DNA of 64,000 nucleotides from Candidatus Manganitrophus noduliformans (GTDB lineage: Bacteria; Nitrospirota; Nitrospiria; SBBL01; Manganitrophaceae). Below are positions 1 to 64,000 of the stretch, one piece after another. The stretch covers positions 1,240,001 to 1,304,000 of the forward strand of contig NZ_VTOW01000001.1 of the NCBI RefSeq assembly GCF_012184425.1, given 5' to 3'. Numbering within the stretch: position 1 is the first letter of the stretch; the number at the start of each line of letters is the position of its first letter. The position numbers were made by a program, and so were the translations under genes. The notes under the pieces are model-generated. The model was not told where the DNA came from. It made no database searches and saw only the letters and a list, made by a program, of their open reading frames with translations.

Positions 1-14
1 TTGCCCACGGGCGC

Positions 15-27
15 GTTCACGTTTAAC
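15..27. repeat. short dispersed repeat, copy 1
   Basis: GTTCACGTTTAAC. Twelve bases (16-27) are the exact reverse complement of GTTAAACGTGAA at 5718-5729, and an 11-base version lies at 60315-60325. All copies are intergenic. Could be remnants of a small dispersed element; function unknown. Confidence 0.35.
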
Positions 28-145
28 AAAAAATTAATCCGAATTTAATGCGGGAACGACTTGGGAGTGGTAATCATAAACGTGGCGAAAATTCCGCCCT
101 CTTGCGGATGGAGAAAATCAGAAACCTAAATGTAGGGAGAAAAGG

Positions 146-379
146 ATGTACGGGATTGTTTTAGAGTATGGACTTCCGGTGATGATCGGTCTGGTCTTTG
201 TCAGCTTTCTCTGGGCGTGGGTCCTGACCGCGGTGAAACCGCCTCAGAAATCGGAAGACGAACGGATCACGGGGCGGGTCAATCCGGACTGGAGGTTTCT
301 TGATGCAGGCCCCGAGGGGGTGAGAAGAAATATTTTCGAGAGGATTGAGCGACCGCGTGTTTTGAAAAGACACGTGTGA
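146..379 (+). CDS. small single-span membrane protein
   Basis: Hypothetical 77-residue protein that I do not recognise. Residues about 5-30 form one hydrophobic membrane segment; the rest is a charged tail rich in Arg, Glu and Pro that probably faces the cytoplasm. A good Shine-Dalgarno (AGGGAGAAAAGG) precedes the ATG at 146, which supports a real gene. The gene is convergent with the response-regulator gene that follows on the other strand, so no operon context is available. Function unknown. Confidence 0.6.
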   Translation: MYGIVLEYGLPVMIGLVFVSFLWAWVLTAVKPPQKSEDERITGRVNPDWRFLDAGPEGVRRNIFERIERPRVLKRHV

Positions 380-439
380 GAATCCTACGAATGACCGATC
401 CGGATAGTATTTTATATCGCAAAGCGTTCGCGGTAGGTT

Positions 440-823
440 TTAAACCCGGTCGGTCTTGTTCAGATAGCTTCTGACCTTCGCCAGAAGATTGGACGGGTCG
501 ATCGGTTTGATGAGGATCTCTTCTGCGCCGGCTTCGACGGCTTGTTGCCGAGAGGCGGGATCGGCAAATTTGGCGCTGATCATCAGAATGGGAATGAGGC
601 GATAAGCGGGGTTTTGTTTAAGCGCGCGGCAGACCCTCAATCCATCGACGCCGGGCATCATGAGGTCGAGGAGGATCAGATCCGGATGTGCCCACCCGAC
701 CTTTCTCAGCGCTTCATCGCCATCGTTCGCGAAAGTGACCTCATAGCCTTCTCCACTCAGAGATCGAGCAAAGAGCTGACGCGCATCTTCGTTATCGTCG
801 ACGATGAGTATCCGCTTCGGCAT
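440..823 (-). CDS. single-domain response regulator (receiver only)
   Basis: CheY-like receiver of 127 residues with no output domain. The acidic pocket is D9/D10, the phospho-acceptor is D53 in LILLDLMMPG, a Ser takes the switch Thr/Ser position (MISAK) and the conserved Lys sits in LIKPIDP. Such proteins relay phosphate or act by protein-protein contact. No histidine kinase lies next to it, so its partner is elsewhere. It has the same stand-alone design as the receiver at 49020, although that one is coupled to an HD-GYP gene. Confidence 0.9.
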   Translation of the reverse strand: MPKRILIVDDNEDARQLFARSLSGEGYEVTFANDGDEALRKVGWAHPDLILLDLMMPGVDGLRVCRALKQNPAYRLIPILMISAKFADPASRQQAVEAGAEEILIKPIDPSNLLAKVRSYLNKTDRV

Positions 824-1036
824 GCGCGGGTCTCCCTGGGTGAGGCTCGCGTTATCTAAAAGATGTCTGCTCGAAATAAGTGTGACTTGGGTTGCAAGTC
901 ACAATCCAAGCTTTTTACTCAGGCTCATCTCTACTCTTTTTTTAAAATGTAATCAATCCCCTCATTTCCCTACAGACGACCTAATCGGTATTCCAACCGT
1001 CCTAAATACGATGATTCCCCTGAGAGAGAAGCGACT

Positions 1037-2494
1037 TTAGCGCCACCCTTTCGCCAGCGCGAGCGTCTTCTCCCATCCGCGATAAAGCGCCTCCCGCTCG
1101 GCTTTCCCCATGCGGGGAGAGAACGTTTCCTTCAGGGGAGAGAATTGAAAGACCCTTCGGTCGGCGGCGCCGATCGCTTCGCCCGCCAGGAAGGCGGCGC
1201 CGCGGACCGTCGATTCGGGATCGTGCGTCGCCGTGATCGGCTTGCCGAAGAAGTCCGATTGGATCTGGAGGAGGCTTTTGATTTGCGAGCCCCCTCCGCT
1301 CGCGATGATTTTCCGGACCGGGATCGGCTCCTTCGTTTGAAGGGCGTGAAGGATATCGGTCATCAAGAAGGCGATCCCTTCCACCGCGCCCCGGACGAGA
1401 TCTTCCTTGCGGGACGCGCCGGTCAGCCCTACGATGCTTGTCGGAACCCGATTGTCCCAATGGGGCGCGCCGAGGCCGATCAGCGCGGGGAGGAAGAAGA
1501 TCCGCTCTTTCGATCGGGCGCAGGCGGCGTCGACCGCCGCTTCCGATCCGATCAGCCCAAGATCGCGCAGCCAGGCGAAGAGGGGGCCGATGCCGTTGAC
1601 CGTTCCCTCCACCAGGTAAGTCGTCTCATTTTCGTTCGACCAGGCGATGCTGGTGAGAAGCCCCGGAACGGCGCACCGCTTCGGGCCGGTGTTGACGAGG
1701 AAAAAGCCGCCGGTCCCGTAGTTCACATTTGCAATCCCTTCCCGGAGTCCCCCCAGGCCGGCGAGCGACGCCTGCTGGTCGCCGATGCTGCAAGTGATCG
1801 GAAGATGAACCCGGTCGATCACCGCCTCGCCGAAGGCCGACTGCGTCGGAGCGACCGCGGGGAGGATCGCCCTGGGAATGCCGAAGTGGTCGAGCAGGCC
1901 GTCGTCCCAATCGCCCCGGTCGAGGCTGTAGAGGAGCATCCGGGCGGCGTTGGTCGGATCGGTTTGATGGACTTTCCCTTCGGTGAGATGCCAGATCAAA
2001 AAAGCATTCACCGTCCCGCAGAGGAGATCCCCGATCGATCGTTTTTCTCTTTTGAATCGATCGAGGAGCCAGGCAAGTTTGGCGGCGGAGTAGTAGGGGG
2101 TGAGGGGGAGGCCGGTTTTCGCGGCGAAGTCGGGACCTTCCCAGCGGGAGAGGAGGTCGCCGGCCCGCCGGTCTTGCCAGCTGATCGCCGGGGAGATCGC
2201 CTTGCCGCTTTTCCGGTCCCAGCAGATGAAGGTGGAGCGCTGGTTGGCGATGCCGAGGGCGATCGGCGCCCTTTCCAATCGCTTCGCCTCCCGAAGGACC
2301 TTCCGGAGAACGGCCCGAACACCGCTCAACATCTCCTCCGGATCATGCTCCACCCATCCCGGTTTGGGAGTGTCGGTTCGAAGCGGGGCTTCGGCGCGGG
2401 CGAGCGGCTTGCCTTTTAGATCAAAGAGGACCGCCCGGGAGCGGCTGCTCCCCTGGTCCAACGCCGCAATGGCCCAGCGAGAGGAAGAGGGCAT
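1037..2494 (-). CDS. FGGY-family carbohydrate kinase, GlpK-like
   Basis: 485 residues, the usual glycerol kinase length. The N-terminal phosphate loop DQGSSRSRA (residues 13-21), the segment PKPGWVEHDP, the IGDQQASL aspartate motif and the GLGAPHWD / SGGGSQ regions all follow GlpK. Reaction in the family: ATP + glycerol to glycerol-3-phosphate. One substrate contact is altered: the Arg-Glu pair that binds glycerol in E. coli (R83-E84) reads R86-S87 here (NQRST), while the Trp, Tyr and Asp contacts are kept. The substrate may therefore be another polyol. No glpF or glpD is nearby; the TPR gene follows three bases downstream on the same strand. Confidence 0.8.
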   Translation of the reverse strand: MPSSSRWAIAALDQGSSRSRAVLFDLKGKPLARAEAPLRTDTPKPGWVEHDPEEMLSGVRAVLRKVLREAKRLERAPIALGIANQRSTFICWDRKSGKAISPAISWQDRRAGDLLSRWEGPDFAAKTGLPLTPYYSAAKLAWLLDRFKREKRSIGDLLCGTVNAFLIWHLTEGKVHQTDPTNAARMLLYSLDRGDWDDGLLDHFGIPRAILPAVAPTQSAFGEAVIDRVHLPITCSIGDQQASLAGLGGLREGIANVNYGTGGFFLVNTGPKRCAVPGLLTSIAWSNENETTYLVEGTVNGIGPLFAWLRDLGLIGSEAAVDAACARSKERIFFLPALIGLGAPHWDNRVPTSIVGLTGASRKEDLVRGAVEGIAFLMTDILHALQTKEPIPVRKIIASGGGSQIKSLLQIQSDFFGKPITATHDPESTVRGAAFLAGEAIGAADRRVFQFSPLKETFSPRMGKAEREALYRGWEKTLALAKGWR

Positions 2495-2497
2495 TCG

Positions 2498-3190
2498 TTA
2501 ACGCGTCCCGGAGGCGGTGAGTAGGTGAAAGCGCGCCTTGTAGGCCCAAAGGCGATCTTGCCTCTTCTTGAACGAGGGGGAGAGCTTGAAGATTTCGATC
2601 GCCTTCCGGAAACTCTCGGCGGCCCCGGCCCGATTGCCGACCTGAAGCTGGAATTGCCCGAATTTGTAGTAGCCCTCCGGGCTCGAGGAGTGGATCGAGA
2701 AAAAACGGTCAAAGAAAGTCTGCGCCTCCTGGACCCGCCCCCTCTTTCCATAGTGTTCCGCGAGGCGGAGCGCCGGTTCGCCGTACCGGAACTTGGGATT
2801 TTTCTCCAGCGCCTTGAGGATCAACGCCTCCCCGTCGACCTCGCGGCCGGTCACAAGAAAGGCGAGGCCGAGGTAGTAGATCGTCTCCTCGGTGTCGGAG
2901 AGCCGCTCGTAAGCGCGCTCCAGATAGGGGAGCGCTTGATGCTCCTTGCCGCGCATCACCAGAAGACGCCCCAGGTCGCTCAGGGCGGCGGCGTTATGCG
3001 GATTCAGCGCCACCTCTTTCTTTAATCCGGAGATCTCCGACTCCAGCCGAAAGATCTGAACCCCCCGGCGGAGAAACCCGGTGAACTGGTAGTCGAAGGC
3101 CAAGTAGATGCCGAGGATGACGAGGATCGCGAGGAGGGGGCTTCCGGTGAAAAGCATGACGATGTAAAAAATAAGAAACCGTGACAGCAT
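2498..3190 (-). CDS. membrane-anchored TPR protein
   Basis: 230 residues. Residues about 1-32 form one or two hydrophobic segments (short hydrophobic N-terminus, then LLAILVILGIYLAF), followed by a charged stretch and about four tetratricopeptide-type helical pairs (ALSDLGRLLVMRGK, YYLGLAFLVTG, AEHYGKRGRVQEA, KFGQFQLQVGNRAGAAESF). It is probably an inner-membrane scaffold with the repeats in one soluble compartment. Its start lies upstream of the kinase gene on the minus strand and the two are separated by only three bases, so they are likely co-transcribed, TPR gene second. Function unknown. Confidence 0.75.
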   Translation of the reverse strand: MLSRFLIFYIVMLFTGSPLLAILVILGIYLAFDYQFTGFLRRGVQIFRLESEISGLKKEVALNPHNAAALSDLGRLLVMRGKEHQALPYLERAYERLSDTEETIYYLGLAFLVTGREVDGEALILKALEKNPKFRYGEPALRLAEHYGKRGRVQEAQTFFDRFFSIHSSSPEGYYKFGQFQLQVGNRAGAAESFRKAIEIFKLSPSFKKRQDRLWAYKARFHLLTASGTR

Positions 3191-3397
3191 TGATTCTCCT
3201 AAGGGGTCAATATTCTATCCTATTCAATAAACATCGGTTTGTCAAAAGGGCGGAGATCCTGATTGGATCCGGTTTTGTCGGGGGGCGAGGCACGCCCTGC
3301 CCCTACGATAGACTGACTACATCGGAAAGTGGATCATTGATCTGATCTGTCATTTGGAGTACGATGATGAGGGGATTTAACGCGAGACGGGACGAAG

Positions 3398-4786
3398 ATG
3401 AGATATATTGTTTTTTGTGATGATTCCTTTTTTTATCAGGTATTAAAGAGCCACCGCGAGGCCGGGAGCGCCTGGCTTTTCGTCGTGCAAGAGCCCGAGC
3501 TTGCCGACTGGCTTCAGAAGAAAAAGGTTCCGGTGATCCAGGGTCCCTTCTCCGCTCAAGCGACCTATCAACGGGCGAAGATCGGCCGCGAGGACCGCGT
3601 GATCATTGCGCTCTCCAAGACCAAGCTATTCAGCCCGATTTTGAGGCTCCTTTCGAAAGAAAAGGTCCGGCCTTCGCTGCTGCTCTCCCGGAACAAGGAG
3701 GCGGTCGATCTCGGCTCTCCCGATCTGAAGGTGGTCTCCTGCACCGATCTTCTCTCCTCTCCGCTTTTCTGGGAGCTTCGGGCGATCTCGCTTCGCGAGA
3801 AGACCCGGGAGATCCACCGGATCTTGGGAGAAGCGGAGCGGGTCTTGATCCTTGTCCAGGATGATCCCGATCCCGACGCCATCGCGTCGGCCCTGGCGCT
3901 CCGGACCCTGCTGGGCCGGAACAAGCTGACCGCGCCGATCGCCTCGTTCGGGGTGGTCGATCGTCCCGAAAACATGGCGATGCTCAAGCATCTTGAGATC
4001 GAAGTCGACCGGATCGACGCCAAGCGTCTCTCCGGCTATGACCGGATCTGCTTCGTCGACACCCAGCCGAGCCGTTTCCCGGTCAAGTTTCCGCGGATCG
4101 ACGTGGTGATCGACCATCATCCGGAGGAGAAGGGATACCATGCGGCCTATCGGGAGATCCGGTCGAACCAGGGGGCGACCTCGACCGTGATGACCGAGTA
4201 TCTGCGCGCCGAAGATGTCAAAATCAGCCATCGGCTCGCCACGGCCCTCCTCTATGGAATCGGAACCGACACCGCCTTCTTGGAGCGGGGGACCCATCCC
4301 GGCGATGTGGAGGCGTTCTCCTTTCTTTATCCGCTGGCAAACCATGGCCTCATCCGGCAGATCGAGCGTCCGGAGTTCCCGCAAGAGGAGGCCGGTTTCG
4401 TTCAGAAGGCGATCCGCCGGTGGCGGATCGAACATCGCCTTTTGGTGTCGCACTTGGGACAGGTTCCCCGCCAGGATATCGTCCCGCGGTTGGCCGACTT
4501 CTTCACCCAAGTGGAGGGAATCGACTGGTCGGTTCTCTCCGGGATCGTGGGGGGAAATCTGATCGTCTCCGCGAGAAACATGGGGAAGAGCGGAAACGCG
4601 GGGAGCCTCATGAAAGAGGCGTTCGGTTCCTACGGGCGAGCCGGCGGGCATCGGTTTATGGCCAAGGCGGTGATGCCGTTGAAGGGCTTCCGGGAAGTGT
4701 TCGGACGGGCGGACGAGCGGTTCGTTCGGGACCTGATCTTCGATCGATTGGCCGATCTTCTCCAGCGAGAGGCGGTGGCGGTATGA
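3398..4786 (+). CDS. TrkA_N-DHH-DHHA1 phosphodiesterase, putative c-di-AMP hydrolase
   Basis: 462 residues. Residues about 1-100 resemble a TrkA/RCK N-terminal Rossmann domain (MRYIVFCDDS start, later VIIALSK). DHH domain: motif I is QDDPDPD at 154-160 (the usual first His is Gln), DTQ at 221-223, DHH at 239-241 and GIGTDT further on. DHHA1 domain ends with GRAGGH around 413-418. DHH-DHHA1 proteins of the GdpP/DhhP type cleave c-di-AMP or small oligonucleotides using Mn2+. The stop overlaps the start of the next gene, a diadenylate cyclase (ATGA), which is the main reason for calling the substrate c-di-AMP. An nanoRNase role (NrnA-like) remains possible. Confidence 0.8.
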   Translation: MRYIVFCDDSFFYQVLKSHREAGSAWLFVVQEPELADWLQKKKVPVIQGPFSAQATYQRAKIGREDRVIIALSKTKLFSPILRLLSKEKVRPSLLLSRNKEAVDLGSPDLKVVSCTDLLSSPLFWELRAISLREKTREIHRILGEAERVLILVQDDPDPDAIASALALRTLLGRNKLTAPIASFGVVDRPENMAMLKHLEIEVDRIDAKRLSGYDRICFVDTQPSRFPVKFPRIDVVIDHHPEEKGYHAAYREIRSNQGATSTVMTEYLRAEDVKISHRLATALLYGIGTDTAFLERGTHPGDVEAFSFLYPLANHGLIRQIERPEFPQEEAGFVQKAIRRWRIEHRLLVSHLGQVPRQDIVPRLADFFTQVEGIDWSVLSGIVGGNLIVSARNMGKSGNAGSLMKEAFGSYGRAGGHRFMAKAVMPLKGFREVFGRADERFVRDLIFDRLADLLQREAVAV

Positions 4787-5706
4787 AAAAGGGTTATTCC
4801 GCGGCAGAGAAGCCGGGCTTCGATATGAACGATGTTTTCCTCTCGGCCGCCTCGGACGTGGCGGCCGGCGTCGGGGCGCAGGCGATCCTGCTTTATGCCG
4901 ACCTGTTGACCGATTATACGCCGCTGAAGATCCTTTCCAAGGAATTGAACCTGATTTTGGTGGCCCGCGGGGAGCGCGCCTATCAGCGGGCGCAGCGTTA
5001 TTTTGAAAAGGTGGTCCGGGTGCCCCAGATCGAATTGACACGGATGGGGCAGATGAAGCTGGGGGTGATGATGGGTCTTTCCGCCGGGCTGGTCCGGGTG
5101 GGGGATCGAATCGTTTGTCTCTCCGGAATCGGCCGCTTCGGCTTTCTCGACAGCATCGTGGTCCTCGATATCGGGAGGGAGTTCGAGATCTTGACCTCGG
5201 CCGACCTGACCGATCTTTCCAGAGAAATCCGATACGATGTCTTCGAGGCGATCCTCAGCCTGGCGGTGGAGCTGGCCTATCAGGGCCGGGCCGGGAAAAT
5301 GGTTGGAGCCCTCTTTGTCCTGGGGGACCATGAGCGGGTCTTGCAGCTCTCGCGGCAGATGATCATCAACCCCTTCCACGGCTATCCCGAAGAGGAGCGG
5401 AATCTCATCGATCCGATGCTGAAGGAGACCCTCAAGGAGTTCTCGGCGATCGACGGCGCGTTTGTGATCCGGGAAGACGGGGTGATTCTCTCCGCCGGGC
5501 GGCATCTCGACGCCTCCTTCGAAGGGAAGGATCTCCTGCAAGGTCTCGGCAGCCGGCACTTGGCGGCGGCCGGCATCACAGCGGTGACGCAGGCGCTGGC
5601 GGTGGTGGTTTCCGAATCGACCGGCACGGTCCGCATTTTCAAAGGGGGAGAAATTATCCTCGAACTGGAAAAGGCGGTGCACCGAGACCGGGGAGCGTCG
5701 TCCTAA
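4783..5706 (+). CDS. diadenylate cyclase (DAC/DisA_N domain), CdaZ/DacZ-like
   Basis: 307 residues from ATG 4783; an in-frame extension back to 4420 lies inside the upstream gene and is rejected. The C-terminal half is a DAC domain: GALFVLGD at 175-182, DGA at 224-226 and GSRHL at 256-260, followed by ALAVVVSESTGT. These are the two nucleotide-binding signatures that condense two ATP to c-di-AMP; canonical RHR is RHL here. Residues about 10-140 have no membrane segments and look like a pyruvate-kinase C-terminal (PK_C) fold, an arrangement I associate with archaeal CdaZ/DacZ rather than CdaA. Translationally coupled to the DHH phosphodiesterase. Likely cytoplasmic. Confidence 0.85.
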   Translation: MKKGYSAAEKPGFDMNDVFLSAASDVAAGVGAQAILLYADLLTDYTPLKILSKELNLILVARGERAYQRAQRYFEKVVRVPQIELTRMGQMKLGVMMGLSAGLVRVGDRIVCLSGIGRFGFLDSIVVLDIGREFEILTSADLTDLSREIRYDVFEAILSLAVELAYQGRAGKMVGALFVLGDHERVLQLSRQMIINPFHGYPEEERNLIDPMLKETLKEFSAIDGAFVIREDGVILSAGRHLDASFEGKDLLQGLGSRHLAAAGITAVTQALAVVVSESTGTVRIFKGGEIILELEKAVHRDRGASS

Positions 5707-5709
5707 TAA

Positions 5710-5835
5710 CGTTATTCGTTAAACGTGAATTGTTAAACGTAAAGGCAATCCCATTTCAAGAAATAAGAGAACGCTCAGGAATAACAAATGACGTCTCGCA
5801 AACAACGATTAACTATTAACGCTTAACGAATAACG
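5710..5835. repeat. intergenic element with 13-bp terminal inverted repeats
   Basis: The gap between the cyclase and permease genes is bounded by CGTTATTCGTTAA (5710-5722) and its perfect reverse complement TTAACGAATAACG (5823-5835). Inside are two direct copies of GTTAAACGT (5718-5726 and 5732-5740). The DNA is AT-rich compared with the flanks. It could be a small non-autonomous element or a long-range hairpin in the mRNA; no coding potential is seen. Confidence 0.55.
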
Positions 5836-5841
5836 GAAAAA

Positions 5842-6909
5842 GTGGAAGCAAGACGAGAGGGACGTTGGGGGTGGCTGGCGATCCTGGCGCTTGGGATCGG
5901 GATTATCTATTTAGCCGGCAGCATTCTTATCCCGTTTCTGATCGCCTTTCTTCTGGCTTATGCCTTCGATCCGGTCGTTCTCTTCATGGAGCGCAGGCGG
6001 ATTCGCCGTCCTTTCGCGATCTGGTTCGTCATTCTCATCATCGCCGCCGCCCTTGTTCTCTTTTTGCTGGTGGTGATCCCGATTATCCAGGAAGAGATCA
6101 CCCGCGCCCTGGAGCAGCTTCCCCGCTATCTTGAACATGTTCGGACCGCTTTCCTTCCCTATCTGGAGGAGCGGTTCGGCATTCATATTCCGAAGACGTA
6201 TGAGGAGATCACGGAGACTGTCCTTCCCCGTTTGAGAGAGGAGGCGCCGAACATTTTCCGGCCGGTGACGGCCGTCCTTCTCTCCTTCTTCTCGAACACG
6301 GCGTATCTCCTCGCCGCCATCGCAAACCTGATCGTCATCCCGTTTGCTTTTTATTATTTCCTGAAAGATTTCGAGACGCTGAAGGCGACGGTCTGGGGGT
6401 ATGTTCCTCCGAGGCATCGGCCCGAAGTCTCCCGGTGGCTTCATGAGCTCGACCGGTCGCTGGCAGGATTCATCCGGGGGCAGCTCCTCGTGATTCTCTT
6501 CCTTGCGGTCTTATACGGAATCGGTCTGACCCTCATCGGCGTCGACCTGGCTTTCGTTCTCGGGATCATCGCCGCCTTCGGCGAAATCGTCCCTTATGTC
6601 GGCTTCATCGTCGGGCTCTCCCTCTCCATCCTGGTGAGCCTGCTCCAATTTCAGGATTTTCTCCACCCGCTTTATGTCATTTTTCTCTTTGCGGCGGTGC
6701 AATCGGTTCAGGGATTGGTCGTCGCCCCGCTCGTCATGGGGCAGCAGGTGGGGCTTCATCCGCTGGTCGTGATTGCGGCGGTCTACATCGGAGGGGATCT
6801 TTTCGGTTTCGTCGGGATTCTCCTGGCGGTTCCCGGCGCGGCGGTCGTCGTGGTCCTCTTCAAAGCCTTGGCCGATCACTATAGGCGCTCTCCGCTCTTC
6901 AGAGCGTAG
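5842..6909 (+). CDS. AI-2E/PerM family transporter
   Basis: 355 residues from a GTG start at 5842. Two N-terminal membrane hairpins (about 10-80), a soluble insert (about 85-150), then paired helices to the C-terminus, including the family-typical stretch around LAGFIRGQLLVILFLAVLYGIGL and the later GxPxxVGFIVG-like IVPYVGF motif. The family (PF01594) contains eight-helix inner-membrane proteins for which export of autoinducer-2 or Na+/H+ exchange has been proposed. It follows the c-di-AMP gene pair by 135 bases on the same strand, but the inverted-repeat element between them makes co-transcription uncertain. Confidence 0.85.
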   Translation: MEARREGRWGWLAILALGIGIIYLAGSILIPFLIAFLLAYAFDPVVLFMERRRIRRPFAIWFVILIIAAALVLFLLVVIPIIQEEITRALEQLPRYLEHVRTAFLPYLEERFGIHIPKTYEEITETVLPRLREEAPNIFRPVTAVLLSFFSNTAYLLAAIANLIVIPFAFYYFLKDFETLKATVWGYVPPRHRPEVSRWLHELDRSLAGFIRGQLLVILFLAVLYGIGLTLIGVDLAFVLGIIAAFGEIVPYVGFIVGLSLSILVSLLQFQDFLHPLYVIFLFAAVQSVQGLVVAPLVMGQQVGLHPLVVIAAVYIGGDLFGFVGILLAVPGAAVVVVLFKALADHYRRSPLFRA

Positions 6910-6913
6910 AGCG

Positions 6914-7864
6914 TTAATTCGGAATATATTCCGCCAATCCCCAGACCCGCTCTTCGGTGGTCCCCGTTTTGAGCACCCCTTCGATCGACATGAGGTAGTA
7001 TCCCCCCCAGATCCAATTTTTGGAGGCATTTCCACGCGACCAGATGAACAAGGTGCCGACGGAGGGGGCATCGATCTTCCACCGCTGCGGCACGGTGTAG
7101 AAGGCGAAGGAGGGATGGGTGCTGTCGAGGAGGGAGAGAGGGATCGGCGGTTTGAAAAAGTAGGTTGATTCGGGGCCCGATCGGACCAGCCCCCCCTCCG
7201 GGAGGAAGGTTTCCGACAGGCCGTATTTGTTGAGAAACTCCTGCGGGTTCGATTTATTCCGGTGCAAGTAGATTTCGCGCCCCTTCTCGGTGATGAGATA
7301 GAAGGAAAGGTACTCTTTGAAGAGTCCCTTGTAGCGTTTTAAACCGTTGAAGCCTTGCCAGATGACCGTCTCGTGAACCAGTTCTCCCCAATGCTCCTGC
7401 CCGCGAATATTGAGAACCGCCTCGGCCACGCCGAGCTGTTTTTGCAGGGTCTTCCCCGCATCTGGGGTGTAGAGGGGCTGGGTCGGCCCGCTGGAGAGAT
7501 TGAGGGTGAAATCCCCCCCGTCGTAGCGAAGCTTGAATCCGGAAACGGCCGATCCGTCCGCCTTCGCGAAATAAGAGGGCTGAATGATTTCCAGGTTCCC
7601 CGGTTTATAGAAATATTTATCGTTTCCCTCCAGAAACCACCATCCGGTCTGGGTGAACACCGCGCCGAAGAACTCCCCATAGTACTTCTCTCCCTCTTTC
7701 CCTCGGCTGAAATTAAGGATGACCAATGTCAGATCATCGACCTCTTTACTCCGGAAAACAAAGCGATCGGAGTAGTAGAGGGTCTCCGGCTCGCCGAAGG
7801 AGAGGGGGGGGAGCAGCAGGGTAAAACTGATGAGGGTCAATAGGGTGATGAGCTTGCGTTTCAT
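6914..7864 (-). CDS. exported protein of unknown function
   Basis: 316 residues from ATG 7864. A longer frame to 7933 exists, but the Met at 7864 begins a typical Sec signal peptide (MKRKLITLLTLISFTLLLPP, cleavage near LSFG-EP). The mature part is rich in aromatic residues and short beta-type strands (WFLEGNDKYFYK, YLITEKGREIYLH, FIWSRGNASKNWIWGGYY), suggesting a periplasmic beta-rich or lipocalin-like fold, perhaps AttH/hydroxyneurosporene-synthase-like, but no motif is decisive. The gene lies 93 bases downstream of the giant repeat protein gene on the same strand and may be co-transcribed with it. Confidence 0.65.
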   Translation of the reverse strand: MKRKLITLLTLISFTLLLPPLSFGEPETLYYSDRFVFRSKEVDDLTLVILNFSRGKEGEKYYGEFFGAVFTQTGWWFLEGNDKYFYKPGNLEIIQPSYFAKADGSAVSGFKLRYDGGDFTLNLSSGPTQPLYTPDAGKTLQKQLGVAEAVLNIRGQEHWGELVHETVIWQGFNGLKRYKGLFKEYLSFYLITEKGREIYLHRNKSNPQEFLNKYGLSETFLPEGGLVRSGPESTYFFKPPIPLSLLDSTHPSFAFYTVPQRWKIDAPSVGTLFIWSRGNASKNWIWGGYYLMSIEGVLKTGTTEERVWGLAEYIPN

Positions 7865-7957
7865 TTTTTGATGTTGCCATGGTGGAAGGAGCAAGTCAAC
7901 TGATTTGCCGTTCTCCGGATGGAAAGTCGGCATTCCGGATCGGCGTCTTGATGGTTT

Positions 7958-10900
7958 TTACGGCCGGTTTTTTCGCAGGCGTCGAGCCGTCAGAATCAGG
8001 GCCAGCAGGGCGACCCCGCCCCAGGGGTATGCGATCAAGAGGACCAACGGGGTCAGCGTCCAACGGACGACCGTTCGGAGGGAATCATGCTTGCGGATGA
8101 CGTCGGCGATCGGCGGCGAGGCGCGGTAGTAGGCCTCGACGAAGAGACGTCCCGGAAGATTCGTCAAAAGAGAGCGGTCTCTGAAGTCCCGAAGGATCTT
8201 GACGTGCGGGTCGAGATAGCTGCCGTACGCCGCAGTGGCGATAAAGCAGCCTCCGCCCCCGCCGAGGGGAGGGGGCGGCGCCGCGCCCGCTTTGAAGGCC
8301 GGGCCGGCGATATTCTCGATGACGCCGTTCGCGGCATGATCGCCGTCTCCCATGCCGCCGTCTTTCAGCGTCATGCGGATGGTATTTCCGCCGGAGAGGA
8401 GCGACCCAGTCGCTTCGACCGTCACAAACTGATTGTTCTGTGAATCGTACCAGAGCCACTGGGGCTGTCCCTCGCCGGAGATCGGCTCCGGGAAGGTGGT
8501 GCTGACGACCGCTTCCTCCCCGGGGGCCAGTCCCTGGAGTTTGAAGGAGAGGACGCCGTAAGGGAAGGTCGTGTCGGCCGGCGGCACGGTCAGATTCGCA
8601 AGATCGCCGATGTCGATTCGCTCAAAGGCCCCCGCGGAGGTGGTCATGACGATCGCCCCGCGCGGGCTCGATAACGTGACGGTTCCCGAAACGCCGACCT
8701 GCGGCCCGGTCAGGGGGACGGCCGGCGTCGGCGCGGCCGGAGAGGCGATCGCCTGCAGCCCGGTGGCGTCGACGGCGTCGAAATAATAGGTGTAATCGAA
8801 CCCCGCTTGAAGGAGGCGGCTGTAGTTGTAGACGGCCCCGGCCGCGGGGGTTCCTTTCTCAAAGAGCATTTCGAACGGACTCCCGGCGATTTCTTTTCCA
8901 CCCTGCAGAAGGTGAACCCTCGGATAGCCGGGGAGCGGCGGGTTGTTGTCGGGATCGGTATACGTCACGCGGAATTTGAAAGATGTGCCGTTGACCGTGC
9001 CGGTTTCCGGGTCGAGCCCGTCGGTCTGATAGTTCGGCTCGCCGGTCCATTTCAGCGTCGGAGGGGCGCCGGACGATTTCGGGGTGGTCAGATGCGATTC
9101 CGGGATCACCTGCCAGCCGATCGAATTCGACGACCAGTTGAGCTGAAGGAGGGCCTGTCCCGTGTTTTCGGAATATTCGAGCTTGATGTCGTGCAGGCCG
9201 GAGGCGTTGAACGCCACCCCTTTCTCCAGGGAGACGAGATGGTCGGTCTGCTCCCAATGGTCGATCACCAACGCCCCGTCGATCCAGAGGCGGACGCCGT
9301 CGTTGGTGATGATGTTGAAGAGGTACGATTCGGCGCGATCGATCTGGATCTGCCCGGTCCAGCGGATGGAGAAGGTCTCCGGATCGATCCCTTGGATGGG
9401 GGGGCCCGAGCCCCATCCGGTGAAATCGATTTTCGGATCGGTTTGCGTCAACATCGGTCCGGTCAGATCGGGGGTGTTGAAGTATTCCCCTTTCAACCCG
9501 TTGCAGGTGACCGTCAAGGTCAGCCCCACCGACTGGGTCAGGAAGCCGCCGGCGCCGGTGACCGTGAGGTTGTAATCGCGGCATTCGACCGTCCCATCGA
9601 TGTTGAGGGTCAAGGTCGGTTTGATCGATCCGTTGCCGGGCGGGGCGGCGGGATTGGGAGAGAAAGTGCCAGTCACCCCGGCGGGCGCGCCGGTCAATGT
9701 CAGCGTGACCGGCGAGGTGAATCCCTGCATTGACGCGATATTATAGGAGACCGATCCGGAGGTTCCTTTCTGAATGGCGACCGAGGCGCTGTTCGCGGAG
9801 AGGGTAAACCCGTTGGCGAAGGTGGCGCTGACCGTCTTGTTGCTGTCGAGCGTCAGGGTGCAGGTGGTCTGTGTGCCGGAGCAGGCCCCTCCCCAGTTCT
9901 GAAAAGGGGCGCCCGCGGCGGGAACGACGGTCAGGGTGATCCGGGTGCCGGGGCTGAGCGGGCCGGAGGTGCAGGTCGTCCCGCAATCGATTCCTCCCGG
10001 AGTGCTCGTGACGAGGCCGTTCCCGGTCCGGCTCACGGTGAGGGTGAAGGTCGGCGGCGCGGTGAAGGTGGCGGTGACGCTCCTGGCGGCATCGGTGGTC
10101 ACCACGCAATTGCCGGTCCCGGCGCAGGCTCCGGACCAGCCGGTAAAGGTGGAATTGCCGGTGGGGGCGGCGGTCAACGTCACCGTCGACCCGATGTTAA
10201 ATGAGAAGGAGCAGGTTGCGCCGCAATCGATTCCGGAGGGGTCGGAAGTGACTGTCCCGGTTCCGGTTCCCGCCTTGACGACCGAGAGAGCGAAGGTTTT
10301 GAGGGTGAAACCAGCGGTGACCGACTTGGCGGCATCCATCGTCACGGCACAAGTGGCCTGACTATCGCTGCAGGCGTTCCCCCCCCAGCCGGTAAAGGTG
10401 GCGTGGGTGTCCGGGGTGGCGGTAAGTGTGACCTGGACGCCGATGTTAAAAGTGGCCGAACAGGCGCCGCCGGCGCCGCAGCTGATGCCGGCAGGGTTAC
10501 TGGCGACGGTCCCGTTTCCTGAGGTCGTGACGGAGAGGGTAAAGGTCCTCAATGCGAAGGTGGCGGCCACGTTTTTCGCGTCATCGATCGTCACAATGCA
10601 ATTGCCGGTACCGGAACAGGCGCCGGACCATCCGGTGAAGGTCGAATTGGTTGCGGGAGCGGCGGTCAAGGTCACCTGTGTTCCGGAATCATAAGACTGG
10701 TTACAATCTGTTCCGCAATTGATGCCGGTCGGACTGCTTGTCACCGTCCCGGTTCCTGTTCCGGTTTTGGTCACGTTCAACCTAAATGTTTTGAGCGTAA
10801 ATGTCGCGGTGACCGACTTTGATTGACTCATCGTGACGGAGCAGGAAGTTCCATTGGTGCTGTTGCAGCCGGACCAGCCGGTGAAGTCGAAATTCGCGTC

Positions 10901-13900
10901 GGGTGCGGCCGTCAGGGTGACTTGGGTGGTGAAGTTGCCGAAGGATTGTGAGCAGTCGGTTCCACAGCTGATCCCGGCGGGGTCGCTGGTGACGGTTCCG
11001 CTCCCAGTTTTCGTCACGGTCAGAACCGGCTTGAGGGTGAAAGCGGCCGTCACCGTCTTCGCGGCGTCGATCGTTACGACGCAGGCTACGGTGCCGCTGC
11101 AGGCCCCGCTCCAGCCGGTAAAGAGGGAGTCGGTGTTGGGAGAGACGGTCAAGGTAACCTGTGTCCCGGCGTTATAGGAGGCGTTGCAATCTGTTCCGCA
11201 ATCGATCCCGGCCGGACTGCTCGTTACCGCCCCGGTTCCTGTCCCGGTTTTGTTCACCGTCAGTGCAAAGGTCTTGAGCGTGAATGTGGCGGTGACCGAT
11301 TTCGCCGCGTCGACGGTCACGTTACATGGCGCCGTTCCGGTACAGCCTCCACCGGACCAGCCGGTGAAGTCGGAGTTCGGGGTAGGGGCGGCGGTCAGGG
11401 TCACCTGGGTGTTAATCGTGTACGGCTCCGAGCAATCGGTCGGGCAGTTGATCCCCGCCGGGCTGCTCGTGACCGTTCCGCTGCCGTTTCCGGCCAGGGT
11501 GACGGAGAGTCCTAAGCTTTTTAACGTAAATGTCGCCGTGACCGTCTTTGCCGCGTCCATCGCGACGGTGCAGGTTCCCGTTCCGGCGCAGCCTCCGCCG
11601 GACCAGCCGGTGAAATTCGAGTTAACGTCCGGCGCAGCGGTGAGGGTGACCGAAGTGTTGAGGTTGTAAGTTTCGGAGCAATCGGTTCCACAATCAATTC
11701 CGGCGGGGCTGCTCGTTACCGTCCCGGCGCCGCTTCCCGCTTTTGAAACGCCGAGTGGGAAGCGTCTTGTGAAATTCGCCGTAACCGATTTGGCGGCATC
11801 CAAAGTGACGGAGCAGGTCGCGGCCCCTCCGCTGCAGGCGCCGGACCAGCCTGAGAAGGCCGAGTCCGAGTCGGCAGTGGCGGTGATAAAGACGAGGGTG
11901 TTGAAAGTGTAGGTTTCAGAACAGTCGGTTCCGCAACTGATCCCAGCGGGACTGCTGGCGACGGTGCCGGTTCCGCTTCCCGATTTTGTAACGGTGAAGG
12001 TAAATGTTTTTAACGTGAAATTGGCCGTGACCGATTTGGCCGCGTCCATCGTCACGGAGCAGGGGCCGGCGCCGGAGCAGGCCCCGCTCCAGCCGGTGAA
12101 GTCGGAGTCGTCCCCCGGCGTCGCGGTGAGGGAGACAAGGGTGTTGATTGTGTATGTTTCCGAGCAATCGGCCCCGCAGTTGATCCCGGCCGGACTGCTG
12201 ACGACCGTTCCGGTTCCCGTCCCACTCTTCGCCAGAGTGAGGCCGAAGGTCTGACGGTTAAAGTTGGCCGTGACCGATTTGGCGGCATCCATCGTCACGA
12301 CACAATTGCCGGTCCCACTGCATGCCCCCGACCAGCCGATGAACACAGAATCGGCGGAAGGGGGGGCGGTGAGGGTGACCGTGGTCCCGGTCGTGAAGGT
12401 AAACGAACAGGTCGCCCCGCAGTCGATCCCGGCCGGGCTGCTCGTGACGGTGCCGCTCCCCGTTCCGGCCTTCGTTACCGCGAGACTGAAAGTCTGCACA
12501 TTAAAGGTCGCCGCGACGCTCTTCGCGGCGTCCATTGTGACGAGACAGGTTCCGGTTCCGGTTCCGGAACAAGCGCCGCTCCAGCCTGCGAAGATGGCGC
12601 CGGCCGAAGGGGCGGCCGTTAATGTCACAGAGGCGCCTGAGCCAAACGAGGCGGAGCAAGTTGCGCCGCAATCGATTCCGGCGGGGGAGGAGGTGACGGT
12701 CCCCGTACCTGTTCCGGTTTTGGTGACTGAGAGATTGAGGGTTTGTAGGGTGAAGTGGGCACTGACCGATTTGGCCGCGTCGATGGTGACCACACAGCTT
12801 CCTGTGCCGCTGCATCCTCCCGACCACCCGGCGAACACGGAATTACCGGCGGGCGCGGCGGCGAGGGTGACTGTGGTCCCGGTCGTGAAATTAAAAGAGC
12901 AGGTCGTCCCGCAGTTGATCCCGGCCGGACTGCTCGTGACGGCTCCCGTGCCTGTCCCGGCCTTGGCGACCGAAAGACTGAACGTTTGCAGGTTAAAGAT
13001 CGCGGTGACCGACGTGGCGGCGTCGATCGTCACGGAGCAGGCACCGGTTCCCGAGCAGGCGCCGCTCCACCCTGCGAAAAGAGAGTTGGCCGACGGGGTT
13101 GCGGTTAATGTCACTGAAGCGCCCGCGTTAAAAGAGGCGGAGCAGGCGGCGCCGCAATTGATTCCTGCGGGAGAAGAGGTGACCGTTCCGGCTCCGGTCC
13201 CCGTCTTGGCGATCGAGAGGGTGAAATTCTTCAGGGTGAAGGTGGCGGTCACCGACCTGGCCGTATCCATTGTGACGTTACAGCTCCCGGTTCCGCTGCA
13301 CGCGCCCGACCAGCCGGTGAAATCAGAATCGGCCGATGTTGTCGCGGTGAGGGTCACGGCGGTCCCGGCGTTGAAGTTGGAGGCGCAGGCGCCGCCGCAG
13401 TCGATCCCGGCAGGGGAGGAGGTCACGGTTCCTGTGCCGGTTCCCCCTTTATTCACGGTTAGCGCAAAGGTCTGAATGTTGAAGGTGGCGGTGACCGATT
13501 TTGCGGCGCTCATCGTCACGGTGCAGGAGGTTCCCGCAGCGCTGTCGCAGCCCGACCAGCCGGCGAAGATTGAATTGGCGGAGGGTGCGGCGGTCAGCGT
13601 GATCGATGTCCCATTGTTAAAAGATGCCGAGCAGGTCGCACCGCAGTTGATTCCGGCCGGGTTGCTCGTTACTGTTCCGGTTCCCGACCCGTTTTTGGCG
13701 ACGGTGAGGGTAAAGCTTTTCAGTGTAAATGTCGCCGTGACCGATTTGGCCGCATCCATGGTGACGACACAAGGACCGGTTCCCGTGCAGGCGCCGGACC
13801 ATCCGGTGAAGTCGGTATCCTCGGCCGGCGCCGTGGTAAGGGTCACGGTCGTGGCGGCGTTGAAGAACGCGGAACAGCTGCTGCCGCAGTCGATGCCGGC

Positions 13901-15487
13901 GGGGGAAGAGGTGATGGTCCCGGTTCCGTTGCCGAGCTTGTTGACCGTGAGAGAGTAGGTCTGAACCCCGAAGCTGGCGGCGACCGAGCGGTCGGTGTTC
14001 ATGGCGAGGTCGCAGGTGTTCCCGGCGGCGCTGTCGCAACCGGACCAGCCGGAGAAGGTAGCGCCCCCGGCCGGGGTGGCGGTCAGCTGGACTGCGGCGC
14101 CGATGGTGAAAGAGGCCGAGCAGACGTTTCCATTTGCGCCGCAGTTGATCCCGCTGACATCGCTGGTCACCGTCCCGTTTCCGGCGGTGGCGACCGAGAG
14201 AGTAAAGGTTTTCAGTGTAAATGTTGCGGCGACCGATCGGGCCGCATCCATCGTGACGGTGCAGTTTCCGGTTCCGGTGCAGGCGCCGGACCATCCGGTG
14301 AAATTAGAATTGGCCGACGGAGCGGCGGTTAATGTCACCGGCGTTCCGAAGCTGAAAGAAGCGGAACAGGTCGCGCCGCAGTTGATTCCGGCCGGACTAC
14401 TGGTGACGGCTCCCCCGCCGTTTCCCGATTTCGCGACCGACAGGGTAAAAACTTTTAATGTGAACGTCGCGGTGACCGTCTTTGCCGCATTAATTGTCAC
14501 GGTACAAGAAGTTCCGGAAACGTTGTCGCAACCGGACCAACCGGTGAAGTCGGAATCTCCAGAGGGAAGAGGAGAGAGGGTCACGGCCGTTCCACTGCTA
14601 TAAATCGCGGAGCAGGCGGCGCCGCAATTGATACCGGCCGGAGAAGAGGTGACGGTACCGGATCCCGTGCCGCTCTTTGTGACCGTCAGGGGGAAGGTCT
14701 GAAGAGTGAAGGAGGCCGTCACCGTTTTTGCGGTGTTCATCGTCACGGTGCAGGAGGTTCCCGAGGCGCTGTTGCACCCCGACCATCCGGTGAAGGTGGA
14801 ATTCGCAGCCGGGGCGGCGGTGAGGGTGACCGAAGCATTGATATTAAAGGGGGCGGAACAGGTTGCCCCACAATCAATCCCTGCAGGCGAGGAGGTGACG
14901 GTTCCCGTTCCGGTGCCTGATTTTGTGACCGACAAGGCGACCGGCGGCTGATAGATGATCTCTGCAAAAAGTTCGGTGATCCGAAGGTCTGTCGATCGGT
15001 CGGTGTTGTCCACGAGCGCATTCAAGGCGTTGATTTCCGCCCATGTCCATGCAGTCCCTGTGCTCGGATTCGTTGAATGGAGAACGCCGGAATAGAGCTG
15101 GTAGGAGTCGCCCGCGTCGAGCGTACTACTCCAAAAATCGGCCCCGTTGGTTCTCAAGCCGATTCGGAATTCGCCGTCGCCTCGAAAGCCGCCGTCGCTT
15201 CTGAGGACCCCTCTGATGCGCACCGAAGTGATGGTTCCTGAATTTGCCGAATCGTCCAGCGCAAGGCGCGCCGTATCTTCAGAGGAGAGGTCTCCGTACG
15301 AGGTGCTTCCGTCGTTTGTGTCGAGCGCGGTGACGGCGGTGCCGCCGACGTATTGGTCGGTCTGATCGCCGGATGCGCCGCCGGAAGGATGAAGGATGAG
15401 GGTGTCGGCATAGGCGGAGCCGCTCCAGAAGAAGAGGGTTGCCAAGACGAGCAGGGCAATCGTTGTACAAAGAAAGGGTTGCTTCAT
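7958..15487 (-). CDS. giant secreted repeat protein, PA14, CFI-box C-terminus
   Basis: 2509 residues. Order: Sec signal peptide (1-27), a beta-rich head to about 184, then 21 tandem units of about 80 residues (DNA about 9815-14940) built as [17 protein letters not shown]-[DN]-CG-x2-C, later TGWSGAC-x4-C and SVTATFTLK. These match the divergent InlB-B/bacterial repeat family. Next come an Ig-like segment, a PA14 domain ([26 protein letters not shown]), a choice-of-anchor U-like region ([17 protein letters not shown]) and a CFI-box C-terminus ([13 protein letters not shown], hydrophobic helix, basic tail). Most repeats carry two Cys pairs, so many disulfides are expected. Likely a surface adhesin or fibre anchored or processed through the C-terminus. 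Confidence 0.9.
9815..14940 (-). repeat. 21 tandem in-gene repeats of about 240 bp
   Basis: Degenerate tandem array inside the giant protein gene, about 5.1 kb. Every unit encodes the SSPAGI-[DN]-CG core, with variants such as GNVC or GAGGAC insertions in units 4 and 19 and shortened openings in units 4, 17, 19 and 21. Units diverge enough that no long perfect DNA identity stands out, so the array is old or under selection to diversify. Confidence 0.85.
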
Positions 15488-16059
15488 GGACCTTTTTTTT
15501 TACTTTGTCTTCCTTGTTCTGGTTCTTTATACGTTATACGTTTACAGAGCGTCTTCGGGCTTGAGAGCGCGTTGATTCCCAAAGGGAATCCTATAGGATG
15601 GGATATCCCCCGAACCGACAATCCCCTCGTAAAAGGGGTGACTGGTGTCGTTTGGGTTCTTCGAACATGTATGGATGAAGCGACGAAAACCAGAACGCAA
15701 AGGCATGATGATAGTGATAATGAGGATGCCTGCGGAATGAAGCAGCCGGAAAAACGATCGAAGGATAAAACCCTGCAGGGGTATGTTGTAATTAGGTTCT
15801 TGCTACCCTCCTTGGTTTGGTTCTTTAGGTGCAAAAGGATACTTAGAGTGTTGTCCTAAAAATCCCTGAAACACCTTCTTACATTTCCGGTCGGAATGCA
15901 AGCAAAAATTCATTAAATATTGAACTTTTTCGTTTCCATTTCTTTGGAGGTCGGCAACACCACCTTAAGTGCGCGACGCCGACGCGGCCGACGGCCCTTT
16001 GATTGACAACTTAGGGTTTGGCATCTATCCTTACTTTATGGGAATAGAGAGGGGCGCAA
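15488..16059. other. 572-base intergenic region, no gene seen
   Basis: Divergent region between the giant repeat protein (minus) and a small membrane protein (plus). Short frames here have unnatural composition and no ribosome-binding site. It contains a palindrome ATCCTATAGGAT near 15592, a CCCC/GGGG hairpin near 15622-15638, an AT-rich stretch around 15905-15925 and the plus-strand promoter at 16003-16031. A promoter for the 7.5-kb minus-strand gene must lie here, but I cannot assign one. Confidence 0.6.
16003..16031 (+). promoter_or_regulatory. sigma-70 type promoter
   Basis: TTGACA (16003-16008), 17-base spacer, TATCCT (16026-16031). It lies 29 bases before the ATG of the 88-residue membrane protein. 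Confidence 0.6.
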
Positions 16060-16326
16060 ATGGGTTTTCTAGACTTTATCCAAAGTACGTTGCAGGCGGG
16101 GGTGAACCAGACCGGCCTTTCCCCGCTGGCGGCCAAGGGGGTCGGCGTGGTGCTCTTGCTGCTCCTCCTTCTTTTTGCCGTTCGCTTTCCCGGAAAATTT
16201 TTGAAATTCTTGGTTGTTGTTTCTATTTTTTTCGCCCTCAGCTATGTCGCTTTCGATGTCATTCAACTCGGTTCTGAACGAAGCCAGCAGATCGAGAAAA
16301 ATCAACCGAGTCTCACCCCCGAGTAG
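16060..16326 (+). CDS. small two-span membrane protein
   Basis: 88 residues, not recognised. Two hydrophobic segments (about 27-41 and 49-66) are separated by a short basic turn (RFPGKFLK), giving a hairpin with a polar C-terminal tail. A sigma-70 promoter sits just upstream and the sequence before the ATG (AGAGAGGGGCGCAA) contains a weak Shine-Dalgarno, so expression is plausible. It is followed by another small membrane protein on the same strand. Function unknown. Confidence 0.6.
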   Translation: MGFLDFIQSTLQAGVNQTGLSPLAAKGVGVVLLLLLLLFAVRFPGKFLKFLVVVSIFFALSYVAFDVIQLGSERSQQIEKNQPSLTPE

Positions 16327-16397
16327 TTCTTTTTTAGAAACGCTGGTTTCTCCCGAAATGATCTGATATACTCCGCCCAACAAGATTCGGTTGGGTC

Positions 16398-16682
16398 ATG
16401 TGGAGCGGTCAATTCTTATTCGGCGGAACCGTTGTGCTCTTCTCGGCCTTCTTAAGGGCGCTGGCGAATTTCCACCTTCGCCGTCCGGTCTACGCCCGGC
16501 CGCGCGCTTTTCAAAGCCAGCGGTTTCTTTCGATGCTTTCCATCTTTTCAAATGCCCTCTTTGTTCTTGGTTTCGTCTCCCTCTTTGTGACGAAACTTTG
16601 GATCGGTCTTACGGCGCTTCTTCTCTATCCTTTCCTTCTCATTCCCGGTTTCGTTTTTCTTCTCAGCAAGATCTATACGTGA
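16398..16682 (+). CDS. small membrane protein
   Basis: 94 residues, not recognised. Hydrophobic stretches at about 5-22, 47-63 and 68-90 suggest two or three membrane passes, joined by a basic loop (HLRRPVYARPRAFQSQR). No family motif is visible and the ribosome-binding site is poor. It stands between two other small genes on the same strand with short gaps, consistent with a minor operon of uncharacterised proteins. Confidence 0.45.
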   Translation: MWSGQFLFGGTVVLFSAFLRALANFHLRRPVYARPRAFQSQRFLSMLSIFSNALFVLGFVSLFVTKLWIGLTALLLYPFLLIPGFVFLLSKIYT

Positions 16683-16692
16683 CGAGGCCGGA

Positions 16693-17064
16693 ATGATGTT
16701 TCGAGACCCGGCGGGGTTTATTCAGGAGAAGCTCTCCAAGAAGATCCTCTCGGCCAATACCGTCCGGGATGCGATGATGGCCTCGTTCATCTTGACCCTT
16801 CAGAAAAGAGAGGAGGGGACGGGGGCCTCCATCCCCGATCCGGCCTCGTGGCGCCAGGAGAAGGCGCGGGAGATGCGCGAGGTTGCCAGCGCCGCCTTTG
16901 CCGGCATCGGCGCCCCCTTCGAATATCCGACCCTTCCCCAGATGGAGCAGGTCAAAGCCGAGATCGAACGAAAATATCGATGGGACCAGCTTGATGCCGG
17001 CCTCAGGGAAGAGCACGAACGAGTCTGCCGGATGCTTTTCGCAAAATTCGAAGAACCGTTCTGA
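16693..17064 (+). CDS. hypothetical soluble protein
   Basis: 123 residues, charged and mostly helical by appearance; no membrane segment, no cysteine cluster and no recognisable motif beyond amphipathic helices (IQEKLSKKILSANTVRDAMM, WDQLDAGLREEHERVCRMLF). The start at 16693 is only ten bases after the preceding gene and the stop is 51 bases before the HD-domain gene, so it probably belongs to the same transcription unit. Function unknown. Confidence 0.55.
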   Translation: MMFRDPAGFIQEKLSKKILSANTVRDAMMASFILTLQKREEGTGASIPDPASWRQEKAREMREVASAAFAGIGAPFEYPTLPQMEQVKAEIERKYRWDQLDAGLREEHERVCRMLFAKFEEPF

Positions 17065-17115
17065 CGCGTCTTCTCCTCTTGCGCCGTTCCATGAAATGGA
17101 CTATGATTTTTCCCA

Positions 17116-18573
17116 ATGCAAAAACATCCCTCCCATACGGAAGACTCGGCCGCTTCGGGCGCGCTCAGCAGCCGGGAGATGCTTTACGAAGGGCTGGCGC
17201 TGATCGCCGATCCGATCCATAACTACATCAGCTTCACCGTTCCTTTCGGAAAACGAGACGAGGCGACTGAAAAAGAGCTGATCGACTCTCGTTGGATGCA
17301 GCGGCTCCGGTATATCAATCAGCTCCAGTCGGCGCGCTGGGTTTATCCTTCTGCGGAGCATTCCCGGTTTGTCCATTCTCTCGGGGCGATGCATGTGGCG
17401 GGGCGATTCGCACGCCACCTTTATCCTTCCCTCAAAGAGGTGATTCCAGGCGTCCCCTCCTATCCTTTTATCGAAGCGCTTCTGCGGGTGTCGGTTCTCG
17501 TTCACGACATCGGCCATGGACCGTTCTGTCATTTCTTCGACGATAATTTTCTCGACGAATTTTATTTGACTCACGAAAAACTCGGCCAGGCGATCATTCG
17601 GCAGGAGCTGGCTCCGATCATCCGGCGGATTCGAAGAAGCCCCGGCGGGGAGTTCGCCCTCGGGGAGACGCTCGATCCGGAACATGTCGCTTTTCTGATT
17701 CACAAGGACAAAGATTTCAAGACGCCGGAAAGTTATCCCCGATGGCTGGTCATGCTCAAGCCGCTTTTTTCGGGGATCTTCACCGCCGACAATCTCGATT
17801 ATGTTCTCCGCGATTCGTATATGTGCGGCGTGGCGATCGGCCCGGTCGATCTCGATCGTTTGATGCATTACACGTTCTTCACCGAGCAGGGACTGACGCT
17901 GCACAAAGCCGGACTCTCCGCCTTGACGATGTTCTTGAACGCCCGCTCGTATCTTTACTTCAACGTCTACTATCATCGGACCACCCGGTCGCTCGACATG
18001 CACCTGAGAGATATCTTCCGGGAGACCCTCAAGGCGATCTTTCCCCATAATCCGCTGGAGCGGCTGGATGCCTATGTCGATCTGACCGATTGGTCGCTTC
18101 TTCTGGAAGTGAAGTCGTGGAAGGAATCCAAGTCCAAAACCAAGCGCTCCCTCTATGAGGAGTGGGAGAAGATCCTCCTTCGGGACGTGAAGTGGAAGAT
18201 GGCCTATGACACGAACTTTTCGATCGAGAAGGCCGAGAAGGGGAGATGGATTATGAATCCGGCCGATCTGGAGGCGGAGATGCGAAAGCGCCTTCCCGCC
18301 GAATTGAGCGACCTTCCCTTCCGGGTCGATATGGCGAGTCAGGATCCGCGGCCGATGAACCCGCTGATGATGGGAGAGCGCCAGGTTTATGTCTTCAATC
18401 CCTCCACGCGCGTCGTCTCCAAGGAGGCGCTCACCGAATATGTCGACTCCATTCCGGCCAAATTGATCCAGTGCCGCATCTTCGCCCTCAATCATGACGA
18501 CGACGCCCTGCTGTCGCGAATCGCGGAAGAGGCCCTCGCCGGTCTTCCTCCCAGCATTCAGACGAGCATTTAA
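17116..18573 (+). CDS. HD-domain phosphohydrolase, dGTPase/SAMHD1-like
   Basis: 485 residues. Metal-binding HD core: HSRFVHSLG (first His), then VLVHDIGHGPFCH with the HD dyad, then the distal Asp in FTADNLDYVLRDSYM. The opening DPIHNYISFT and the segment WMQRLRYINQL are typical of COG1078-type HD proteins, related to SAMHD1 and dNTP triphosphohydrolases. Expected activity is Mn2+/Fe2+-dependent hydrolysis of a nucleotide phosphate; substrate cannot be assigned from sequence. The C-terminal 200 residues are helical and family-typical. Soluble, cytoplasmic. Confidence 0.85.
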   Translation: MQKHPSHTEDSAASGALSSREMLYEGLALIADPIHNYISFTVPFGKRDEATEKELIDSRWMQRLRYINQLQSARWVYPSAEHSRFVHSLGAMHVAGRFARHLYPSLKEVIPGVPSYPFIEALLRVSVLVHDIGHGPFCHFFDDNFLDEFYLTHEKLGQAIIRQELAPIIRRIRRSPGGEFALGETLDPEHVAFLIHKDKDFKTPESYPRWLVMLKPLFSGIFTADNLDYVLRDSYMCGVAIGPVDLDRLMHYTFFTEQGLTLHKAGLSALTMFLNARSYLYFNVYYHRTTRSLDMHLRDIFRETLKAIFPHNPLERLDAYVDLTDWSLLLEVKSWKESKSKTKRSLYEEWEKILLRDVKWKMAYDTNFSIEKAEKGRWIMNPADLEAEMRKRLPAELSDLPFRVDMASQDPRPMNPLMMGERQVYVFNPSTRVVSKEALTEYVDSIPAKLIQCRIFALNHDDDALLSRIAEEALAGLPPSIQTSI

Positions 18574-18603
18574 GCCGCTTCACCTCCCCGGACCCCGCGA
18601 GCG

Positions 18604-18632
18604 TTGACAAAAAGGGGGACATCTTCTATCCT
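18604..18632 (+). promoter_or_regulatory. sigma-70 type promoter
   Basis: TTGACA (18604-18609), 17-base spacer, TATCCT (18627-18632), upstream of the lytic transglycosylase gene. Same hexamer pair as at 16003 and 48972. Confidence 0.65.
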
Positions 18633-18713
18633 AGTTTTCTAGTTTCTATGCGTCACGCGTTTCCCCTGACCAAGAACGGAAATCCGGGAGCGCCTTGAAC
18701 GGGGGAGGGTTAT

Positions 18714-19775
18714 TTGGAAAGCCGAAGAATCTTTTTAAAATCGCTCTTCCCGCGGGTGCTTGGATGGGGCGCCCTCCTCTCGCTCGATCTTTCCCGGGCC
18801 GATTTGCTTCTGGCCCATTCTGAACCCTCTTCTCCTTCTTCTCTTAATCTGGACGATCCGCGTTATGTCTCCTTAATAAAAGATCTGACGCAGCGGCATC
18901 AGTTTGGCGCCGCCGATTTGAAAGCTGTTTTTGGAAAAGTGGTCCTTCAATCCGAGATTATTCAGTTCTTCGAGCGCCCCGCGGAGATTCTTCCTTATTA
19001 CGAGTACCGTAGGCGATTTATCAAGGACGAGCTGGTTTCACGCGGACAGACATACCTTCAAGAGAATCTCGAACTGCTTCAGAAAATTGAAGAGGCTTTC
19101 GGCGTTCCGAAGGAAATCATCTGCAGTATTTTAGGGGTTGAAACAAAGTTCGGTCAGCCTGGAATCGAAAGGTACCGGGTCTTCGATATTTTGAATACCG
19201 CTTTTTCCCTCTATCCTCGAAGAGAGCGTTTTTATCGGGAGCAGCTGATTGCCTATCTCCTCCTCTGCCGGGAAGAGGGGATTGATCCGTTTTCCGTCAA
19301 CGGCTCCTACGCGGGGGCATTCGGGGTGCCTCAATTTATGCCGACCAGCTTTCGAAAACACGCCGTCGATTTTGATAAAGATGGGAAGAAAAACCTCTGG
19401 ACGTCGAAAGAAGATATTTTCGCCAGTGTCGCCAATTATTTAAAATCGTTCGGATGGAAGCGAAACGGGTTGACCTATCTTCCGGCCCGTTTTGCGGGCG
19501 ATTCTCCGGAAGCACAGAACAAGGTGGAGATGGGAATACGCAAGACCATTCCGATCGCGAAGGCCGTCGAGTTGGGAATTCAAATTCCGCTCCCTGCATC
19601 GATCCAGAAAGATGAGGCGGTTTCGTTCGCACTCTATCAACCGCAGGAGGGGACGGAAGCGCTTTTGGCGCTCTTTGGAAATTTCAGAACGATCACCTCC
19701 TACAACTATTCTCTCAATTATGCGCTGGTGGTCTCCGATCTTTCGGAGATGCTCATCGAGAGAGAAAATTCGTGA
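18714..19775 (+). CDS. MltB-family lytic murein transglycosylase with Tat-type signal
   Basis: 353 residues from a TTG start. The N-terminus reads SRRIFLK, a match to the twin-arginine consensus, followed by a moderately hydrophobic stretch (VLGWGALLSL) and no lipobox. The catalytic domain is a clear MltB/SLT_2 type: VETKFGQPG with the catalytic Glu, PRRERFYREQL, NGSYAGAFGVPQFMPTSF and VDFDKDGKKNLW. The enzyme cleaves the MurNAc-GlcNAc bond of peptidoglycan to give a 1,6-anhydro product in the periplasm. MltB enzymes are usually Sec lipoproteins, so Tat export would be unusual; tatA/B and tatC are encoded at 60713-61799. Overlaps the next gene by four bases. Confidence 0.88.
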   Translation: MESRRIFLKSLFPRVLGWGALLSLDLSRADLLLAHSEPSSPSSLNLDDPRYVSLIKDLTQRHQFGAADLKAVFGKVVLQSEIIQFFERPAEILPYYEYRRRFIKDELVSRGQTYLQENLELLQKIEEAFGVPKEIICSILGVETKFGQPGIERYRVFDILNTAFSLYPRRERFYREQLIAYLLLCREEGIDPFSVNGSYAGAFGVPQFMPTSFRKHAVDFDKDGKKNLWTSKEDIFASVANYLKSFGWKRNGLTYLPARFAGDSPEAQNKVEMGIRKTIPIAKAVELGIQIPLPASIQKDEAVSFALYQPQEGTEALLALFGNFRTITSYNYSLNYALVVSDLSEMLIERENS

Positions 19776-20521
19776 AGATGCTTCTTTGGGCCTTCTTTTT
19801 CTTCTTCTCCTCACAGGGATTGACCTGGGGGGAGACGGCTCCCGGATCGGATCTGGTTTTTCTGCTGGCGGAGGGGGACCGGATGTATGACACCCGCGAC
19901 GAAGCGGGCCATTCCGATCGGGCGATCGAGCTTTATAAGAAAGTTCTGGAGATCGATCCGAAGAACGAAGCGGCCCTTTGGAAGCTCTCCCGGTCGTTTA
20001 GATGGCAGGGGGACATCGCTTCTTCTTCCGAGGAAAAACTCGGCCGTTACAAGGAAGGGGAACGCTGGGCGAAGCGCGCGATCGAAGTGAATCCCCAGAG
20101 CATCGGAGGACATCTGATGCTCGGCATCGCTTATGGACGGATCGGGGAGACACAGGGGGTCATGAAGTCACTTTCATTGATCTCTCCGATCAAGAAGGAG
20201 ATGAATGCCGTGCTGGAAAGAGATCCTTCCAACGATGTGGCGCATCATGTCCTGGGGGTCCTCTACCGGAAGGTCCCCGGCTTGATGGGAGGATCGATCA
20301 AAAAATCGATTGAGGCGCTGCAGGAGGCGGTCCGATTGAACCCCGCCAGCACCCCTTCCTATCTCGATCTGGCCAAGAGTTATCTGGAAAAGGGGGAGAA
20401 AGAGAAGGCGAGTGCGGCTTTGGAAAAACTTCTCTCGATTGACCACCCTTCGGATCGCGTCCAATCGAAAATGGATCGGGCCGAGGCGGAGAAGCTCCTT
20501 GCCGAGCTTCAATCTCCCTAG
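19772..20521 (+). CDS. exported TPR protein
   Basis: 249 residues from GTG 19772 (ATG at 19778 is equally possible). Signal peptide LLWAFFFFFSSQGLTWG, then tetratricopeptide-like repeats (AIELYKKVLEIDPKNEAALW, WAKRAIEVNPQSIGGHLMLGIAYGRIG, LQEAVRLNPASTPSYLDLAKSYLEKGEKEKA). The layout resembles RMD-type/periplasmic TPR proteins that organise partner proteins. Its start overlaps the stop of the lytic transglycosylase gene (GTGA), implying coupled translation and perhaps a role with that cell-wall enzyme. Confidence 0.75.
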   Translation: MKMLLWAFFFFFSSQGLTWGETAPGSDLVFLLAEGDRMYDTRDEAGHSDRAIELYKKVLEIDPKNEAALWKLSRSFRWQGDIASSSEEKLGRYKEGERWAKRAIEVNPQSIGGHLMLGIAYGRIGETQGVMKSLSLISPIKKEMNAVLERDPSNDVAHHVLGVLYRKVPGLMGGSIKKSIEALQEAVRLNPASTPSYLDLAKSYLEKGEKEKASAALEKLLSIDHPSDRVQSKMDRAEAEKLLAELQSP

Positions 20522-20528
20522 CTTCTGC

Positions 20529-20558
20529 TTGCAATCACCCCGTTATTTCGGGTAGAAT
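20529..20558 (+). promoter_or_regulatory. possible sigma-70 promoter for mdh
   Basis: TTGCAA (20529-20534), 18-base spacer, TAGAAT (20553-20558), 48 bases before the mdh ATG. Confidence 0.4.
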
Positions 20559-20606
20559 GATCCCACTTCAGTCTCATATTCAATCAAATTAGATAGTTAT
20601 ATCGCT

Positions 20607-21542
20607 ATGAAGAAGAGTAAAATTACAATTGTCGGCGCGGGACAGGTCGGCGGGACGACGGCGCAAAGGCTCGCAGAAAAAGAGTTCGCCGATATCGTGT
20701 TGCTCGACATTCAGCCGGATCTCCCTCGGGGGAAAGTCCTCGATCTTTTGGAGTCAGGCCCTATTTACGGCTATGATACCCGCTTGACCGGGACCGCGAA
20801 TTACGAGGAAACGGCGAATTCGGATATCGTCGTGATCACCTCGGGTGTTCCGCGGAAGCCGGGAATGAGCCGCGACGATCTTCTACGGGTCAACGTCGGG
20901 ATCGTTAAAACGGTGACGGAGCAGGTTGTCCAGAGATCTCCGGAGGCAATTCTCATTGTTGTTTCCAATCCGCTCGATGCCATGACCTACGTGGCCCATC
21001 GGGTCAGCCGATTTCCAAGGGAGCGGGTCCTTGGAATGGCAGGGGCGCTCGACTCGGCCCGGTTTCGCGCCTTTATTTCGATGGAATTGGGAGTTTCGGT
21101 CGAGAACATACACGCGTTTGTGCTCGGCGGACACGGCGACAGCATGGTTCCGCTTCCTCGGTATACGACCGTCGCCGGCATCCCATTGACGGAATTGTTG
21201 CCGAAAGAGAGATTGGATGCGCTCATCCAGAGAACACGCGACGGCGGCGCCGAGATCGTGAAATTGTTCAAAACAGGGTCGGCCTTTTATGCTCCGTCGG
21301 CGGCTGTTGCCGAGATGGTCGAAGCGATTATGAAAGATAAGAAAAAAATCCTTCCTTGCGCCGTCCTCTGTCAGGGGGAATACAAGATCGACAATCTTTT
21401 TGTAGGTGTGCCCGTGAAACTGGGACAAGGGGGGATCGAGGAGATCATCCAGATCCAGTTGACCCCAGAAGAAGAAGCGAACTTCAGGCGGTCCGCCGCG
21501 GCCGTCCGGGAGCTTTGTCAATCCGTCGATAAGATGATCTGA
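20607..21542 (+). CDS. mdh: malate dehydrogenase, LDH-like type
   Basis: 311 residues, the size of the tetrameric LDH-like malate dehydrogenases. NAD-binding [11 protein letters not shown] at residues 10-20 with an acidic residue ending the second strand (VLLDIQ). Substrate loop [14 protein letters not shown] contains the Arg pair that selects malate/oxaloacetate over lactate; the catalytic Asp and His are in [10 protein letters not shown] and GGHGDSMVP. Reaction: malate + NAD+ to oxaloacetate + NADH in the TCA cycle. It lies directly upstream of a sigma-54 activator with an NAD-binding-like domain, a suggestive neighbour. Confidence 0.93.
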
Positions 21543-21631
21543 TCGCTCCATCATCCGAATTCTTTCCGCTTTAAAGCACATCTGTAGTAATATCTAATCT
21601 AATTTAACGTCTTAAGTGAGGTCTATTTCCC

Positions 21632-22942
21632 ATGACCAAGGTCGCCATTATCGGGGGGGGGAGGGGCGGAACCGCCCTGGTCGAAATCTTACATAAAGAT
21701 CCCCTCGTGAAGGTCGTCGGCATCGCCGACCTCAACCTGGATGCCCCGGGGCTCGATCTGGCACGGCGTCTTAAAATTCCGACGACGACCGATTATCGCA
21801 AGTTGATTCGAGACGGGACCGACCTGGTTATCGACGTGACAGGGAGCAAGACTGTTCGAGAGGAATTGGAGACGATTACCGGCCAGGTGGAAGTCATCGG
21901 AGGGCTCTCCGCCAAGTTCATGTGGCAGTTGATCGAAGAGCGAATTAAGAGCAAGGCGATGGAGGAGGTCCTTCGGGAGAGGTATTCTTTCGAAAATATC
22001 ATCGGGAAAAGCGAGAAGATGCAGGAGGTCTATCGGCTTCTTCCCAAGATTGCAAAGACGAATTCGACCGTTTTGATCGAAGGGGAAAGCGGCACCGGGA
22101 AAGAGCTGATCGCGCATTCGATTCATCATCTCAGCCCCAGGGAGGATAAGGCTTTTATTCGCGTCAATTGCGGGGCGTTGGCGGAAGGCCTTTTGGAGAG
22201 CGAGTTGTTCGGCCATGTCAAAGGGGCCTTCACCGGCGCAATCACTCATAAACTGGGCCGATTCGAATTGGCGGATAACGGGACGATTTTCCTGGATGAA
22301 ATCGGAGATATCAGCCCGGCGACCCAAGTGAAGCTTCTTCGCGTGATTCAGGAGAGCGAATTCGAGAAGGTCGGCGACTCCCGTCGGGTTAAAGTCGATG
22401 TCCGGATCATCGCCGCAACGAATAAAGACTTGAAAAAAGCGGTGGAAATGCGGGAATTTCGGCAAGATCTTTACTATCGACTTCGTGTCGTTCCGATTCA
22501 ACTTCCGCCGCTACGGGAGCGCAAGGATGATATACCGCTTCTGGTGACCCATTTTATTAACCGGTTTAATAAGGAGACTGGGAAAAAAGTAACGCATGTC
22601 TCGCCCGAGGCGATGGAGATCCTGATGGCCTATGACTATCCTGGAAATATCCGCGAGCTTGAAAATATTATTGAACATGTCATGGTTTTCTGTTCGGGGG
22701 ATACGATCCAGGCGGAACATCTCCTCAAGGATATTCAGCCCTCCCGCAATGACATTATCGGAAAGGTCATCGAGAAGGAAGACCCGCTGAGGGCGATGGA
22801 GCAGGAACTGATCCTAAAAGTATTAAAACAAACCGGATGGAACTATAAAAAAACTTCGGAAAGATTAAAACTTAGCCGAACGACCCTTTGGCGAAAAGTA
22901 AAAGAATATGGGATTGCCAAGCCATCGGACGTTTCTTTTTAA
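21632..22942 (+). CDS. sigma-54 activator with N-terminal Rossmann domain
   Basis: 436 residues. Residues 1-105 are a dinucleotide-binding fold: GGGRGG (GxGxxG at 8-13) then VVGIADLN with an acidic residue ending strand 2, and DLVIDVTGS further on, as in Gfo/Idh/MocA-type dehydrogenases. A linker leads to the AAA+ module: Walker A GESGTGKE (151-158), GAFTGA sigma-54 contact loop (198-203), Walker B-like GTIFLDEIGD, and arginine-finger region. A Fis-type helix-turn-helix closes the protein (NYKKTSERLKLSRTTLWRKV). The usual receiver, GAF or PAS sensor is absent, so NAD(H) or a related ligand probably controls the ATPase. A sigma-54 promoter follows at 23111. Confidence 0.9.
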   Translation: MTKVAIIGGGRGGTALVEILHKDPLVKVVGIADLNLDAPGLDLARRLKIPTTTDYRKLIRDGTDLVIDVTGSKTVREELETITGQVEVIGGLSAKFMWQLIEERIKSKAMEEVLRERYSFENIIGKSEKMQEVYRLLPKIAKTNSTVLIEGESGTGKELIAHSIHHLSPREDKAFIRVNCGALAEGLLESELFGHVKGAFTGAITHKLGRFELADNGTIFLDEIGDISPATQVKLLRVIQESEFEKVGDSRRVKVDVRIIAATNKDLKKAVEMREFRQDLYYRLRVVPIQLPPLRERKDDIPLLVTHFINRFNKETGKKVTHVSPEAMEILMAYDYPGNIRELENIIEHVMVFCSGDTIQAEHLLKDIQPSRNDIIGKVIEKEDPLRAMEQELILKVLKQTGWNYKKTSERLKLSRTTLWRKVKEYGIAKPSDVSF

Positions 22943-22951
22943 AACATGTTT
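22942..22951. promoter_or_regulatory. palindrome, possible activator site
   Basis: AAACATGTTT, a perfect 10-base palindrome overlapping the stop codon of the sigma-54 activator gene and about 170 bases before the sigma-54 promoter. That distance suits an upstream activating sequence; only one clear copy is seen. Confidence 0.3.
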
Positions 22952-23110
22952 ACATTTGAAACTATACATACATAATTACTTGAATTGAAAAGATAAAATT
23001 GGCTAAAAGAGCGCCATAAATTTTTAATCGTTTCTTTTTGTAACGTGCTCCCCTGAGGCATATTTATATATAAGCGACTGATATAATTAATAAAAAGTAA
23101 ATAAATGGGC

Positions 23111-23127
23111 TTGGCATCCCTGTTGCA
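23111..23127 (+). promoter_or_regulatory. sigma-54 (-24/-12) promoter
   Basis: TTGGCATCCCTGTTGCA: the GG at 23113-23114 and GC at 23125-23126 are 12 apart, as required for RpoN. Transcription would start near 23138, about 38 bases before the zinc-ribbon gene. The 230 bases around it are AT-rich, suited to IHF or activator looping, and a sigma-54 activator is encoded immediately upstream. Confidence 0.78.
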
Positions 23128-23175
23128 ACCTATAAAAGGTAAGTTCACGACGAACCTTTACCAAGGAGGCAATAG

Positions 23176-23376
23176 ATGAACTGTCCGAGGTGTACGGGGA
23201 ATATGATTACGGAAGCCTTTGAAGATATGAAGGATGATACCGGCCGTATCTGTTTCTACGGCTACCGCTGTCTGATTTGCGGTGAAATCCTTGATCCGGT
23301 GATCATGGCTAATCGGGAAAATCGTCCTCATATGCAAGCAAGGAATCGGAAATTGATGGCCTCTTCAAGGGCATAA
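23176..23376 (+). CDS. small zinc-ribbon protein
   Basis: 66 residues. Two CxxC knuckles (CPRC near the N-terminus and CLIC about 30 residues later) predict a single zinc ribbon; the remainder is basic (ENRPHMQARNRKLMASSR). A strong AAGGAGG lies seven or eight bases before the ATG and a sigma-54 promoter stands upstream, so it is well expressed under RpoN control. The NuoF gene starts 45 bases downstream and is probably in the same transcript. Possible roles: DNA- or protein-binding adaptor, or an assembly factor for the NADH-oxidising partner; not recognised further. Confidence 0.8.
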   Translation: MNCPRCTGNMITEAFEDMKDDTGRICFYGYRCLICGEILDPVIMANRENRPHMQARNRKLMASSRA

Positions 23377-23421
23377 GCCCTTTCTAGAGACCGCTTTACC
23401 CTTCGGTGTAAGGAATCGATT

Positions 23422-24720
23422 GTGCAGAGCCGGCATATTTTGACCGATGGCGATCTTCCCCTCGAACAGTTGTCGACGGTTCAGCCGATCAGTTATGAGG
23501 AATATCTTCGCCGCCGAGGCTACACGGCACTCCCGAAAGCGATCCATACCCTAGGGCCGTCCGGGGTTCTGGAAATGATCAAGCGCTCCGGGCTTCGCGG
23601 CCGGGGAGGTGCTGGTTTTCCAACCGGGAAAAAATGGGAGATGGTCGTCCAGCGGAAGGCCGATCGAAAGTACCTTTGTTGCAATGCAGCGGAGGATGAG
23701 CCTGGAACGTTCAAAGATCGCTATCTCCTCCGATCCAATCCCCACCAACTGATTGAAGGGGCCATTCTCGCCGCGTTTGCCATCGGCGCCGCGGAGGTTT
23801 ACCTCTATATCAACGGCCGTTATGAAGAAGAGATCGAATTTATGGAGCAGGCGCTCCAGACGGCGAAAGAGAAAGGACATTGGGGAAAACAAGTTGAGGG
23901 AACCTCTCTTTCCATTGAATTAAAGATCTGCAAGAGCCCCGGCACCTACGTGGCGGGAGAGGAAACGGCGCTGCTTGAAGTTGTCGAAGGTCGGTCGGCA
24001 AAACCTCGTCAAAAACCGCCCTATTATCCCGCGATTCAAGGACTCTACGGCATGCCGACGGTGGTGAATAATGCCGAGACTCTCTCGAATGTCGCGCACA
24101 TCATCAGAGAAGGGGTCGATTGGTTTCGAACGCTTGGGACCGCGACTTCACCTGGGACATTGGTTTTTACCCTCACGGGCGATGTGAACCGGCCCGGCTT
24201 GTATGAACTACCGTTAGGGACTTCTCTTCGGGAGCTAATTGAAGAGTATGGAGGCGGGGTCTGCGGCGGCAAACAGCTGAAAGCGGTTTTCCCCGGCGGG
24301 CCTTCTAATACGATTATTGCCGCCGATCAGATCGACGTGGCACTTGATTTTGATGCTTTGAAGGCGATCGGATCGGGTCTGGGAACCGGCGCCGTGATCG
24401 TGATGTCTGAAGACGCCTGTATGGTTCAATCGGCGATCCAATATGCCCGGTTTTTTGCCAGAGAAAGCTGCGGCCAATGTCCTCCCTGCAAGCTCGGCAC
24501 GGCCCACCTCTCCGAGATTTTAGAGAAGATCGAATCGGGTCAGGGAGATGAGAAAGACCTCCAGCAGATTGAACAAGTCTGTGGAATGGTCAAGGGAAGG
24601 GGTTATTGTTACCTATTAACAGGCGCTTCCATCGCGGTTGAAAGCATCTTCCGGTGTTTCAGAGAGGAGTACGTGGCTCACGTTCAACAAAGGGCCTGTC
24701 CTCTGGTCGGAACGGCTTAG
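23422..24720 (+). CDS. nuoF: NuoF-type NADH-binding flavoprotein subunit
   Basis: 432 residues from GTG 23422 (AAGGA eight bases upstream). NADH/FMN site: GLRGRGGAGFPTGKKW and CNAAEDEPGTFKDR; then GAYIxGEE-like GTYVAGEETALL; the SLBB region; and the N3 [4Fe-4S] ligands SCGQCPPC plus a distal Cys in GRGYCYLL. The family transfers electrons from NADH through FMN to an Fe-S chain, in complex I, in NAD-reducing hydrogenases or in formate dehydrogenases. No nuoE, nuoG or other subunit lies beside it, so it is a solitary copy, seemingly transcribed with the zinc-ribbon gene from a sigma-54 promoter. It could serve a complex other than Nuo. Confidence 0.88.
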   Translation: MQSRHILTDGDLPLEQLSTVQPISYEEYLRRRGYTALPKAIHTLGPSGVLEMIKRSGLRGRGGAGFPTGKKWEMVVQRKADRKYLCCNAAEDEPGTFKDRYLLRSNPHQLIEGAILAAFAIGAAEVYLYINGRYEEEIEFMEQALQTAKEKGHWGKQVEGTSLSIELKICKSPGTYVAGEETALLEVVEGRSAKPRQKPPYYPAIQGLYGMPTVVNNAETLSNVAHIIREGVDWFRTLGTATSPGTLVFTLTGDVNRPGLYELPLGTSLRELIEEYGGGVCGGKQLKAVFPGGPSNTIIAADQIDVALDFDALKAIGSGLGTGAVIVMSEDACMVQSAIQYARFFARESCGQCPPCKLGTAHLSEILEKIESGQGDEKDLQQIEQVCGMVKGRGYCYLLTGASIAVESIFRCFREEYVAHVQQRACPLVGTA

Positions 24721-24791
24721 TTTTATGTGCAATTTGCGTAAATTTTTGTTATAATAAACCTACTTTTAAAAAAGAGACAGCGGAGGGAAGA

Positions 24792-25115
24792 ATGGTCACA
24801 TTGACTGAAAGAGCCGGCTCCAAGGTGAAGGAAATCATGGAGGCCGAACAGAAGGCCGGATATGGGTTGCGGGTCTATGTCACCGGCGGCGGATGTTCGG
24901 GGTATCAGTACGGAATGGCTTTTGAGGAAAAAGAGACCGAAGAGGACAGCGTCCTCGAAATGCACGGCGTGAAGCTCTTTGTCGATCCGTATAGCGCCCC
25001 GATGCTCCAGGGAACAGAGGTCGATTATCTGGATAGTCTGCAGGGCGCCGGTTTTGCGATTAAGAATCCGAATGCCAAATCGACCTGCGGTTGTGGGTCG
25101 TCGTTCAGCGCCTAA
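24792..25115 (+). CDS. IscA/ErpA-type Fe-S cluster carrier
   Basis: 107 residues from ATG 24792, preceded by GGAGGGAAG; a longer frame to 24654 overlaps nuoF and is not needed. Cluster ligands C35 (GGGCSGYQYG), C99 and C101 (STCGCGSSF) give the A-type carrier signature. The protein would receive [2Fe-2S]/[4Fe-4S] clusters from a scaffold and pass them to apo-enzymes; the neighbouring NuoF is a plausible client. A TATAAT box at 24750-24755 suggests its own promoter. Confidence 0.92.
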   Translation: MVTLTERAGSKVKEIMEAEQKAGYGLRVYVTGGGCSGYQYGMAFEEKETEEDSVLEMHGVKLFVDPYSAPMLQGTEVDYLDSLQGAGFAIKNPNAKSTCGCGSSFSA

Positions 25116-25170
25116 CGTGCATTGCGCGCGTTTTCTGCTCCGATAAGATCGAAGGTACGATTCACGACGA

Positions 25171-25204
25171 AATGGGCCGGTTCTTCAGATCGGCCCATTT
25201 TTTT
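25171..25204 (+). terminator. rho-independent terminator
   Basis: Stem AATGGGCCG / CGGCCCATT with an 11-base loop, followed by a T-tract, 56 bases after the Fe-S carrier gene. Confidence 0.85.
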
Positions 25205-25229
25205 GCCCTAGCGTCGAGTTTAAGATTGC

Positions 25230-25258
25230 TTGACAGCCAGGGAAACGTTTCATATAAT
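25230..25258 (+). promoter_or_regulatory. consensus sigma-70 promoter of the yceD-fab cluster
   Basis: TTGACA (25230-25235), exactly 17 bases, TATAAT (25253-25258): a perfect consensus. Initiation near 25265 leaves a very short leader before the ATG at 25282. It lies just after a terminator, so it defines the start of the ribosomal/lipid operon. Confidence 0.88.
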
Positions 25259-25281
25259 GCGATTTTTTAAAGGAAAGAGCA

Positions 25282-25818
25282 ATGGAAATTAAAATTCACG
25301 ATATTCCGGAGGAGGGGCTTCTCCTTTCTTATGAGGAGGACCCGAAAGATTGGGACCTATCGGAAAGCGGATTTACAATCAAAGGTCCCGTCCAGGTTCG
25401 AGTGAAGGCGGTTAAACATAATCAGGAAGAGGTCTACGTCCGGGGCGCGCTCTCTGCGGAGGTGAGTGCAGAATGCAGCCGCTGCCTGAAGCCCCTTTCG
25501 AGTCGGGTTGAAGCCGACTTTCACGCCGAATATGTTCCTCGAAACGCGGTTCCGACCGAAGGGGAACGGGAATTACTGGAAGAAGATCTCGACCTTCTTT
25601 TTTATGGAGGGGATACCATCGATATCAGTGGAGAGGTGGAGGGCCAATTGATTCTGGCCACGCCGATGCGGCCCCTCTGCAGTGAAGAGTGCCGCGGTCT
25701 CTGCCCTCAGTGTGGGCAAGATTTAAATCTCAAAGAGTGCAATTGCGTGCAGGAGATCCCTGATCCGCGATGGGCTGAATTGAAGAAATTAACCGAAAAG
25801 AAATCGTCGCCAAAGTAA
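25282..25818 (+). CDS. yceD: YceD/DUF177 family protein
   Basis: 178 residues. Two cysteine clusters: CSRCLKPL in the middle and CSEECRGLCPQCGQDLNLKECNC at the C-terminus, typical of DUF177. Members are needed for 23S rRNA accumulation and are nearly always encoded just before rpmF, as here (nine bases). It is the first gene after the consensus promoter, so ribosome and fatty acid synthesis genes are probably expressed together. Confidence 0.9.
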   Translation: MEIKIHDIPEEGLLLSYEEDPKDWDLSESGFTIKGPVQVRVKAVKHNQEEVYVRGALSAEVSAECSRCLKPLSSRVEADFHAEYVPRNAVPTEGERELLEEDLDLLFYGGDTIDISGEVEGQLILATPMRPLCSEECRGLCPQCGQDLNLKECNCVQEIPDPRWAELKKLTEKKSSPK

Positions 25819-25827
25819 GGAGAAGCA

Positions 25828-26010
25828 ATGCCGAATCCAAAACACAAAATATCGAAAGCCAGAAGAGACAGCAGAAGGACGCACAAAAAGCTCCAGGTCC
25901 CTGTCTATGTACTTTGCCCTCAATGTCATGAGCCGAAGTTGCCCCACCGCGCCTGTCTGAGCTGCGGAACATATAAGGGCCGCGAGGTGATTGCGGTCGA
26001 GGAAGTCTAG
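25828..26010 (+). CDS. rpmF: 50S ribosomal protein L32
   Basis: 60 residues, normal L32 length. The basic N-terminus MPNPKHKISKARRDSRRTHK is family-typical. The zinc-binding version is present, with CPQC and CLSC knuckles. A strong AAGGAGAAG lies before the ATG. The order yceD-rpmF-plsX-fabH is widely conserved and links ribosome synthesis to membrane lipid synthesis. Confidence 0.97.
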   Translation: MPNPKHKISKARRDSRRTHKKLQVPVYVLCPQCHEPKLPHRACLSCGTYKGREVIAVEEV

Positions 26011-26066
26011 CTTAGAGGAAGGAGCGGTCACCCGTCGTCTAACGGATCGTTCCCGGTTGACACTTT

Positions 26067-27098
26067 ATGAAGATTGCGCTGGATGCGATGGGGGGAGATG
26101 ATGCCCCCGCCGCGATTGTGGAGGGGGCCGTTCTGGCCGCCCGAGAGCTCGACGTTGAGATTATCCTTGTTGGAGATGAAAAGGAGATTCAAAAAGAGCT
26201 CTCCCGACATCCCGCTCAAGGACTCCCCCTCTCCATCCATCATGCCTCGCAGCGGGTTGCGATGCACGAATCCCCTTCCTCGGTCATCCGAAAGAAGCGC
26301 GATTCTTCCATTTGGATCGCCACCGAACTCGTTCAAAAATCCCAAGCGGTCGCGGTGATCAGCGCTGGAAATACCGGGGCAAGCATGGCGACCGCGCTTT
26401 TTATCCTCGGCCCGATGACCGGGGTCGAGCGGCCCGCCATCGCCACCTCTCTTCCGACGCTGAAGGGGACGTCGATCTTGATCGACGTCGGCGCCAATGT
26501 CGATTGCAAACCCCAGCATCTTTTTCAGTTTGCGATCATGGGGAGCATCTACGCCAAAGAAATCTTGGGTATTCCGGAGCCGAAGGTCGGTCTCTTGAGC
26601 ATCGGTGAAGAGGATACCAAGGGGAACGAGCTGACCAAAGAGGTCTTCAAGATGTTGAAAGCGAGCTCCCTTCGGTTTATCGGGAACGTCGAGGGGCGTG
26701 ATGTCTACACCGGCGGCGCCGATGTCATTGTCTGCGACGGCTTTATCGGGAATGTCGCGCTGAAGATCTCCGAGGGGCTTTCGGACGCGATCGGCCAATT
26801 CCTGAAAAAAGAAATCACCGCCTCTCCTTTTGCGAAGCTCGGCTACTTCTTGTTGAAACCGGCTTTCTCCCGTTTTCGAAAGAAGGTCGATTACGCCGAA
26901 TACGGCGGCGCGCCGTTGTTGGGGGTCGACGGCATCAGCATCATCTGCCACGGCCGCTCTTCGGGAAAGGCGATCAAGAACGCCGTTCGTGTCGCCAAGG
27001 AATCGCACATCCGGGGAGTCAATCGACTGATCAAAGAGCAGATCGAGGCGCAAATGGAGCTGACCTCCTCGAAGGAAGAAGGGAGCCCGCGCGGATGA
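26067..27098 (+). CDS. plsX: phosphate acyltransferase PlsX
   Basis: 343 residues. Starts with the family motif KIALDAMGGDDAP; later SAGNTGA, LIDVGAN and GVERPAIA segments match PlsX. The enzyme converts acyl-ACP and phosphate to acyl-phosphate for PlsY, the first step of phospholipid synthesis, as a peripheral membrane protein. Its last four bases overlap the fabH start (ATGA). Confidence 0.96.
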   Translation: MKIALDAMGGDDAPAAIVEGAVLAARELDVEIILVGDEKEIQKELSRHPAQGLPLSIHHASQRVAMHESPSSVIRKKRDSSIWIATELVQKSQAVAVISAGNTGASMATALFILGPMTGVERPAIATSLPTLKGTSILIDVGANVDCKPQHLFQFAIMGSIYAKEILGIPEPKVGLLSIGEEDTKGNELTKEVFKMLKASSLRFIGNVEGRDVYTGGADVIVCDGFIGNVALKISEGLSDAIGQFLKKEITASPFAKLGYFLLKPAFSRFRKKVDYAEYGGAPLLGVDGISIICHGRSSGKAIKNAVRVAKESHIRGVNRLIKEQIEAQMELTSSKEEGSPRG

Positions 27099-28105
27099 AG
27101 GCCAAAAAGCCGGCCGGAAAATCGCAGATCCGCACCGAGATCATCGGAACGGGATCGTACGTTCCGGAAACCCGGATGACCAACAAAGATCTGGAAGGGA
27201 AGATCGAAACCACCGACGCCTGGATTGTGGAGCGGACCGGAATCCGCGAGCGTCGGATCGCATCCAAAGATGAAGCGGCCTCCGACCTTGCCTTCCAGGC
27301 GGCCCGAAAGGCCTTGGAAGCGGCTCAAGCGGCCCCGGAAGAGATCGACCTGATCGTTCTGGCGACTTCCACCCCCGACATGTTTTTCCCCTCGACCGCC
27401 TGCATCGTTCAAGACAAATTGAAAGCGACCCGCGCCGCGGCGTTCGATCTTTCGGCCGCCTGCTCCGGATTCGTCTATGCCCTCGCCGTCGGCGAACAAT
27501 ACATCCGGAGCGGGACCTATCAAAAAGTGTTGGTGATCGGCACGGAGATCATGTCGCGTCTGATCAACTGGACCGATCGAACCACCTGCGTCATCTTCGG
27601 AGATGGGGCCGGCGCGGTGCTCCTTGCGCCGTCTTCTTCGGAAAGCGGGATCCTCTCCACCCATCTTCACTCCGACGGGTCACTCTGGGATTTAATCTGC
27701 GTGCCCGGGGGGGGCTCCGCGATCCCTCCTTCCGAAAAAATGCTGGCGGAGCAGCTCAATACCATCAAGATGAAGGGAAATGAGACCTTCAAGGTCGCCG
27801 TCCGGAGCCTGGAGGAGGTCGCCTGGGAGGCCCTTCGGGCGAATGACTTCCTGCCGTCGGACGTCTCCTTTTTGGTTCCGCATCAGGCCAACCTTCGCAT
27901 CATCCGCGCGGTGGCCGATCGCCTTCAACTGCCGATGGAGCGGGTGGTGATCAATCTCGATCGTTATGGGAATACTTCAGCGGCGTCGATTCCACTCGCA
28001 CTGGATGAAGCGGTCCGGGAAGGCCGGATCAAAAAGGGCGACATGCTCCTCTTCCTGGCGTTTGGAGGGGGCCTGACGTGGGGCGCTTCTTTGGTGAGAT
28101 GGTAA
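27095..28105 (+). CDS. fabH: beta-ketoacyl-ACP synthase III
   Basis: 336 residues. Catalytic Cys123 in LSAACSGFVYAL, His in VPHQANLRI and Asn in NLDRYGNTSAAS form the FabH triad. Condenses acetyl-CoA (or another primer) with malonyl-ACP to start fatty acid synthesis. The ATG at 27095 overlaps the plsX stop; the first 14 residues (MKAKKPAGKSQIRT) extend beyond the usual FabH N-terminus, so a later start is conceivable, although none is better supported. Confidence 0.96.
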   Translation: MKAKKPAGKSQIRTEIIGTGSYVPETRMTNKDLEGKIETTDAWIVERTGIRERRIASKDEAASDLAFQAARKALEAAQAAPEEIDLIVLATSTPDMFFPSTACIVQDKLKATRAAAFDLSAACSGFVYALAVGEQYIRSGTYQKVLVIGTEIMSRLINWTDRTTCVIFGDGAGAVLLAPSSSESGILSTHLHSDGSLWDLICVPGGGSAIPPSEKMLAEQLNTIKMKGNETFKVAVRSLEEVAWEALRANDFLPSDVSFLVPHQANLRIIRAVADRLQLPMERVVINLDRYGNTSAASIPLALDEAVREGRIKKGDMLLFLAFGGGLTWGASLVRW

Positions 28106-28115
28106 TTCTCTTTTT

Positions 28116-28934
28116 ATGGAGGATAGGGTGAACGGACAATTTCTAAATGGATGGGCGCTCATTCTGGGGGCCTCCAGCGGTTTTGGCGAAGCCTGTGCAT
28201 TGGAGCTGGCCGATGCGGGGCTGAACATCTTCGGCGTCCACCTCGATCGCAAGGGGACCCTGGCCAACGTCGATCGAATTACCTCCCGGATCAAGGAGAA
28301 GGGACGCCAGGCGGTCTTCTTCAATGTAAACGCGGCCGATCTCGAAAAGCGCAAAGCGGTCCTCGATGAAATCGAGAAGACCCTCTCCACGGGACCGGAG
28401 CGATCGCGCATCCGGGTCCTGGTTCATTCGCTGGCGTTCGGGACGCTTAAACCGCTTATCGCCGACTCGCCGAGCGAGGCGATCGCGCAGGCGCAGATGG
28501 AGATGACGCTCGATGTGATGGCCAACAGCCTCGTCTACTGGACGCAAGATCTGGTGGCGCGCGGTTTCATGGCGGACGGCGGGCGGATCTTCGCCATGAC
28601 GTCGGCCGGCAGCGCGCGCGTCTGGAGAAGTTACGGCGCCGTCTCCGCCGCCAAGTCGGCGCTCGAATCGCACGTTCGCCAACTCGCCCTCGAACTTGGG
28701 CCAAAAGGGATCGCAGTGAATGCCATCCGGGCCGGGGTGACCGACACCCCCGCCCTTCGCAAAATTCCGGGGCATGAAGAGATGATCAAGATGGCCAGGG
28801 CGAGAAATCCGATGGGACGCCTCACCACCCCGGAAGATGCGGCAGGGGTGATCGCCCTTCTCTCCCATCCCAAGGCGCAGTGGATTACCGGAAATGTCCT
28901 CGCCGTCGACGGGGGCGAGTTTATCGTCGATTGA
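28116..28934 (+). CDS. enoyl-ACP reductase of SDR type, FabL-like
   Basis: 272 residues. Classical SDR glycine motif GASSGFG at 18-24 rather than the divergent FabI pattern, and a Y-x6-K active site with Y173 and K180 (SYGAVSAAK). The C-terminal part (AVNAIRAGVTDTPALRKIPG, then NVLAVDGG) resembles Bacillus FabL (enoyl reductase III). Expected reaction: trans-2-enoyl-ACP + NAD(P)H to acyl-ACP, the last step of each elongation cycle. Its place between fabH and fabD supports that role, because no other enoyl reductase is in the cluster. Substrate helix residues differ from FabI, so triclosan sensitivity may be low; this is inference. Confidence 0.85.
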   Translation: MEDRVNGQFLNGWALILGASSGFGEACALELADAGLNIFGVHLDRKGTLANVDRITSRIKEKGRQAVFFNVNAADLEKRKAVLDEIEKTLSTGPERSRIRVLVHSLAFGTLKPLIADSPSEAIAQAQMEMTLDVMANSLVYWTQDLVARGFMADGGRIFAMTSAGSARVWRSYGAVSAAKSALESHVRQLALELGPKGIAVNAIRAGVTDTPALRKIPGHEEMIKMARARNPMGRLTTPEDAAGVIALLSHPKAQWITGNVLAVDGGEFIVD

Positions 28935-29098
28935 CCGCTTCTTTTTTCAGAAAATCCCGAGTGATTTATCGGAAATTTTTTGTTGACTTCACGTTTCTTT
29001 TTGATCAATATCATTGGACTGAAATGATTTTTGTCTCCTCATATCCCGACAAGCGCATCCTCTGCCGCAGCGGCTTAGGCGCAACGGTGAGCCGGTAG
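28935..29098 (+). promoter_or_regulatory. 164-base gap inside the fab cluster, possible internal promoter and operator
   Basis: The only long gap in the fab genes. It holds TTGACT (28983-28988), 17 bases, CAATAT (29006-29011), and an inverted repeat ATCATT-N7-AATGAT (29010-29028) next to a TTGATCAA palindrome (29001-29008). This looks like a regulated internal promoter for fabD onward, but the -10 is weak. Confidence 0.4.
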
Positions 29099-30034
29099 AT
29101 GGCGATCGCATTTCTCTTTCCCGGGCAGGGATCGCAGTATGTCGGAATGGGAAAAGATCTCTGCGACCGGTTTGAGACGGCGCGGGAAACCTTTGCCGAA
29201 GCCGATCGCGCGTTGGGATGGGAGATCAGCCGGCTCTGCTTCGAAGGTCCGGAGGAGAAGCTGAATCAGACCGAGTATACACAGCCGGCCCTTCTCGTCT
29301 CTAGCATCGCCGCTTGGCGCTGCCTCGGAGCACCGATTCAAAAGGCAGCGGTCGTCGCCGGACATAGCCTGGGGGAATACACGGCGCTGGTTGCGGCGGG
29401 GGCGCTTCCCTTCGCAGCGGCGGTCCGATTGGTCCAGCAGCGGGGCCGCTTCATGCAGGAAGCGGTGCCGAAGGGAGAAGGGGGAATGGCGGCCCTTCTC
29501 GGGCTCGATCGGAAGAGTGTCGAAGAGGTGTGCGAGAAGGCCTCCAACGAAACCGGCCGGGTGACCGCCGCGAATTACAACGCCCCCGACCAGGTCGTGA
29601 TCGCCGGCGAGTCGAATGCAGTCCAGCGGGGAATGGCGCTGGCGCAGGAGCGGGGGGCGAAGCGGGCCATCGCGCTCGCCGTAAGTGTTCCTTCCCACTC
29701 GCCGATGATGAAAGAGGCTTGCCGCCGTCTCGCCGCGGAGTTGGAGAAAGTTCAGGGTCGCGATCTCGACATTCCCCTGATCAACAATCTCCAGGCGAAG
29801 AAGATCACGACGTGGAGTGAGGCGAAAGCGGGTCTGATCGATCAGCTCTCTTCCCCGCTTTTATGGGAGGAGACGATCCAGCGGATGCGGGAAGACGGGG
29901 TTGATCTCTTCATCGAGGTCGGGCCGGGACGGGTCTTGTCGGGACTGCTGAAGCGGATCGATCGCCGGCTCTCGACGGCGAACGCGGAAGATGCCGCCGG
30001 CGTTGAGAAGGTGAAGGAGCTTTTGGAGAAATAA
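29099..30034 (+). CDS. fabD: malonyl-CoA:ACP transacylase
   Basis: 311 residues. FPGQGSQ at 7-13 and the nucleophile Ser90 in AGHSLGEY are the hallmark motifs; the active-site Arg lies in QQRGRFMQ and the His in VPSHSPMM. Transfers malonyl from CoA to ACP. Its stop shares one base with the fabG start (TAATG), so translation is coupled. Confidence 0.96.
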   Translation: MAIAFLFPGQGSQYVGMGKDLCDRFETARETFAEADRALGWEISRLCFEGPEEKLNQTEYTQPALLVSSIAAWRCLGAPIQKAAVVAGHSLGEYTALVAAGALPFAAAVRLVQQRGRFMQEAVPKGEGGMAALLGLDRKSVEEVCEKASNETGRVTAANYNAPDQVVIAGESNAVQRGMALAQERGAKRAIALAVSVPSHSPMMKEACRRLAAELEKVQGRDLDIPLINNLQAKKITTWSEAKAGLIDQLSSPLLWEETIQRMREDGVDLFIEVGPGRVLSGLLKRIDRRLSTANAEDAAGVEKVKELLEK

Positions 30035-30792
30035 TGGGGGATTTCATCGACCTGCAGGGGAATGTCGCGCTGGTCACCGGAGGGGCGCAGGGGATCGGAA
30101 AGTCGATCGTCGGACTTCTTGCGGATTGCGGCGCGAGTGTGGTAGTCTCCGACATCAATCGCGAAACGGCGGAGAAAACCGTTGCCGAGCTGACCGCACA
30201 GGGGAAAAAAGCGATGCCGGTCCAGGCCAACGTCGCCCGCGGCGAAGAGGTGAAGGCGATGGTCGATTCGGTTGTTTCGCAGTGGGGAAAAATCGATATC
30301 CTGGTCAACAATGCCGGCATCACCCGCGATACCCTCCTGCTCCGGATGAAAGATGAAGACTGGGACGCGGTTCTCTCGGTCAACCTCAAGGGAACGTACC
30401 ACTGCATGAAGGCGGTTCTCTCTTCGATGTCGAAGCAGCGTCGGGGAAGAATCATCAACATCTCCTCCATCGTCGGCGTCATCGGAAATGCGGGACAAGC
30501 GAATTACGCGGCATCGAAAGCGGCGGTCATCGGTTTAACCAAAACGGTGGCGCGGGAATATGCCGGCCGCGGCATCACGGTAAACGCGGTCGCCCCCGGA
30601 TTTATCGATACCGCCATGACGGCGGTCCTTTCCGCCGAAGTAAAAGAGAATTTAATGAAGCAGATCCCGCTGGCGCGTCTGGGAAGTCCTTTGGATATCG
30701 CGAACGCGGTGGTTTTTTTGGCTTCGGATCGCGCAGGCTACATGACCGGCCAGGTGCTTCACGTCAACGGCGGCATGTATATGGGTGGATGA
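30034..30792 (+). CDS. fabG: 3-oxoacyl-ACP reductase
   Basis: 252 residues. SDR fold with [12 protein letters not shown], catalytic Ser in ISSIVG and Y158/K162 (YAASK). Reduces 3-oxoacyl-ACP with NADPH in each elongation cycle. It sits between fabD and acpP, the usual arrangement; start overlaps the preceding stop. Confidence 0.96.
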
Positions 30793-30872
30793 GGGACCAG
30801 AGGTCGGGTCCCCTCTCCAGTATGACAATCAAGACCATTGAGTGTTCTACTCAATCTATAAGGAGGAAAGCG

Positions 30873-31103
30873 TTGGCAGTCGAAGAGCGTGTTAAAAAAA
30901 TTATTTCGGAGCAGTTGGGTCTGGAAGATGAGGATGTGACTCCGGAAGCCTCCTTCGTCGAGGATCTCGGGGCCGACTCTTTGGATACCGTTGAACTGGT
31001 GATGGCGTTCGAAGAGGAGTTCGGGATTGAAATTCCGGACGAAGATGCGGAGAAAATCCTCACCGTTCAGAATGCAATCGACTACATCAAAGAGAAAGTA
31101 TAG
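30873..31103 (+). CDS. acpP: acyl carrier protein
   Basis: 76 residues from TTG 30873, chosen because a perfect AAGGAGG (30860-30866) lies seven bases upstream and the resulting N-terminus [10 protein letters not shown] fits the family; the longer frame from 30789 has no such site. Ser36 in [10 protein letters not shown] carries the 4'-phosphopantetheine. Acidic four-helix protein that holds the growing acyl chain. Use of TTG for a highly expressed gene is notable. Confidence 0.96.
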
Positions 31104-31185
31104 TCGTTGTTCGGAACGCTTTATCGGGTTGGGTCCGGTTCTGTGGCCCGACGCAGCTTTATTTTTTAAGTAAGGGGGTACGTTT

Positions 31186-32427
31186 CTGAGTAGAAGGGTT
31201 GTCGTGACCGGTTTGGGGGCAGTCACCCCGCTGGGCGTTGGCGTGGAGAAAACATGGAAGGCCCTCCTTTCTGGAGAATCGGGTGTCGGTCGAATTACCC
31301 GATTCGATCCCACCGACTATCCCTGCCAAATCGCGGCCCAGGTCAATGATTTCAACCCGGCCGATTATATCGACGGGAAAGAGATCAAGAAGATGGACAC
31401 CTTCATCCACTACGCGATGGCCGGCGGACAGATGGCGATGGACGATTCCGGCTTGAAGGTGACCCCCGAAAATGCGGAACGGGTCGGCGTCTACGTCGGA
31501 TCGGGCATCGGCGGGCTCAACGCGATCGAAGCCTGGCACAAGGTCCTTCTCGAAAAAGGCCCCAAGCGGGTTACCCCTTTCTTTATTCCGATGTCGATCA
31601 TCAATCTCGCCCCGGGCCAGCTCGCCATCCGGTTCGGCGCCAAGGGGCCGAATTCCTGCGCGGTGACCGCCTGCGCCACCGGCAACAACTGCATCGGGGA
31701 CGCCTTTCGAATGATCCAGCGCGGGGACGCCGATGTCATGATCGCCGGCGGAACCGAAGCGGCGATCACCCCTCTCTCCGTCGCGGGTTTTTCTTCCTCC
31801 CGCGCCCTCTCCACACGAAACGATGATCCCAAGCGGGCCAGCCGCCCGTTCGACAAAGATCGGGACGGGTTCGTCCTCGGCGAGGGCTCCGGCATCCTTG
31901 TCTTGGAGGAACTTGAAAGTGCGCGTCGCCGCGGCGCCCGCATTTACGCCGAGATCGTCGGATACGGCATGTCGGCCGATGCATATCACATCACCGCGCC
32001 TTCGGAAGAGGGAGAAGGGGCGGCGCGCTGCATGCGGCTCGCCTTGAAAGACGCCGAGATTCAGCCGGGCGAGGTCGGCTATATCAACGCCCACGCCACC
32101 TCCACCATGGCCGATGCGATCGAAACGAGGGCAATGAAAACGGTCTTCGGCGAGGCGATCGGCCGCATTCCGATCAGCGCCACCAAATCGATGACCGGCC
32201 ATCTTCTCGGCGCCGCCGGCGGGATCGAAGCGGTCTTCAGCATTCTTGCCATCCGGGACGGCATTCTTCCCCCGACGATCAACCTCGACAATCCCGATCC
32301 CCTCTGTGATCTCGACTACGTCCCCCATCAGGCGCGGAAGGCCGATGTGAATGTGGCCCTCTCCAACTCCTTCGGCTTCGGCGGAACGAATGCCACGATC
32401 ATTTTCCGAAAGTATCAGGAAAACTAA
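31186..32427 (+). CDS. fabF: beta-ketoacyl-ACP synthase II, CTG start
   Basis: 413 residues if started at CTG 31186. This start has AAGGGGGT (31172-31179) six bases upstream and gives [17 protein letters not shown], the normal FabF N-terminus; with it the catalytic cysteine in VTACATG becomes Cys163, the same number as in E. coli. The next candidate (GTG 31204) would delete the first beta-strand. Catalytic His residues are in NAHATST and [10 protein letters not shown]. Catalyses elongation condensations. Follows acpP by 82 bases. Confidence 0.93.
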
Positions 32428-32472
32428 ACTCCCCTTTCTCGCAGGCGAACCCCACTGAGAGAACCTCTCCCC

Positions 32473-33189
32473 ATGTCCCCTTCAGACCTCTCCGCGCTTC
32501 AGCAACGGCTCGCATATACCTTCCAGATGACGGAGCGGCTCCGGCAAGCGGTCACCCACAAATCGTACATCAACGAAACGAAAGACAAGACGGTCGAGGA
32601 CAACGAGCGGTTTGAATTTCTGGGCGACGCGGTTCTCGATTTGATCATCAGCGAAGCGCTCGTCGCCCGCTTTCCGAACGCCCCGGAGGGGGATCTCTCC
32701 AAAATGAAGTCGCGGGTGGTCAGCGAGGGGACGCTCGCCCGGATCGCTAAAGAGATCGATCTGGGACGATATCTCTATCTCGGAAAAGGGGAGGAGCGGA
32801 CCCTCGGCCGGGAGAAGAGCTCGCTTTTGGCCGATGCGCTCGAAGCGTTGATCGCCGCGGTTTATCTTGACGGCGGCCTCTCTCCGGTGCGGGAGGTCGT
32901 GATGCGGGAATTCGAGCCGGCGCTTCAAGAACTGACTCGCCCTGAAATGACGGCCGACTACAAGACCGAGCTTCAAGAGCGTTGCCAAAAAGAATTCGAA
33001 TCGCTCCCCCTCTATCAGGTGATCCGAGAAACCGGTCCCGACCATCAAAAGCTCTTCGAAGTGGAGATCCGGATTCAGAACACCCCCTACGCCACCGCCA
33101 CCGGTCGGAGCAAGAAGGAAGCGGAGCAGCGGGCGGCGCAGATCGCGCTCGATAAGTTGAGGAAGGGCTGGCCGCCCCCGGCCGATTAA
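32473..33189 (+). CDS. rnc: ribonuclease III
   Basis: 238 residues. Signature NERFEFLGDAVLDLIIS and the second metal cluster (LLADALEALIAAVYLDGG) mark the endonuclease domain; a double-stranded RNA-binding domain fills about 160-235 (DYKTELQERCQKE, GRSKKEAEQRAAQIAL). Processes rRNA precursors and structured mRNAs. Position after fabF is conserved in many bacteria; last gene of the cluster. Confidence 0.97.
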   Translation: MSPSDLSALQQRLAYTFQMTERLRQAVTHKSYINETKDKTVEDNERFEFLGDAVLDLIISEALVARFPNAPEGDLSKMKSRVVSEGTLARIAKEIDLGRYLYLGKGEERTLGREKSSLLADALEALIAAVYLDGGLSPVREVVMREFEPALQELTRPEMTADYKTELQERCQKEFESLPLYQVIRETGPDHQKLFEVEIRIQNTPYATATGRSKKEAEQRAAQIALDKLRKGWPPPAD

Positions 33190-33290
33190 TATTTCTCCTA
33201 CCGATTGAAAAGCCCCGACATCCAGAGATCCTTCACTCCATTCAGGATGACATCAAACGACCGCGCTTTATCCCTCTTCGAGATCCTTCA

Positions 33291-33320
33291 TTGACTTTCG
33301 TCATAAATCTGGAATATAAA
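33291..33320 (+). promoter_or_regulatory. sigma-70 type promoter
   Basis: TTGACT (33291-33296), 18 bases, TATAAA (33315-33320), 29 bases before the HPP gene; its Shine-Dalgarno TAGGAGG follows. Confidence 0.5.
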
Positions 33321-33349
33321 GGTTGCCATGTTCTTAGGAGGTTGATGGT

Positions 33350-33895
33350 ATGTTGGGTGGGCAGGCCAAGCAGTGGAATCGGAGCCGCGAAGCGGGACAG
33401 TCTGAACAGGTACAGGTCCTTGTTCCCGATCGTCGGAGTCACCTCATCGACCTCGGTTTATCTGCGGTCGGCGCCGCGATCGGCATTGCAATTGCGCTCT
33501 GGCTGGTCGCCAATGAGCAGTCTCCCTTCCTCCTCGCCTCCCTCGGCGGAACCACCGTCTTTCTCTTCGCGTTGGGCCACACCGAGCCGGCGCAGCCGCG
33601 CGCCCTCTTCGGCGGACATCTCGGAGGGGCCTTCATCGGCATTCTCTGTTATCAGCTGTTCGGCGATGCCCTTTGGGTCTCCGTGCTCGCCGTCGTCCTG
33701 ACGATGATCTACATGGTGACCACCCGAACGATCCATCCCCCCGCCGGGGCCAATCCGTTGTTCATGGTGCACAATCACGCCGATTTTATGGTTCTCCTCA
33801 ATCCGGTCGGCGCCGGGGTTCTGGCGCTCTTTCTGGTTGCGATGTTTTGGAGCCGCCTCCGGCCTGGGAAGGAATATCCGGTGAAGTGGTGGTGA
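33350..33895 (+). CDS. HPP family membrane protein
   Basis: 181 residues with about four membrane spans and the family-defining HPPAGANPLF motif. A polar N-terminus of about 30 residues precedes the first span. HPP proteins are inner-membrane proteins; a nitrite-transport role has been reported for plant and cyanobacterial members. It sits at the left edge of the AT-rich defence island, with its own promoter. The GC content is like the core genome, so it probably predates the island. Confidence 0.85.
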   Translation: MLGGQAKQWNRSREAGQSEQVQVLVPDRRSHLIDLGLSAVGAAIGIAIALWLVANEQSPFLLASLGGTTVFLFALGHTEPAQPRALFGGHLGGAFIGILCYQLFGDALWVSVLAVVLTMIYMVTTRTIHPPAGANPLFMVHNHADFMVLLNPVGAGVLALFLVAMFWSRLRPGKEYPVKWW

Positions 33896-33936
33896 GGGAA
33901 AGTCGACCCTTTTATCTTTTATCAAGGGATTAGTTA

Positions 33937-34806
33937 ATGGCTAGCTTTTCAGAAAAGATTGGAGTTGTAAAACCCAATCGGACCCTTCAGGTAACCTCTA
34001 TAAATGAGGCTCTCCGCAATTCACTGTGGAATCTTTTTCTTGACCTGTACGAAGATGACCGGTCTCGTTATTGGAAACGAGTTGCTGATTACACCGCGAA
34101 GTGTTTTAGGAAGGTGCCAAAAGATGAATTGCCTTCTCGTGATTACGACAGTCGGACATGGGTCAAGGAGTACTTCTACTCACTAGAGTGGTATAGGGTA
34201 TATGATTTCATCGAATTTCTTGTCCACAATCACCGCAATATGACTGCCGAATCCTATGGTGTTCATACTTCCTACCACCGCTTCGATACTAGTCAACTCA
34301 TTTCTGTAATAAATGCCATCTTGGAGCGTGAGCTTTCTGGGTTTCGTTTCATTCAAGGAGAGCTTGCACCGATCACAAATCCGGTCGAAATAGCAGAAAT
34401 TGATGACGCCGTTGAGGCTTCCAGGAAAAAAGGACTTCATGGTGCACGAGAACATATTTGTACCGCTGTTAGGCTTCTATCCAAAAAGCCCGACCCTGAT
34501 TATCGTAACGCAATTAAAGAAGCCATCAGTGCTGTTGAGTCCGTGGCCAAACAAATTACAGGCTCAGATACAGCAACACTTGACGCTGCATTGAAGCAAC
34601 TTTCATCTAAAATGGAGCTTCATGGTGCCCTTAAGGCTGGTTTTTTGAATCTCTACGGATTTACAAGTGACGAAAGTGGTATACGACATGCCATTCTGGA
34701 TCAACCGACAGTAGGTTTTGTGGAGGCGAAATATATGACTGTCGTATGCTCTGCATTTGTGAACTATCTAATTGTAAAGGCAGATGGTGCAGGTTTGTTG
34801 AAGTAA
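33937..34806 (+). CDS. AbiJ-NTD4/HEPN-like abortive infection protein
   Basis: 289 residues. The opening FSEKIGV...INEALRNSLWNLFLDLY matches the AbiJ N-terminal domain 4 family. The C-terminal half (about 165-289) is helical, with AIKEAISAVESVAKQITG, LDAALKQL and GFTSDESGIRHA, as in HEPN-type domains attached to this family. Such proteins are thought to act as RNases or sensors in abortive phage defence. Lower GC than its neighbours and adjacent to a SIR2 gene, indicating horizontal acquisition. Enzymatic activity is not proven by sequence. Confidence 0.75.
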   Translation: MASFSEKIGVVKPNRTLQVTSINEALRNSLWNLFLDLYEDDRSRYWKRVADYTAKCFRKVPKDELPSRDYDSRTWVKEYFYSLEWYRVYDFIEFLVHNHRNMTAESYGVHTSYHRFDTSQLISVINAILERELSGFRFIQGELAPITNPVEIAEIDDAVEASRKKGLHGAREHICTAVRLLSKKPDPDYRNAIKEAISAVESVAKQITGSDTATLDAALKQLSSKMELHGALKAGFLNLYGFTSDESGIRHAILDQPTVGFVEAKYMTVVCSAFVNYLIVKADGAGLLK

Positions 34807-34907
34807 CTGAGTATGAGGGTTGCTCATTGAACTAGAGTTTAGGGGCGTCACGGTGGGGCGAATTATTTTCTTATTATGATAGAAGAAGAGCGGAGGCCGA
34901 TTCAAAA

Positions 34908-36470
34908 ATGAAATCTTCTCCAAAGAGAAGGATCCCGTCTGGAGAATCTCCGAGCGAAGAGCATGCAATTAATGAAGATATGCCGACTGAAGTTGCTTTC
35001 TTCCTTGGTGCTGGTGCATCTGTTGCAGCCGGTGTACCGCACACTTTTGGTTTCGTGGAGGAATTTATTGGTTCTCTAAGCGAAAGGCAGAGAGAGTTTG
35101 TACAATGCATCAAAGCTATATTAGAAAAATGGGGACTTAATCAAAATCCGGTAAGACTGGTAGACATAGAACTTTTACTTGAAAGTTTGCAGCGTTTAGC
35201 TAACAAGGAACAAGATCTTCTGTTACCTTTTTTCGAAGAAAATAAGTTACGTCTCCCGAAAGATTTTGACGCAAATTCTTTACTAAAGGATCTACGGAAT
35301 TTTATTAAATCAAAGGTAATTGTTGAAGTGCAAGCAATAAATTATCTAGGACCATTGCGTGGATTCATCCAAGAGTTTCATCCTTTAGATATTTATTCAG
35401 CAAATTATGATACTTGTATCGAGTTGTTCTGCACTGAGAATAAGTTAGTGTATAGAGATGGTTTTGACGAAGCTTGGAATCCGAAAGTGTTTAATGATCC
35501 GGATACGGATGTTCGCCTTTTTAAGATTCACGGTTCTATTATGTGGTATGGAAGTGATCGAGGACGATATCTTAAGATACCTGTAATGTTCACGAAAGAT
35601 GATTCTTCTATTGAACTTTTAACAAGAGAACGTGTACAACACCTCATGCTATACCCAGCTCAAAAGTACGAATATGTTGAGCCCCTCTTTGAGTTATTGT
35701 TGGAAATGAAACACCGGTTATTATTCTGTAAAACCCTATTTGTTATTGGTTACTCTTTTAGGGATGATCACATTAGAAGAATATTTTGGGATATTGCGAG
35801 AAGTAATAGAGAATTCCATATAGTACTAATTAGCCCGAACGCGTGGGAGATATATCAGACTCGGTTGAAAACATATGATGGAGTAATAGCATCATCTTTA
35901 GAGGGAAGGGTTATCTGTTTGCCGTATCTCTTTGAAAAGGTTTTGTCTGCATTAAAGAATGAAATCTTTAACAGTATTAGATCCTCGCGTGCCTCTGCAG
36001 AAAAAAGGAAACAAGCGGAAATATCTGGGTCAAATATAGACTGGTCAGAAGGTCTACTACAAGCAGCTAGAGGTGGTGATAATGAAGTACTCTATCAAAT
36101 TCTAGAAAAGCTTTCCCAAGTTTATAAAGAGGGGGTTATAAAAAGAACTTATCTCAATAATGAGCAGATATTTGAAAGTGCCTTTCTAGGAATCATTCAT
36201 GCTGCTGGGAACAATGACAATAATATGATCCCACACTTCTGGGGGAAAATCCGAGAGGTTATTCTATCGATCATAGGTGACTTAAAAGTTGATGTAAATC
36301 CTCTTGCTTCTAGGTTGTACATTAATTTAATGTCTGGCGGGAGTATTGCGACGGTTGTAATTCTGATTAACAAAGTACAAAACCTAATTATTGCGAGGCA
36401 ACAATGGATGAAAGAACCACAGGCTCTAGCTTTTTTAACAGATATTTTGTCTGATCTTGGGCAAGTATAA
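34908..36470 (+). CDS. SIR2-domain defence protein, C-terminus interrupted by a stop
   Basis: 520 residues up to TAA 36468-36470. SIR2-like NADase fold: GAGAS at 34-38, YSANYDTC with the catalytic Asn-Asp, FKIHGS with the catalytic His, and IGYSFRDDHIRRIF typical of SIR2_2-type defence proteins. The region after about 360 is helical and unassigned. After the TAA the same frame stays open for 72 further codons to 36689 with similar composition, so the natural protein was probably about 593 residues. In defence systems these domains deplete NAD+ on phage infection. AT-rich, unlike flanking genes. Confidence 0.78.
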   Translation: MKSSPKRRIPSGESPSEEHAINEDMPTEVAFFLGAGASVAAGVPHTFGFVEEFIGSLSERQREFVQCIKAILEKWGLNQNPVRLVDIELLLESLQRLANKEQDLLLPFFEENKLRLPKDFDANSLLKDLRNFIKSKVIVEVQAINYLGPLRGFIQEFHPLDIYSANYDTCIELFCTENKLVYRDGFDEAWNPKVFNDPDTDVRLFKIHGSIMWYGSDRGRYLKIPVMFTKDDSSIELLTRERVQHLMLYPAQKYEYVEPLFELLLEMKHRLLFCKTLFVIGYSFRDDHIRRIFWDIARSNREFHIVLISPNAWEIYQTRLKTYDGVIASSLEGRVICLPYLFEKVLSALKNEIFNSIRSSRASAEKRKQAEISGSNIDWSEGLLQAARGGDNEVLYQILEKLSQVYKEGVIKRTYLNNEQIFESAFLGIIHAAGNNDNNMIPHFWGKIREVILSIIGDLKVDVNPLASRLYINLMSGGSIATVVILINKVQNLIIARQQWMKEPQALAFLTDILSDLGQV

Positions 36471-36689
36471 AAACCGTGGGCTCAAGACAATATTAGTTTT
36501 TCTGACTATGTCGTCTCAAGGGATTTGAAAAAAACGGAATTGGAAAACATCCTAACTGTGATAAGCGGAAAAAATAACTGTGTTTTCGATAACGAGGATA
36601 AAGCTCCAATAATTAGCAGATTGGTTATTGAGATTGAAAAAAAGAATATCCTTGAATCTGTAGATAGGAGTGAAAATAAAATTTTATAA
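36471..36689 (+). pseudogene. in-frame 3' tail of the SIR2 gene
   Basis: Directly continuous with the preceding frame after TAA 36468-36470. It encodes 72 residues beginning KPWAQDNISFSDYVVSRDL and ending before TAA 36687-36689. It has no start or ribosome-binding site of its own, and amphipathic composition (LVIEIEKKNIL) like a real protein end. Either a nonsense mutation, a sequencing error or programmed readthrough. Confidence 0.55.
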
Positions 36690-36969
36690 TGTGGTTTTTT
36701 GAGGCTATAAATATAAGTAATAATTTATTTTCGATTATTCTCATATATAAAACTAAGAAGACTGGTTATTGAATTTAGTAACGTGGTATCCAACCCGAAG
36801 TAGAGCTTTGAAAAGATAAAATCATCTGCACTCCTACCTATTCCTAAGTCGAATTCATTCGAGGTGAGCGATGTATCTCCCATTAAAGATTGCGCATTGA
36901 CTTCTACATGGAAACGGCACTATTAATAGCAAGCGTATATAGTTGTCCGACAATCGGAGGTTCCAAAGC
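36690..36969. other. 280-base AT-rich gap at right edge of island
   Basis: No gene or RNA is seen. Composition changes from AT-rich (to about 36890) to the genome average near 36950, marking the island's right boundary. No direct repeat, integrase or tRNA was found at either edge. Confidence 0.5.
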
Positions 36970-37377
36970 ATGGACGCGCAGAAGATCGTTCTTGTTCTCG
37001 CGGGAGGGATTGCGGTCGGACTCCTCGGCTACAATCTCAATGCGCTCCTGCCCGAATGGCAGCGGACGATGCGGTTCGTCGTCCTCGGATCTCTCGGCGG
37101 CGTGATCGGGATAGCGATCAGACACTTCAAAGAAATTTCGGGGGGCCGGTTGAGCAAAGAGATGTTTCAACGCGCCGCGCTCGGCTTGGCGGCCGGTGCC
37201 GCCCTCGGGGTGGCCTTGGCGGCCAATCCGCACGTTCATCTCTACCAGCATTATTTCAGAGGGACGGAAGGGATCTGGCTTCTCTTCTTAGGGGCGCTGG
37301 CCGGCCTTCTCGGGGTGATGCTCGTTCGGGTTCTCGGTCGGGTTTCGAGTAAGGACGGTGCAGATGCGAACCTTTAG
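36970..37377 (+). CDS. hypothetical membrane protein
   Basis: 135 residues from ATG 36970, chosen because CGGAGG lies eight bases before it; the frame extends back to 36943 without support. Four hydrophobic segments are visible (about 4-20, 34-50, 69-85 and 102-122) with glycine-rich helices (LAAGAALGVALAA, GALAGLLGVMLVRVLG). Not recognised. Its 3' end overlaps the DUF4157 gene start by about 14 bases, so the two are coupled and perhaps functionally linked. Confidence 0.65.
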   Translation: MDAQKIVLVLAGGIAVGLLGYNLNALLPEWQRTMRFVVLGSLGGVIGIAIRHFKEISGGRLSKEMFQRAALGLAAGAALGVALAANPHVHLYQHYFRGTEGIWLLFLGALAGLLGVMLVRVLGRVSSKDGADANL

Positions 37378-38902
37378 TCAAAAGCAGAATCCCTCTCATC
37401 GATCAGTTTCTCCCAGTCTCGCTCCGTCGAATCATCGCACCGATCCAATTCCACACCTGCAGCGTACCCTCGGCAACCAAGCGGTCCAACGGTTCATTCA
37501 ACGAAAGTTGACGGTCAACACGCCGGGAGACCGCTACGAGCAGGAAGCGGATCACATCGCCGATCAGGTGATGCGGACGTCTGCGTCTCCTTGCGCCTGC
37601 GGCGCATCATGCCCCAAGTGCAAACAAAATGGGAGCGGGCCACTGCAGATGAAGCGGGCTCACGAACACGATTCCGGCAATAGGACCGCCCCGCCTGTCG
37701 TAAACGAGGTGATCACCTCCCCCGGCCAGCCGCTCGATTTGAGCACCCGTCAATTTATGGAATCCCGCTTCGGCCATGACTTCAGCGGGGTGCGGGTGCA
37801 CGCCGATGCCAAGGCGTCCGACTCCGCCCGGCAGATCGAGGCCCTTGCTTACACGGCCGGGAGAGACATCGTCTTTGCCGCCGGCCGCTACGAACCGGCA
37901 ACGGCGGCGGGACGGCATCTGCTCGCCCACGAGCTGGCCCATGTTGTCCAACAGACCGGCGGGGGGAGCGGAGCGATTCAACGTCAGCCGGATCCTTCGA
38001 TGGAGAGCGATTTTCAACTTTCCCCCTTCCGGCCGACCGATCTGCGGGAGAATGCGTCGCCCCTGCTGGCGAGCGCCCTCGGATCGACGACCATCGATCG
38101 CTTCCCGACCGGCAGCGCCAAAATTCCAAAAGAGGGCGAGGATGCGCTCCGTTACGCCGCGCGGCAGATTCTCTATTTCATTCGCACGTATCCTCTTTCT
38201 ACCGTCCACATCGCCGGCCACACCGACCGGGTCGGGAAAGACGAGAAGAATCTCACCCTGGGACAAGATCGGGCCGATGTGGTGAAAGCCTTTCTGGAGG
38301 GGGAAGGGGTTCCCGCCGGCCTGCTCAGCACCGAGAGCAAAGGAGAGAGCGAGCCGGTGGTGCCGACCAAGAATGAGCAGCCCGAGCCACGCAACCGGCG
38401 GGTGAACGTCTTCTTTCGGGTGCAGAAAAGCAATATCTCATTCGGCATCGATTATACTCTCAAGCCGCCCGAGCGGCCCACGTTCGAAAAGCCTACTGTC
38501 ATCTTCCCGCCGAAGCTGCCGCCCGGTTACGACCCGAATCAACGGAGAATCCCGTACCGCGATCCGGCCGAGACCGAGTGGTGGGATCGCGCCAAAGAGA
38601 ACCAGCGCATCATCGATGAGATTGACCGAAAATATCCGAGAAAGAATAAAAGCCTCAGCGAAGCGGCGATCGATGTGCTGATGGATGAAATATTCAAGCC
38701 GATCCTGAAAGAGCTGCCGATTTCCGACGATTTGCGCAAGAAGGCCGAAGGGGGCATTCGGAAAGGGCTGGAAGCCGGCAGCGAGAAGGCGTGCGAGGCG
38801 GTGATCGATGCAACGGGCGCCGGAAGCAGCGAGAAAGAGGCGCTCAAGGCGGCGTGCAAAGCGGCGCTCAAGCAAAAGCCGGCTGAGACCGGGAAAAAAT
38901 AG
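37364..38902 (+). CDS. DUF4157 and OmpA-like domain protein
   Basis: 512 residues from ATG 37364 (AAGGAC seven bases upstream; GTG 37358 is too close to it). No signal peptide. Residues about 50-200 carry the DUF4157 region: PGDRYEQEADHIADQVMR, a small Cys cluster (CACGASCPKC), SRFGHDFSGVRVHAD and the zinc-peptidase-like HELAHVVQQ (about 189-197). An OmpA-like peptidoglycan-binding domain follows (about 235-350: GHTDRVGKDEKN, NRRVNVFFR), then a proline-rich and helical tail. DUF4157 proteins are common near contractile injection systems and as putative toxins or cell-envelope proteases; no injection genes are here. Peptidase activity is inference. Confidence 0.82.
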   Translation: MRTFSQKQNPSHRSVSPSLAPSNHRTDPIPHLQRTLGNQAVQRFIQRKLTVNTPGDRYEQEADHIADQVMRTSASPCACGASCPKCKQNGSGPLQMKRAHEHDSGNRTAPPVVNEVITSPGQPLDLSTRQFMESRFGHDFSGVRVHADAKASDSARQIEALAYTAGRDIVFAAGRYEPATAAGRHLLAHELAHVVQQTGGGSGAIQRQPDPSMESDFQLSPFRPTDLRENASPLLASALGSTTIDRFPTGSAKIPKEGEDALRYAARQILYFIRTYPLSTVHIAGHTDRVGKDEKNLTLGQDRADVVKAFLEGEGVPAGLLSTESKGESEPVVPTKNEQPEPRNRRVNVFFRVQKSNISFGIDYTLKPPERPTFEKPTVIFPPKLPPGYDPNQRRIPYRDPAETEWWDRAKENQRIIDEIDRKYPRKNKSLSEAAIDVLMDEIFKPILKELPISDDLRKKAEGGIRKGLEAGSEKACEAVIDATGAGSSEKEALKAACKAALKQKPAETGKK

Positions 38903-39026
38903 AATCGCGCGGCATCCATTGTCAATAACCTGATCCATGCTGAAGCCGCATCAACGCAGCGCATTGAGGGACATCGTTTCGCGGCGACGCGATGTCTTGT
39001 CCATCCGCCATCACAAGGAGACAATC

Positions 39027-40898
39027 ATGAGCGCTCCAAACCTCGAAATCAAAGTGGAACCGGTCGAATCCGGCAAAGCCGTCTACCTTCCCCTCGCGGC
39101 GACAACAGCGACCGGAAAAACAATGGTGAAGATCGTCCTCCGCCTGCGGATCAAAAACAACAATGGACGCGGCATGGTCAAGGTGAACAAGATCCAGTTT
39201 TCCTTCCCCGGCTCCTCGCATGCCGCGGCGAACATGCAGGGGGTGAACATGGACGGCAGCCTCGACCTTGCCGCCGGCGCGGCCGCCTATTGGTCGAACG
39301 GGCGGGTCGATCTCGACCCCGATCCGGATGTCGATGACTTCATCAACAACGCTGTCTACCTGAACACGCCGGCGCCGTCGCAGATCAAAATTTCGGTGAG
39401 CTGCAAGGACTTCACCGATCCGGCGACGGTGACGATGTCGCTGGCCCCTCACAAGAGCCCGACCCCCGAAGGGGCTTACCGGTTTCCCTATGCGGCGGGA
39501 GAGCTTCGGAAGGATGAGTATTATCAGACCGACGCGGTCCACTGGGCCAACGGCGGGGCGAAGGGGACGCAGATCTTCGCCCACGACATCGGCGTGGTCG
39601 GCTGGGACCCCAAGGCGAAAAAATGGTCGAGCCTCCTTCCGGGAGGCGCGTCGTCGAAGAATGAAGATTATCGGATCTATAACAAACCGCTTCGCGCCGT
39701 GGCGGACGGCGAGGTGGAAGAGTGGTTCGACGGCATGGACGACAACACCGTCCTCGGCGAGTTTCCCGATCCGACGCCGAGCCCGGGCGCGGGGAACAAC
39801 ATCTGGATCCGGCACGGTACGGAGCTGGTGAAATATGCGCACCTTAAAAAGGGGAGCATCCCCGCCGAGCTCATGAAAAAGGGGGCGCGGGTGCATGAAG
39901 GCCAGATGATCGGGCGGGTCGGCAACACGGGGAACTCCACCAACCCGCACACCCACATCGAGTGCGTGAGAGATTCGACGTCGGGGCCGCTCCGGCCGCT
40001 CCCGTTCCGGGCCGGATGGGTGGTCGACCGGAGCAAGCTGAAGCCGCCCGGGGCGAAGGGGCCGTGGTTTGCGCTGCGGGGCCACGGCATCTCGAAAGAG
40101 GCCGTCTCGATCTGGCCGGCGTCGACCTATCCCGGATTCCCGGTGCCGACCGTCGGGATTTCGATGCAGGGGGACTGGGCGAACTCCTACTGGATCAGCC
40201 CGGACCTGGCCGGCTTCCAGCAGAAGGCGCAGGCGCTGTTCGATGATCATGGACGGCGGCTGATCCGGATTGCGACCTTTGTCGAAAACGGGAACCGGCG
40301 GTGGGTCGGAATCTCGCGCGCCGGGACCTGGGCCAGCCGGTGGTGGATCAGCAACAATCTCTCCTCGTTTCTGGCGAAGGCCCAGGAGATGTTCGATACA
40401 CAAGGTTTGCGTCTGATCCAGGCCGGCAGTTACCTTGAAGGGACGCAGCGGAAGTGGTTCGGGATTGCGCGGGGAGGGGACTGGGCGAGCCGGCTGATCG
40501 TCAAGCCGGACCTCGGAAGCTTCTCGAAGGAGGCGCAGAAGCTCTTCGACGAGAACGGCCTCCGATTAATCTATGTCACGACCTATGTCGAGGGAGGGAA
40601 GCGGAAATGGTTCGGCATCTCCCGCTCCGGCGATTGGGCGAACCGCTGGTGGATCAGTCCCGACTTCGGCAGCTTCCGGACGAAGTCGCAAGACCTCTTC
40701 GACAACGAGGGGAAGCGGCTGGTGCATGTGACGACCTACGTCGAGAGAAGCCAGCGGCGGTGGGTGGGGATCTCCCGCTCCGGCGATTGGGCGAACCGCT
40801 GGTACTTCCGGAGCGATCTCGACTCCTTCAACCTCGAGGCCCAGCGGCTGTTTGATGAGGAGAAGCTCCGGCTGATTCACGTTGAGATGCTGGAGTAG
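39027..40898 (+). CDS. M23-type peptidase with five C-terminal tandem repeats
   Basis: 623 residues from ATG 39027, which has AAGGAGA five bases upstream; 30 residues of upstream frame are discarded. Domain order: beta-rich head (to about 145), a LytM/M23 metallopeptidase region with GNNIWIRHGTELVKYAHL, later GRVGNTGNSTNPHTHIE carrying the HxH zinc ligand, then five units of about 50 residues (DNA about 40150-40890) of the form W-[VF]-GISR-x-GDWANRWWIS-x-DLxSF...LFDxxGLRLI. The repeats look like bacterial tandem repeat domain 1 (BTRD1). No signal peptide is seen, as in its DUF4157 neighbour. Possible cell-wall hydrolase or secreted effector. Confidence 0.75.
   Translation: MSAPNLEIKVEPVESGKAVYLPLAATTATGKTMVKIVLRLRIKNNNGRGMVKVNKIQFSFPGSSHAAANMQGVNMDGSLDLAAGAAAYWSNGRVDLDPDPDVDDFINNAVYLNTPAPSQIKISVSCKDFTDPATVTMSLAPHKSPTPEGAYRFPYAAGELRKDEYYQTDAVHWANGGAKGTQIFAHDIGVVGWDPKAKKWSSLLPGGASSKNEDYRIYNKPLRAVADGEVEEWFDGMDDNTVLGEFPDPTPSPGAGNNIWIRHGTELVKYAHLKKGSIPAELMKKGARVHEGQMIGRVGNTGNSTNPHTHIECVRDSTSGPLRPLPFRAGWVVDRSKLKPPGAKGPWFALRGHGISKEAVSIWPASTYPGFPVPTVGISMQGDWANSYWISPDLAGFQQKAQALFDDHGRRLIRIATFVENGNRRWVGISRAGTWASRWWISNNLSSFLAKAQEMFDTQGLRLIQAGSYLEGTQRKWFGIARGGDWASRLIVKPDLGSFSKEAQKLFDENGLRLIYVTTYVEGGKRKWFGISRSGDWANRWWISPDFGSFRTKSQDLFDNEGKRLVHVTTYVERSQRRWVGISRSGDWANRWYFRSDLDSFNLEAQRLFDEEKLRLIHVEMLE
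40150..40890 (+). repeat. five in-gene repeats of about 150 bp
   Basis: Tandem units within the M23 gene. Units 4 and 5 begin with an identical DNA stretch of about 35 bases (ATCTCCCGCTCCGGCGATTG onward, near 40618 and 40777), showing recent duplication or conversion. Confidence 0.75.
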
Positions 40899-40907
40899 GA
40901 ACGAAGC

Positions 40908-41519
40908 GTGGCGGCTGGAGCACGCATCGGAAAACGGATAAGAGGACTTTTCCTCCTCTGGGGCGCGATTGTCCTCCTCGTGACGGGATGTGCGACGCGC
41001 CCCGCCACGCCGCCGACCCGGAGCGGGCCGCAGCCTTGCGACACCTGCATCGAAGGGGTTTCCAATTTTTCAAAAGTCTCTCCCCTGCTCTGGCGGGGAG
41101 CGCAGCCGACCGAAGCGGGATTCCGAAACCTCGAAGCCGCCGGAGCGAAGACGATCATCTCCCTTCGCGAGCACCATGACGATCTTCCGCTGTTGGAAGA
41201 GACGAAGCTCAATTACCTGCGTATCCCGATGGATGCCTGGAACCCCGAAGAGGCGGAGCTGGTTCTGTTCTTGACGCAGCTTGAGAGATTATTGAAAGAT
41301 CCCGACAGCGCGCCGGTCTTCGTTCACTGCGCCGAGGGGAAAGACCGAACCGGGTACAGCATCGCCGCTTACCGGATGCTCTTCGAGAACTGGACCGCTG
41401 AGGATGCCATTCATGAGATGTTCGATTTTCGCTTCAACACCGTCTGGTTTCGCAATCCCGGTTTTCTTAAGCGCCTGGATATTGAACGGGTTCGAAAGCG
41501 GATGCAACGGGCGCCTTAA
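40908..41519 (+). CDS. lipoprotein tyrosine/dual-specificity phosphatase
   Basis: 203 residues from GTG 40908. Signal peptide with lipobox (LLVTGC, Cys about 28). The phosphatase loop HCAEGKDRTGYS fits CX5R; the general acid Asp may be in PMDAWNPEE. Related to the Siw14/atypical protein tyrosine phosphatases that often act on inositol polyphosphates or phosphoproteins. Being a lipoprotein, it acts outside the cytoplasm. It is ten bases after the M23 gene and probably co-transcribed. Confidence 0.85.
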   Translation: MAAGARIGKRIRGLFLLWGAIVLLVTGCATRPATPPTRSGPQPCDTCIEGVSNFSKVSPLLWRGAQPTEAGFRNLEAAGAKTIISLREHHDDLPLLEETKLNYLRIPMDAWNPEEAELVLFLTQLERLLKDPDSAPVFVHCAEGKDRTGYSIAAYRMLFENWTAEDAIHEMFDFRFNTVWFRNPGFLKRLDIERVRKRMQRAP

Positions 41520-41536
41520 CGGGCCTTCCTCTTCCA

Positions 41537-41565
41537 TTGACACTTCCCCTCTCTTCCGCTACAGT
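41537..41565 (+). promoter_or_regulatory. sigma-70 type promoter
   Basis: TTGACA (41537-41542), 17 bases, TACAGT (41560-41565), preceding the 39-residue membrane protein and thiolase genes. Confidence 0.5.
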
Positions 41566-41647
41566 AAGGCCATGCTTTTTCCCTGGACGGGGCGCGTTTT
41601 TTAAAAACGGGTCATCCCCGCACATTGCTTAATCAGTTGAGGTGTCA

Positions 41648-41767
41648 ATGAAAGCAGTTCTCAAGTACAGCATTCTGGTGATCGGATTGGCGATTGCCGG
41701 GTACTATATTTTCCACCTGGTGACTTTCCTCTCCCCCGCGACCGACATCTTCGCTCCGATCAAATAA
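41648..41767 (+). CDS. 39-residue single-span membrane protein
   Basis: Short gene starting MKAVLKYSILVIGLAIAGYY: one membrane helix (about 6-26) and a short tail ending DIFAPIK. The TAA at 41765 touches the AAGGAGG that serves the next gene, and a promoter lies 80 bases upstream. Too short for homology judgement; the packing against the thiolase gene suggests a real small protein. Confidence 0.5.
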   Translation: MKAVLKYSILVIGLAIAGYYIFHLVTFLSPATDIFAPIK

Positions 41768-41776
41768 GGAGGATCT

Positions 41777-42973
41777 GTGGCGCGTCGCGTCGCAATTCTC
41801 GGTTATGGAACCACCCCCTTTCGAGCCCGCTGGATAGATAAGAGCTATTATGAGCTGGCGTTCGACGCCGCCAAGGCCGCCTTAAAAGATGCCGGTCTCT
41901 CCCACGATCAGATCGAATCGGCCGTTTACGGGATCTACAACGATCTTTTCCAGCGGCAGTTCATGCCCGATGTCTACGTCCATGACTATCTCGGCCTCGG
42001 CCTCAAACCGTCGCTCCGCGTCACCACCGGCGGGGCGACCGGCGGAGCCGCCGTCCACACCGGCTTCGCGCAGATCGCCTCCGGCCTCTATGACATCGTC
42101 CTCGTTCTCGGCGTCGAGAAATGCTCCGACGCCTTCGACCCCCAATTAAAAAGCAGCACGCCGGAAGTCTTGAAGGGGATCATCTACTCCGCCGACATGA
42201 CTTTCGAGGCGCCGCTGGGGTTGACCCCCGCCGCCTCCTACGCGCTCCCGACCGTCGCCCACATGGAAAAATACGGCAGCCCGACCGAACTGCAGATGGC
42301 GAAGGTCTCCGTCAAAAATCATAAAAACGCCTTCGACAATCCTTTTGCTCAGCGTCCGGAGCGGATCACCGTCGAAGATGTCCTCCGGTCGAAAAAGATC
42401 TGCCACCCGTTCAAATTCTACGACAACTGCCTCTACTCGGAAGGGGCTTCGGCGCTGATCCTCGTCTCGGAGAAAATTGCAAAAAAGGCGAAGCGGCCGG
42501 TCGCCTGGATCACCGGCGTCGGCGCTTCGACTGACATGGCCTTCACCGGGAACCGGCCCGACTACGCCGAGTTCGGCTCATCGATCGCGGCAGGGAAGGC
42601 GGTTTACAAGATGGCCAAGATCAGAAACCCAAGAAAGGAGCTCGACTTCGCCGAGCTACACGATGCCTTTACCTCCGCCGAGATTCTTTCTTATGAAGCC
42701 TTCGGTTTCTGTAAACCGGGGGAGGGAGGCCGGCTGATCGACGACGGGGTGACCGAGATGGAGGGCGATCTCCCGGTCAACCCGAGCGGCGGGCTGATCG
42801 GCTGCGGCCATGCGGTCGGCGCCACCGGCGTGATGCAGATGGGCGAAGCAGCGCTCCAGGTGACCCGCCGGGCGGGGAAACGTCAGGTCAAAGGGGCGAA
42901 GCGAGGCTTGGTTCAGGGAATCGGGGGACCGGCGACTTCGTGGACCTTTGCTTTCATTGTCGAGGGAGAATAA
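41777..42973 (+). CDS. thiolase-like (lipid-transfer/SCP2 type) protein lacking the nucleophilic Cys
   Basis: 398 residues from GTG 41777 with AAGGAGG upstream. Thiolase fold: ELHDAFTSAEILSYEAFGF and NPSGGLIGCGHAVGATG match the His-containing half. The first half, where true thiolases have a nucleophilic Cys in a CxSGxxA motif, reads TTGGATGGAAVHTG, with Gly in place of Cys. Related Ltp-type proteins that pair with DUF35 act as aldolases or scaffold acyl-CoA chemistry; archaeal thiolases also pair with DUF35 but keep the Cys. A DUF35 gene overlaps its stop (TAATG). Substrate unknown; not safe to call acetyl-CoA acetyltransferase. Confidence 0.85.
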   Translation: MARRVAILGYGTTPFRARWIDKSYYELAFDAAKAALKDAGLSHDQIESAVYGIYNDLFQRQFMPDVYVHDYLGLGLKPSLRVTTGGATGGAAVHTGFAQIASGLYDIVLVLGVEKCSDAFDPQLKSSTPEVLKGIIYSADMTFEAPLGLTPAASYALPTVAHMEKYGSPTELQMAKVSVKNHKNAFDNPFAQRPERITVEDVLRSKKICHPFKFYDNCLYSEGASALILVSEKIAKKAKRPVAWITGVGASTDMAFTGNRPDYAEFGSSIAAGKAVYKMAKIRNPRKELDFAELHDAFTSAEILSYEAFGFCKPGEGGRLIDDGVTEMEGDLPVNPSGGLIGCGHAVGATGVMQMGEAALQVTRRAGKRQVKGAKRGLVQGIGGPATSWTFAFIVEGE

Positions 42974-43434
42974 TGGCGCGAAAGAAGAAAGAGCCCCGAC
43001 CGGACGTTGTCCCCTTTGAGATCCCCGACCGGATCGAGATGAACTACCGCTACAGCTACGGCGGGATCTCCCCTTTTTTCCGGGCGATCAAAGAAGAAGC
43101 GAATCTCCTCGGCAGCCGCTGCGCCCGCTGCAAAAAGACCTATCTTCCCCCGCGCATCAACTGCTCCCAATGTTACCGTCCAACGAAGTGGGTGCCGCTC
43201 GGAAACGAGGGGACCGTGATTACCTGCACCACCGTCTACTATGCAACCTCCCGCTTCTTCTCCAAGACCCCCTTCGTCTGCGCCTACATCCGGGTGGACG
43301 GCGCCGACACCCTCCTCCTTCAAAACATCATCCTCGATGACGTGACCCAAGCCCGCCCCGGCATCCGTGTTCGCGCCCTCTTCCGCCCGGAGCGCAAAGG
43401 GGAGATGGCCGATTTTTATTTCGTGCCGGTGTAG
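42973..43434 (+). CDS. Zn-ribbon/OB-fold DUF35 acyl-CoA-binding protein
   Basis: 153 residues from ATG 42973, one base overlapping the preceding stop. Helical N-terminus (GGISPFFRAIKEEANLLG), rubredoxin-like zinc ribbon with CARC and CSQC about 16 apart, then an OB-fold (GTVITCTTVYYA, FVCAYIRVDG). DUF35 proteins bind CoA and shuttle acyl intermediates to thiolase-fold partners; the operon order supports a complex with the gene before it. Confidence 0.9.
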   Translation: MARKKKEPRPDVVPFEIPDRIEMNYRYSYGGISPFFRAIKEEANLLGSRCARCKKTYLPPRINCSQCYRPTKWVPLGNEGTVITCTTVYYATSRFFSKTPFVCAYIRVDGADTLLLQNIILDDVTQARPGIRVRALFRPERKGEMADFYFVPV

Positions 43435-43454
43435 CCGGATTCCCGATCTTTTCT

Positions 43455-44564
43455 TCAAGTCGACGGGGTGAGAGCAGGCTGGTTCCGGGTTTTGGTCTTC
43501 CGTTCCTTGTAGTGCGAATGGACCCATGCCGGAAGGGTTAAGCTGAGGATGAATAACATGGAAAGGAGCAAGGCCGGACCGGTTCTGTATGAGGCGATCG
43601 GTTTTCGGACGAAGAATTCCAGTAGATAAAGCATCAGGAGGTGATAAGTAAACACCGGCAATGAATGCGCTCCCAAAAAGGCAAACCAACGCCACCGAAA
43701 AAGGTGCGGATAGGCTTGAACAAGCCGGGCGGTTAAGTAGGTGATGAGGAGGACGTTGATTAATCGGAGCCAGCCGAGATGGCTCTTTTCGGTTGCCTGT
43801 TGAATCGAGAAGGGAAAGACGGAGTCGAACAAAGCGGGTTGATGCCGAGCCAGAAGGAGAAGAAAGGTGAGGATCAGGACGATCGGAAAAAGGACGGGAG
43901 GATCCGGGAGGCGCGCAGCGAAGGTGGTTCTTCCGTTGAATCCCAACCAGGTCCCGAGAACGAAGAGAAATTGCCAGGCGAAAAGGTCGAAATAGCCGAG
44001 CTCCGATTGGGGGAGGGGGAGCATGGGCGCGGTGAAAATTTCTCTCAGGCCGGCTTGAGAAAATCCCCATAAGGAGAGACTGAACAGCAAGACCGCCGTG
44101 CCGCTTCCGTTTTGATAGCGCCGGATCAAAAAAGGGACAACCAGCACCAGAAGGGTGTACATCGGAAGAATATCAAAAAAATGCGGCCGGTAAAGTGTCG
44201 CCGCGCCGAGAAGAAGGGCCGAGAGCGGTTCCTCGCGGATGATCAGGAGGCGATCGGTCCACCGGCTCTCCGCCGCCGCGAGGGGGAAGAGCTGGACCAG
44301 CGCGAAAACGAAAAGAAAGGAGAGGAGATGATAAAGATAAATGCGCCGGGCGTTGTGGAAGGCGCGTTGCGCAATCGACGAAAAGGAGGGAGCTGTATAG
44401 GCCAGTCCGGTCGCCAGGCCCGATAAAAGAAAAAAACCTTCGGCCGCCGAGACGAAACCGAACGGCTCATGCGTGAGCCGGCGAAGCGGGCCGCCGTCGT
44501 GATTGAGGGTCATCACGACAAGAAAAAGTCCCCGCAATGCATCCAAGGCGTCGTTTCTTTTCAT
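43455..44564 (-). CDS. OpgC-like membrane acyltransferase
   Basis: 369 residues with about ten membrane spans. The N-terminus KRNDALDALRGLFLVVMTLNH and SAAEGFFLLSG follow OpgC, the protein that succinylates osmoregulated periplasmic glucans; the wider family includes acyltransferase-3 enzymes. No opgG/opgH lies near, so the acceptor could be another envelope glycan. Convergent with the DUF35 gene, 20 bases apart. Confidence 0.82.
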   Translation of the reverse strand: MKRNDALDALRGLFLVVMTLNHDGGPLRRLTHEPFGFVSAAEGFFLLSGLATGLAYTAPSFSSIAQRAFHNARRIYLYHLLSFLFVFALVQLFPLAAAESRWTDRLLIIREEPLSALLLGAATLYRPHFFDILPMYTLLVLVVPFLIRRYQNGSGTAVLLFSLSLWGFSQAGLREIFTAPMLPLPQSELGYFDLFAWQFLFVLGTWLGFNGRTTFAARLPDPPVLFPIVLILTFLLLLARHQPALFDSVFPFSIQQATEKSHLGWLRLINVLLITYLTARLVQAYPHLFRWRWFAFLGAHSLPVFTYHLLMLYLLEFFVRKPIASYRTGPALLLSMLFILSLTLPAWVHSHYKERKTKTRNQPALTPST

Positions 44565-44671
44565 GGAAGGGGTGCCTCCGTCGGACCGGGCAGAGAAGGG
44601 GTCTAGATCTATTTTATCTTTTTGGAGGATTCCGCCACAAGGCTGGGCCGGTGTTGGAAGGGGTGGATCGC

Positions 44672-44699
44672 TTGACAGCGCATCATCTTCTGCTATCTT
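44672..44699 (+). promoter_or_regulatory. sigma-70 type promoter
   Basis: TTGACA (44672-44677), 16 bases, TATCTT (44694-44699), upstream of the first PilZ gene. Confidence 0.55.
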
Positions 44700-44753
44700 C
44701 TCATTAGGTCCCCGTGCCGGTAACGGATCTATTCAGAAGTGAAGGAGAAGGAG

Positions 44754-45128
44754 ATGGATAGTTTTATTTTGGCCCTTGAGAATCGAGACGATAAACGGAA
44801 ACATCCCCGGCTTCCGGTGGTCAGCAAAGCGACGCTCCTCTCGGAGCTTCCCTTCGTCAAGGTGATGATTACCAACATGAGCCTTTCCGGTCTTCTTTTT
44901 CATTCCCGTAAGTGGTTGGATTTCGGAAAGACGGTTGCGCTTCAAATCGAGGGACGGTTCCGAAAAGAGGCCTTCCGAGAAGTGGTGACAGGAAAAATCG
45001 TAGCGGTGAATCGAGGCGGCGTCGGCTACTCTTACGGCGTACAATTCGACGAGGTCCTCACCTTGGAGAACCAGCCCTCGCTCTACCGCTATCTTCAAGC
45101 CGGCAAACGCTCCGCAGTCAGAGAGTGA
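44754..45128 (+). CDS. PilZ-domain c-di-GMP-binding protein 1
   Basis: 124 residues from ATG 44754 after a GAAGGAGAAGGAG ribosome-binding site. The c-di-GMP motifs are RKHPR (RxxxR) near residue 15 and NMSLSG (D/NxSxxG) about 30 residues later. A single PilZ domain with short tails; binding of c-di-GMP would switch contacts with a motility or secretion partner. Paralogue of the next gene. Confidence 0.85.
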   Translation: MDSFILALENRDDKRKHPRLPVVSKATLLSELPFVKVMITNMSLSGLLFHSRKWLDFGKTVALQIEGRFRKEAFREVVTGKIVAVNRGGVGYSYGVQFDEVLTLENQPSLYRYLQAGKRSAVRE

Positions 45129-45160
45129 TGTTCCGCTGAGCCGATCCATCGGAGAAGAGG

Positions 45161-45541
45161 ATGCCCAATTTTTTTATCGGAATGGAAGGGCCGGACGCCC
45201 CTTCTCTGGATCAACGAAAGCAGCCCCGCATCGCCTTCTCCGGGAAGGGAAGCGTCATTTTCGGGCCGCGGCCGATCGAGATCACAATCAGCAACATCAG
45301 CCTCTCCGGTCTTCTCTTTCATACGAAGGAGCGGTTTGATCTCGGGAAACTGCTCACCCTTCGGATCATCGGAGAAGAAGAAGGAAAACCGTTTGAAGAG
45401 AAGACGGCCGGAAGAGTCATGGCGGTGCATCGGGGCGATAGCAGCCATTCCTACGGATTGCAGTTTCTCGCTCTCCTGACCGCCGAAAAACAACCCTGCC
45501 TCTTTGCTAAGATCCAACGGGTTCTCCAGAACAAATCGTGA
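45161..45541 (+). CDS. PilZ-domain c-di-GMP-binding protein 2
   Basis: 126 residues. RKQPR near residue 19 and NISLSG match the PilZ ligand motifs. Aligned over its length with the gene 32 bases upstream (SLSGLLFHTKERFDLGK against SLSGLLFHSRKWLDFGK), so the two arose by tandem duplication. N-terminus carries an extra MPNFFIGMEGPDAPS. Confidence 0.85.
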   Translation: MPNFFIGMEGPDAPSLDQRKQPRIAFSGKGSVIFGPRPIEITISNISLSGLLFHTKERFDLGKLLTLRIIGEEEGKPFEEKTAGRVMAVHRGDSSHSYGLQFLALLTAEKQPCLFAKIQRVLQNKS

Positions 45542-45602
45542 CGTCAAGCCCTGCCTCACCAACACCCCGTCCCTTCCAAGAAACGTTGCAGCGGAGACCG
45601 GC

Positions 45603-45631
45603 TTGCCGGGGCCGGTCTCCTGTGTTAGACT
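45603..45631 (+). promoter_or_regulatory. possible promoter
   Basis: TTGCCG (45603-45608), 17 bases, TAGACT (45626-45631), before the acyl-CoA ligase gene. Confidence 0.3.
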
Positions 45632-45676
45632 CGCGCCAGGATCAAACCAGGTCCACCTAAACCATCGACCGGCTGA

Positions 45677-47221
45677 ATGATGGCCATTCCCGATCCGCTT
45701 CGCTCCATCCCCGCCCTTCTCCGCCGGCAGGCGGAGCGCTTTCCCAATAAAGTCTTTCTTTTCTTCAAAGAGCAGGAGGTCACTTACCGCCAGCTTGATG
45801 AGCGGACCGAGCGGATCGCCGAGAATCTCGCCCGGTTCCAAATCCGGCCGGGGGAGAAGGTCGCCCTTTTCCTTCCAAACATGCCGGAATTTCTCTTCGC
45901 CTTTTTCGGGACGTTGAAGCTCGGGGCGGTGGCGGTGCCGATCAACACGCAATTGAAGGGTGAAGAGGCCGCCTATATTCTTCGGAACTCCGAAAGCCGC
46001 GTCTTGATCACCACCCCTACGCTTTATTCCGTTATCGCGCCGAAGCGGTCCGGGCTGCCGACGTTGGAGCAGGTTTTTCTGGTCGGTGAGCGGGCAGGCA
46101 AGGGAAGAGTCTTCTCCTCTCTTTATGTGGCCGGCGGCTCGCCGTTGCAGATCGATCTCCGACCGGACGATCCGGCGGCGCTGATCTACACCTCCGGGAC
46201 GACCGGATCGCCAAAGGGGGTGATCCTGACCCATTGGAATTATCTCTCCAACGTGGCGCAGTTCGTTCGGCCGACGCAGATGACCGAGCAGGACCGCTTC
46301 CTCTGCATCCTTCCCCTCTTCCATGTCAACGGCCAGGTCGTGACGACGTTGGGTCCTCTTTTCATCGGGGGGAGCATGGTCCTGATGGAAAGGTTCTCGC
46401 CGAAAGACTTCTTCATTTACCTGGAGCGATTTCGCGCAACCGCCTTCTCCGGTGTTCCGACGATCTATGCGATTCTCCTCCACGCCGAGGAGACGAAAGC
46501 GCATGACCTCTCATCGCTTCGTTTCTGTATTTGCGGGGCGGCGCCGATGCCCGTGGAGCTCTTTGAAAAGTTCGAGGAGAAATTCCGTGCGTTCATTCTG
46601 GAGGGGTATGGACTGTCGGAAGGAACCTGCGTCTCCTCGGTCAATCCCTTGGGGGGCCTGCGAAAGATCGGCTCGATCGGCCTTCCCCTTCCGGACCAGG
46701 AGATGACGGTCATGAATGACCGTGACGAGGAGGCGCCGGTGGGGGAGGTCGGCGAGATTGTTGTCCGAGGCGAGAATGTCATGGCAGGTTATTTCAAGAA
46801 TCCGGCGGCGACCGAAGAAGCGCTGCGCGGCGGCCGGCTCCACACGGGCGATCTCGGCTATCGTGACGAGGAGGGATTTTTCTTCATCGTCGGCCGGAAG
46901 AAGGAGATGATCCTCCGGGGAGGGGAGAATATCTATCCGAAAGAGATCGAGGAGCGGCTTTATCGGCATCCGGATGTCTTGGAGGCGGCGGTGGTCGGGC
47001 TGCCTGATCCGGTGTGGGGAGAAGAGGTGGCCGCCTTCATCATCCCGAAACCGGATGTCTCATCAACCGCCGAAACGATCATCGCGTATTGCCGGGAACA
47101 CCTGGCCCGATTTAAATGTCCCAAGGAGGTGATCTTCATGGACGCTTTTCCAAAGACGGCAACCGGAAAGATCCAGAAGGGGAAACTGAGAGAAACCTAT
47201 CTCCAACGGGAAGAAAAATGA
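45677..47221 (+). CDS. long-chain acyl-CoA ligase (AMP-binding)
   Basis: 514 residues. ALIYTSGTTGSPKGVILTH is the P-loop, ILEGYGLSEGT the adenylate motif, LHTGDLGYRDEEGFFFIVGRKKEMI the hinge, and PKTATGKIQKG has the catalytic Lys. Activates a carboxylic acid with ATP to acyl-AMP and then acyl-CoA. The size matches FadD-like ligases. Its stop overlaps the MaoC start (ATGA), so the acyl-CoA it makes may feed that hydratase. Confidence 0.92.
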   Translation: MMAIPDPLRSIPALLRRQAERFPNKVFLFFKEQEVTYRQLDERTERIAENLARFQIRPGEKVALFLPNMPEFLFAFFGTLKLGAVAVPINTQLKGEEAAYILRNSESRVLITTPTLYSVIAPKRSGLPTLEQVFLVGERAGKGRVFSSLYVAGGSPLQIDLRPDDPAALIYTSGTTGSPKGVILTHWNYLSNVAQFVRPTQMTEQDRFLCILPLFHVNGQVVTTLGPLFIGGSMVLMERFSPKDFFIYLERFRATAFSGVPTIYAILLHAEETKAHDLSSLRFCICGAAPMPVELFEKFEEKFRAFILEGYGLSEGTCVSSVNPLGGLRKIGSIGLPLPDQEMTVMNDRDEEAPVGEVGEIVVRGENVMAGYFKNPAATEEALRGGRLHTGDLGYRDEEGFFFIVGRKKEMILRGGENIYPKEIEERLYRHPDVLEAAVVGLPDPVWGEEVAAFIIPKPDVSSTAETIIAYCREHLARFKCPKEVIFMDAFPKTATGKIQKGKLRETYLQREEK

Positions 47222-47685
47222 CCCGCCGGTTCTTTGATGATTTTGAAGTGGGGGAGAGGTTTACCACCGAGGCGCGAACAATCACCGAGAACGATATTGT
47301 TCAGTTCGCCGATCTCTCGGGAGATCACCACCGGCTCCACCTCGACGAAGCGTATGCGAAGAAGACCCCCTTCGGCGGACGGATTGCGCATGGGTTGCTG
47401 GGGCTTTCGATCGCATCGGGTCTCTGGGTACGGCTCGGTCTTTTAGAAGAGGGCGTCATCGCCTTTCTCGGCTTGGCGTGGAAGTTCATCGCGCCGGTCC
47501 GGATCGGTGATGCCGTGCATGCCGATGTCATCGTGAAGGAGAAGAGACCGAGCCGCAAGCCCGATCGGGGCATCCTGACCCTGGAGGCGGCGGTTCTCAA
47601 TCAACGGAATGAAACGGTGCAAGAGGGGAGCTGGACCCTTCTCTTGAAGCGAAGGCAAGAAAAGCGATCATCTCGAAGCGTTTAA
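47218..47685 (+). CDS. MaoC-type enoyl-CoA hydratase
   Basis: 155 residues from ATG 47218. Hot-dog fold with hydratase 2 motif: ITENDIVQFADLSGDHHRLHLDEAYA carries the Asp-His dyad, and FGGRIAHGLL follows. Expected reaction: (R)-specific hydration of enoyl-CoA. Coupled to the acyl-CoA ligase; the thiolase-DUF35 pair 2.2 kb upstream may belong to the same pathway. Confidence 0.88.
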   Translation: MTRRFFDDFEVGERFTTEARTITENDIVQFADLSGDHHRLHLDEAYAKKTPFGGRIAHGLLGLSIASGLWVRLGLLEEGVIAFLGLAWKFIAPVRIGDAVHADVIVKEKRPSRKPDRGILTLEAAVLNQRNETVQEGSWTLLLKRRQEKRSSRSV

Positions 47686-47712
47686 AGGTTCAGTTGATAA
47701 CCGACCGCTGCG

Positions 47713-48219
47713 TCAGATCGCGTCTTCGACAATCCAGAAAAAGTGATTCGGAAAGATTTTTGCCAGAAAGAGATTCTTGTCCTTGTCGTGATCGAAGATG
47801 CGCCGATCGAGGAGATGGTTTGCGAAGCGGTTGTGAAAAATCCGGAGGTGTTCTTGACCCGGCCTTCCCTCCAGCAGAGCGATTGCGCTCAGCTCCGGAA
47901 AGTGTCCCTCCTGAAGGGCTTCCTGAAGGTAGCGGTGTTCCAGACCGGGCAGGCCCCCCTTGTGGAGAACCGGCATGAAAGGGGTTTTCTCCTTCTTGAA
48001 CTGTTTCGACCGTTTTTGAGCCTCTTTCAGTTTTTCCCGGATTTCCGTGGAGGCATCGTATTCGAGGACCACTGCAAAGAGCTTCCCGAACGGGCTTTCG
48101 ATCAGGTAGTCGGAGGGGGCCTTTTTTGTTTTCGATGTTCCCTTGTAGCGGAGAGAGAATCGTTTTAGATAATCCTGAAATGAGGACTCACCTGTTCTTT
48201 TTTCCTTTACTGCCTGCAT
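47713..48219 (-). CDS. hypothetical protein overlapping lexA
   Basis: 168 residues, not recognised. Mostly charged, with a lysine-rich middle (REKLKEAQKRSKQFKKEKTPF) and a C-terminus rich in His and Phe (IFPNHFFWIVEDAI). No membrane segment. It overlaps the 3' end of lexA by 32 bases in another frame and would be translated from the lexA mRNA, so it may be SOS-controlled. Confidence 0.6.
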   Translation of the reverse strand: MQAVKEKRTGESSFQDYLKRFSLRYKGTSKTKKAPSDYLIESPFGKLFAVVLEYDASTEIREKLKEAQKRSKQFKKEKTPFMPVLHKGGLPGLEHRYLQEALQEGHFPELSAIALLEGRPGQEHLRIFHNRFANHLLDRRIFDHDKDKNLFLAKIFPNHFFWIVEDAI

Positions 48220-48829
48220 CCACCATCCTTAATACGGCGACCACTCTTCCCAAAACCTGAACCGATTGATCCTGTCGAACGATGATCGGTTTCATCTCGG
48301 GATGGGCGGGAGATAAAATGATTTCTTTCTTTCTCTTCGTAAAATACTTGAGCGTCGCCTCTCCGTCGACAAGCACCACCGCCATCTCCCCATTTTCCAC
48401 GGTTTGCTCTTTTTGCACCACCACGTAATCTCCGTCGACGATGTGGGCGTCGATCATGCTCTCCCCCTTCACCCGAAGGACGAACGCCGATTCCCGGGCG
48501 GCGATCATCGAATCGAGCAAGAGCTCTCCCTCCATGTTTTCTTCGGAGAGAAGGGGAAGCCCGGCATGGACTCCGCCGAGAATCGGAAGAAGGCGGCCCT
48601 GTCGAGGGGGAGGGGTTTTAATGCGGATCGCTCGCGGTTGTCCGGGGAGACGTTGAATGACCCCTTTACGGACGAGGGTGTCGAGATGTCTCTTGACCCC
48701 CATCGGTCCGGCCAGCCTGAAATGCCGCGCGATTTCACGGAGGGTCGGCGGAAACCCGTGTTCATCCAGGAAGCGTCGTAGATACTGATAGATCGCTTGC
48801 TGTCGTTTTGTAAGAGCGGCTCCCGCCAT
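48188..48829 (-). CDS. lexA: LexA repressor
   Basis: 213 residues from ATG 48829. Upstream frame to 48916 is rejected because it would contain the promoter and operator. Winged-helix DNA-binding domain (TKRQQAIYQYLRRF, PPTLREIARHF), Ala89-Gly90 self-cleavage bond in GGVHAGLP, catalytic Ser124 (GESM) and Lys161 (TLKYF). Represses DNA damage genes until RecA filaments trigger cleavage. The recognition helix (GPMGVKRHLDTL) differs from E. coli LexA, in line with the unusual palindrome at its promoter. Confidence 0.93.
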   Translation of the reverse strand: MAGAALTKRQQAIYQYLRRFLDEHGFPPTLREIARHFRLAGPMGVKRHLDTLVRKGVIQRLPGQPRAIRIKTPPPRQGRLLPILGGVHAGLPLLSEENMEGELLLDSMIAARESAFVLRVKGESMIDAHIVDGDYVVVQKEQTVENGEMAVVLVDGEATLKYFTKRKKEIILSPAHPEMKPIIVRQDQSVQVLGRVVAVLRMVDAGSKGKKNR

Positions 48830-48843
48830 TCCGTCCCCCGGAA

Positions 48844-48859
48844 GTCTACAAGTGTAGAC
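48844..48859 (-). promoter_or_regulatory. palindromic operator, candidate SOS box
   Basis: GTCTACA-AG-TGTAGAC: a perfect 7-base inverted repeat with a 2-base spacer, between the lexA promoter and its start codon. It matches neither the E. coli CTGT-N8-ACAG box nor the Bacillus type. Confidence 0.65.
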
Positions 48860-48875
48860 CTCCCGCGCGATCCTC

Positions 48876-48904
48876 ATCGTAATCATTTTTTCATTCCTTG
48901 TCAA
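48876..48904 (-). promoter_or_regulatory. lexA: lexA promoter
   Basis: On the minus strand TTGACA (48904-48899), 17 bases, TACGAT (48881-48876). The palindrome lies just downstream, where repressor would block initiation or early elongation. Confidence 0.6.
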
Positions 48905-48971
48905 GGCGGAGTTCACCTCGGATCACCCGCTTCGCGTGAACCCTTAAGTTGTTATCACATGCTCGGTTTCG

Positions 48972-48999
48972 TTGACAAAAAACCCTTTTGTGTTATCCT
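48972..48999 (+). promoter_or_regulatory. sigma-70 type promoter
   Basis: TTGACA (48972-48977), 16 bases, TATCCT (48994-48999), 20 bases before the receiver gene. Confidence 0.6.
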
Positions 49000-49019
49000 T
49001 TTTCCACCCGGAGCAGCCG

Positions 49020-49388
49020 ATGAAGAAGATCTTAATCGCCGACGATGAAGTCCCGATCCGCCTCCTCATTCACAGCACTCTGGAAAGCGAGGAATACCAC
49101 ATCATTGAATCCGAGAACGGTCCCGACACAGTCGCAAAGTGCTTAGAGGAAAGACCGGATCTTCTGATCCTCGATTTAATGATGCCGGGGATCAGCGGAG
49201 AAGAGGTTTGCAAAAAGGTTCGGTCGGATCTTCGGACCAAGGCGATCCCCATCATTATCTTGACCGGTAGGGGGAAGCTTTCGGAGAACGAAGCAAAGAG
49301 CTTCGATGCAAATGTCTACCTCACCAAACCCTTCAGCCCTCTTGAACTCCTCGACTGCGTCAGCAAGATCTTAACCCGAAAAAAATGA
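49020..49388 (+). CDS. single-domain response regulator
   Basis: 122 residues from ATG 49020; 16 upstream in-frame codons lie over the promoter and are excluded. Receiver domain with D9/D10 (IADDE), phospho-acceptor D52 (LILDLMMPG), Thr in ILTGRG and Lys in YLTKPFSP. The stop overlaps the HD-GYP gene start (ATGA). Together they equal a split RpfG-type receiver-HD-GYP protein, so the receiver likely controls that phosphodiesterase. Confidence 0.92.
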   Translation: MKKILIADDEVPIRLLIHSTLESEEYHIIESENGPDTVAKCLEERPDLLILDLMMPGISGEEVCKKVRSDLRTKAIPIIILTGRGKLSENEAKSFDANVYLTKPFSPLELLDCVSKILTRKK

Positions 49389-50260
49389 TGGACTTCATCC
49401 CCAGTCAAAGACCAGGCGAATCGAGGGAGCTCTCTTCCGTCGATCGAGATCTGGAGCGATACCTTCGGGAAGAATTTGGTTATTCCGGAACGCAGCTCGC
49501 CTATGTTCTCCGAGATCTGAAGATTCTTCTTAAGAGAGAAAAACTCAAGACGCGAGAGTTGGAGACGGCGTACCAACAGATGTTGCGGTATGCTGAAGAT
49601 CTTCGGAAGAGCTATCTGCATGAACGCCGGCAGAGAGAACAGCTCATCCAGAGCCAAAGAGCGACCGCCATCACGCTCGCCAAGGCGATCGAGAAGCGCG
49701 ACCGCTACACCGGCGGGCATACCGACCGGGTGACCGAATATGCGAAGCTCACGGCAAAGCTACTCGATTGGCCGGAGGAACGATTGGCGGTGCTGGAGCT
49801 GGCCGGGCATCTCCATGACGTCGGGAAGATCGGCGTCCCCGATGCCGTTCTCAATAAGCCCGGAAAGCTGACGGTCGAGGAGTTCGAGATGATGAAGGCC
49901 CATCCGGAGATCGGCGAGCAAATTATCCGCGGGATCGATTTTCTGGAAGCGCTGGTTCCGTATGTCCTCTATCATCACGAGCGGTATGATGGAAAGGGAT
50001 ACCCGAAGGGGCTCTCCGGCGAGGCGATTCCGATCGAAGGAAGACTGTTGGCCGTCTCCGATACCTTTGATGCGATGACGAGCAGCCGTCCCTACCGCAA
50101 GCAGCTCGATCCCGAGCGCGCCATTGAGGAGATCAAACGTTGCTCGGGGACCCAGTTCGATCCGAACATCGTCGTCGTTTTCTTGGAAATTTGGAGGGCC
50201 GGCTTACTCGACCCGATCCTTCTCGGAACCTCCCCCCTTCCTCCCGATCCCGCTTCTTAA
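49385..50260 (+). CDS. HD-GYP c-di-GMP phosphodiesterase
   Basis: 291 residues. Coiled-coil-like N-terminus (about 20-90, LKREKLKTRELETAYQQM) then HD-GYP domain: GGHTDRV, HLHDVGKIGVPDAVLNKPG, HHERYDGKGYP and DTFDAMTSSRPYR. These are the metal and GYP motifs of enzymes cleaving c-di-GMP to pGpG/GMP. It is the likely c-di-GMP turnover partner for the two PilZ receptors encoded at 44754 and 45161. Confidence 0.92.
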   Translation: MMDFIPSQRPGESRELSSVDRDLERYLREEFGYSGTQLAYVLRDLKILLKREKLKTRELETAYQQMLRYAEDLRKSYLHERRQREQLIQSQRATAITLAKAIEKRDRYTGGHTDRVTEYAKLTAKLLDWPEERLAVLELAGHLHDVGKIGVPDAVLNKPGKLTVEEFEMMKAHPEIGEQIIRGIDFLEALVPYVLYHHERYDGKGYPKGLSGEAIPIEGRLLAVSDTFDAMTSSRPYRKQLDPERAIEEIKRCSGTQFDPNIVVVFLEIWRAGLLDPILLGTSPLPPDPAS

Positions 50261-50384
50261 TTGAGATTTCCGTTTCGAAAATCGCGATCGTCTTGTCAAT
50301 ATCCCACTGTGGTAACTCAAAAGGGACCCGAAAGTTGCAACCGCCATTTCCATCCCTGAACGAACCTCAAGCAGGTCAAATTCC

Positions 50385-50414
50385 TTGACAATCGAAACGG
50401 CGACCTGATAACCT
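50385..50414 (+). promoter_or_regulatory. possible promoter of the folate operon
   Basis: TTGACA (50385-50390), 18 bases, TAACCT (50409-50414), 24 bases before the GTG start. Confidence 0.45.
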
Positions 50415-50438
50415 GAAAAACGGGCAGAGGTTGCGAAT

Positions 50439-51047
50439 GTGGGCCATTTTACGGATAAAAAGGAGATTCGGGCCGGTTTTCTTCTCCAGAGAAAGGCGCT
50501 CTCCTCCGAGGAATGTCGGCTTAAAAGTGGGGAGATCGCAAAGCGATTTTTGGCTTCCTCCGAATTCAACGCGGCGCAGACGATCCATTTCTATTTGGCC
50601 ATGGCTGCGGAGGTTCAGACCGACGAGATGATCCGGGAGGCGCTCCGTATGAAGAAGCGGGTTGTGGTCCCGCTCGTTCAACCGGAGACAAAGTCGTTGG
50701 CCCTTTCGGAGTTGATCGAACTTCATCCCTCCAAGTTGCAGCCCGGTCCTTATGGCATTTCCGAACCGCGGCTCGAATACCGGAAAAAGGTCGATCCGAA
50801 GGAGGTCGAACTGTGGGTCGTTCCGGGAGTGGCTTTCGATGAGACGGGGAATCGGCTGGGGTTCGGGGGGGGGTATTATGATCGGCTTCTTTCTTCGGCA
50901 AGGGGGAGGAAAGTCGGGATGGCGTTTGAGTTTCAGGTGCTCAATCAGCTTCCAATTGAAGAGACCGATCATCCGGTTGATCTGATCATGACAGAAAAAA
51001 GAACGATATACATTCAGGGAGACGAAAGTGCCGGCGAAACGAATTGA
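50439..51047 (+). CDS. fthC: 5-formyltetrahydrofolate cyclo-ligase
   Basis: 202 residues from GTG 50439 (AGAGG eight bases upstream). Typical ends: [16 protein letters not shown] for nucleotide binding at the N-terminus and [11 protein letters not shown] near 140. ATP-dependent conversion of 5-formyl-THF to 5,10-methenyl-THF, returning a dead-end folate to the one-carbon pool. First gene of a folate operon; overlaps folD by 20 bases. Confidence 0.93.
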
Positions 51048-51882
51048 CGGAAAGGCGATTGCGCAGGAAGTCCGCGCCCGGGTGAAGACCGAGGTCGAAA
51101 AGCTCGGTCCGAGCGATCGGCCCGGATTGGCGGCGGTCCTGGTGGGAGAAAATCCCGCGTCGAAAATTTACGTTCGAAACAAACGAAAGGCCTGTGAAGA
51201 GGTCGGGATTTATTCGGAAGAGCATCATCTTCCCGAGGAGACCACGGAGGCCGAGGTGCTCTCTCTGGTCGAGCGCCTCAATCAAGATCCGAAAATTCAC
51301 GGCATCTTGGTTCAGCTTCCCCTGCCGAAGCAGATCAACGAGCGCAAGGTGCTCGATACGGTGATTCCGGAGAAAGATGTCGACGGGTTCCATTATATCA
51401 ATGTCGGGAAATTGGTGGCCAACGAGAAGGGGTTCGTCCCCTGCACGCCCCTCGGCATCATCGAGCTTCTCCTTGCTTCTAAAGTTGAGATCGCCGGAGC
51501 GCATGCGGTCGTCGTGGGACGAAGCAATATCGTCGGAAAACCGGCGGCGCTGCTCCTGCTTCATCACCATGCCACGGTGACGATCTGCCATTCGAAGACG
51601 AAAAATTTGCCCGAAGTCTGCCGCCAGGCCGATATCCTGATCGCGGCGATCGGCAAGCCGCAATTTGTAAAAAAAGAAATGGTGAAAGAGGGCGCGGTGG
51701 TGATTGATGTCGGGATCAATCGCCTTCCGGACGGCCGGATCGTCGGCGATGTCGATTTTGATCCGGTCCAGGAGCGGGCCGGGGCGATCACGCCGGTGCC
51801 GGGCGGGGTTGGTCCGATGACGATCGCCATGCTTCTTTTAAATACCCTTCAGTCTGCGAAGTGGAAGAAAGAAAAAGCGTGA
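51028..51882 (+). CDS. folD: methylenetetrahydrofolate dehydrogenase/cyclohydrolase
   Basis: 284 residues from GTG 51028. [14 protein letters not shown] contains the catalytic Tyr/Lys pair, GILVQLPLP and PCTPLGI are signatures, and [16 protein letters not shown] is the NADP site. Interconverts 5,10-methylene-, 5,10-methenyl- and 10-formyl-THF. Its product feeds metF and panB downstream. Confidence 0.96.
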
Positions 51883-51916
51883 GGGGAGACGCGGTCGGAG
51901 AAAGGCAAAGGGCTTT

Positions 51917-52837
51917 ATGAAGACGCTCAGAGACGCGCTGGAATCGGGAGAGTTTATTTTAACGGCGGAGTGTTTGCCGCCGAAGGGAACCGACATTGCC
52001 GAGTTCTGCAGTCACGCGCGGCGGCTCTTGGGAAAGGTCCATGCGGTCAACGTAAACGATAATCCGGCGGCGACACTGCACGCCAGCCCGCTGGCGCTCA
52101 GCAAGGTCCTCCTCGATATGGGGCACGATCCGATCTGCCAGATCACCGGCCGCGATCGGAATCGGCTCGCCATCCAGTCCGATCTACTCGGTTTACATAT
52201 TCTCGATATTCGAAATGTCCTCTGCCTGACGGGCGACGATATCACCCTGGGGAATCAGAAAGAGGGAAAAGCGGTTTTTGATCTCGAATCGGTTGAGATC
52301 CTCCAGGTGGTCCGCAGCCTCAATGAAGGAAAGGAGATGACCGGGAAGCCGATCCAGGGGGCGACCGCTCTTCTTCCGGGGGCGGCGGTTTCGCCGGAAG
52401 CGGAACCGTTGGAGCCGGCGTTGATGCAGTTCGGAAAAAAGGTCGAGGCCGGCGCCCGATTTTTCCAAACCCAAGCGGTCTTTCAGCCTGACCGTTTCGA
52501 ACGATTTATGGCGCAGGCTCGGAAGTCGAACGTCAACATTCTCGCCGGTGTTCTCCTCCTCCGCTCTCTCAAGATGGCTCGTTATGTGACGGAGCATCTC
52601 GGGATCTTCGTGCCGGAGCGCTTTGTCCAAAAGCTGGAGCGGGCTGGAAAAGAGGGAGAACTGGAGGTAGGGATCGAAATTGCGCTTGGACTGATCGAGG
52701 CGATCCGAGGGAAATGCGACGGGATTCATCTGATGGCGATCGGCGCCGAGGAGCAGATCCCGGTGATCTTGGAACGGGCGGGGCTTTTGCCCAAAGGTCC
52801 CGGGTTAAAAAAGGCCGCCGGAGGAGCGGATGGATAA
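51917..52837 (+). CDS. metF: methylenetetrahydrofolate reductase-type protein
   Basis: 306 residues of the MetF TIM-barrel family. It starts ILTAECLPPKGTD, where the acidic active residue is expected; QITGRDRNRLAIQSDLLG and NVLCLTGDD are characteristic, as is FFQTQAVF. The family reduces methylene-THF to methyl-THF with FAD; this shorter version lacks an obvious NADH domain beyond the barrel, as usual. Overlaps panB by eight bases. Confidence 0.92.
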   Translation: MKTLRDALESGEFILTAECLPPKGTDIAEFCSHARRLLGKVHAVNVNDNPAATLHASPLALSKVLLDMGHDPICQITGRDRNRLAIQSDLLGLHILDIRNVLCLTGDDITLGNQKEGKAVFDLESVEILQVVRSLNEGKEMTGKPIQGATALLPGAAVSPEAEPLEPALMQFGKKVEAGARFFQTQAVFQPDRFERFMAQARKSNVNILAGVLLLRSLKMARYVTEHLGIFVPERFVQKLERAGKEGELEVGIEIALGLIEAIRGKCDGIHLMAIGAEEQIPVILERAGLLPKGPGLKKAAGGADG

Positions 52838-53630
52838 AATCACGGTTCCTCGGATTCGCGAGAAAAAAGAGAACGGGGAGAAGATCACCGTCCTGACGGC
52901 ATACGATTTTCCTTTTGCCAAGCTGATTGATGAAGCGGGGATCGACATTCTCTTGGTCGGGGATACGGTCGGGATCGTTGTTCAGGGGGAGGAGAGCACC
53001 CTTCCGGTGACCCTCGATCAAATGATCTACCATGCCCGAATGGTTTCCCGGGCCGCGAAGCGGGCCTTGGTCGTCGGCGACATGCCGTTTCTATCGTATC
53101 AGGCGAGCATCGAGGAGACGATCCGGAACGCCGGACGGTTCTTGAAAGAAGGGGGTGCCGCGGCGGTGAAGCTGGAGGGGGGAGCGCGGGTCGCCGATCG
53201 GATCGAGATGCTGGCGCGCCACGATATTCCGGTCATGGCGCACATCGGATTGACTCCGCAATCAGTTCATCGGATGGGGGGATACAAGGTTCAAGGACGC
53301 GGGACCTCTCAGGCCAAACAGCTCCTCGCAGACGCCAAGACGGTCGAGTCGGCGGGCGCCTTCTCGTTGGTTCTGGAGGGGATTCCGATTTCCTTGGCGA
53401 AGAAAATCACTCAATCGATTAAAATCCCGACGATCGGAATCGGCGCGGGTCCGTACTGCGACGGCCAGGTCCTTGTTCTGCACGATCTCCTCGGCCTCTT
53501 CACCCGCTTCCATCCCAAGTTCGTCCGCCGCTACGCCGACCTCACTGCGACGATTACCGAGGCGGTGCGCCGCTACAAATCGGATGTGGAGTCGGGCAAA
53601 TTTCCCACGGAAGAAGAGGGATACGAGTAG
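52830..53630 (+). CDS. panB: 3-methyl-2-oxobutanoate hydroxymethyltransferase
   Basis: 266 residues. LTAYDFPFAKLIDEAGIDILLVGD, GDMPFLSYQ, KLEGG and HIGLTPQSVHRMGGYKVQG are PanB signatures. Transfers the methylene group of 5,10-methylene-THF to 2-oxoisovalerate, the first step to pantothenate and CoA. Placement behind folD and metF ties it to one-carbon supply. Confidence 0.97.
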   Translation: MDKITVPRIREKKENGEKITVLTAYDFPFAKLIDEAGIDILLVGDTVGIVVQGEESTLPVTLDQMIYHARMVSRAAKRALVVGDMPFLSYQASIEETIRNAGRFLKEGGAAAVKLEGGARVADRIEMLARHDIPVMAHIGLTPQSVHRMGGYKVQGRGTSQAKQLLADAKTVESAGAFSLVLEGIPISLAKKITQSIKIPTIGIGAGPYCDGQVLVLHDLLGLFTRFHPKFVRRYADLTATITEAVRRYKSDVESGKFPTEEEGYE

Positions 53631-53672
53631 AACGTTCGAAAGGCTTATTTACAAGATTGAGTCGGATGAAAT

Positions 53673-53702
53673 AAAAAGGCTGGGAGAAATCCCAGCCTTT
53701 TT
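53673..53702. terminator. bidirectional rho-independent terminator
   Basis: AAAAAGGCTGGG, loop AGAAAT, CCCAGCCTTTTT. Serves panB on the plus strand and the BNR lipoprotein gene on the minus strand, which converge here. Confidence 0.92.
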
Positions 53703-53717
53703 GCATTCTTGAGGTGA

Positions 53718-55163
53718 TTATTCTCGAGCAAAGACAATCTCGAGATTGCCGAGGGTTGCATCCTCCCATGAGGCTAACAAGGTCCCATCCGCGGCGGCGA
53801 TAATGCTCGGGTTCGCTGCGGAGCCTGCCGTCTCGATATTGGAAAAAGCGCTGAACGTATCCCCGCCGTCCTCTGATTTTCTAAATGCCATCCCTGCAAG
53901 GTCGGGAGTGCTCTCCATCCAAACGACATAGACAGATGATCCCGATACAGAGATCCGAGGACTATTGGAGTTGCCGGTCGTGTTCGAAAAATTGCTCTGA
54001 GCGCAATCATTCGCATCACTAAATTGATCCCCTCGATTTTCCGATAGAACGAGAAAGATTTCCGATCTGGCCTCTGGAGGAGCGGGAGTATTGTCTTGAA
54101 CGGCAGGACACGGTCCCGCTGGGAGGTGAAGTCCCTCCCAGGCAAGGTAGACCCGGGTTCCTTCCGCGGCCAGGCTCGGCCGGCTTGATCCCTTAATAAA
54201 GCGGGAGAGGTCTCTTGCCTGCTGAGCGAGAGGGGGGCTGAAAGCAGAACTTAATGGATCGATCAGTGTCCTGAAGAAAATTTTGGATTGGGGCTGTGGA
54301 GGCTGGGGAAGAGGGACATCTTCCCATGCAATGTAGACTCTGTCGGCCGTTGCGGCCAGGGTCGGGGCAAATGAAGGGGACAGGGTGCTGTCATCCTTTG
54401 GGCCTGAGATGGTGAAGATCGTTGGATCGAATGTGGTTCCATCATCTGTCGATCTCCTTAGTAGAATTTCCGAGTTGATGATCCGAAATGTTTTGGAGGG
54501 AGGATTGAGTGAGTTATCGATCTCGAACTGATAAATGGTTGATTCCCCCCATGCAACGAAGACGTTCTCGCCGGAAGCAACGACGGTCGGTAGTTGCGAG
54601 GGGCAGGGATCGTCCCCCGGTGTGTCGGTGTTGTTTCTACAATTCGGAGTCGGGCTCGAAAGTCTCAAGCCGGTCTCACTTAAAGGAGGAGACCAGGTGA
54701 AGGTGCCGTTCACATCTTCGCCGCGTCTGTAAAAAATATCAAATTCATTTGCCTCGACGTTGGTTGGAACCGTCTCTTCCCAGACGACATGGACGAAATT
54801 CCCCGACGCGGCGATCTGGGGATTGCCCGAGAAGACGGAGGTCTGAGAAACATTGACCGGTGCGCCGAAGGTGGCTCCGCCGTCTCCGGAACGGGAGAGG
54901 AAGACCTCCATGTTCTGACCGCCGACATGCTCCTGCCAGACGATATACAGGGTCTCTCCGGACGCAGCACTATCCGGCGCGATGGAGAGAGCCTCGGTGT
55001 TGGAAAGGTTGATCACATTGGCCGGAAGCTCGGGAGGAGAGGGCTGATTCTCCCCTTTGCAACCGGAGAGGGTGAAGAGAAGAGCAATCAGCAGAGGAGA
55101 GAGCGCGGAATAAAAAAAGCCGGAAGGGCTTTTGCTCCGCGCTTCGCTCTCCGCATTCCGCAT
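53718..55163 (-). CDS. lipoprotein with BNR/sialidase-like repeats
   Basis: 481 residues from ATG 55163, after AAGGA; a longer frame to 55238 runs into the aldehyde dehydrogenase gene. Signal peptide with lipobox (LLFTLSGC). The mature part has Asp-box repeats (SGDGGATF, STDDGTTF, SEDGGDTF) each followed by a YIVWQE/VYIAWED/VYVVWME strand, forming a beta-propeller of the sialidase superfold. Catalytic sialidase residues are not obvious, so carbohydrate binding or a structural role is likelier. It follows the aldehyde dehydrogenase gene by 11 bases. Confidence 0.78.
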   Translation of the reverse strand: MRNAESEARSKSPSGFFYSALSPLLIALLFTLSGCKGENQPSPPELPANVINLSNTEALSIAPDSAASGETLYIVWQEHVGGQNMEVFLSRSGDGGATFGAPVNVSQTSVFSGNPQIAASGNFVHVVWEETVPTNVEANEFDIFYRRGEDVNGTFTWSPPLSETGLRLSSPTPNCRNNTDTPGDDPCPSQLPTVVASGENVFVAWGESTIYQFEIDNSLNPPSKTFRIINSEILLRRSTDDGTTFDPTIFTISGPKDDSTLSPSFAPTLAATADRVYIAWEDVPLPQPPQPQSKIFFRTLIDPLSSAFSPPLAQQARDLSRFIKGSSRPSLAAEGTRVYLAWEGLHLPAGPCPAVQDNTPAPPEARSEIFLVLSENRGDQFSDANDCAQSNFSNTTGNSNSPRISVSGSSVYVVWMESTPDLAGMAFRKSEDGGDTFSAFSNIETAGSAANPSIIAAADGTLLASWEDATLGNLEIVFARE

Positions 55164-55174
55164 TCGGATGGTCC

Positions 55175-56668
55175 TTATTCTTTGTCGATTTGTGCTTTTT
55201 GAAGCCGGCCGCTGTAGTCGCGGTAGATGATCTTCCATTGGGTGTAGAGGTCGAGGGCGCCGCCCCGTCCGCCGGCGTCACGCGGTCCGAGGCCGGTCCG
55301 TTTGGTCCCGCCGAACGGCAGCTGGATTTCGGCGCCGATGGTGGAGGCGTTGATGTAAACCAGGCCGGTATTCAGATCGCGCTCCGCCACGGCGGTTTTG
55401 TTGACATCCTGCGAGTAGATCGCGGCGGAGAGGCCGAAGGGGACGTCGTTGGCGATGTCGATCGCTTCTCGGAGATTCCGGGCGCGAAGGACGGCGACGA
55501 CCGGCCCGAAGATCTCTTCCTGCGCGATCCGCATCTTCGGTTGGACGTCGATAAAAATCGTCGGCTCGATGAAATAGCCGTTGGCGTGTTTCCCCTTCTT
55601 CAGGGCATTCCCACCCAAGATCAGCTTGGCTCCTTCTTTCTTTCCGACTTCGATGTAATCGAGAATTCTACGATATTGGGCTTCGCTGATGACGGGACCG
55701 ATCTCCGTTTTTTTATCCGATCCCGGCCCGACCCTCAGCAGGGCGGCCCGTTCGGAAAACATCTTTACAAAACGATCGTGAACCGCTTCATGAACGATCA
55801 GCCGGCTGGCGGCGGTGCAGCGCTGCCCGCTGGTTCCGAATCCCCCCCAGATCGCCCCTTCGATCGCAAGCTCGAGGTTGGCGTCATCCATGATGATGAT
55901 CGGATTTTTCCCGCCGGTCTCCATCGTGAAGTGCTTGTGCATGCTGCCGCAAATGCCGGCCAGCCGCTCGCCGACCGGATTCGAGCCGGTGAACGAGACC
56001 ACATCGACCTCCGGATGGCGGACCATCGGCTCTCCGGCCGTCTCCCCGAACCCGTGAACCATGTTCAACACCCCCGGCGGGAGACCCGCTTCGATCAGGA
56101 TCTCGACAAATCGGGTGGCGCAGACCGGGGTTTCCTCGGCCGGTTTAAAGACGACGGTATTCCCAGTGATGAGGGCGGGAGTCATTTTCCAAGAAGGGAT
56201 GGCGATCGGGAAATTCCATGGGGTAATCTGGGCGACCACGCCGATCGGGACCCGCACCGATTTCGCGTCTTTATTCGGAAGCTCCGAGGGGACCGTCTCG
56301 CCGGAGAGGCGTCTCCCCTCGCCGGCCATATAATAGGTCATGTCGATCGCTTCTTGAACGTCCCCCATCGCCTCCGGCATCACCTTACCCATTTCCCGGC
56401 AGACGAGTTCTCCGAGCTCCTTTTTCCGCTTGACCAGAAGTTCGGCCGCCCGGTAGAGGATCTCCCCCCGATGGGGGGCCGGTGTGAGGGACCATTCACG
56501 AAATGCCTTACGGGCGGCGGTGACCGCTTTATCGACATCCGTCGCATCGGAGTCGGCGACCGTTCCGACGAGGTCTCTGTTGTCCGCCGGGTTGCGGCTC
56601 TCGAAGGTCTTCCCGCGGGCCGCATCGACCCACTTTCCATTGATATAATTTCGAATCTTCTCAGCCAT
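55175..56668 (-). CDS. NAD(P)-dependent aldehyde dehydrogenase
   Basis: 497 residues. TPWNFPIAIPSWK for the cofactor region, FTGSNPVGERL, METGGKNPIII with catalytic Glu, and SGQRCTAASRL with catalytic Cys. The C-terminus has IQLPFGGTKRTGLGPRDAGG. Oxidises an aldehyde to the acid; the substrate cannot be fixed from sequence, though length and motifs suit semialdehyde or betaine-aldehyde types. Divergent from radA across 227 bases that contain a long hairpin. Confidence 0.92.
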   Translation of the reverse strand: MAEKIRNYINGKWVDAARGKTFESRNPADNRDLVGTVADSDATDVDKAVTAARKAFREWSLTPAPHRGEILYRAAELLVKRKKELGELVCREMGKVMPEAMGDVQEAIDMTYYMAGEGRRLSGETVPSELPNKDAKSVRVPIGVVAQITPWNFPIAIPSWKMTPALITGNTVVFKPAEETPVCATRFVEILIEAGLPPGVLNMVHGFGETAGEPMVRHPEVDVVSFTGSNPVGERLAGICGSMHKHFTMETGGKNPIIIMDDANLELAIEGAIWGGFGTSGQRCTAASRLIVHEAVHDRFVKMFSERAALLRVGPGSDKKTEIGPVISEAQYRRILDYIEVGKKEGAKLILGGNALKKGKHANGYFIEPTIFIDVQPKMRIAQEEIFGPVVAVLRARNLREAIDIANDVPFGLSAAIYSQDVNKTAVAERDLNTGLVYINASTIGAEIQLPFGGTKRTGLGPRDAGGRGGALDLYTQWKIIYRDYSGRLQKAQIDKE

Positions 56669-56767
56669 TTCGATTCCCCTTTCAACTTATTCATTCTATC
56701 CAAAAAGGGCCGAAAAGACAACTGGGGAGACAGGTAAGAAGAGAAGGGATAAGGGGTAGATGAACAC

Positions 56768-56805
56768 GGGGTAAGGGATATGTTTTTACCCCTATCCCAT
56801 ACCCC
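56768..56805. repeat. imperfect 13-bp inverted repeat
   Basis: GGGGTAAGGGATA (56768-56780) and TATCCCATACCCC (56793-56805) pair at 12 of 13 positions around a 12-base loop, in the divergent space between the aldehyde dehydrogenase and radA genes. A half-copy (GGGATAAGGGGTA) precedes it near 56746. No T-tract, so not a standard terminator. Confidence 0.5.
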
Positions 56806-56895
56806 CTATCACTCGATTCCTTACTCCTCTGTTTTATCTTTTTGATCGTTTGCTTTTTGAAAATTGATCGATTATCATGAGAAAAAGGAAGACAA

Positions 56896-58287
56896 ATGGC
56901 GAAAATAAAAACAGTCTTTTATTGTCAGGAATGCGGCTACCAGTCGCCCAAATGGCTCGGGAAGTGCCCCGACTGCGGCGTTTGGAATTCGCTGGTCGAG
57001 GAGCGGGTCGAGCCGACTCTTGGGAAGAACCAGGAGTCCCGATGGCTGGCCCAGGGAGAGCTCGACCGGGAGATTTGGGCGCCGAAGCCGATCTCTCAAA
57101 TTCTCCCCGTTTCCGAAATGCGGGCGAAGACCGGTTCGAGCGAGTTTGACCGGGTCTTGGGAGGGGGGATCGTCGCCGGATCGGTGGTCCTCATCGGGGG
57201 GGACCCGGGAATCGGAAAATCGACCCTGCTGCTTCAATCGCTCGATCAAATCGGGGCGGGCCGCGGAAAAGTGCTCTATGTCTCTGGGGAAGAATCTCCG
57301 GCCCAGGTGAAATTGCGGGCCGACCGGCTCCGGATCTCCTCCGACCACCTTTATATTCTTGCCGAAACGGCCTTTGAGGAAATCATCCACCATGCACAAG
57401 CGGTCCAACCGGTTGCGATCGTCATCGATTCGATTCAAACGATGTATACCCGCCAGATCAGCTCCGCCCCCGGCAGTGTGACGCAGATCCGGGAGGTCGC
57501 CTCTCAGCTGATGTTTTACGCCAAGCGTGCCAACGTGGCGGTTTTGATTGTCGGCCATGTCACTAAAGAAGGATCGATCGCGGGGCCGCGCGTCCTCGAG
57601 CACATCGTCGATACGGTTCTCTATTTCGAGGGGGACAAGGGGCACCCCTATCGAATTCTCCGGGCGATTAAAAACCGCTTCGGGTCGACGAACGAGCTGG
57701 GGGTTTTCGAGATGAAAGGGGCGGGTCTGGCCGACGTCGATAATCCTTCAGGCCTCTTCCTCGCCGAACGGCCGCGCGACGCGGCCGGCTCGGTCGTCGT
57801 CGCCGCGCAGGAGGGAACCCGGCCGATCTTGATCGAGCTTCAAGCGCTGGTCAGCGCCTCTTATCTCGGCACGGCGCGCCGGATGGCGTTGGGGGTCGAC
57901 TCGAATCGGGTCTCGCTCCTCCTCGCCGTTTTGGAAAAGCGGGCGGGGCTTCATCTCGCGGGGCAAGATGTTTTCATCAACGTCGTCAGCGGGATTCAGG
58001 TCGAAGAGCCGGCGATCGATCTGGGGATCGCGGCGGCGGTCGCTTCCAGCTTCCGGGAACGCCCGGTTGATCCGGCGACGGTGATCTTCGGGGAGGTCGG
58101 TCTGGCAGGAGAGATTCGCGGCGTCCAGCAGCCGACCCTCCGGATTCGCGAGGCTGAGAAGCTCGGATTCAAGCGGTGCATCCTTCCGAAGCGGAATCAG
58201 GAACTGCTTCGGGAAGAGGGGGAGATCGGGAACACACTGGAAGTGATCGGCGTCTCGCATCTTGCCGAGGCGCTCGAGTTGATCTAG
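56896..58287 (+). CDS. radA: DNA repair protein RadA
   Basis: 463 residues. Zinc finger CQECGYQSPKWLGKCPDCG at 10-28, RecA-like core with Walker A GGDPGIGKST, the RadA motif KNRFGSTNE, and a Lon-like C-terminal domain. Acts in branch migration during recombinational repair. First of a run of co-directional genes continuing to tsaB. Confidence 0.96.
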   Translation: MAKIKTVFYCQECGYQSPKWLGKCPDCGVWNSLVEERVEPTLGKNQESRWLAQGELDREIWAPKPISQILPVSEMRAKTGSSEFDRVLGGGIVAGSVVLIGGDPGIGKSTLLLQSLDQIGAGRGKVLYVSGEESPAQVKLRADRLRISSDHLYILAETAFEEIIHHAQAVQPVAIVIDSIQTMYTRQISSAPGSVTQIREVASQLMFYAKRANVAVLIVGHVTKEGSIAGPRVLEHIVDTVLYFEGDKGHPYRILRAIKNRFGSTNELGVFEMKGAGLADVDNPSGLFLAERPRDAAGSVVVAAQEGTRPILIELQALVSASYLGTARRMALGVDSNRVSLLLAVLEKRAGLHLAGQDVFINVVSGIQVEEPAIDLGIAAAVASSFRERPVDPATVIFGEVGLAGEIRGVQQPTLRIREAEKLGFKRCILPKRNQELLREEGEIGNTLEVIGVSHLAEALELI

Positions 58288-58305
58288 TTCTTCTAGGAGA
58301 GGAAG

Positions 58306-59052
58306 TTGGTCCGTTCCTGGTTTCGCCTCGCGTTGGTGATGTTGCTGTTCGTATCGGGTTGCGCGAAGAAGGAGATCCGGCCCGTCGATGAGGCGGTGAA
58401 GAAAGATGCCTCCTTGGAGGAGCTTCTGACCCTCTATCAACTCCGCCGCCAGGAGTGGAGCGGATTTAAAGGGCTGTTGGAGATCACGGCCGACTCCGAA
58501 CGTCAGGGGCGCCATACCTTTCAGGCGAGCTGGGTCCACTGGAACGGGGAGACCCGAATCCGGGGATTTAATCTTTTGGGAGGGACCCTCTTTGAATTGC
58601 GGCTGGCCGGCCCCAGGGTGACCCTCCATCTTCCCTCGGAGCAAAGAACGATCGAAGCGACCCGGGAGGAATTTGAGGAAGAGGTCCGAACGGCGATCCC
58701 GATCGGATCGCTGGCGCTGATCGACTGGGTCAATCGGAGCGCCGTCCCCGACCCGGCGCCGCCGTCGCTTCCGGCTCTGGAGAAGGGGGAGGATCGCTTC
58801 ATCCTTTATCTCTTGAGGGCGCTGCCGGGGAAGGCGGTTCTGGAGGAGAAGATCGGGATCGAGCGGACGGCGTTCCGGGTGGAGCGAGTGGAGCGATTTG
58901 ATGTCATGGGTGAGCGGAGCGGCCGCCTGCTCTTCGGCGATTACCGGAAGGTCGGACGACAGGCGTTTCCCTTCGAAGTTCGGGGGGAGAGTGAGGGAGA
59001 GAAAGTGACGCTCCGTTTCAGGGAGGTCTCTCCGATCGCTTCAATGGAATAG
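58306..59052 (+). CDS. LolB/DUF4292-like outer membrane lipoprotein
   Basis: 248 residues from TTG 58306 with AGGAGAGG upstream. Signal peptide with lipobox (LLFVSGC). The mature part alternates beta-strands (FKGLLEITADSER, HTFQASWVHWNGETRIRGFNLLGGTLFELRLAGPRVTLHL) like the LolA/LolB fold and DUF4292 proteins. It might receive lipoproteins for the outer membrane. Sequence is too divergent for a firm call. Confidence 0.65.
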   Translation: MVRSWFRLALVMLLFVSGCAKKEIRPVDEAVKKDASLEELLTLYQLRRQEWSGFKGLLEITADSERQGRHTFQASWVHWNGETRIRGFNLLGGTLFELRLAGPRVTLHLPSEQRTIEATREEFEEEVRTAIPIGSLALIDWVNRSAVPDPAPPSLPALEKGEDRFILYLLRALPGKAVLEEKIGIERTAFRVERVERFDVMGERSGRLLFGDYRKVGRQAFPFEVRGESEGEKVTLRFREVSPIASME

Positions 59053-59065
59053 GACAGAGTAAGGC

Positions 59066-59782
59066 ATGAAGATCTTATCGATTGAAACCGCCACGTTGGC
59101 AGGGGGGGTCGCGCTGATGGAAGAGGCCGGCCTGATTGCGGAGTATCGCCTACATGTGGAGGTGCGCCACTCGGAACGCCTTCTCTTGGCGATCGATCGG
59201 CTCCTCACCGACAGCGGAACGGCGGTGGCCGATCTTGATGCGATTGCGGTTTCGATCGGTCCGGGGTCGTTCACCGGGCTGCGGGTCGGTCTCTCCACGG
59301 CGAAGGGGCTTGCGATGGGGGGGCGAAAGCCGCTGGTGACGGTTCCGACGCTAGAGGCGATGGCTTGGCTTTTCCCCTATTCGAATGCGTTGATTGCGCC
59401 GATGCTCGATGCGCGGCGGCAGGAGGTTTATTGGGCGTTGTTCGATATGCAAGAGGGAGGACCCGTTCGGCTTCATCCCGATGCGGCGACTTCGCCCGAG
59501 GCGATGCTGGAGGCGATCGGCCGTCTCGATCAACCGGTTCTCTTCGTCGGAGAAGGGGCGGAGAAATACAGGGAGCTTCTCCTGGCGCGCAGACCGGGGG
59601 GCGCCCTTTTCCCTCCGAAGGCGCTCCGATTCCCTTCCGCAGCCGGCGTGGCGGAGCTGGGCCTCGCCCGACTGAAAGGAGGGGAAGTCCATCCCCCGGA
59701 AGAGGTGACGCCGTTTTATCTCCGGGCCTCGACCGCCGAATTGAACCACCGCGCGAAATCAAGCAGCCAGGGGGCCGGATAA
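59066..59782 (+). CDS. tsaB: tRNA t6A biosynthesis protein TsaB
   Basis: 238 residues. ILSIETAT at the N-terminus and VSIGPGSFTGLRVGLSTAKGLAMG are the TsaB signatures of the ASKHA fold, with the kinase-type active residues lost as in the family. Partner of TsaD/TsaE in making N6-threonylcarbamoyl-adenosine at position 37 of ANN-decoding tRNAs. rimI follows 21 bases on, a very common order. Confidence 0.95.
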   Translation: MKILSIETATLAGGVALMEEAGLIAEYRLHVEVRHSERLLLAIDRLLTDSGTAVADLDAIAVSIGPGSFTGLRVGLSTAKGLAMGGRKPLVTVPTLEAMAWLFPYSNALIAPMLDARRQEVYWALFDMQEGGPVRLHPDAATSPEAMLEAIGRLDQPVLFVGEGAEKYRELLLARRPGGALFPPKALRFPSAAGVAELGLARLKGGEVHPPEEVTPFYLRASTAELNHRAKSSSQGAG

Positions 59783-59803
59783 AATGATTCTCCGGCAGAG
59801 GCG

Positions 59804-60307
59804 ATGGAATCGGAAATGAATAAAAGAGCGGCGTCGGTTCCTATCCTCTACGATCGGATGACTCCGAAAGATGTCGACACGATTTTAACGATCGAGCGCG
59901 CCGCCTATTCGTCTCCCTGGACAAGAAGAATGTTCGAGTCCGAGCTGTGGGAGAACCCCTTCTCATTCGCCTATGTGGCGAGAGAAGAGGAACACCGCCG
60001 GATCGTCGGCTACGTTCTTTTCTGGGTTGTTTATGATGAGCTTCACTTGATGAATGTGGCGGTCGAGCCGGCCTGGAGAAGACGAGGGATCGGAGAGGGG
60101 CTGGTTCGCTTCGCCCTGGAGAGCGGCCGAAGGAGGGGAATCCGGATGGCGACGCTCGAAGTGCGCGCCTCCAATCTTCCGGCGCAAACGCTCTACCGGA
60201 ATCTCGGATTTTATCAGGTCGGGGTCCGGCGAAACTACTATCGGGAGCCGAGAGAAGATGCCCTTCTGCTCCAATGCGACTTTGACGGAGGGGGAGAAGA
60301 AGAATAG
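59804..60307 (+). CDS. rimI: ribosomal protein S18 alanine acetyltransferase
   Basis: 167 residues (an ATG at 59816 is an alternative). GNAT fold with the acetyl-CoA loop VEPAWRRRGIGEGLV, ARTLYxNLGF-like AQTLYRNLGFYQVGVRRNYY at the end. Acetylates the N-terminus of S18 in known members. Co-directional with tsaB. Confidence 0.92.
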   Translation: MESEMNKRAASVPILYDRMTPKDVDTILTIERAAYSSPWTRRMFESELWENPFSFAYVAREEEHRRIVGYVLFWVVYDELHLMNVAVEPAWRRRGIGEGLVRFALESGRRRGIRMATLEVRASNLPAQTLYRNLGFYQVGVRRNYYREPREDALLLQCDFDGGGEEE

Positions 60308-60347
60308 AAATCGTTTCACGTTTAATCACCTCATGAGGGGGGAATCG

Positions 60348-60629
60348 ATGGAGAGAGAAGAAAAGATCATCGAAATGCTCCGCGAAAAAAATTGGCATTT
60401 TCGTCACCTCGAGAAACTGCATGGGGAACTTGACCAATCGCTTCACCAGATGGGGCGAAGAAGGGTCTTGACTCCTCAAGAGGAAGTTCAAAAGAAAGAG
60501 TTCCAGAAGAAAAAATTGGCCGCCAAAGATGAAATGGTGGAGATGGTCCGGCAGGTGAAAGTGACCGGACAGGCCGATGTCGAAAAATCGACCAAGCGGA
60601 TCTCCAATATGACGGCTGGAAGACGCTGA
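60348..60629 (+). CDS. DUF465/YdcH-like small protein
   Basis: 93 residues from ATG 60348, which follows GAGGGGGG; the Met at 60333 is less well placed. Helical, charged and probably coiled-coil: HFRHLEKLHGELDQSLHQ, then QKKEFQKKKLAAKDEM, the arrangement of the DUF465 family. Function unknown in the family. Confidence 0.75.
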   Translation: MEREEKIIEMLREKNWHFRHLEKLHGELDQSLHQMGRRRVLTPQEEVQKKEFQKKKLAAKDEMVEMVRQVKVTGQADVEKSTKRISNMTAGRR

Positions 60630-60636
60630 TGATGTA

Positions 60637-60675
60637 CGGAGTGCGGAGCGGAGAGGGAACTCGCTCCGCACTCCG
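60637..60675. repeat. 14-bp perfect hairpin
   Basis: CGGAGTGCGGAGCG (60637-60650), 11-base loop, CGCTCCGCACTCCG (60662-60675). No T-tract. Resembles REP-type elements; related sequence GAATGCGGAGAGCG lies in the start region of the lipoprotein gene at 55145-55165 (minus strand). May act as an mRNA-stability or attenuation hairpin before tatA. Confidence 0.6.
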
Positions 60676-60712
60676 AAACGACACGATCTGAATTTTTAGA
60701 AATGAGGGGCCC

Positions 60713-60940
60713 TTGTTTGGGATTGGTTTTCCAGAATTGCTGCTGATCCTCGCGATCGCGCTTGTTATCCTCGGTCCCGAGAAGCTTCCTCAGATCGCGC
60801 GGGTGATCGGAAGGGGGCTCGGCGAGGTTCGCCGTGCGACCGAGGAGGTGCGGGCGGAGATTGAGAAAGGGGATAAAGAAGAAACGGTCAGCCCTGCGAC
60901 GAAACCCGAGCGCTCCTCACCCGAAATCAGCGACAAGTAA
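60713..60940 (+). CDS. tatA: twin-arginine translocase subunit TatA/TatB
   Basis: 75 residues from TTG 60713. One membrane helix at 6-21 (FPELLLILAIALVILGPEKLP with the GPEKLP hinge), amphipathic helix to about 50, polar tail. The FGIGFPELL start looks TatB-like, but the length fits TatA; a single protein may fill both roles. tatC is 88 bases downstream. Confidence 0.9.
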   Translation: MFGIGFPELLLILAIALVILGPEKLPQIARVIGRGLGEVRRATEEVRAEIEKGDKEETVSPATKPERSSPEISDK

Positions 60941-61028
60941 GCCAATTTTCAAATCGGGAAGATGTAAGCCTTGATGCGGGGAGATCAATCCGCAAGAGGA
61001 GTGGAGGAAAAGGGAGGATTGAGGAAAG

Positions 61029-61799
61029 GTGAAAAAGCCGGCCGGGAGTAAGGAGGGAGCGGGAGCGGAGATGCCGATTTCCGGCCATTTGCAGGAGCTT
61101 CGGAGCCGACTTGTTCGGTCGGTCCTGATTATCTCTCTTGCCTTCGGGGCCGCTTTTTATTTTTCGGACACCCTCCTTTTCTTTCTAAAGCGTCCCCTTC
61201 ATGCCGAATTGATTTTTCTCGCCCCCGCCGAAGCTTTTTGGGCCGACCTAAAGGTCTCCCTCTTCGTCGGCTTTCTGGCGGCCCTCCCGGTGATTCTCTA
61301 TGAGATTTGGCAATTCGTCGCGCCCGGCCTTCTTCCGAATGAGCGCGGGTATCTTTTCCCGTTTTTAATCTTTGCGACGTTGCTCTTTTTCGCCGGGATG
61401 GCCTTCTGTTATCTGGTCGCCCTGCCGCTCGCGCTCGACTTCCTTATCAATTACGGAGTTCGAAGCGGCATCACCCCGCAGATCTCCGTTTCAATGTATA
61501 TCGATTTTAATCTCAAGTTCCTCTTTGGGTTCGGTCTGGTCTTCGAACTTCCTCTGGCCATGCTCTTTCTATCGAGGATGGGGCTCATGACCCCCGCTTT
61601 CTTTTCACAAAATCGAAAGTACGCCGTTCTTCTCTCGTTCCTGATCGCCGCGATCCTGACACCGACCCCCGATATCTTCAACCAGTGCGTCATGGCGATC
61701 CCGCTGATTCTCCTTTATGAAGTCGGCATCGTGATCGTTCGAATCTTCGGGAGCGTGGTCTCGCTTCGCAAGGAAGAGCCGGGAGGGATGTCGCCATGA
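61029..61799 (+). CDS. tatC: twin-arginine translocase subunit TatC
   Basis: 256 residues from GTG 61029. Six membrane spans; ISGHLQELRSRLVRSVLII and PVILYEIWQFVAPGLLPNER are TatC signatures, with the signal-peptide-binding Glu in that region. Core receptor of Tat export of folded proteins. The transglycosylase at 18714 is a likely client. Stop overlaps the propeller gene start (ATGA). Confidence 0.95.
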   Translation: MKKPAGSKEGAGAEMPISGHLQELRSRLVRSVLIISLAFGAAFYFSDTLLFFLKRPLHAELIFLAPAEAFWADLKVSLFVGFLAALPVILYEIWQFVAPGLLPNERGYLFPFLIFATLLFFAGMAFCYLVALPLALDFLINYGVRSGITPQISVSMYIDFNLKFLFGFGLVFELPLAMLFLSRMGLMTPAFFSQNRKYAVLLSFLIAAILTPTPDIFNQCVMAIPLILLYEVGIVIVRIFGSVVSLRKEEPGGMSP

Positions 61800-63730
61800 G
61801 CCGTCCGAAGGCGTTTTTCCTGATCCTCGGCATGGTGGCCGTCGCCGGATTTTTTTATCTCTCCAACAAACCGCAGGCCTCCACGATTCCCTTCGCATCG
61901 ATGATCCAAAGAAAGGCCGATTACCGCCCCCCGGTGGAGGGGGTCACCCTTTATCCGACCGACGGTCCCTACGGCGTGGGAGTGATCCAGTCGATTGCGG
62001 CGGGCTCCGGAGAGACTCTTTTCGTCGGAACCTACGGCGAAGGCCTTTTCCGGAGCGAGGACGGAGGAAAGCATTGGGTTCCTTCCAATCTCGGCCTGCG
62101 GGATAAATTCATCGTCAATTTGATGCGCGTGAAAGGGGGAACCCTCTATGCCGGGACGATCCGGGCCGGTCTCTTCAAAAGCCGCGACGATGGACGGCGC
62201 TGGGTCTCGATCAATCGAGGATTGGAGAATACCAGTGTGGAGTCGATGGTCTCCCTTCCCGGAGGGGTGGTCTACGCGGGGACGGGACAGGGGGTCTACG
62301 TCAGCAAGGATGAGGGAGAGCATTGGGAGCCTTATAACGACGGGATCGGATCGGTCTTGGTCCGGAGTATAGTTGCGACGAAAGACGGAACGCTCTATGC
62401 GGGGACGCAAGGTAAAGGAATTTTTAAACGGCGCCCCAGGGATTCGCAGTGGACGCAGATCATCCGCGCGTTCGATTTTCAAGGGATTGAAGAGCAGGTC
62501 GTTCGGGCCTTGGTTTTGGGAAAAGATGAGGCGCTTTATGCCGGCACATTGGGAGCCGGTATTTTCCGGAGCCTGGACGGCGGGGTCCGTTGGCAGCGGG
62601 CAAATGCGGGCCTTCCCAACATTTCCATCCGCTCGCTGAGCGTGGATGGCCGGGGGATCCTCTATGCCGGGACCGGCGAGGGGGTTTTCTACAGCGAAGA
62701 TGACGGGGCGCGTTGGTTTCCGCTCGAGGCAGGGACGGAAATGACCGATCTCCAGATCCACTCGTTCGTCGCCGCCGAGGGGGGCGATCTTTATGCCGGA
62801 ACCGGCGGAGGACTCTTCCGCGGGCGAATTCGATCCCCCTGGGAGGCGCTGCATCAGGGATTGCTGATCGCTCCCGTCCGGACCCTCGATTATGGCGGGG
62901 AAGGGATCACCGTCGGAACCGATGGAAAAGGGGTTATCACCGGTCAGGAAGGGAATTGGATCGGGGAGAACGTGGGACTGGTCAATCTTTCCGTCCGCGG
63001 AATGGCCCGCGGCAAGACATTCCTTTATATCATCACCGAAGATGGAATTTCCAGAAGGCAGCATGGTCGGGGCACATGGGCGGCCGTGGAAGGTTCTCTC
63101 CCGGCCCGCGTGCTCTCCATTGCGGTGGACGGAATGGAGGGGGTCTACGCCGGGACGGAGGCCGGTCTCTTTTATTCCTCCGATCACGGAAAGGGCTGGG
63201 AGAAGGTGGAGGCGGTCGAACCGGGGACGATCTCAGCGCTGGCTGTGAAAGGGGAGAGGCTTCTCGCAATGATGGAGAACACCCTCTGGTCAAAATCGAA
63301 TGAGGGTTGGAAAAAAGTTGTTTCCAAGGAAGGCGCCCCTTTCCGCTACATCGCCTGGAGAGACGAGGGCTCTTTCCTGGCAGCCAATGAGCAAAAAATA
63401 TGGGAAGGCGATCTTAATGGCGAGTGGAGAGAGATAAAGGGGGCGCTTCCGAGCGGGGTGAGGATAACCGCTCTGTCGGTCGATCCGGAGAACCGGGAGA
63501 TCCTCTACATCGGCACGGAACGGGGCCTTTTCTGGAGCAATGACGGGGGGGCCGAGTGGCATCCCGCCCGGCTTTACCAGGGGGAGCGCTTCGAGAAGCA
63601 GGTCAATCAGCTCCTCCCGCTTTCAGACGGCACCATCTGGGTCGCCACCGAGGAGAACGGGGTTTTGTTAGGGGTGGATCGGATTCCCAAAGGAGGACTT
63701 CTCGCAACGCTTCGGAAACGTTTAGGGTAA
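61796..63730 (+). CDS. exported beta-propeller (YCF48/BNR-like) protein
   Basis: 644 residues. N-terminal signal anchor (AFFLILGMVAVAGFFYL), then about 12 repeats of roughly 45 residues with the Asp-box form (SEDGGKHWVPSNLG, SKDEGEHWEPYNDG, SEDDGARWFPLEAG) and VYAGT/LYAGT strands, i.e. two stacked propellers like YCF48/sortilin-type proteins. Translationally coupled to tatC, but it has no twin-arginine motif. Possible assembly factor or surface protein. Confidence 0.82.
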   Translation: MSRPKAFFLILGMVAVAGFFYLSNKPQASTIPFASMIQRKADYRPPVEGVTLYPTDGPYGVGVIQSIAAGSGETLFVGTYGEGLFRSEDGGKHWVPSNLGLRDKFIVNLMRVKGGTLYAGTIRAGLFKSRDDGRRWVSINRGLENTSVESMVSLPGGVVYAGTGQGVYVSKDEGEHWEPYNDGIGSVLVRSIVATKDGTLYAGTQGKGIFKRRPRDSQWTQIIRAFDFQGIEEQVVRALVLGKDEALYAGTLGAGIFRSLDGGVRWQRANAGLPNISIRSLSVDGRGILYAGTGEGVFYSEDDGARWFPLEAGTEMTDLQIHSFVAAEGGDLYAGTGGGLFRGRIRSPWEALHQGLLIAPVRTLDYGGEGITVGTDGKGVITGQEGNWIGENVGLVNLSVRGMARGKTFLYIITEDGISRRQHGRGTWAAVEGSLPARVLSIAVDGMEGVYAGTEAGLFYSSDHGKGWEKVEAVEPGTISALAVKGERLLAMMENTLWSKSNEGWKKVVSKEGAPFRYIAWRDEGSFLAANEQKIWEGDLNGEWREIKGALPSGVRITALSVDPENREILYIGTERGLFWSNDGGAEWHPARLYQGERFEKQVNQLLPLSDGTIWVATEENGVLLGVDRIPKGGLLATLRKRLG

Positions 63731-64000
63731 GACCGCGATCGTCGCTTCTGAAATCTTCTGATCGATAATCCGGAAGGTGCGAATTTCCGGCTTCTCCTTT
63801 TCCAAGGAAATAATCAGGTAGTATGTATCGGTATAGAAGGCCAGGCGGACATCGGTGGCCGAAGGGTAGGCCGGAGAGTGAGGATGCGAATGGTAGATCC
63901 CGAGGAGTTCTGTCCCGCTCTTTCGCATCGCTTTGAAGGCCCGGAGTTGTTCCTTGGGATCCATCACATAGCGGAATCGGCGGTCCGGCGGAACCTTCAG
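63722..64000 (-). CDS. JAMM/MPN (Mov34) metallopeptidase, partial
   Basis: Only the C-terminal part is in the window; the frame runs off the end at 64000 (last codons encode LKVPPDRRFRYVMDP). JAMM zinc motif HSHPHSPAYPSATD, with upstream glutamate beyond the window. Bacterial M67 proteins of this type remove ubiquitin-like or sulfur-carrier tails (e.g. ThiS/MoaD-like fusions) in cysteine or cofactor biosynthesis. It overlaps the preceding gene's stop region on the opposite strand by nine bases. Confidence 0.88.
   Translation of the reverse strand: MKVPPDRRFRYVMDPKEQLRAFKAMRKSGTELLGIYHSHPHSPAYPSATDVRLAFYTDTYYLIISLEKEKPEIRTFRIIDQKISEATIAVLP

Follow-up and report, generated by a model that had tools for sequence, protein, structure and literature searches.

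A conserved gene pair for a DacZ-family diadenylate cyclase and a candidate c-di-AMP phosphodiesterase in Candidatus Manganitrophus

Two overlapping genes of Candidatus Manganitrophus noduliformans (Table 1) appear to form an operon for the turnover of c-di-AMP, with a DacZ enzyme as the maker and a DHH protein as the breaker under common control; we put the probability of this reading at about two in three. They lie in the window analysed here, a 64,000-nucleotide stretch of contig NZ_VTOW01000001.1 (positions 1,240,001 to 1,304,000), to which genomes of Candidatus Manganitrophus and Manganitrophaceae (Nitrospirota) are closest. The domains of the two products, the conservation of the genes and their linkage are direct observations, and apart from NrnA the genome has no other recognised enzyme of c-di-AMP turnover. 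Judged from sequence, this is a real and conserved pair of known enzyme families, in which the pairing itself, the altered metal centre of the DHH protein and its degenerate RCK_N domain are new. A literature search for c-di-AMP work naming Nitrospirae gave no match, with partial coverage, and an earlier report of the pair is possible.

Table 1. Features of the gene pair and its surroundings (L numbers denote compared loci; other coordinates are those of the window).
Feature	Coordinates	Strand	Remarks
Gene 1, RCK_N-like/DHH/DHHA1 protein, 462 aa; probable c-di-AMP (and pApA) phosphodiesterase	3398-4786	+	
Gene 2, DacZ (CdaZ)-family diadenylate cyclase, 307 aa	4783-5706	+	DacZ_P sensor-like domain, residues 19-138; DAC domain, residues 165-290
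ATGA start/stop overlap of genes 1 and 2	4783-4786	+	Identical 4-nt overlap in L002, L003, L099, L104 and L105
N-terminal domain of the DHH protein (residues 1-140)	3398-3817	+	TrkA/RCK_N fold; glycine-rich nucleotide loop absent
Promoter-like site TTGATC-17-TACGAT	3337-3365	+	Upstream of the pair; kept in five Manganitrophaceae loci
AI-2E family transporter	5842-6909	+	Pfam AI-2E_transport, E 4.9e-66; conserved downstream neighbour, candidate transcript member only
Frameshifted dacZ	L004 5997-6914; L102 2926-3803		Manganitrophus isolate GAC4 and G302

The product of gene 2, the sole DAC protein of the genome, can be assigned to the DacZ (CdaZ) family of diadenylate cyclases and is archaeal in style. 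The Pfam domains DAC (85.5 bits, E 2.6e-24; cut-off 27) and DacZ_P (59.6 bits, E 3.2e-16; cut-off 27.4) both score over threshold, and in our tree the protein groups with DacZ and is split from the Nitrospirota CdaA proteins at 100/100, in agreement with the first-pass annotation, which had proposed a CdaZ-like cyclase from the sequence of the window. It had also likened the soluble N-terminal domain to PK_C; such a domain is present, but PK_C scores 14.6 bits, under its cut-off of 28, and DacZ_P is the better name. The NF041371 profile matches residues 32-296 with 158.9 bits and misses its equivalog cut-off of 430, which was set for haloarchaeal orthologues, such that the miss excludes that subgroup and not the wider DacZ family. 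Like Haloferax volcanii DacZ and M. jannaschii CdaZ (NF041371; PF21755 + PF02457), the protein has its DAC domain behind a soluble DacZ_P/PK_C-like domain, and it shares their clade and their DGA and GxRH motifs. It is unlike haloarchaeal DacZ in being bacterial and in having a DHH protein as its operon partner, where the haloarchaeal gene has an mscS channel gene (PMC6741144). Haloferax DacZ makes c-di-AMP (PMC6741144). The motifs lie at residues 224-226 (DGA) and 256-260 (GSRHL), and the DG of the former is invariant in the cyclase comparison, as is the NPF block. The RHL found in place of RHR had been offered as a deviation that could tune activity, a suggestion we reject: the DacZ proteins collected carry L, R, Y or H as the third residue, with H in Haladaptatus DacZ, and since this position varies in a family whose Haloferax member makes c-di-AMP, the leucine is unremarkable.

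Gene 1 codes for a protein with the Pfam domains DHH (42.9 bits, E 7e-11; cut-off 28.1) and DHHA1 (28.3 bits, E 2.5e-6; cut-off 25.9), and the best PDB matches of its AlphaFold2 model (pLDDT 84) found by Foldseek are the GdpP catalytic domain (E 3e-17), T. maritima TM1595, S. aureus NrnA/Pde2 and Borrelia DhhP, which bears out its earlier description as a DHH-DHHA1 protein of phosphodiesterase type. Among the Pfam families that the first-pass annotation had proposed for the two proteins, DAC, DHH and DHHA1 are therefore over their cut-offs, and TrkA_N and PK_C are under. The two-domain fold, five of six metal ligands, the second His of DHH and the GGH motif are common to the GdpP catalytic domain, TmPDE (TM1595), Pde2/NrnA, CnpB, DhhP and the protein described here. 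It departs from these known c-di-AMP phosphodiesterases in having Gln at the first metal-ligand His and an N-terminal RCK_N-like domain, whereas GdpP has membrane, PAS and GGDEF parts and the others have nothing. Membership of GdpP was rejected, as Pfam finds only TrkA_N, DHH and DHHA1, and none of the transmembrane, PAS and degenerate GGDEF domains that precede them in GdpP. The motifs are at residues 239-241 (DHH) and 416-418 (GGH), with Gln154 at the motif-I His position; these and the cyclase motifs had been given correctly to the residue, and the ATGA overlap had been recognised.

The Deinococcus RecJ-like protein has six metal ligands (H34, D38, D40, D95, H121 and D171; PMC11229311), and by alignment and motif, rather than by superposed structure, the DHH protein keeps five of them (D158, D160, D221, H240 and D291), with Q154 replacing the sixth. 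The five ligands, R393 and GGH are invariant in all 23 Nitrospirota members, the homologues compared reaching down to about 32% identity; at the motif-I position 14 of the 23 have Gln and the other nine Tyr. The loss of this His, which had been listed as a deviation of the present protein, is thus a real change but not a private one. Since Gln replaces a metal-ligand His, and Ala at such positions almost abolishes the activity of the Deinococcus RecJ-like protein (PMC11229311), catalysis by the DHH protein may be weak or altered.

No GdpP is present in the genome, which also has no match to the PgpH-type 7TMR-HDED domain, and no Rfam c-di-AMP riboswitch is found in window positions 1-16000 or in the genome, so control by such a riboswitch was rejected. 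The remaining DHHA1 proteins, recognised by sequence and neighbours, are RecJ, AlaRS, an NrnA beside infB/truB, and a short DHH protein. Because neither GdpP, PgpH nor a c-di-AMP riboswitch accompanies the sole cyclase, the DHH protein is, as far as sequence can tell, the best candidate for the c-di-AMP phosphodiesterase of this genome.

Other roles for the DHH protein have to be weighed. Some proteins of DHH-DHHA1 type, such as NrnB, are nanoRNases that lack activity on c-di-AMP (PMC12709177), and the one encoded by gene 1 might be mainly an NrnA-like hydrolase of pApA and short RNA, clearing the product of another enzyme rather than opening c-di-AMP. The presence of NrnA/Pde2 among the closest solved structures and the annotation of haloarchaeal relatives as NrnA are consistent with this; however, a canonical NrnA is already encoded beside infB/truB, no other recognised c-di-AMP opener is present in the genome, and the DHH gene is strictly paired with the sole DAC gene, and we consider this role unlikely. 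The subfamily is far from the NrnA of the same genome (16% identity), and the tree agrees, although the NrnA branch is very long. It is very unlikely that loss of the motif-I His has crippled the DHH domain and left a protein that binds c-di-AMP to regulate the cyclase or potassium transport. Such a role would fit the Gln or Tyr at the first metal ligand in 23/23 Nitrospirota members and the His kept by haloarchaeal relatives, but a dead enzyme would have no need of the other catalytic residues, which are invariant in the same 23 sequences.

A further alternative concerns the N-terminal domain, which was first described as TrkA/RCK-like and scores 18.4 bits against TrkA_N, under the cut-off of 23.8. 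Folded alone (pLDDT 78.7), it is matched best in the PDB by TrkA TM1088, by the MthK RCK domain and by the KTN domain of Mja218 with NAD+ (1lss), with TM-scores by query of 0.58-0.67, and the top 39 Foldseek PDB matches are RCK, TrkA, KTN or KtrAB entries; alignment by hhalign with two RCK_N domains of the same genome gave a probability of 6%, from too few sequences. On the strength of these independent fold matches, the resemblance is real despite the sub-threshold score. The domain thus shares a predicted fold with the RCK_N/TrkA_N (KTN) domains of TrkA, KtrA and MthK, and is unlike them in having no glycine-rich loop, no RCK_C partner and a Pfam score under the cut-off. In none of 14 members does the N-terminus show the nucleotide motif of RCK_N, GxGxxG...D/E (PMC12453120), and their first 20 residues contain no Gly; in two sequences of Nitrospirota family f19 the loose pattern G.G..[GA] matches elsewhere in the domain. 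Non-synonymous change is about three times faster here than in the catalytic part (dN 0.41 versus 0.14, window against L099). Binding of NAD(H) or ATP/ADP by this Rossmann domain, switching c-di-AMP breakdown with redox or energy state, would be in keeping with a fold solved with NAD+ in one of its matches, but the missing motif and the fast divergence make it highly improbable, and the coupling to NAD(H) raised in the first-pass annotation is not supported, the loop being absent from all 14 homologues. For the same two reasons a role in docking or oligomerisation is likelier than NAD sensing. The suggested link to potassium through RCK is not supported either: KtrA binds c-di-AMP through its RCK_C domain, and the DHH protein has only an RCK_N-like one. 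There are eight RCK_C matches in the genome, on transporters or KtrA-like proteins where identified; the carriers include antiporter-like and other transporter proteins as read from their sequences, and the gene of a KtrA-like one adjoins TrkH/KtrB-like and MscS-like genes. These RCK_C proteins are possible c-di-AMP targets.

The DHH gene and dacZ are probably cotranscribed, as suggested by the overlap in the relatives checked and the promoter-like footprint upstream. The latter emerges when the sequences preceding the pair in the window, L002, L003, L004 and L099 are aligned, with a spacer of 17 or 18; the site is absent from the list given by a stricter consensus scan. Described earlier as fused by overlap, the genes do overlap and are not fused. 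It had also been supposed that synthesis and breakdown are made in fixed ratio from one mRNA; the single mRNA is probable, but cotranscription fixes neither protein nor activity ratios. Across Manganitrophus loci the order is DHH gene, dacZ and then an ORF of AI-2E-transporter size, and a divergent gene matching a TPR gene lies upstream of the DHH gene. The ORF 3' of dacZ has the same size in L002, L003, L004 and L099, and its N-terminal sequence is similar in L002, L003 and L099. Between dacZ and the AI-2E gene (5707-5841) there is a 31-nt inverted repeat, 87% complementary with arms 64 nt apart, pieces of which (33-37 nt, 86-91% identical) occur at five further places in the genome; the corresponding gaps in L002, L003 and L099 look unrelated. 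Farther along, on the minus strand (7958-15487), is a 2509-aa ORF with many similar repeats built on a 12-residue core, whose product is probably a surface protein, and L099 has a 2111-aa counterpart at the matching place.

An order-wide search of 18 genomes found the DHH gene in all six of the window's genus and in 0/12 others. All six keep the pair, and both genes are intact in five; in the sixth (G302, counterpart of L004, isolate GAC4) a 1-bp deletion, which may be a sequencing error, splits the dacZ frame. Identity to relatives is 70-97% for the DHH protein and 79-84% for the DAC protein, and both genes are under purifying selection. The pair is not a product of chance, since relatives keep both frames with the same overlap at dN/dS of 0.05-0.21. 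DAC is present in 171/296 Nitrospirota genomes, and in none of the seven surveyed genomes that belong to the order but not to the genus. DacZ_P occurs in ten of the 296, eight of them outside Manganitrophus, where it is mostly accompanied by another DAC match. All 15 genomes of at least 90% completeness that carry the DHH subfamily (P0001 match at E < 1e-50) also carry DAC, against 143 of the 254 better genomes overall, a comparison that ignores kinship. In the loci seen outside Manganitrophaceae, the subfamily never adjoins DAC, so that a single family carries the link. A general rule that DacZ adjoins a DHH enzyme was dropped, a Nitrospinota locus (L005) having no DHH neighbour. Other DacZ loci compared have no DHH neighbour save that of Nitrospirota genome G230 (L093, 7739-11387), where an 877-aa DHH gene lies downstream of the DacZ gene; judged by its sequence, this product resembles the A-adding tRNA nucleotidyltransferase. 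Family f19 (L040-L048) has the full-length RCK_N-like/DHH protein with no DAC neighbour; in L040 its gene has a TPR gene on one side and, on the other, genes whose products are S30AE-like, cytidylyltransferase-like and UvrB-interaction-domain proteins. Scans of IMG/VR found no relative with the DAC alignment and only two distant relatives (25-28%) with the DHH alignment. The pairing of cyclase and DHH gene is found in no other lineage examined here.

Haloarchaea are a group known to use DacZ. Their DHH relatives are 331-346 aa long and annotated NrnA (e.g. on Halobacterium salinarum and Salinigranum plasmids), most being about 29-35% identical to the catalytic part and far closer to it than the genome's own NrnA. 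Unlike the window's protein they have no RCK_N-like domain and keep the motif-I His, which for that reason is probably ancestral. Their genes are not beside dacZ in the records seen. One on a Halobacterium salinarum plasmid (L109, 3965-8879) neighbours a gene for a universal stress protein, with kdpC/kdpB about 2.5 kb away; in Salinigranum (L108) the relative adjoins an AI-2E transporter gene, a type also found near the window's pair. These relatives are candidates for the phosphodiesterase that breaks down c-di-AMP in Haloferax volcanii, an enzyme reported in 2021 to be still unknown (PMC8646023).

If the pair does form an operon for c-di-AMP turnover, the DacZ cyclase would join two ATP into c-di-AMP, with its DacZ_P (pyruvate-kinase-C-like) domain probably sensing some ligand, and the soluble DHH-DHHA1 protein would most likely cut c-di-AMP to pApA and AMP. 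A single promoter and translational coupling at the ATGA would place maker and breaker under joint control. The RCK_N-fold domain, its nucleotide binding lost, would more likely dimerise or dock, possibly on the RCK-gated potassium and antiporter proteins of the cell, and the physiological output would be potassium and osmotic balance. A bolder combination, quite unlikely as a whole, is that this is a distinct class of c-di-AMP phosphodiesterase with a rebuilt (Gln/Tyr) metal centre, that in Manganitrophus its nucleotide-free RCK_N domain docks on potassium transporters gated by RCK domains, and that the c-di-AMP phosphodiesterases still missing from archaea are its haloarchaeal relatives. Were the docking to hold, c-di-AMP would be destroyed where and when it is bound. 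The Gln or Tyr at a metal ligand across the whole subfamily poses a clean biochemical question, and the linked cyclase and DHH genes, together with the haloarchaeal DHH relatives, name a concrete candidate family for the archaeal phosphodiesterase. Manganitrophus, a manganese oxidiser, would gain a defined second-messenger module that may be relevant to its control of potassium and osmotic state.

Follow-up and report, generated by a model that had tools for sequence, protein, structure and literature searches.

A lexA gene in a 64,000-nucleotide stretch of the Candidatus Manganitrophus noduliformans genome (hereafter the window, meaning that stretch at its full length) is preceded by a perfect palindrome, and this raises the question of whether the palindrome is the SOS motif of its lineage, through which a regulon could be found, as had been suggested from the sequence (the original prediction), or whether it belongs to one LexA only. 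In LexA systems the repressor shuts off its own promoter by binding the box as a dimer, and after damage it cleaves itself in response to RecA filaments. The analyses presented here indicate that the palindrome is probably the operator of LexA-C, the LexA encoded beside it, and that LexA-C would be one of several parallel, largely insulated LexA circuits, each with its own operator and cassette. Autorepression by LexA-C would in itself be ordinary; what is unusual is the layout, with several LexAs, private operators and apparently one operon each. The locus comprises the following features.

48899..48904, minus strand: -35 hexamer TTGACA of the lexA-C promoter (from the sequence; kept in all six genus orthologues)
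48876..48881, minus strand: -10 hexamer TACGAT, 17 bp from the -35 (from the sequence and the spacing table)
48843-48860, read on the minus strand: extended 18-mer of the LexA-C operator, GGTCTACACTTGTAGACT
48844..48859, no strand: candidate LexA-C operator GTCTACA-N2-TGTAGAC (from the sequence, conservation in the genus and in family f10, and its being the only near-perfect site in the genome)
48188..48829, minus strand: lexA-C, encoding a full-length LexA (TIGR00498, 203.5 bits; alignment of 10 rows)
47713..48219, minus strand: 168-aa protein whose frame shares 32 bp with the 3' end of lexA-C; it is presumed to be the operon's second gene

The gene is a genuine lexA, matching TIGR00498 over its whole length (E 2.6e-60; curated cut-off 110.95 bits). 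The Ala-Gly cleavage pair (A85-G86) and the catalytic serine and lysine (S120 and K157) are invariant in all 10 aligned relatives, and LexA-C matches 27 PDB sequences, LexA repressors foremost, to which the cleavage and catalytic residues could be aligned. Its recognition helix reads AGPMGVKRHL, as opposed to RSPNAAEEHL in the PDB LexA sequences, the latter being presumably that of E. coli LexA, so that the divergence originally ascribed to this helix is supported. The closest named relative is found in SCUR01000234.1 (Candidatus Manganitrophaceae bacterium, 76% identity). On the minus strand, TTGACA is followed after 17 bp by TACGAT, after a further 15 bp by GGTCTACACTTGTAGACT, and then by a GGGGGA stretch and the ATG at 48829-48827, which lies 14 bp from the palindrome. 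Positions 48844-48859 read GTCTACAAGTGTAGAC, with 7-bp arms and a 2-bp spacer, which confirms that a perfect palindrome lies between a good promoter and a lexA start codon. Provided that the predicted promoter is correct, the operator would occupy approximately +10 to +27 of the transcript. The palindrome is most likely the autoregulatory operator of the LexA-C encoded just downstream, in agreement with the role first proposed for it.

Four lexA genes in the window's genome are full-length and score above the family cut-off; they are designated A to D, with a different box at each promoter.

C1:1437412: lexA-A, box GGTATTCATATGGATACC, halves GGTATTCA-TA-TGGATACC
C2:1149704: lexA-B, box AGTATTCATTTGAATACT, halves AGTATTCA-TT-TGAATACT
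In the window: lexA-C, halves GGTCTACA-CT-TGTAGACT
C4:122731: lexA-D, box ATTAGTCATATGGCTAAT, halves ATTAGTCA-TA-TGGCTAAT

Between 2 and 4 full-length matches occur in each of the six genus genomes, the one with 2 being 72% complete. The genes lexA A, B and C share one contig in G005, and likewise in G003, so the paralogues did not arise from faulty binning. In a tree of 51 LexA sequences, from which L060 (a broken frame in G003), L081 and short lexA matches were left out, the genus groups A, B, C and D are each supported. All four boxes follow the common frame xxxxxxCA-N2-TGxxxxxx with differing outer bases, and pairwise differences range from 3 (A versus B) to 9 (C versus D) of 16 positions; the similar boxes A and B could be shared between paralogues. 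Other families of the class have GGTAGNCA (f5) or GGTGTCCA and GGTGAACA (elsewhere). The box table includes 34 of the 40 lexA loci fetched, with box centres picked by hand, and no clear box was seen at L060, L068, L081, L085, L086 or L087.

The recognition helix and the outer box bases appear to vary together, a correlation judged by eye. C-type boxes accompany the helices AGPMGVKRH, AGPKGAKKH or ADPKGAKKH in genus group C and RGPKGAQKH in f10, while VGTRAVEKH pairs with GGTAGNCA and KSTRGVARH with AGTATTCA. The A-lineage LexAs of G001 and G004, which neighbour A in the tree and stand before the same polymerase cassette, have the helix SGTRAVEKH together with GGTAGGCG and GGTAGACA in place of GGTATTCA (helix VGTRGAFKH). 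Among the A-lineage LexAs of the genus, L052 and L061 (GGTAGRC- type box) set against L049, L054, L057 and L065 (GGTATTCA) look like a recent box switch with a helix change.

Palindrome shape alone is weak evidence for an operator, since the window holds six perfect palindromes with 7-bp arms and an N2 spacer; within the 100 bp around the lexA-C start, a 7/7 arm match was reached in 11 of 2000 mononucleotide shuffles. Stronger evidence comes from the conservation of the box at the same position across orthologues. All six genus genomes (Candidatus Manganitrophaceae, Nitrospirota) retain the C box, with some bases changed, ahead of the lexA-C orthologue; the left half-sites and spacers read GGTCTACA-CT, GGTCCACG-TG, GGCCTACA-GG, GGTCTACA-CA, GGGCCACA-TC and GGTCTACA-CC; the right arm matches the left fully in two of the six and at 6 of 7 positions in the other four, and two boxes (L053 and L064) show a matched change in both arms (CCAC...GTGG). 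The lexA-C promoter is also conserved in the genus, and the stretch between it and a divergent promoter has diverged. In family f10 of the same class, GGTCTACA or a one-base variant is present at one lexA in each of four genomes (four of the six f10 lexA loci fetched; L068 and L076 are without a C box). Genus C and f10 C-box LexAs are not joined in the LexA tree, so the box that they have in common may be convergent; a single clade was not rejected (p-AU 0.165), and one ancestral C-type LexA for both is thus neither supported nor rejected by this tree. It seems extremely improbable that the palindrome arose by chance or acts at the RNA level, for instance as a leader hairpin, and is no LexA site. 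The number of such palindromes in the window would fit that explanation, as would the one unmatched arm position in most relatives' copies (six of ten C-type boxes from the genus and f10; for these six, a 6/7 match arises in 125 to 224 of 2000 shuffles), but the position of the palindrome, the sequence conservation in orthologues and the parallel palindromes at the sister lexA promoters argue against it. Moreover, in groups A, B and D, in f5 and at the C-box f10 loci, the palindrome touches or extends into the -10, as expected of an operator; the genus C operators lie 15-17 bp beyond the -10, more downstream than the boxes of the other LexA groups. In groups A and D and in f5 the likely start codon falls in or just after the box centre, and their lexA messages may therefore be leaderless.

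If the box were instead the general SOS box of the lineage, with LexA-C as master repressor of recA, imuB, dnaE2 and uvr genes, it should recur; it is a real element, present at a lexA in all six genus genomes and four f10 genomes. However, for each of the operators A to D the genome holds a single near-perfect match, and this lies at the corresponding lexA. Allowing up to 3 mismatches, the C box has 34 sites in its own genome (one perfect; reversed control, 84), and of the 33 that were classified, seven are intergenic, all with 2-3 mismatches, and a repair gene could not be recognised after any of the seven, products being judged by eye. It should be noted that this classification relied on mechanically called ORFs: L014 is unclassified, and L003 and L252, coding by virtue of 82- and 80-aa ORFs, may be intergenic. 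Likewise, no box-like palindrome was seen at seven of ten recA loci (the seven analysed, four of them from the genus; L215, L219 and L221 were outside the analysis), including the 3 kb before the recA of the window's own genome (L254), or at any of five dinB loci; uvr genes were covered through the genome pattern scans alone. A perfect CA-N2-TG palindrome after recA in L046 (position 2816) was dismissed as coding, as it falls within the start of pilT (SDLHLKVG; by eye). In the own genome PF00817 identifies one gene only, which was taken for dinB, and an ImuB cassette therefore appears to be missing there. Within the phylum sample, GGTCYACANNTGTRGACC with at most one mismatch occurs in just 13 of 295 genomes, at lexA in 4 of the 13 (reversed control, 9 of 295 genomes). 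With three other LexAs and three other boxes in the same genome, a lineage-wide SOS motif is very unlikely, and on the own-genome and phylum scans we reject it; four LexAs with four boxes and a single near-perfect site each indicate the private box of one LexA circuit. Absence from recA and other damage genes and absence from the lexA of relatives had both been named as findings that would count against the original prediction; the former is what was observed as far as the scans reached, and the latter is contradicted by the orthologues.

The suggestion that the box opens a regulon did not hold for near-perfect sites, although LexA-C could have a modest further set of targets through degenerate sites, or targets common with other LexAs. 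LexA sites elsewhere can stray from their consensus beyond the tolerance of these scans, so weak additional targets are possible; published LexA regulons do contain degenerate sites (Leptospira LexA1, in the accessible part of PMC3789691), boxes A and B are similar, and the seven intergenic sites noted above are candidates by position. We nevertheless regard such a target set as unlikely, given the lack of recognisable repair genes behind those seven sites and the scarcity of near matches. The degenerate consensus GTCYACANNTGTRGAC with at most 2 mismatches has its best site at lexA in 10 of 10 genomes, and among these only G036 has a second one-mismatch C site, not beside a lexA. Match totals for this consensus are lower than those of the reversed control in eight of the ten genomes, equal in G034 and higher in G036; in the own genome there are 9 matches as compared with 19 for the control, and the 12-bp core CYACANNTGTRG is present in 2 copies in 5.17 Mb as compared with 12. 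The second core copy (G000:C4:218245-218256, L269) is an intergenic palindrome, AATCCTACA-GT-TGTGGGATT, that adjoins a TTGACA promoter-like sequence and has no recognised gene. For the sister boxes, exact A/B consensus matches are confined to the lexA genes of G000, G002, G003 and G005 among five genomes scanned; in G004, whose LexAs are of other types, this consensus gives one one-mismatch site (C20:379008) and eight with two mismatches. The D-like pattern has matches at lexA promoters only, in three of the five genomes.

Under the preferred reading, in which LexA-C commands an insulated circuit, a LexA-C dimer would bind the box just inside the transcribed region and thereby block transcription of a co-transcribed lexA-C and 168-aa operon. 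DNA damage would then bring about RecA-stimulated self-cleavage of LexA-C at the Ala-Gly bond, leaving the operator free until new LexA-C is made. Each paralogue, A to D, would similarly act on its own operator before its own lexA operon, with little exchange between paralogues, and the genome would run several parallel damage switches, one cassette each, in place of one LexA regulon. A broader proposal, which we put forward tentatively and hold to be nearly as likely as its opposite, is that LexA is no longer the global SOS regulator in this genus: the three to four paralogues of each well-covered genome would be mutually insulated single-operon switches, each with its own module (a PolB2-type operon, a Hel308-like helicase, an ImuA/ImuB/DnaE2-like cassette or the 168-aa protein). 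None of these switches would govern recA, and the operators would form one fixed-frame family whose outer bases change with the recognition helix.

The cassettes headed by the sister LexAs differ in content. The LexA-A operon encodes a Rad51/RadA-like protein (PF08423, 26.8 bits; cut-off 22), a protein of about 100 aa with an MGRT motif and a type-B DNA polymerase (PF00136, 122 bits). An iRadA-PPB2-PolB2 order with lexA has been reported from Leptospirillum ferriphilum (PMC4104785) and, more broadly, from bacteria (PMC11791011), as far as the available portions of these papers show, and the LexA-A operon, a sister cassette and not that of the window, matches this order in having lexA, a RadA/Rad51-like gene, the ~100-aa MGRT protein and the type-B polymerase; the assignment to PolB2 is by gene order and motif, with no PolB2 model. 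At the LexA-A loci L049 and L065 the operator and the start codon of lexA overlap, and the PolB2-type operon is in the same genome. LexA-B and LexA-D each head a helicase of 906-919 aa with DEAD, Helicase_C and archaeal-helicase domain 4, which we call Hel308-like; lexA followed by a Hel308-like helicase of about 0.9 kaa thus occurs in two versions, B and D, which are paralogous but have different operators (L050, L051, L055, L058, L062 and L066). A further LexA in G004 (L063) heads ImuA-like and ImuB-like proteins, both below the NCBI cut-offs, together with an error-prone DnaE polymerase (1248.5 bits; cut-off 939). Its counterpart in G003 has broken frames; because frame breaks in this genome affect recA (L224, L225, L230 and L232) as well as the lexA-imu cassette (L060), they are likely sequencing indels.

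The frame of the C box is shared with known LexA sites. The Gram-positive SOS box has the consensus CGAACA-N2-TGTTCG, with the same ACA-N2-TGT centre and frame as the C box and a half-site of CGAACA versus GTCTACA. The original prediction had set the box apart from those of E. coli, Bacillus and the alphaproteobacteria, and this is supported for the first two by their consensuses. The alphaproteobacterial LexA box, given as GTTC-N7-GTTC in the accessible text of PMC8565304, likewise differs. Closer to home, other Nitrospirota lexA boxes of the form AGTATACA-N2-TGTATA (L145, L169 and L171) have the same frame with a half-site differing from GGTCTACA at bases 1 and 4, and their LexAs belong to a different clade from LexA-C, with the helix [LM]W[PA]AA. 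In the wider sample, where upstream regions were inspected at 36 of 80 lexA loci, GTATACA-N2-TGTATA-type palindromes were noticed at other Nitrospirota and Nitrospinota lexA promoters (L129, L145, L169 and L171), again with this helix.

Private boxes of duplicated LexAs are already known from Leptospira and P. putida, and four in one genome, apparently with one operon each, represent an extreme form. According to the available sections of PMC3789691, Leptospira interrogans LexA2 bound its own promoter only, among those tested, through the box TTGTA-N10-TACAA, and thus resembles the present case as a second LexA with its own motif. In contrast, Leptospira has two LexAs, of which LexA2 is encoded in a prophage-like region and LexA1 binds the promoter of recA (same sections of PMC3789691), whereas the present genome has four, their boxes follow another frame, and no box was found before the recA loci analysed. 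In P. putida, lexA2 heads a lexA2-imuA-imuB-imuC operon (PMC5261740, in the part available) and the likeness is that a lexA paralogue leads a repair cassette and regulates it; the C operon differs in carrying the 168-aa protein, the ImuA/ImuB/DnaE2-like cassette being headed by another LexA (G004, L063). The accessible text of PMC8565304 reports that lexA duplication accompanies motif divergence, puts the number of LexA motifs reported up to 2021 at 17, and tells motif change after duplication as a passage from one regulon to another. If true, four LexAs with different boxes and apparently one operon each would represent a stable alternative, in which damage responses are split into independent modules. 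Under the broader proposal above, the operators would be a natural series from which the LexA specificity code could be read. The 34 tabulated pairs of LexA and box, all on a single frame, would allow direct testing of helix-to-base rules, and would supply candidate orthogonal, RecA-responsive repressor/operator pairs. No such arrangement was found among the best matches, including few subscription papers, in the literature on Nitrospirota LexA boxes, multiple lexA genes and lexA with PolB2 or Hel308.

The 168-aa protein follows lexA-C at all six genus loci, with 74-100% identity to the window's copy, and its conservation between species is slightly above that of the LexA it overlaps. Relatives occur in 2 of 295 phylum genomes, both from the genus; searches returned no Pfam, NCBIfam or PHROG family match, no match among PDB sequences and no relative on the viral contigs searched. 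Its AlphaFold model has a mean pLDDT of 54 (low confidence), and with this model all Foldseek matches are insignificant (best E 0.089); they include YaeQ, EndoMS, SSO0001 and restriction enzymes, several of these insignificant matches thus being nuclease folds. To see in it a PD-(D/E)XK-like nuclease would be guesswork. The C-box lexA of f10 has a different neighbor, being followed by a radical-SAM protein (a cluster of four loci: L069, L072, L075 and L078), which in L072 matches TIGR03916 (putative DNA modification/repair) with 328.5 bits, just below the cut-off of 343.5. A DNA polymerase IV gene also follows the f10 C-box lexA in L072 (by model) and L075 (by similarity).
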